Below, in pieces: positions 1 through 15,232 of a stretch of DNA of 15,232 nucleotides. This stretch comes from a bacterium. GTDB lineage: Bacteria > Blakebacterota > Blakebacteria > Blakebacterales > Blakebacteraceae. Position numbers and translations under genes: made by a program. Location: positions 1-15,232 of the forward strand of contig JALGWK010000075.1 in assembly GCA_025774205.1 (NCBI GenBank), written 5' to 3'. The notes beneath the pieces were generated by a model, which was given only the letters and a program-made list of their open reading frames with translations, was not told the DNA's origin and did no database searches. Every line of letters starts with the position of its first letter. Positions within the stretch are counted from its first letter, which is position 1.

Positions 1-822
1 TACTTCCGGATCAACGCCTCCAACACCGGACAGTTCGAGCGGACCCTGATCATCGCCGAGGAGGGGAGCCGTGTAAGTTACCTGGAGGGATGCACGGCAC
101 CCATGCGGGACGAGAACCAGCTCCACGCCGCGGTGGTGGAACTGTATGCCCACAAGGACGCCGAGATCCGCTACTCGACCGTCCAGAACTGGTACCCTGG
201 GGACGAGCAGGGCGTCGGCGGGATCTATAATTTCGTCACCAAGCGTGGGCTCTGCGAAGGTGACAATTCGAAGATCTCGTGGAGCCAGGTGGAAACCGGC
301 TCGGCCATCACCTGGAAGTATCCCTCCTGCATCCTGAAGGGTGAGAACTCGGTCGGTGAATTCTATTCGGTGGCTGTCACGAGCAACTACCAGCAGGCTG
401 ACACCGGGACCAAGATGATCCACCTCGGCAAGGGCACGAAGAGCACCATCATCTCGAAGGGGATCTCTGCCGGTCACGGTCAGAACACGTACCGGGGGCT
501 CGTCCGGATTGGCAAGAACGCGGAGAATGCCCGGAATTACTCGCAATGTGATTCGATGCTGATCGGCGACCGGTGCGGCGCCCACACCTTCCCCTACATC
601 GACGTCAGGAATCCGACCGCCCAGACCGAACATGAGGCTTCGACCTCGAAGATCGGTGAAGATCAGCTCTTCTACTGCGCCTCTCGCGGTATCAGTAACG
701 AGGACGCCGTCTCGATGATTGTGAACGGCTTCTGCAAGGAGGTCTTCGATCACCTGCCGATGGAGTTCGCGGTGGAGGCCTCCAACCTGCTCCAGATCAC
801 CCTCGAAGGCTCGGTCGGCTGA
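1..822 (+). CDS. sufB: SufB, Fe-S cluster scaffold subunit (5' end missing)
   Basis: This is the C-terminal 273 residues of SufB; the reading frame is open from base 1, so roughly the first 200 residues of a usual 470-495 residue SufB lie outside the window. SufB forms the cytoplasmic SufBC2D complex, on which [Fe-S] clusters are built. Visible family blocks are [41 protein letters not shown] and [13 protein letters not shown]. The Cys at codon 547-549 is followed 28 residues later by His and Glu (631-636, in [17 protein letters not shown]). This is the same spacing as E. coli Cys405, His433 and Glu434, the residues placed at the SufB-SufD cluster assembly site. The stop is 15 bp before sufC, with a GGAG Shine-Dalgarno at 823-826, so the two genes form one operon. 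Its promoter is not in the window. Confidence 0.97.
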
Positions 823-837
823 GGAGAAACGGACACC

Positions 838-1623
838 ATGCTCGAAGTGAAAAACCTGCACGCGTGGATCGAGGGCAAGGAGATCCTCAAGGGACTCAAC
901 CTCACTGTCAAACCGGGTGAGGTCCACGCCATCATGGGCCCGAACGGATCGGGGAAGAGTACCTTCTCTCAGATCCTGGCCGGCCGTGACTTCTATCACA
1001 TCCCCGAGGGTGAGGTCCTCTACGAGGGGAGGGACCTGCTCGAACTGAGCCCCGAAGTGCGGGCCCGGGAGGGGATCTTCATGGCCTTCCAGTACCCGGT
1101 CGAGATCGCCGGAGTGACGAACGCCTACTTCCTCAAAGCCGCCCTCAACGCCATCCGCAGGCACCGGGGCGAGCCGGAGGTGGACGCCTTCGACTTTCTC
1201 GAGATGATCCAGGACAAGATGGCGCTGGTGCAGATGGACGACACCCTGCTCAAACGCTCGGTGAACGAAGGCTTCTCCGGCGGAGAGAAGAAGCGGAACG
1301 AGATCTTCCACATGGCGGTCCTCGATCCGAAACTGGCGATCCTGGACGAGACCGATTCAGGGCTCGACATCGACGCCCTCCGGATCGTGGCTGACGGTGT
1401 CAACTCAATGCGCGATCCGGAACGCTCTTTCATCGTGATAACCCATTACCAGCGGCTTCTCTCCTACATCGTGCCCGACTTCGTCCACGTCCTGGTGGAT
1501 GGGGAGATCGTCCAGTCGGGGGGCAAGGAACTGGCCCTCGAACTGGAGGAGAGGGGGTACGCCTGGCTGGTGAAGCATCCGGCCGACGAGAACCATTCCG
1601 AACCGGTTCCGGACCAGGTCTGA
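838..1623 (+). CDS. sufC: SufC, ABC-type ATPase of the SUF complex
   Basis: SufC is the cytoplasmic ATPase whose dimerisation drives shape changes in SufB-SufD during cluster assembly; it is not a transporter. The 261 residues match the family length (about 250). Visible motifs are Walker A GPNGSGKST (34-42), the Q-loop region MAFQYPVEI (about 82-90), a SufC-type signature SGGEKKRNE (147-155), Walker B LAILDETDSGLD (166-177) and the H-loop His203 in ITHYQR. The DETDSGLD form of Walker B/D-loop and the KKRNE after the signature are typical of SufC rather than transporter ATPases. The start ATG has GGAG at 823-826, 11 bases upstream. The stop TGA shares its last base with the ATG of sufD (TGATG, 1621-1625), which implies translational coupling. 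Confidence 0.98.
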   Translation: MLEVKNLHAWIEGKEILKGLNLTVKPGEVHAIMGPNGSGKSTFSQILAGRDFYHIPEGEVLYEGRDLLELSPEVRAREGIFMAFQYPVEIAGVTNAYFLKAALNAIRRHRGEPEVDAFDFLEMIQDKMALVQMDDTLLKRSVNEGFSGGEKKRNEIFHMAVLDPKLAILDETDSGLDIDALRIVADGVNSMRDPERSFIVITHYQRLLSYIVPDFVHVLVDGEIVQSGGKELALELEERGYAWLVKHPADENHSEPVPDQV

Positions 1624-2972
1624 TGGGACTCCCCGACGTCGCCAGCTCTGTGATCCTCGGCCCCTGGCTCGACGAGTACATCGAATTCGCGTCGCGCCTG
1701 CCCCAGAACGAACCGGCGGCGCTCGCCCAGTTACGCAACCGGGCTATCGCCGGGTTCCGGGAGAACGGTTTTCCCTCCACCGCCCTGGAAGCATGGCGTT
1801 CAACCGACATCTCGGAGATCGCCCAGACCCCCTATCGCCGGGTACCGTCGGCCTCGGTAAACACCAGCCCGGTGGATGTGGTCCCGTTCTCCTATGTGAT
1901 GTGCGGGGAACTCGTCTTTTTCGACGGGCACTACGCCCAGTCGTTCTCCTCCATCTGCGATCTGCCTGAGGATGCCGTACTGGGGAACCTCCGGGACGCC
2001 ATCCGGACTGATCCCGACAAGGTTCAAACCCACCTGGGCGGATATGTCCCCTTCGAGGAGAACGCCTTCGCGGCCCTGAATACCGCCTTCATCAAGGATG
2101 GCGCCTTCCTCCACATCCCGCGCGACACGGTCATGAAGGAACCGATCCACCTGCTCTACCTCACTACGGGGCATGAGAACCCGACGGCTTCCTACCCCCG
2201 GAACCTCATCGTGGTGGGTGAGAACAGCCAGGTCACCATCATCGAGAGTTACGCCGGTCCCGAACACGGCTCGTACCTGACCTGTCCGGTGACCGAAATC
2301 GTGGCGGGTGAGGGAGCGGAGATCGAGCACTACAAGATCCAGCATGAAAGCGCTGAAGCAGCCCACATGGCCAGCCAGCACATCTACCTCTCACGGAAGA
2401 GTCACGTGGTCAGCCAGTCGATGTCGTTCGGCGGCGGGTATACCCGCAACGATATCGGTGCCACCCTGAATGGTGAGGGCGCCGACTGCACCCTCAACGG
2501 GCTCTACCTGCCAAGCGGAACCCAGTTCGTCGACCATCACATCTCGGTGGAGCATACCCGTCCGGGCTGCCGGAGTTTCCAGCTCTTCAAGGGTATCCTG
2601 GAGGACAGTGCCCGGGCCGTCTTCAACGGCCTCATCCACGTCCATCCCGATGCCCAGCAGACCAGCGCCGATCAGTCGAACCGAAACCTGCTCCTCTCGA
2701 GGGACGCTCTGGTCCACTCCCAGCCGCAGCTGCTGATCTTCGCTGACGACGTGAAGTGCACCCATGGTTCCACTGTCGGGGAGCTCGACCAGGAGGCGCT
2801 CTTCTACCTGCGGTCACGCGGGATCGGTGAGGAAGAGGCCCGCAGCCTGCTCATCTACGCTTTTGCGAGCGAATTCATCGAACGGATCGAATTCAGTCCC
2901 GTGAAAAAGGATCTTGAGAAGTTTCTCATCAACCGCCTCCCCCACGGGGAGATCATCAGACAGGCGATGTAG
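1623..2972 (+). CDS. sufD: SufD, Fe-S scaffold partner of SufB
   Basis: SufD is the beta-helix protein that pairs with SufB and SufC in the cluster assembly complex and is linked to iron entry. It has 449 residues, within the family range. The N-terminal helical part contains the usual FRENGFPSTALEAWRSTDI block (about 36-54). The C-terminal core contains DHHISVEHTRPGCRSFQLFKG and VFNGLIHVHPDAQQTSADQSNRNLLLS. Cys379 and His381 in KCTHGSTVGELD correspond to E. coli SufD Cys358 and His360, the residues at the SufB interface. The ATG overlaps the sufC stop by one base; there is only a weak ribosome site before it, so expression probably depends on sufC translation. The stop is TAG, and a copy of the repeated GTGTCATGTCAC-type motif begins at its last base. 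Confidence 0.97.
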   Translation: MGLPDVASSVILGPWLDEYIEFASRLPQNEPAALAQLRNRAIAGFRENGFPSTALEAWRSTDISEIAQTPYRRVPSASVNTSPVDVVPFSYVMCGELVFFDGHYAQSFSSICDLPEDAVLGNLRDAIRTDPDKVQTHLGGYVPFEENAFAALNTAFIKDGAFLHIPRDTVMKEPIHLLYLTTGHENPTASYPRNLIVVGENSQVTIIESYAGPEHGSYLTCPVTEIVAGEGAEIEHYKIQHESAEAAHMASQHIYLSRKSHVVSQSMSFGGGYTRNDIGATLNGEGADCTLNGLYLPSGTQFVDHHISVEHTRPGCRSFQLFKGILEDSARAVFNGLIHVHPDAQQTSADQSNRNLLLSRDALVHSQPQLLIFADDVKCTHGSTVGELDQEALFYLRSRGIGEEEARSLLIYAFASEFIERIEFSPVKKDLEKFLINRLPHGEIIRQAM

Positions 2973-2988
2973 TGTGATGTCACGAGAC
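2972..2988 (+). repeat. Repeat motif copy A, directly after the sufD stop
   Basis: GTGTGATGTCACGAGAC matches 15 of 17 bases of the motif GTGTCATGTCACGTGAC found exactly at 3580-3596 and 6604-6620 on the other strand. The first G is the last base of the sufD TAG. It contains the arms GTGA/TCAC. It also lies 32 bp before the sufU ATG, so a role as an operator or RNA processing site within the operon is possible. The function is unknown. Confidence 0.5.
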
Positions 2989-3020
2989 CGGGCATCAGAA
3001 ATGACAGGACAACCGAGCCC

Positions 3021-3476
3021 ATGAGCGATCTGCGCCAACTCTACCAGGAGGTCATCCTCGATCACTCCCGCAATCCGCGCAATTTCGGCCGACTCGAGGG
3101 TGCGAACCACGAGGCGGCGGGGAACAATCCCCTCTGCGGAGACCAGATCATGCTCTATGTGAAGACCGAGGAGGGAGTGGTGACAGACATCTCCTTCGAG
3201 GGCTCGGGCTGCGCCATCTCGACCGCGTCAGCCTCGCTGATGACCGAAAAGCTCAAGGGGATAAGCGTCACCGAGGCGGAGGAGATCTTCGAACGGTTCC
3301 ACGCCATGGTTACCGGTGATCCGAACAGGGAAGCGGAGGGCGCGAAGAGCCTGGGGAAACTGGGTGTCCTGGCCGGGGTCAGGGAGTTTCCGGTGCGGGT
3401 CAAATGTGCCAGCCTCGCCTGGCACACCTTCAAGGCCGCCATCGAAGAGTCTGAGAAGCCGGTCTCGACCGAATAA
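3021..3476 (+). CDS. sufU: SufU, Fe-S assembly / sulfur-transfer protein
   Basis: SufU is a zinc-containing IscU-like protein that accepts sulfur from SufS and passes it to SufBCD, best studied in Bacillus. The 151 residues carry the three conserved cysteines: Cys39 in NNPLCGDQI, Cys64 in GSGCAISTAS, and Cys129 in VRVKCASLAWHTF, plus Asp41. The insertion around residues 95-120 (VTGDPNREAEGAKSLGKLG) and the WHT ending after the last Cys separate SufU from IscU, which lacks the insert and has a longer C-terminal HSC-binding motif. The ATG at 3021 has a weak AGGA at 3006-3009. It is 48 bp downstream of sufD on the same strand and is the last gene of the operon. Its desulfurase partner, sufS, faces it from the other side. 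Confidence 0.96.
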   Translation: MSDLRQLYQEVILDHSRNPRNFGRLEGANHEAAGNNPLCGDQIMLYVKTEEGVVTDISFEGSGCAISTASASLMTEKLKGISVTEAEEIFERFHAMVTGDPNREAEGAKSLGKLGVLAGVREFPVRVKCASLAWHTFKAAIEESEKPVSTE

Positions 3477-3503
3477 CCTTTATCACCATCCCGCCGTATC
3501 AAT

Positions 3504-3533
3504 CCCGTTCCGACCGTGCCGGTCGTCAGCGGG
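3504..3533 (+). terminator. Hairpin at the end of the suf operon
   Basis: A perfect 6-bp stem CGACCG/CGGTCG with a TGC loop (3511-3525) is enclosed by an outer CCCG (3504-3507) and CGGG (3530-3533). It is 28 bp after the sufU stop, between the converging sufU and sufS genes, and is followed by TTCCCTT. There is no real T-run, so intrinsic termination is only likely, not certain. A second inverted pair, CGTGAC (3541-3546) and GTCACG (3566-3571), follows. Confidence 0.5.
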
Positions 3534-3579
3534 TTCCCTTCGTGACTGCGGGCTACTCGTACCCCGTCACGCAACAACC

Positions 3580-3596
3580 GTCACGTGACATGACAC
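3580..3596 (-). repeat. Repeat motif copy B, directly after the sufS stop
   Basis: On the minus strand this reads GTGTCATGTCACGTGAC and starts at the base following the sufS TAG (3599-3597). It is identical over 17 bases to 6604-6620 and contains the perfect palindrome GTCACGTGAC (3580-3589). It lies between two convergent genes, so it cannot be a promoter for either of them unless it acts on an antisense RNA. A repeat, terminator or RNA-processing role fits the position better. Confidence 0.6.
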
Positions 3597-4826
3597 CTAC
3601 CCGAAGAAATCGAGCGCTTTCCGGCAACTGGCGATGAGCAGGTCGATCTCCTCGCGGGTGTTGTAGAAAGCGAAGGAGGCCCTCGTCGTCGCCGGGACCC
3701 CGAGCACATCATGCAGGATATGGGTGCAGTGATGGCCAGCCCGGACGGCAATCGAATCCTGATTCAGGAACTCCGACAGATCGTGGGGATGGACCCGCTC
3801 GAGGCTGAACGAGACCAGTGAGGCCCGACCGTTCCTCGGGCCGTGGATCTTCACCCCTGCCAGCGTCCCGATCGCATCGAGCGCGTAATCCACGAGTTCG
3901 GTCTCGTAGGCGTGGATATTATCCAGTCCGAGGTCGCTCAGGTATTCGGCCGCGACCCCCATCGCCACCACTTCGGCGACATCGGGTGTTCCCGCCTCGA
4001 ACTTGTACGGCAGTTTCGCGAAGGTGGTCCCTTCTTTCGTGACCCGGTCGATCATGTCCCCGCCACCCATGAAAGGCGGCATCTCCTCAAGCAGTTCCCT
4101 CTGTCCCCAGAGCACGCCGGCCCCGGTGGGGCCGCACATCTTGTGGGAGGAGAAGGCCAGGAAGTCGGCGCCGAGAGCGGTCACATCCACCGGCATATGC
4201 GGCACACTCTGGGCTCCGTCCACCACGACGATCGCTCCGACATCGTGCGCCATCCGGGCGATCTCGGAGATCGGGTTGATGGTTCCCAGCACATTACTGG
4301 CATGAGCGACCCCGACGATCCGGGTGCGGTTCCCCAGCAGATCGGCCAGTACATCCAGGTCAAGGCGCCCCTCCTCCGTGATCGGGACATAGCGGATCAC
4401 GGCACCCATCTCCCGGGCCACCAGCTGCCAGGGAACGATATTGGAGTGATGCTCCATTTCGGTGAGTACGATCTCATCCCCCGGTCCCAGATGCGTCCGG
4501 CCCCAGGCATTGGCAACGAGGTTCAGCCCCTCAGTGGTGTTCCTGGTGAAGAGGCAGCAGTTCGGGTCGGGCGCGCCTATGAAGCTCGCCAGAATCACCC
4601 GTGATCCCTCATACGCCTCGGTCGCCTCTTCCCCCAGCTGGTGGATGGCGCGGTGGACATTGGCGTTGCTGGTCCGGTAGAAAGCGGCGTGGGCCTCCAG
4701 CACCCGGCTCGGCTTCTGGCTGGTGGCGGCGCTGTCAAGGTAGACCAGCAGGGTGTCGTTGATACGGCGGCTGAGGATGGGGAAATCTTTCCGGATCGTG
4801 TATGGATCGAAGGCGGGTTGGTTCAT
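3597..4826 (-). CDS. sufS: SufS, group II cysteine desulfurase
   Basis: SufS is a PLP-dependent enzyme that removes sulfur from cysteine (giving alanine) as a persulfide and hands it to SufU. The 409 residues match the group II family length. The PLP-binding Lys229 is in SSHKMCGPTGAG, and the persulfide Cys367 in VRAGHHCTH. EMEHHSNIVPWQ (about 123-134), VVDGAQSVPHMPVDV (about 201-215) and FEAGTPDVAEVVAMG (about 277-291) are family blocks. HHCTHILHDVLGVPATTRAS differs from the more usual HHCAQPLM form but keeps the Cys. The start ATG overlaps the stop of the upstream GGDEF-like frame (ATGA, 4826-4823), so translation is probably coupled. It is unusual that sufS is not in the sufBCDU operon but converges with it. 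Confidence 0.97.
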   Translation of the reverse strand: MNQPAFDPYTIRKDFPILSRRINDTLLVYLDSAATSQKPSRVLEAHAAFYRTSNANVHRAIHQLGEEATEAYEGSRVILASFIGAPDPNCCLFTRNTTEGLNLVANAWGRTHLGPGDEIVLTEMEHHSNIVPWQLVAREMGAVIRYVPITEEGRLDLDVLADLLGNRTRIVGVAHASNVLGTINPISEIARMAHDVGAIVVVDGAQSVPHMPVDVTALGADFLAFSSHKMCGPTGAGVLWGQRELLEEMPPFMGGGDMIDRVTKEGTTFAKLPYKFEAGTPDVAEVVAMGVAAEYLSDLGLDNIHAYETELVDYALDAIGTLAGVKIHGPRNGRASLVSFSLERVHPHDLSEFLNQDSIAVRAGHHCTHILHDVLGVPATTRASFAFYNTREEIDLLIASCRKALDFFG

Positions 4827-5430
4827 CGGCGCTCTTCAGGTTGGCTCGGTGGCAGTGTCTCGGTGAAGGAGGCCTGTTCCAGGCTGCCAAGCAGCTCCAG
4901 GTGGACGGTGATCTCCTCCCGTACCCCGGTATGCTCCTGGAGAAAACTGCGCGCTTTCTCATCCTCGTAGAGGTCGAGATGAAAGGAACCCTGAGCCCGG
5001 GCCATCGCGGCGGCGGTCCATGCCTTGCGCAGAAGTACCGGAACCCTTTCACCATCCCACGGGAACTCCGCCAGGCCGGCAACAAAGGTGATCACGGCTG
5101 CCGTTGATGAGTTGCTCTTCATCAACCGGATCTGGTCGGCGACCCTCTCGAGCGCCGGTACGATATTCTTCTTGGGCGCGTCGAGGAAGAGGAGTCCGAA
5201 GTGGTTCCGGTCGAGACGGCAGATCAGGTCGGTATCCCTGACCGAGGCCTTGACCATCTGCACGAGCGTCAGCACGCTCTCGTTCAGGATAAGGTAATCC
5301 ATCTCGGTTTCCAGGCGCTCGTAATCGAGGAGTTCGACCACGCCGCAGGTGACACGTGTTCCCCGACGCCCGGTCAGGTTGATCTCCTCCTCGAAGCGAC
5401 TGAGCCAGTACTCCCGTGACCAGACACGAT
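4823..5430 (-). CDS. Degenerate GGDEF domain (C-terminal part of a frameshifted GAF-GGDEF protein)
   Basis: This frame holds a GGDEF-like domain without an obvious start of its own. It begins near 5430 with YRVWSREYWLSRFEEEI, which fits the opening DxLTGLxNRxxFxxxL block of GGDEF domains, and the first usable codon in frame is a GTG at 5341. The signature loop is RLDRNHFGLLF where an active diguanylate cyclase has R(Y)GGDEF, so c-di-GMP synthesis is very unlikely. The end, GLAEFP followed by LLRKAWTAAAMARAQGSF, fits the last GGDEF helix region. The preceding sensory part lies in the overlapping upstream frame (5374-6426); one extra base near 5430-5434 would join them into one protein of 534 residues. 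The stop overlaps the sufS ATG. A regulatory or ligand-binding role is inferred. Confidence 0.6.
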
Positions 5431-6426
5431 AGGGAAGTTCCAGGATGGCAGGGTTCGCTCGAGTTCGACAATAATGGTCCTGATCACCGAGTGATCGAGG
5501 GTGTCCTCCTGAGCCGGATCAGTGTCGAAGAGGTAGAGGGTTCCCAGGTAGGTCCGTCCCGCATCCCTCAAAACCCAGGGTGTTATTCTCTGGAAGGAGG
5601 TGAACTGCTTCTCGGGAAAAAGCTCCGACACCTCGGTACTGGGCTGCCGACCCTGGACCTGGTCCTCGATCCGCGGGTTGAGATGGGCAAGCATCAGTTC
5701 ATGCAGCTCGAATGACTCGGTGGGGGTGATATTTCTGGTGAACGATTTCTGTTTTCCGAGAACCGTGGTGGGGAAGAGGGCCAGTCGACTGTTACCCACG
5801 ATCTTGGACAGGGTATTCAGGACCATGTTCAGCAGGTGACCGGCCTCCGATTCACGCATGAGCGTACGGGTCAGCTGAAGCATCTGGATCAGTTGGATCA
5901 GTTTCTCGTTCTCACGTTCCAGCCGGACCACCTGGCTCAGAAGACTGGAAAGGTGGTCGGTGGCCGAGCCGACCTCGACCATTACGGAGGCGGACAGTTC
6001 GGAACCGATCGCGCTGCCGGCGAGCAGGACACCGCCCAGGAACCGTCCCTCGAAATGCAGCGGCAGCCAGAGCGCGCTGGCGGGAGCCTGCTTGTCAATA
6101 GAAGTCCAGATCTTCCGGTAGGAGTCATCCAGCTCCACTTCCACCGGGCCCGATTCGGACATCTCCGACCTGAGAGTTGCCCAGGTGGGCAGGAAGGGAT
6201 CGGTCTCCAGCCCGGGTTTACCGTTTCCCGAGGCGACCTCGATCAGCATGAGAATGGCATCGGTATCGGCCGGATCCTCGAAGAGCAGCACCACCTCTGA
6301 TGCCGCCGAGGCGCCGCGGATAGTCGATAGTAGCCGCAGGATGACCGGCTGGAGCGCAGAGAGCGCGCTCGGCACCCCGGTCCGGACCGGAGTCTCCTCC
6401 GTTTGAGTTCCCTGTTCCTCTGTCAT
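5374..6426 (-). CDS. GAF-type sensory protein (N-terminal part, frameshifted before GGDEF domain)
   Basis: The 350-residue cytoplasmic protein has no signal peptide or membrane helix. Residues about 25-170 resemble a GAF domain: SALWLPLHFEGRFLGGVLLAG is the typical end-sheet block. A coiled helix follows (VRLERENEKLIQLIQMLQLTRTLM, about 167-190), and then a second GAF-like region (about 195-330, ending with LGTLYLFD). Family knowledge says such modules bind small ligands or sense redox state; the ligand here is unknown. The last about 18 residues are probably out-of-frame reading, since the continuation YRVWSREYW is found in the next frame. AGGAG lies 4 bases before the ATG (6435-6431). It is transcribed towards sufS and may share its mRNA. 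Either the gene is broken or the sequence has an indel. Confidence 0.6.
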   Translation of the reverse strand: MTEEQGTQTEETPVRTGVPSALSALQPVILRLLSTIRGASAASEVVLLFEDPADTDAILMLIEVASGNGKPGLETDPFLPTWATLRSEMSESGPVEVELDDSYRKIWTSIDKQAPASALWLPLHFEGRFLGGVLLAGSAIGSELSASVMVEVGSATDHLSSLLSQVVRLERENEKLIQLIQMLQLTRTLMRESEAGHLLNMVLNTLSKIVGNSRLALFPTTVLGKQKSFTRNITPTESFELHELMLAHLNPRIEDQVQGRQPSTEVSELFPEKQFTSFQRITPWVLRDAGRTYLGTLYLFDTDPAQEDTLDHSVIRTIIVELERTLPSWNFPIVSGHGSTGSVASRRRST

Positions 6427-6481
6427 TACGCTCCTGCCCCGTCCTTCCAGGGCCCCTGGGTACGTTCCTTCGCTTCCCGGC

Positions 6482-6494
6482 CCCTGTTACAGGG
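6482..6494. promoter_or_regulatory. Palindromic operator candidate upstream of the GAF-GGDEF gene
   Basis: CCCTGT-T-ACAGGG is a perfect 6-bp inverted repeat around a single base. It lies 56-68 bp upstream of the GAF gene ATG and next to an AT-rich patch (minus strand TATTATGGTTGTATA) that could be the -10 region. The size and position suit a dimeric repressor or activator, but no regulator gene in the window can be assigned to it. Confidence 0.35.
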
Positions 6495-6602
6495 TATACA
6501 ACCATAATAGATAAACTGCCCGGAAAGAGATAGTATCCGGTCGCACGCTGACTGGCCAGTCCGAGTCGAATTACCGACAGGACTTCCCGGCACCTGGTGC
6601 CC

Positions 6603-6620
6603 TGTCACGTGACATGACAC
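6603..6620 (-). repeat. Repeat motif copy C in the divergent intergenic region
   Basis: The minus strand reads GTGTCATGTCACGTGACA, identical over 17 bases to copy B. Here the palindrome is longer: TGTCACGTGACA is perfect over 12 bp (6603-6614). Unlike the other copies it does not follow a gene end; it is about 177 bp before the GAF gene start and 110 bp before the lipoprotein start. Confidence 0.6.
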
Positions 6621-6730
6621 TGGTATTGTAATGTGGACAACGGACGAACCACTATCGTCTATTATTCGTACTGATGTCAGGGGGAGCGAATGCAAAGCTG
6701 ATGACAGAAACAGGGCGAGCAGAGTGCCGG

Positions 6731-7933
6731 ATGAAGCGGCGAGGCGGGGGGAGTCTGTCCGCGATAGCGATCGTGTTCCTCATGTTGCACGGGTGCGACC
6801 TGCTGCTGGGGTCCGATCCTGCCCCGGCCGGGGGCACCTTCACATGGACCTCGAACGTGATCACTACCGGAGAGATATCCGGACTCGATGCTGTTGTATC
6901 ACCGGCGGGTATGCCAGCCGTTTCGTACATCCATCAGGATGGGAGTATCCGGGTCAGTCACCGGTCAGGCAGTGAATGGGTACATGTCGACGGCCCCCAG
7001 GCGTTCGGACCGCTGGCGGGTGAATTTACGCGGATCACGGCCAGGACAGACGGGACGATGGCCGTACTGTACTACTCCAATTCCGATCTCCATATCGCCA
7101 CCGTCGGTCCGGCCTTCACCCCGCTCGCTTCCCTCACGGTGCTCGAGGCAGATCTGATTCGGGGCAACCGGCCGGTCACCTGGTCCCATGAATCGACCCA
7201 GTTGGCCTACGGTCCCGATGACCTGCTCCGCGCGGTCGTCCGCGATGTCGATGCCGAAAGATTGTGGATGTTCAACGAGACCGCCGCCGGCTGGGAACTC
7301 GATTATATCGATGGCAGCCTGTCCACGTCCGGACCGGTCGACCTGGTGATAGGATCAACCGGCAATGAACACATCCTCTTCTGGGCGGATGGACTCGGCT
7401 GGTACTTCCGTCGCCGGTTCTCCGCGACCCGCTTTGAGGAACGCCTTCAGATCCCGGGCGATCCTCCCTACCGGATCGGACTGCGTGCCGATGAGAGCAG
7501 CGTCCTCGCGGCTCACATGCATTCCTCTCCTCCCCCCCGCATTAAGGTTGCTGAAGAGTCATTCGACTCGCAATCGGGAACCTACAGCTGGCTTGCCAGG
7601 GAGGTCGTCAATCATGAGCAACTCTACTGGCACAATCTTGACATGATCCTTGACGATGACGGTCTGCCCGGCATCCTGTATATATTGGGACCATTCTGGG
7701 GGGAAAATTTCGAGGTCTGGTTCACCCGACTGCAGACCGACGGGACCTGGCAGAGCTCGATAGTGGCCAGGGACCTGAATCTTGATACCTTTAATCCGTT
7801 CCACGTCAGGCTCATCCGTGAACCTTCGGGAAGAGTGCACGTGTTCCTGACCAGCGGCAAAGTGAAAGGATCCTCCGGAGGGCAGCCGATCCTTGAACAC
7901 CGGTTGCTGGACATCTGGACCGACGATCCCTGA
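6731..7933 (+). CDS. Lipoprotein with beta-propeller-like sequence, function unknown
   Basis: No named family was recognised. The start at 6731 was chosen because it gives a clean lipoprotein signal: MKRRGGG, a hydrophobic stretch, then LHGC with lipidated Cys22 (codon 6794-6796). The frame is open upstream to ATGs at 6674 and 6701, but these would put 19 or 10 polar residues before the signal. The mature part (about 379 residues) shows recurring strands with aromatic residues and short turns (MPAVSYIHQDGSIRVSHR, TMAVLYYSNSDLHIA, HILFWADGLGWYFRRR, GILYILGPFWGENFEVWFTR), typical of blade-like beta repeats. It is probably anchored to a membrane on the periplasmic or outer side. A similar lipoprotein follows 24 bp later, so the two are likely co-transcribed and possibly distant paralogues. 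Confidence 0.8.
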   Translation: MKRRGGGSLSAIAIVFLMLHGCDLLLGSDPAPAGGTFTWTSNVITTGEISGLDAVVSPAGMPAVSYIHQDGSIRVSHRSGSEWVHVDGPQAFGPLAGEFTRITARTDGTMAVLYYSNSDLHIATVGPAFTPLASLTVLEADLIRGNRPVTWSHESTQLAYGPDDLLRAVVRDVDAERLWMFNETAAGWELDYIDGSLSTSGPVDLVIGSTGNEHILFWADGLGWYFRRRFSATRFEERLQIPGDPPYRIGLRADESSVLAAHMHSSPPPRIKVAEESFDSQSGTYSWLAREVVNHEQLYWHNLDMILDDDGLPGILYILGPFWGENFEVWFTRLQTDGTWQSSIVARDLNLDTFNPFHVRLIREPSGRVHVFLTSGKVKGSSGGQPILEHRLLDIWTDDP

Positions 7934-7957
7934 GAAGGATCCTGAGAAGGAGTACCC

Positions 7958-9109
7958 ATGGTACCTCAAATACATTCAGGGCGGATATTCCTCCGATACC
8001 TGACGACCGCCATTATCACCCTGGCCATGGTCGGCTGCACCCGCGAGCCTTTCGATCGCGGACGCGATGCCACCTTCAATGAGGGGGCCTTCGACTATCA
8101 GGTCGTCAAGACGGCCGATTCATTCCTGAAGGTCGCTTCGTCCTCCGCACCGGATGGTCGTATGGCGGTCGCTGTGGCATCCGCCAGCCGCGAAGTGACG
8201 GTGCTGGAGGAGAGCGCCGGAGCCTGGAGCGAGATCGGTACGCTTTCGGGTGACGGCCTCAGAACCGGGGTGGTGGATATCTCCCCCGCTGACGGATCAT
8301 GGTGGGTTCTGGCTTCTCATACTTCGGAGGGGCTCAGACTCTTCCAGGTAGGTGGCGGCATGGACGCCACCTACTCGATACCGAACTATGAGGATACCGA
8401 GTGGGATTCGATCAGTGCCGCGCTGGCCACCAACAACGCGGGAGAGCCGGTGATCATACTCAGGGCGGTGAGTGAAGGGCTTTTCCGGGCCACCATGGCC
8501 GACACGGGCTGGGCGCTGGTGGAAATCAATGATACGAATGCCAGCTCCAAAGTCCTCGACGTGGCCTTTACAGAGTCCGACGAGGAGTACCAGGTCTATC
8601 GTCCGCTGGCGAGCGGCCTCGCCTATATGAGATACACCGCGACTGACACATCCCGCACCGTGGGGATACCACGAACCACCGACAACCTCTCCCTGGCTAT
8701 GGCGAGCGACCGGGTGCATATCCTGGGGCCGCTCAGCGATATCCCTATCCTCGTCTTCTGGAGCACCGTGGAGGGCCTTGACGTTCCGGAGACGATTAAT
8801 GTCGTTGACGCCTTCCTGCCGCATTCCGCCGCTGTCTTCGATACCGATGACAGGCCGTATGTTGTCTGCGGCAAGTACCGGACCTCCGAACGGTTCGATC
8901 TGGTGCTGTTAACTCGTGACCCTGCACTCTACAACATCAACTGGGAGATCACTCCCATCCTCCAGGACGCTCCTATCACCGGGGTGCGCAACCGGATGTA
9001 CGGCTTTTCCGTCGTTGTGGACGCGTTCGACACACCCCATATCCTCTTCCTGAACGGTTCAGCGGAGTCCTTGAGGTCGATCCTCTACGAAGCCGTTCCG
9101 AAAGAGTGA
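7958..9109 (+). CDS. Second lipoprotein with beta-propeller-like sequence, function unknown
   Basis: The 383 residues begin with a signal ending TLAMVGC, with lipidated Cys27. A strong AAGGAG (7947-7952) lies 5 bases before the ATG. The mature part repeats the pattern of its upstream neighbour: short beta strands separated by D/G turns, with phrases such as GRMAVAVASASREVTVLEE, GEPVIILRAVSEGLFRATM, DRPYVVCGKYRTSERFDLVLL and DTPHILFLNGSAESLRSILYE. The last one has the same layout as the C-terminal GRVHVFLTSG region of the neighbour, which suggests an old duplication. No catalytic motif was seen. A surface-exposed binding or scaffold role is only inference. The transcript probably ends at the hairpin at 9128-9160. 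Confidence 0.8.
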   Translation: MVPQIHSGRIFLRYLTTAIITLAMVGCTREPFDRGRDATFNEGAFDYQVVKTADSFLKVASSSAPDGRMAVAVASASREVTVLEESAGAWSEIGTLSGDGLRTGVVDISPADGSWWVLASHTSEGLRLFQVGGGMDATYSIPNYEDTEWDSISAALATNNAGEPVIILRAVSEGLFRATMADTGWALVEINDTNASSKVLDVAFTESDEEYQVYRPLASGLAYMRYTATDTSRTVGIPRTTDNLSLAMASDRVHILGPLSDIPILVFWSTVEGLDVPETINVVDAFLPHSAAVFDTDDRPYVVCGKYRTSERFDLVLLTRDPALYNINWEITPILQDAPITGVRNRMYGFSVVVDAFDTPHILFLNGSAESLRSILYEAVPKE

Positions 9110-9127
9110 CCCGCCTTCCGGACAGAA

Positions 9128-9160
9128 AAAGGGCCTCCGTTCGATGAACGAAGGCCCTTT
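9128..9160 (+). terminator. Strong hairpin terminator after the two lipoprotein genes
   Basis: AAAGGGCCTCCGTTC (9128-9142) pairs with GAACGAAGGCCCTTT (9146-9160) over 15 positions with one C-A mismatch and a GAT loop, starting 19 bp after the stop at 9109. The A-rich left and T-rich right ends (GACAGAAAAAGGG and CCCTTTAT) give a short U-tract in either direction, so it could also stop transcription coming from the right. Confidence 0.85.
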
Positions 9161-9311
9161 ATCCTGAGGATTACCGGTGCCGGACAAATTACAGTGTGCT
9201 CCGACGGTCGCCACGACTCGGGAAAGGGGCGCGGCGAGCCCGACCCGTCTTGAGCCTGTCAACGCAGAGACCGGAATGAACCGACCTCATTGGTTACGAT
9301 TCATCCGGCAC

Positions 9312-9373
9312 CAGACTAGTTCTTACCACTACCAGTCTGATTTGTCGAATAGATTCCACCATAATCGGTGGAA
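9312..9373 (-). terminator. Two hairpins downstream of the small membrane protein gene
   Basis: TTCCACC (9354-9360) and GGTGGAA (9367-9373) form a 7-bp stem with loop ATAATC, extended after a bulge by GAAT/ATTC. It lies 16 bp past the end of the minus-strand gene at 9390. A second pair, CAGACT (9312-9317) and AGTCTG (9334-9339), follows. Neither has a clear T-run. The remaining 9161-9311 shows nothing recognisable. Confidence 0.4.
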
Positions 9374-9389
9374 GCATTCTGATCCTCTG

Positions 9390-9803
9390 CTACAGTCCTC
9401 CGGCCTTGGCGCGCATGGCGGCGCCCCGCTGCCCGATCGCGGCCAGGGCCACTATCCCGACCATGATCTGGGCGAAGAGAGCGGGCAGAGCTATCGGCCC
9501 CCCACCGAGGAAACCTCCGACAGCGCCCAGAACGGCCCAGAGCAGAAGCAGATAGAGAGAATAGAACCGGTCCATGAGCATGGTGGCCCCGGTTCCGGCG
9601 AGCAGGACGGCTGCCAGTCCCTCGATCACGGCCGACGCTCCGACTATTTCCTCTGCCGTGATGACACTGAATCCCTGAACCAGGCCGACCGCCAGGAATC
9701 CGACTCCCATGACAATGCGCAATCCCGCGTTGACCGGAATCCCGTCTCCATTTTCCTTGGAGGCGCCCTCAGGGTTTCCGTAGGTCGAGGCCGGTTGACT
9801 CAT
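9390..9803 (-). CDS. Small four-helix integral membrane protein, function unknown
   Basis: The 137-residue protein has a polar, Gly/Pro/Asn-rich N-terminus (1-24) and about four hydrophobic segments (26-48, 51-75, 80-100, 104-124), then a short basic tail. No named family was recognised. The start at 9803 was chosen because AAGGAG (minus strand, 9817-9812) sits 8 bases upstream; the frame is open further up to 9881, but the added residues have no ribosome site. It is divergent from the lipoprotein gene at 9914, and the 110-bp gap between them (9804-9913) must hold both promoters. An AT-rich patch at 9844-9858 is the likeliest location, but no firm hexamers were found. Confidence 0.72.
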   Translation of the reverse strand: MSQPASTYGNPEGASKENGDGIPVNAGLRIVMGVGFLAVGLVQGFSVITAEEIVGASAVIEGLAAVLLAGTGATMLMDRFYSLYLLLLWAVLGAVGGFLGGGPIALPALFAQIMVGIVALAAIGQRGAAMRAKAGGL

Positions 9804-9913
9804 ATCACTGACTCCTTGCATCGAAGAGGCCTGCCAGGATCTGAAAGATAAAATACAATAGCACCGGGCGCCGACGTCCACGAAGATAAAACGGTCAGAA
9901 CAGGAATAATTGC

Positions 9914-10459
9914 ATGCTGAGAATGATTGTGGGTCGTTTCTCCAACGCAGGCGTGAAACCTGTCGCGCTGCTGGTGCTTATACTTGCATCGTGCGCCGGA
10001 CCATCGGGGACTTCCCCGCCCCGGCTCCTGGTTGAAACAACCCGTGACGGACAGGGCTGGCCCTTCGGTGAGAGCGGACGAGGACCGGTTCTTGATCTGA
10101 GTGAGACCGCCGACGATCCCCGTTACGGGTGGACTTCGAAAAAACCGGTCGAACTGGGCGGATTCGATGCCAGGCCGCCGGAGGAGGAGAGCCTGGCACG
10201 CCAGGTCCGGTACCTCAATTCCCTCTGGGGACCGCGGGGTGAAAACATCTTCTATGAGCGGATCGGCACCTGCTGCCTATTCCAGATGTTCGGTGCACCG
10301 CTCGACAAGGGTATGCTCGATATCTACGCCCTGACCTGGGAGGGGCAGGAGCGTCCTCGCCACCTCTATCTGGACAGCTACCATACGGGCATGATCAGGA
10401 TCCCCGAAAGTCTTACCAGCAAGGTTCGCCCGGCACCAATCCCTCCAGGGGCCGGATGA
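9914..10459 (+). CDS. Lipoprotein of a YGxT / ERxGxCC family, function unknown
   Basis: The 181 residues start with a lipoprotein signal (ALLVLILASC, lipidated Cys27). The start ATG has AGGA (9902-9905) 8 bases upstream. The mature domain has YGWTSKKPVELGG (71-83), RQVRYLNSLWGPRGE (97-110), YERIGTCCLFQMFG (114-127), MLDIYALTWEG (134-144) and LYLDSYHTG (151-159). From memory, this pattern (YGYT..NP..VGG, LN.L.GP.G, ERxGSCC, DxYEVTY.G, LYLNMYD) matches small proteins, frequent in Bacteroidota, that are often labelled 2-dehydro-3-deoxyphosphooctonate aldolase in databases. There is no aldolase fold at this size, so that label should not be carried over. The adjacent cysteines 120-121 may be functional. 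Confidence 0.78.
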   Translation: MLRMIVGRFSNAGVKPVALLVLILASCAGPSGTSPPRLLVETTRDGQGWPFGESGRGPVLDLSETADDPRYGWTSKKPVELGGFDARPPEEESLARQVRYLNSLWGPRGENIFYERIGTCCLFQMFGAPLDKGMLDIYALTWEGQERPRHLYLDSYHTGMIRIPESLTSKVRPAPIPPGAG

Positions 10460-10510
10460 GTCCCCTGCACGCTTGCCCCGGCGCGGTGGGAACCTGATAT
10501 TACAACCGCC

Positions 10511-11794
10511 ATGGAATTGCGAGACCCGAATATCCCCATGCCGGAGACCGCCGGCGACGCTCCCTGCATCTGCGGCAGCAGTGCCACCTATGGTGACTGC
10601 TGCCGAGCGGAGATCGTGAAACTGAACCGGGCCGTGGACGGACTGGAGCGCTGGAGGAACCTCTCTTCACACGGGGAGGTGTTCCAGGCTTACAGCGATC
10701 TGCTCTGGGAGGAACAGTTTCGTGACGATGAACAGGGCCGGATGGCGCAGGAATACGAGGAGTGGGATGAATGGGCTTCGAACCTGTGGCTCGAGGGCGT
10801 GCTCTTCGACGGTTTCACCCTGAGCGAGATGCCCTCCATAACCTCGCTGATCGAGGAACGCATGAGAGCGGGGGAACGGCTGCCTGGAGGTGAGCGGATA
10901 ATCAGGGCGCTCCTGGAATCGTACGAGGGACTTTTCCAGATCGCTTCACCACTGTCCGAAACCGGGGAGGGCCTGGTCGAGCTGCGGCTCCCCCCATTCG
11001 AGACGACCTTCCATCGGGTTCCGCAGGTCTTTCTGCCGCCAGACACCGAAGCGACCGACCTGGTCATTGGCCGCTTCATCACCTCCGGCGAGATTTCATA
11101 TCCGACCCATCGACCGCTCGTGATCCCGCTGCTGTCGGATGTCAGCAACCTCGACGCGGCCTGGAGTGTACTGGCGCCGTTCTTCCCGGTATCCCTGGAA
11201 GGGCCGGGGACCGCGGAGCAGATGATCCGGCTTCTGAAGGCTCGCGGCGATCTGGTTCTGCGTGCCGCCATCGAGGCGCTCCTGCCCCTGGAGGAGGATG
11301 CCTTCGCCGACGGCCTGAACCCGTACGCGGTCGACGGCGGAGAGATCCGGTACATGGTTTCCGACGGCGAAGCCGTTGAGCGCAACCTCGATATGAGCCC
11401 CTTCTTCAGTGCCATCGACCCGGTGAACTCTTCCGAACAGATCGACCGGATGGACGAACTGCTGAATGACGGTTCCATGTCACTTCCGAGATCGGGCCCC
11501 GGTTGGACCCTTCAGGTCCTGCCGGACGCCAGGAAGAGGCTGCGGCCCGCGGAGAGGCAGCGGATCGAGGATCTGATCTGGTCGCTGGCACACCGGGTGC
11601 GATCGCCACAGGGAGCGGACCATTTCGAACAATGGGCCACCGATCCCGGAGTAATGGTATTCCTCGATATCGAGAGAGGGATTCTGTCGGCCAGGGCTCT
11701 GCTCGCCCAGCCGCTCGAACTCGGCAAGCTGATCCTGGAGAGGGAGATCGGTTCTTTCCTCGCCCGGGAGAGCGAGGAGTATCTGACACCGTAA
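10511..11794 (+). CDS. SEC-C zinc-motif protein, function unknown
   Basis: The 427-residue cytoplasmic protein opens with a SEC-C motif, PCICGSSATYGDCC, with zinc ligands Cys19, Cys21, Cys30 and Cys31. In SecA this motif binds zinc and SecB or ribosomes; many small or orphan proteins carry it with unknown partners. The remaining about 390 residues are acidic and mostly helical at the start (32-135), then mixed, and match no family I recognise. No membrane segment or signal peptide is seen. The ribosome site before the ATG at 10511 is weak, and an in-frame ATG at 10538 is possible; both keep the zinc motif. It lies 51 bp after the lipoprotein gene, so co-transcription is possible. The next gene converges on it. 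Confidence 0.8.
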   Translation: MELRDPNIPMPETAGDAPCICGSSATYGDCCRAEIVKLNRAVDGLERWRNLSSHGEVFQAYSDLLWEEQFRDDEQGRMAQEYEEWDEWASNLWLEGVLFDGFTLSEMPSITSLIEERMRAGERLPGGERIIRALLESYEGLFQIASPLSETGEGLVELRLPPFETTFHRVPQVFLPPDTEATDLVIGRFITSGEISYPTHRPLVIPLLSDVSNLDAAWSVLAPFFPVSLEGPGTAEQMIRLLKARGDLVLRAAIEALLPLEEDAFADGLNPYAVDGGEIRYMVSDGEAVERNLDMSPFFSAIDPVNSSEQIDRMDELLNDGSMSLPRSGPGWTLQVLPDARKRLRPAERQRIEDLIWSLAHRVRSPQGADHFEQWATDPGVMVFLDIERGILSARALLAQPLELGKLILEREIGSFLARESEEYLTP

Positions 11795-11820
11795 GAGCAG
11801 TCCCCGTATTCTTCCCTGTT

Positions 11821-11846
11821 CCGGACCCGGGGTTACCAGGTTCCGG
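11821..11846. terminator. Hairpin between converging genes
   Basis: CCGGACCC (11821-11828) pairs with GGTTCCGG (11839-11846), with one mismatch and a 10-base loop. It sits in the 69-bp gap between the converging SEC-C and YbjQ genes, where a two-way terminator is expected. No T-run follows on either strand. Confidence 0.35.
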
Positions 11847-11863
11847 GATACTGCCTGCTTCTG

Positions 11864-12187
11864 CTACCTCTCCTCTTCCACCACCACCGCGGTTCCGAAA
11901 CAGAGTATCTCGGCGGCTCCCGACATGACCATGCTCGTCATGAACCTGACCGCGATCACCGCGTTGGCGCCCAGGGTGTGAGCTTCCTCGAGCATGCGAT
12001 CGATCGCCTGCTCCCGGGATTCGGCCATCATCTTGGTATATTCGGTCACCTCACCGCCAACTATTCCACGCAAGCCGGCCAGGATATCCTTGCCGACATG
12101 GCGAGCCCTGATCGTACTCCCACGAACCAATCCGAGGGTTCTGATGACCTTCTTGCCGGCGATGCACTCGGAGGTGGTGACGATCAT
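11864..12187 (-). CDS. YbjQ / DUF74 (UPF0145) family protein
   Basis: The 107 residues align along their length with E. coli YbjQ (about 107): an N-terminal TT....G..V....G.V.G strand region, then ARHVGKDILAGLRGIVGGEVTEYTKMMAESREQAIDRM, broken by AHTLGANAVIAVRF and the final GTAVVV strand. The family folds as small pentameric or oligomeric domains and is often described as a possible heavy-metal-binding protein, but its real role is not established. The ATG overlaps the anti-sigma stop (ATGA, 12187-12184), so it is the third member of a coupled cassette with the sigma and anti-sigma genes. Confidence 0.93.
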   Translation of the reverse strand: MIVTTSECIAGKKVIRTLGLVRGSTIRARHVGKDILAGLRGIVGGEVTEYTKMMAESREQAIDRMLEEAHTLGANAVIAVRFMTSMVMSGAAEILCFGTAVVVEEER

Positions 12188-12657
12188 TTCTCAACTCCCT
12201 TGTAGGGATCGGTCCGGTAATCCACAATCCGCTCCCAGGCGACAGTGGCCAGCAGGACCACGAATCCGACAACCAGCAGGCCGATCGTGAGCTTCTCGAA
12301 CAGATTCCCGTCCGAAGTAATGAAGGTGTACACCGCGTACGAGAGGTACATGATGAACCCGATGATCGTAAAGATCCATCCGGTCGGGCGAGCCACTTTC
12401 CGGTTCACATCATCCCACACACTGCCGCCCGGCATCTCAGGTTGTTTCATCCCCATGGCCTGGAGTTCTCCTTTCAGAACCTGGAAAATGCCGACTTCCC
12501 GCTGGCATTCCGTACATGACTCAAGGTGCTGTTCGAATCGTCGGCAGTCCTCGCCATGCAGTTCACCATCCACGAATCGGGCCAGATCCTCCCTGAATCC
12601 GTCGCAGGTTTCCCCGCCTGTCGGAACCGTCCCGGAAGTGCCGTGTGAATCGATCAT
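12184..12657 (-). CDS. Anti-sigma factor with zinc finger (zf-HC2) and two membrane helices
   Basis: The 157-residue protein starts with an anti-sigma zinc domain: FREDLARFVDGELHGEDCRRFEQHLESCTEC, in which His44, Cys48 and Cys51 form the HxxxCxxC ZAS motif and Cys38 may complete the site. Such domains hold the cognate ECF sigma factor inactive. Residues about 94-115 and 122-143 are hydrophobic helices joined by only about six residues (SDGNLF), so there is almost no external domain to sense or be cleaved. The tail, about 14 residues, returns to the cytoplasm. The gene overlaps the sigma gene upstream and the YbjQ gene downstream by four bases each. The upstream pair is the natural partner. 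Confidence 0.88.
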   Translation of the reverse strand: MIDSHGTSGTVPTGGETCDGFREDLARFVDGELHGEDCRRFEQHLESCTECQREVGIFQVLKGELQAMGMKQPEMPGGSVWDDVNRKVARPTGWIFTIIGFIMYLSYAVYTFITSDGNLFEKLTIGLLVVGFVVLLATVAWERIVDYRTDPYKGVEK

Positions 12658-13085
12658 GGGTACTCTACCCCCATGTTCTCAAGAGTGTGATCGGCAAGAG
12701 CCTCCCAGATCAGGGAACGCGCTTCACCATCCAACGTCGCCCGATCCGTTCGGGCCCGCGGATCAGGCAACTGGATCTGCTTCTCATCATCATCGCCGTC
12801 GAGCGAATAACTGAATCTGCGGCGCCTCAGGAAGTCGATGCACAGGTTCCTGCAGACGCTGAGGATCCAGGCCAGGAACGGGCGGGCTGGATCGTACAGT
12901 TCCATTGATTTGAACGCCCGCACGAACGAGTCCTGGACCAGGTCGCGCGCGTCGTCGGCATTGTGCACGATCCCGATGGCCAGGCCGAACAGGCGGCCCT
13001 CGTACGCGCGCACAATCGGTTCATACGCTTCCCAGTCACCTGCCCGGCATTTCCGTAGCAGTTCCCGCTCGACTTCAATTGGCAT
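12654..13085 (-). CDS. ECF-type RNA polymerase sigma factor, region 4 not present
   Basis: The 143 residues contain a clear sigma region 2: LLRKCRAGDWEAYEPIVRAY (9-28), GIVHNADDARDLVQDSFVRAFKSM (38-61, core-binding and -10 contact) and LAWILSVCRNLCIDFLRRRR (71-90). After the linker (about 91-125) the protein ends SLIWEALADHTLENMGVEYP. ECF factors are usually 170-200 residues, with a helix-turn-helix region 4 (LR..EG.S..EIA...G...GTVKSR) that reads the -35 element; that block is missing. There is no room for it before the overlapping anti-sigma ATG, so this is not a simple frameshift. GAGGA (minus strand, 13095-13091) precedes the ATG by 5 bases. It may be a region-2-only factor or a deletion remnant. 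Confidence 0.85.
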   Translation of the reverse strand: MPIEVERELLRKCRAGDWEAYEPIVRAYEGRLFGLAIGIVHNADDARDLVQDSFVRAFKSMELYDPARPFLAWILSVCRNLCIDFLRRRRFSYSLDGDDDEKQIQLPDPRARTDRATLDGEARSLIWEALADHTLENMGVEYP

Positions 13086-13168
13086 GCATGTCCTCGTTCA
13101 CATGTTCAGATACGGAACTGATCTGATTCTTTTCACGATCACAGGTTATTTCCTGGTCGCGCGTGTTT

Positions 13169-13450
13169 TTACAGCCAGATGATCGTCACTCCCGCGCCTC
13201 CTTCACCCAGGTTCCCGAGCCGGAAATCCCTGATCGTGGAGGCCTCGAGAGCATCCTCAAGGTGGCGTCGCACCGCATCACGGACGACCCCGAATCCGTC
13301 GGGGCTCCGCATGCCCTTGCCGTGGATCACCTTTATCCGTCCGACTCCACCGGCGGTCGCCTCGGCAAGGAACCGTGCCAGGAGGACCAGCGCCTCCTCC
13401 ACGGTTTCGCCACGCAGGTTCAATTCCCGGTCCGCCGACTCGTCCCTCAT
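13169..13450 (-). CDS. Smr-domain protein
   Basis: The 93-residue protein is one Smr domain, a small fold with nuclease or nucleic-acid-nicking activity in MutS2 and in stand-alone proteins. It shows LNLRG (10-14, the LDLHG position), the helix VEEALVLLARFLAEA, VIHGKG (41-46), the segment GFGVVRDAVRRHLE and the ending GEGGAGVTIIWL. The first motif has Arg where His is common, so catalysis is uncertain. The ATG at 13450 was preferred to the one at 13504, because it lies 11 bases after the DUF1232 stop, has GAGG upstream, and avoids a 43-base overlap. An 83-bp gap separates it from the sigma gene. Confidence 0.88.
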   Translation of the reverse strand: MRDESADRELNLRGETVEEALVLLARFLAEATAGGVGRIKVIHGKGMRSPDGFGVVRDAVRRHLEDALEASTIRDFRLGNLGEGGAGVTIIWL

Positions 13451-13461
13451 ACCAGACCGCC

Positions 13462-13866
13462 TCAAAGACCGAACGGCTTGGGATTGAGGTCGTTGTCTTC
13501 GCAATATTGCCGCAGATCGTGCGTGACCGACCGGAACACCAAACCGACCACGAAGGCGTCATCGAGCCACCCGAGCCCCGGGATGATGTCGGGGATGAGG
13601 TCGAAGGGTCCCACGATGTAGAGGAGCGCGAAGATGATGGTCCAGATCGTCCTCACCGGTACCTGCCGGTAGTGACCACTCTGCCAGTCAGATACGATCA
13701 TGACCAGCAGGCGTACCCTTCCCACCATCCTGGCCGGTCCCTTGAAGTGGTTTCCAGCCAGCCATACGTGGGTCTTCGCCATGAGGTCATTGAGGCGCCC
13801 TTCGGGGACATACCCTCCGATCCCCTTCCCCCCCCCGTCCTCTTTCTTGCGCTTCGATGCGGTCAT
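13462..13866 (-). CDS. DUF1232 (YkvA-like) membrane-associated protein
   Basis: The 134-residue protein carries the DUF1232 core ALLYIVGPFDLIPDIIPGLG followed by WLDDAFVV (80-107), a hairpin-like hydrophobic region that is the family hallmark. The N-terminus is basic (MTASKRKKED) and the middle (40-75) is amphipathic. Family function is not known. The ATG at 13866 was chosen; a TTG two codons earlier is also in frame, and neither has a strong ribosome site. The Smr gene begins 11 bases after its stop, so they are likely one transcript. The inverted repeat at 13934-13979 separates it from the permease gene upstream. Confidence 0.88.
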   Translation of the reverse strand: MTASKRKKEDGGGKGIGGYVPEGRLNDLMAKTHVWLAGNHFKGPARMVGRVRLLVMIVSDWQSGHYRQVPVRTIWTIIFALLYIVGPFDLIPDIIPGLGWLDDAFVVGLVFRSVTHDLRQYCEDNDLNPKPFGL

Positions 13867-13933
13867 GGACAAACTGTAACGGTCTGGTGACGCGGGAGCA
13901 ATACCGGGTTCAGCCTTTCGTGGCAGGGCACGA

Positions 13934-13979
13934 GTGTCATGTCAGGCAGCAAGTGTCGGCACCGAGAGTGACATGGCAC
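13934..13979. repeat. Inverted pair of the repeat motif (copy D), after the permease stop
   Basis: GTGTCATGTCA (13934-13944) pairs with TGACATGGCAC (13969-13979) in an 11-bp stem with one G-T wobble and a 24-base loop. The minus-strand arm reads GTGCCATGTCAC and starts with the last G of the permease TAG. Both arms match the core of copies A to C. The pair could act as a terminator or mRNA-end stabiliser. No T-run follows. Confidence 0.6.
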
Positions 13980-15232
13980 TATTCGTTGTTGAGTGCCTCG
14001 ACCGGCGAGATCGTAACGGCCCGCCGGGCCGGCAGGGCGATCGAAAGGATCGCGGTTACGATCACGAGCATCGGAACCACTATGAAACTGAGTGGATTGA
14101 TCGCACTCACTTCGAAGAGCTGGCTCTCCAGGAACCGGGTAAACACGATCGCGACCACCACTCCGATCCCGATCCCGATCCCGACCGGTGTCAGTCCCTG
14201 CTTCAGCACGAGCTGGAGGATGTTGGTCCGACCGGCTCCGAGAGCGATCCGGATGCCCAGTTCCCGGTAGCGCTGACTGACCGTGTAAGAGATCACGCTG
14301 TAGATGCCCACGGCAGCAAGGATGGCGGCTATCAGCGCGAACAGCTCGAGGAGGAGCCCGAGAAATCGGCTGTCGGCCATGTTGTCGGTCAGAACTTCCT
14401 CCATCGTGGTGAGGGCATAGACCGGTTGATCGGGGTCCACATACAGAACTGCCTGCCGCATGGAGGTCAGAAGCGCGGCCGGATCAGCCGTTGTCCGGGC
14501 CACGATCGACATGTAAACCCACGGATCCTGCCGGAAGGAGAGATAGACCTCCGGCTCGGGCGCCACATCGATGTTGAAGTGTCGGATACTCCCGACCACT
14601 CCCACGATCGTGACCTTGCTCGATTCATCATCGTAGGCACCGTAATTGAGGCGTTTTCCGATCGGGTCTTCATCCGGGAAGAAACGGCGGGCCATTGCCT
14701 CGCTCACGATCGCCACTCCGGGAGAGTCCTCATCCGCGTTGTCGAGCGTAGTGAAGAATCGCCCCGCCAGGAGCGGTATCCGCATCGTCGAGAAGTAATC
14801 GGAGCTGACGACCTGGTACTCCGCGACCGGTTCGGTCCCCGGTTCAGGTTCCGGAAGCCCATCGATCAGGAAGGTAAGGGTGGCCGCCGAGCCGCTCAGC
14901 GGCAGCGCCATGATCGCGCCGGCTGACTCCACCCCGGGGAGAACACTCACCCGGTCGATCACATCCTGGAAGAACCGACTGATCTGTTCATTCTCCGGAT
15001 AGCGGCTCTCAGGCACGTTGACCCTCATAACCGCCACCCCGGAAGGGTCGAGGCCGGGATCGACCGCCCTGAGCCGGGCCAAGCTCTGCACCATGAGGGC
15101 AGCACTGATGAGGAGGATCAGGCAGAACGCCGTCTCGGTCACCACCAGCGACTCGCGAAGCCAGCGTCTGCGGCGACTCTCCGAGGTCCTGACCCCCCCT
15201 TCCCTCAGGGATGACTGCAGGTCGGTCCCCGA
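13979..15232 (-). CDS. ADOP-type ABC permease (MacB/FtsX family), C-terminal half
   Basis: The 417 visible residues are open to the window edge; the 5' part lies outside. They begin SGTDLQSSLREGG, then RRRRWLRESLVVTETAFCLILL, the linker and helix that open the second half of acidobacterial-type duplicated orphan permeases (about 800-880 residues in full). A MacB-like periplasmic core follows (VAVMRVNVPESRYP, GAIMALPLSG, VVSSDYFSTMRIPLLAGRFF, AIVSEAMARRFFPDEDPIGKRL, VVGSIRH). Then come three helices of an FtsX domain with the cytoplasmic motif RYRELGIRIALGAG and the ending LPARRAVTISPVEALNNE. Family members are thought to move or act on lipids, peptides or envelope substrates, with an ATPase encoded elsewhere. 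The substrate cannot be told. A GIGIGIGVV stretch in the second of these helices is coded by a tandem GATCCC repeat. Confidence 0.9.
   Translation of the reverse strand, partial: SGTDLQSSLREGGVRTSESRRRRWLRESLVVTETAFCLILLISAALMVQSLARLRAVDPGLDPSGVAVMRVNVPESRYPENEQISRFFQDVIDRVSVLPGVESAGAIMALPLSGSAATLTFLIDGLPEPEPGTEPVAEYQVVSSDYFSTMRIPLLAGRFFTTLDNADEDSPGVAIVSEAMARRFFPDEDPIGKRLNYGAYDDESSKVTIVGVVGSIRHFNIDVAPEPEVYLSFRQDPWVYMSIVARTTADPAALLTSMRQAVLYVDPDQPVYALTTMEEVLTDNMADSRFLGLLLELFALIAAILAAVGIYSVISYTVSQRYRELGIRIALGAGRTNILQLVLKQGLTPVGIGIGIGVVVAIVFTRFLESQLFEVSAINPLSFIVVPMLVIVTAILSIALPARRAVTISPVEALNNE

Follow-up and report, generated by a model that had tools for sequence, protein, structure and literature searches.

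Can an ECF sigma factor dispense with region 4, the part that reads the promoter -35 element? The question is raised by a gene on a 15,232-nt contig of a member of the Blakebacteraceae, the whole of which was analysed and is referred to here as the window. The encoded protein stops where region 4 should begin, and the gene is still coupled to that of an anti-sigma factor.

The open reading frame runs from 13085 to 12654 on the minus strand and encodes 143 aa, with the C-terminal end ...LIWEALADHTLENMGVEYP directly before the stop codon. It matches the Pfam Sigma70_r2 model (PF04542) with 62 bits, as expected of an ECF (group 4) sigma factor. Region 4, likewise expected of this group, is absent; neither PF08281 nor PF04545 matches the window protein at E-values up to 10, and the orthologues L016 and L017 from related genomes match both Sigma70_r4 models with 38-46 bits. 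The co-encoded anti-sigma factor that marks ECF systems is found in the 157-aa zf-HC2 protein (gene 12657..12184), whose ATG overlaps the TGA stop of the sigma gene and whose hydrophobic stretches, judged from sequence, are probably membrane-spanning. The orthologous region 4 was found neither in other frames, nor elsewhere on the contig, nor in the genome. The initial annotation had described an intact region 2, a missing region 4 and, from the overlap of stop and ATG, no region 4 hidden downstream, and our analysis agrees with it on each of these points.

Table 1. Features of the sigma factor operon, in window coordinates.
Feature	Position	Strand	Basis or remark
ECF sigma factor gene, region 2 and linker only (143 aa)	12654..13085	-	135-nt gap relative to orthologues
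Sigma-70 region 2 (core binding, -10 reading)	12816..13016	-	Pfam PF04542
Deletion junction GAGGCTCTT-GCCGATCACA-CTCTTGAG	12680..12700	-	DNA alignment; G001, G002 and G003 all carry the 135 nt lost here
Anti-sigma factor, zf-HC2 (ZAS) and hydrophobic stretches, 157 aa	12184..12657	-	Pfam PF13490; start overlaps sigma stop
YbjQ-family protein, 107 aa	11864..12187	-	Pfam PF01906; ATG overlaps anti-sigma stop
Presumed autoregulatory ECF promoter, TGAAAA-N15-CGTATC	13109..13135	-	Conserved ahead of the sigma gene in all four genomes

The window genome (G000) was compared with three relatives from the same family: G001, of the same genus (orthologue apparently L016), G002 (L028) and G003 (apparently L017). 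All three carry a syntenic sigma orthologue in the same operon, 74-80% identical to the window protein, and in each of them the gene is full-length, with open frames of 192, 204 and 204 aa. After the LIWxAL motif, the relatives continue into a standard region 4 (HREV-x-VLKD ... PQGTVASR-x-YYAR-x-ALRE) and then into LE-x-MGV-x-YP and the ATGA overlap. The window protein passes from LIWEAL via ADHT directly to LENMGVEYP. At the DNA level, 135 nt (45 codons) present in G001 are absent from the window, and the flanks within the gene contain no other gaps. The alignment points clearly to a loss by the window copy. The initial annotation was therefore right that residues are missing, although their number is 45 and not about 50. 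Of its two explanations, the in-frame deletion is the one favoured by the full region 4 in the syntenic orthologues of all three relatives; a class of minimal sigma factor is not supported, because the same three genomes carry the complete domain at the syntenic place, the outcome that the initial annotation had itself named as refuting it.

The heptamer GATCACA is kept at the junction and recurs in G001, where it lies at the DH codons of region 4.1. Judging from this retained heptamer and from one relative only, the gap may consist of two adjacent cuts of 12 and 123 nt. We also rejected a deletion mediated by long direct repeats, as the junction shows just a 6-nt CTCTTG repeat and matches of 8-9 nt with no clear donor.

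The region upstream of the sigma gene bears on what the protein would have to read. TGAAAA and CGTATC, spaced by 15-16 nt, are the two independent 6-mers common to the upstream regions of all four genomes, and none of 5000 shuffles had two shared 6-mers. The spaced pattern TGAAAA-N15/16-CGTATC has one exact match per genome, always upstream of the sigma gene; since it was derived from the same four sequences, their match is by construction, but its absence elsewhere in the genomes is not. The pattern looks like a self-promoter whose -35 element would be recognised by region 4, and it is still intact in the window. The promoter itself is presumably autoregulatory. The intact operon is an ordinary unit of SigW-like ECF sigma factor, ZAS anti-sigma factor and YbjQ protein with a single presumed self-promoter, and it is probably autoregulated as a whole.

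We consider it very unlikely that the short protein works as a minimal sigma factor, recognising promoters through the -10 element only or with the help of a separate region-4 partner. In favour of this reading, region 2 is conserved and undamaged, the operon is complete, and there are precedents both for region-2-type initiation (T4 gp55, PMC7892883) and for split domains (SigO-RsoA, PMC8103513). Against this, the short form occurs in none of the three family relatives, where the full-length form is found instead, and the presumed promoter retains its -35 element in all four genomes. In a structure prediction of the truncated protein, the region-2 helices reach a pLDDT of ~75 (overall 61), but the tail after LIWEAL is predicted with low confidence (pLDDT <50), which also speaks against a dedicated short form. 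A split sigma factor is not supported either: the contig holds no region-4 match, and region-4-like matches elsewhere that lack a region 2 of their own are other proteins or at chance level. Four candidates for a region-4 partner were inspected and discarded, namely a full ECF gene that is frameshifted (C82), an unrelated 134-aa HTH protein (C464), an XRE-like protein (C470) and a weak, chance-level match inside a long frame (C283). A limited literature search found no ECF factors lacking region 4.

The truncated protein could also be kept as a decoy or anti-anti-sigma factor that occupies the anti-sigma factor, as its region 2 and the ZAS domain of the anti-sigma factor are both intact. However, the genome contains no full-length cognate sigma factor to be regulated in this way, the nearest paralogue being 46% identical and located on another contig, and none of the three family relatives has such a gene. 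We regard this role as scarcely credible. A recently truncated ECF factor that either still works from the -10 element alone or ties up its anti-sigma factor as a decoy is likewise highly improbable.

The age of the loss was approached by assigning residue changes to branches with G002 and G003 as outgroups. In region 2 and the linker, four assignable changes fall on the window branch compared to 12 on the branch of the intact G001 orthologue. The anti-sigma factor (three versus nine) and the YbjQ protein (one versus three) were scored in the same way. These counts give no sign of relaxed selection on region 2. With fewer changes in region 2 on the window branch than on the G001 branch, the loss of region 4 is either very recent or not real.

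The window genome assembly consists of 527 contigs, with 85.9% completeness and 4.8% contamination. From a sample of 41 contigs (0.37 Mb), 71 genes were compared with 0.58 Mb of the same-genus genome. The open reading frames were chosen by match score, which removed most antisense phantom frames. Further clean indels were found in conserved genes. Within the window, a GGDEF-domain gene (4823-6426, minus strand) has a clean 34-nt deletion near 5449 that shifts the frame, so that the single 570-aa frame of G001 is split in two. A heavy-metal P-type ATPase gene (L083, G000 C507) lacks 149 nt at ~3942 relative to G001, with a frameshift and loss of the GDGINDAPAL stretch. On L069 (G000 C102), a class-III aminotransferase gene has lost 60 nt in frame, including its SGAEAVE stretch, and the adjoining ABC ATPase gene is frameshifted by a perfect 10-nt tandem duplication (+10 nt); the positions of the ABC ATPase and aminotransferase indels are ~5930 and 6970. 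A second ECF gene (L036, G000 C82, 631-1202) has a frameshift within region 2, caused by the loss of ~13 nt, a size judged against a 53% identical homologue that is intact in G001. The motifs removed from the indel-bearing genes are catalytically important in their families. With the sigma gene included, two of the six indels are in frame, the share that chance would give if reading frame were irrelevant. These indels add weight to the suspicion of an assembly error voiced in the initial annotation.

The sister genome shows a cut of its own: 65 nt are missing from an FtsX/MacB-like permease gene (L122, G001 C260, ~19470) that is intact in G000. Such cuts, whether errors or real, are not confined to one assembly, and this observation makes it conceivable that the lineage undergoes small real deletions.

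Our data argue for an ordinary SigW-like ECF sigma/anti-sigma/YbjQ operon that carries an assembly deletion, which we hold to be the probable explanation. The gene of the species would then most likely be full-length, encoding a SigW-like sigma factor of ~188 aa that reads TGAAAA as -35 and CGTATC as -10 element. In this case 135 nt of region 4 would have been dropped during metagenome assembly, and the in-frame result would be a one-in-three coincidence. Since nothing beyond the gap is disturbed, the overlap of stop and ATG is preserved. The -35 element retained in the presumed promoter fits this reading. The cut in the sister genome weighs against it, as does the retained GATCACA, which would suggest two adjacent cuts and not one.

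A genuine in-frame deletion of region 4, of very recent date, in the strain or species is possible but less likely. Its cleanness and frame, the intact flanks, anti-sigma and YbjQ genes, and the few substitutions that fit a recent event are consistent with it. On the other hand, several similar cuts hit conserved, mutually unrelated genes in the parts that carry their motifs, and such cuts would rarely occur together if they were real. Should the deletion be real, it would be a very recent loss-of-function event, loss of function being what one would expect by default from a deletion of domain 4; the leftover region-2 protein could possibly still titrate the anti-sigma factor or weakly bind core RNA polymerase. 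As the relatives are whole and similar cuts occur in other conserved genes, the locus most likely reflects a gap in the assembly or else a deletion of very recent date, and not a new kind of sigma factor.

Knowledge of sigma factors is unchanged by this result, which instead calls for caution: an in-frame gap in a fragmented metagenome assembly can mimic a new protein architecture. Comparing the gene once with relatives and looking for out-of-frame cuts in genes nearby can expose such gaps.

Among known systems, the locus is closest in kind to the SigW-type ECF factors (B. subtilis SigW, PDB 5wuq; NCBIfam NF007223), with which the window region 2 aligns at 54 bits. SigW is the best NCBIfam match of the full-length orthologue L016, at 124 bits and below the curated cut-off of 209, and by its sequence L016 resembles SigW but is not classed as SigW. 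As in SigW-type systems, a ZAS anti-sigma gene adjoins the window sigma gene; the difference is the region 4 that is absent from the window copy and present in its orthologues. In B. subtilis SigO-RsoA, regions 2 and 4 reside on separate proteins and a region-2-only protein can work (PMC8103513). Both parts are encoded there in one operon (yvrI-yvrHa), whereas no region-4 partner gene is apparent in the window genome and the sigma factors of the relatives are in one piece. T4 gp55, a protein with homology to sigma region 2, recognises a -10-like element (PMC7892883). In contrast to the window protein, whose tail is what remains of an ordinary ECF C-terminus, gp55 (with gp33) has its own helix-loop-helix motif, a sliding-clamp-binding tail and a coactivator.
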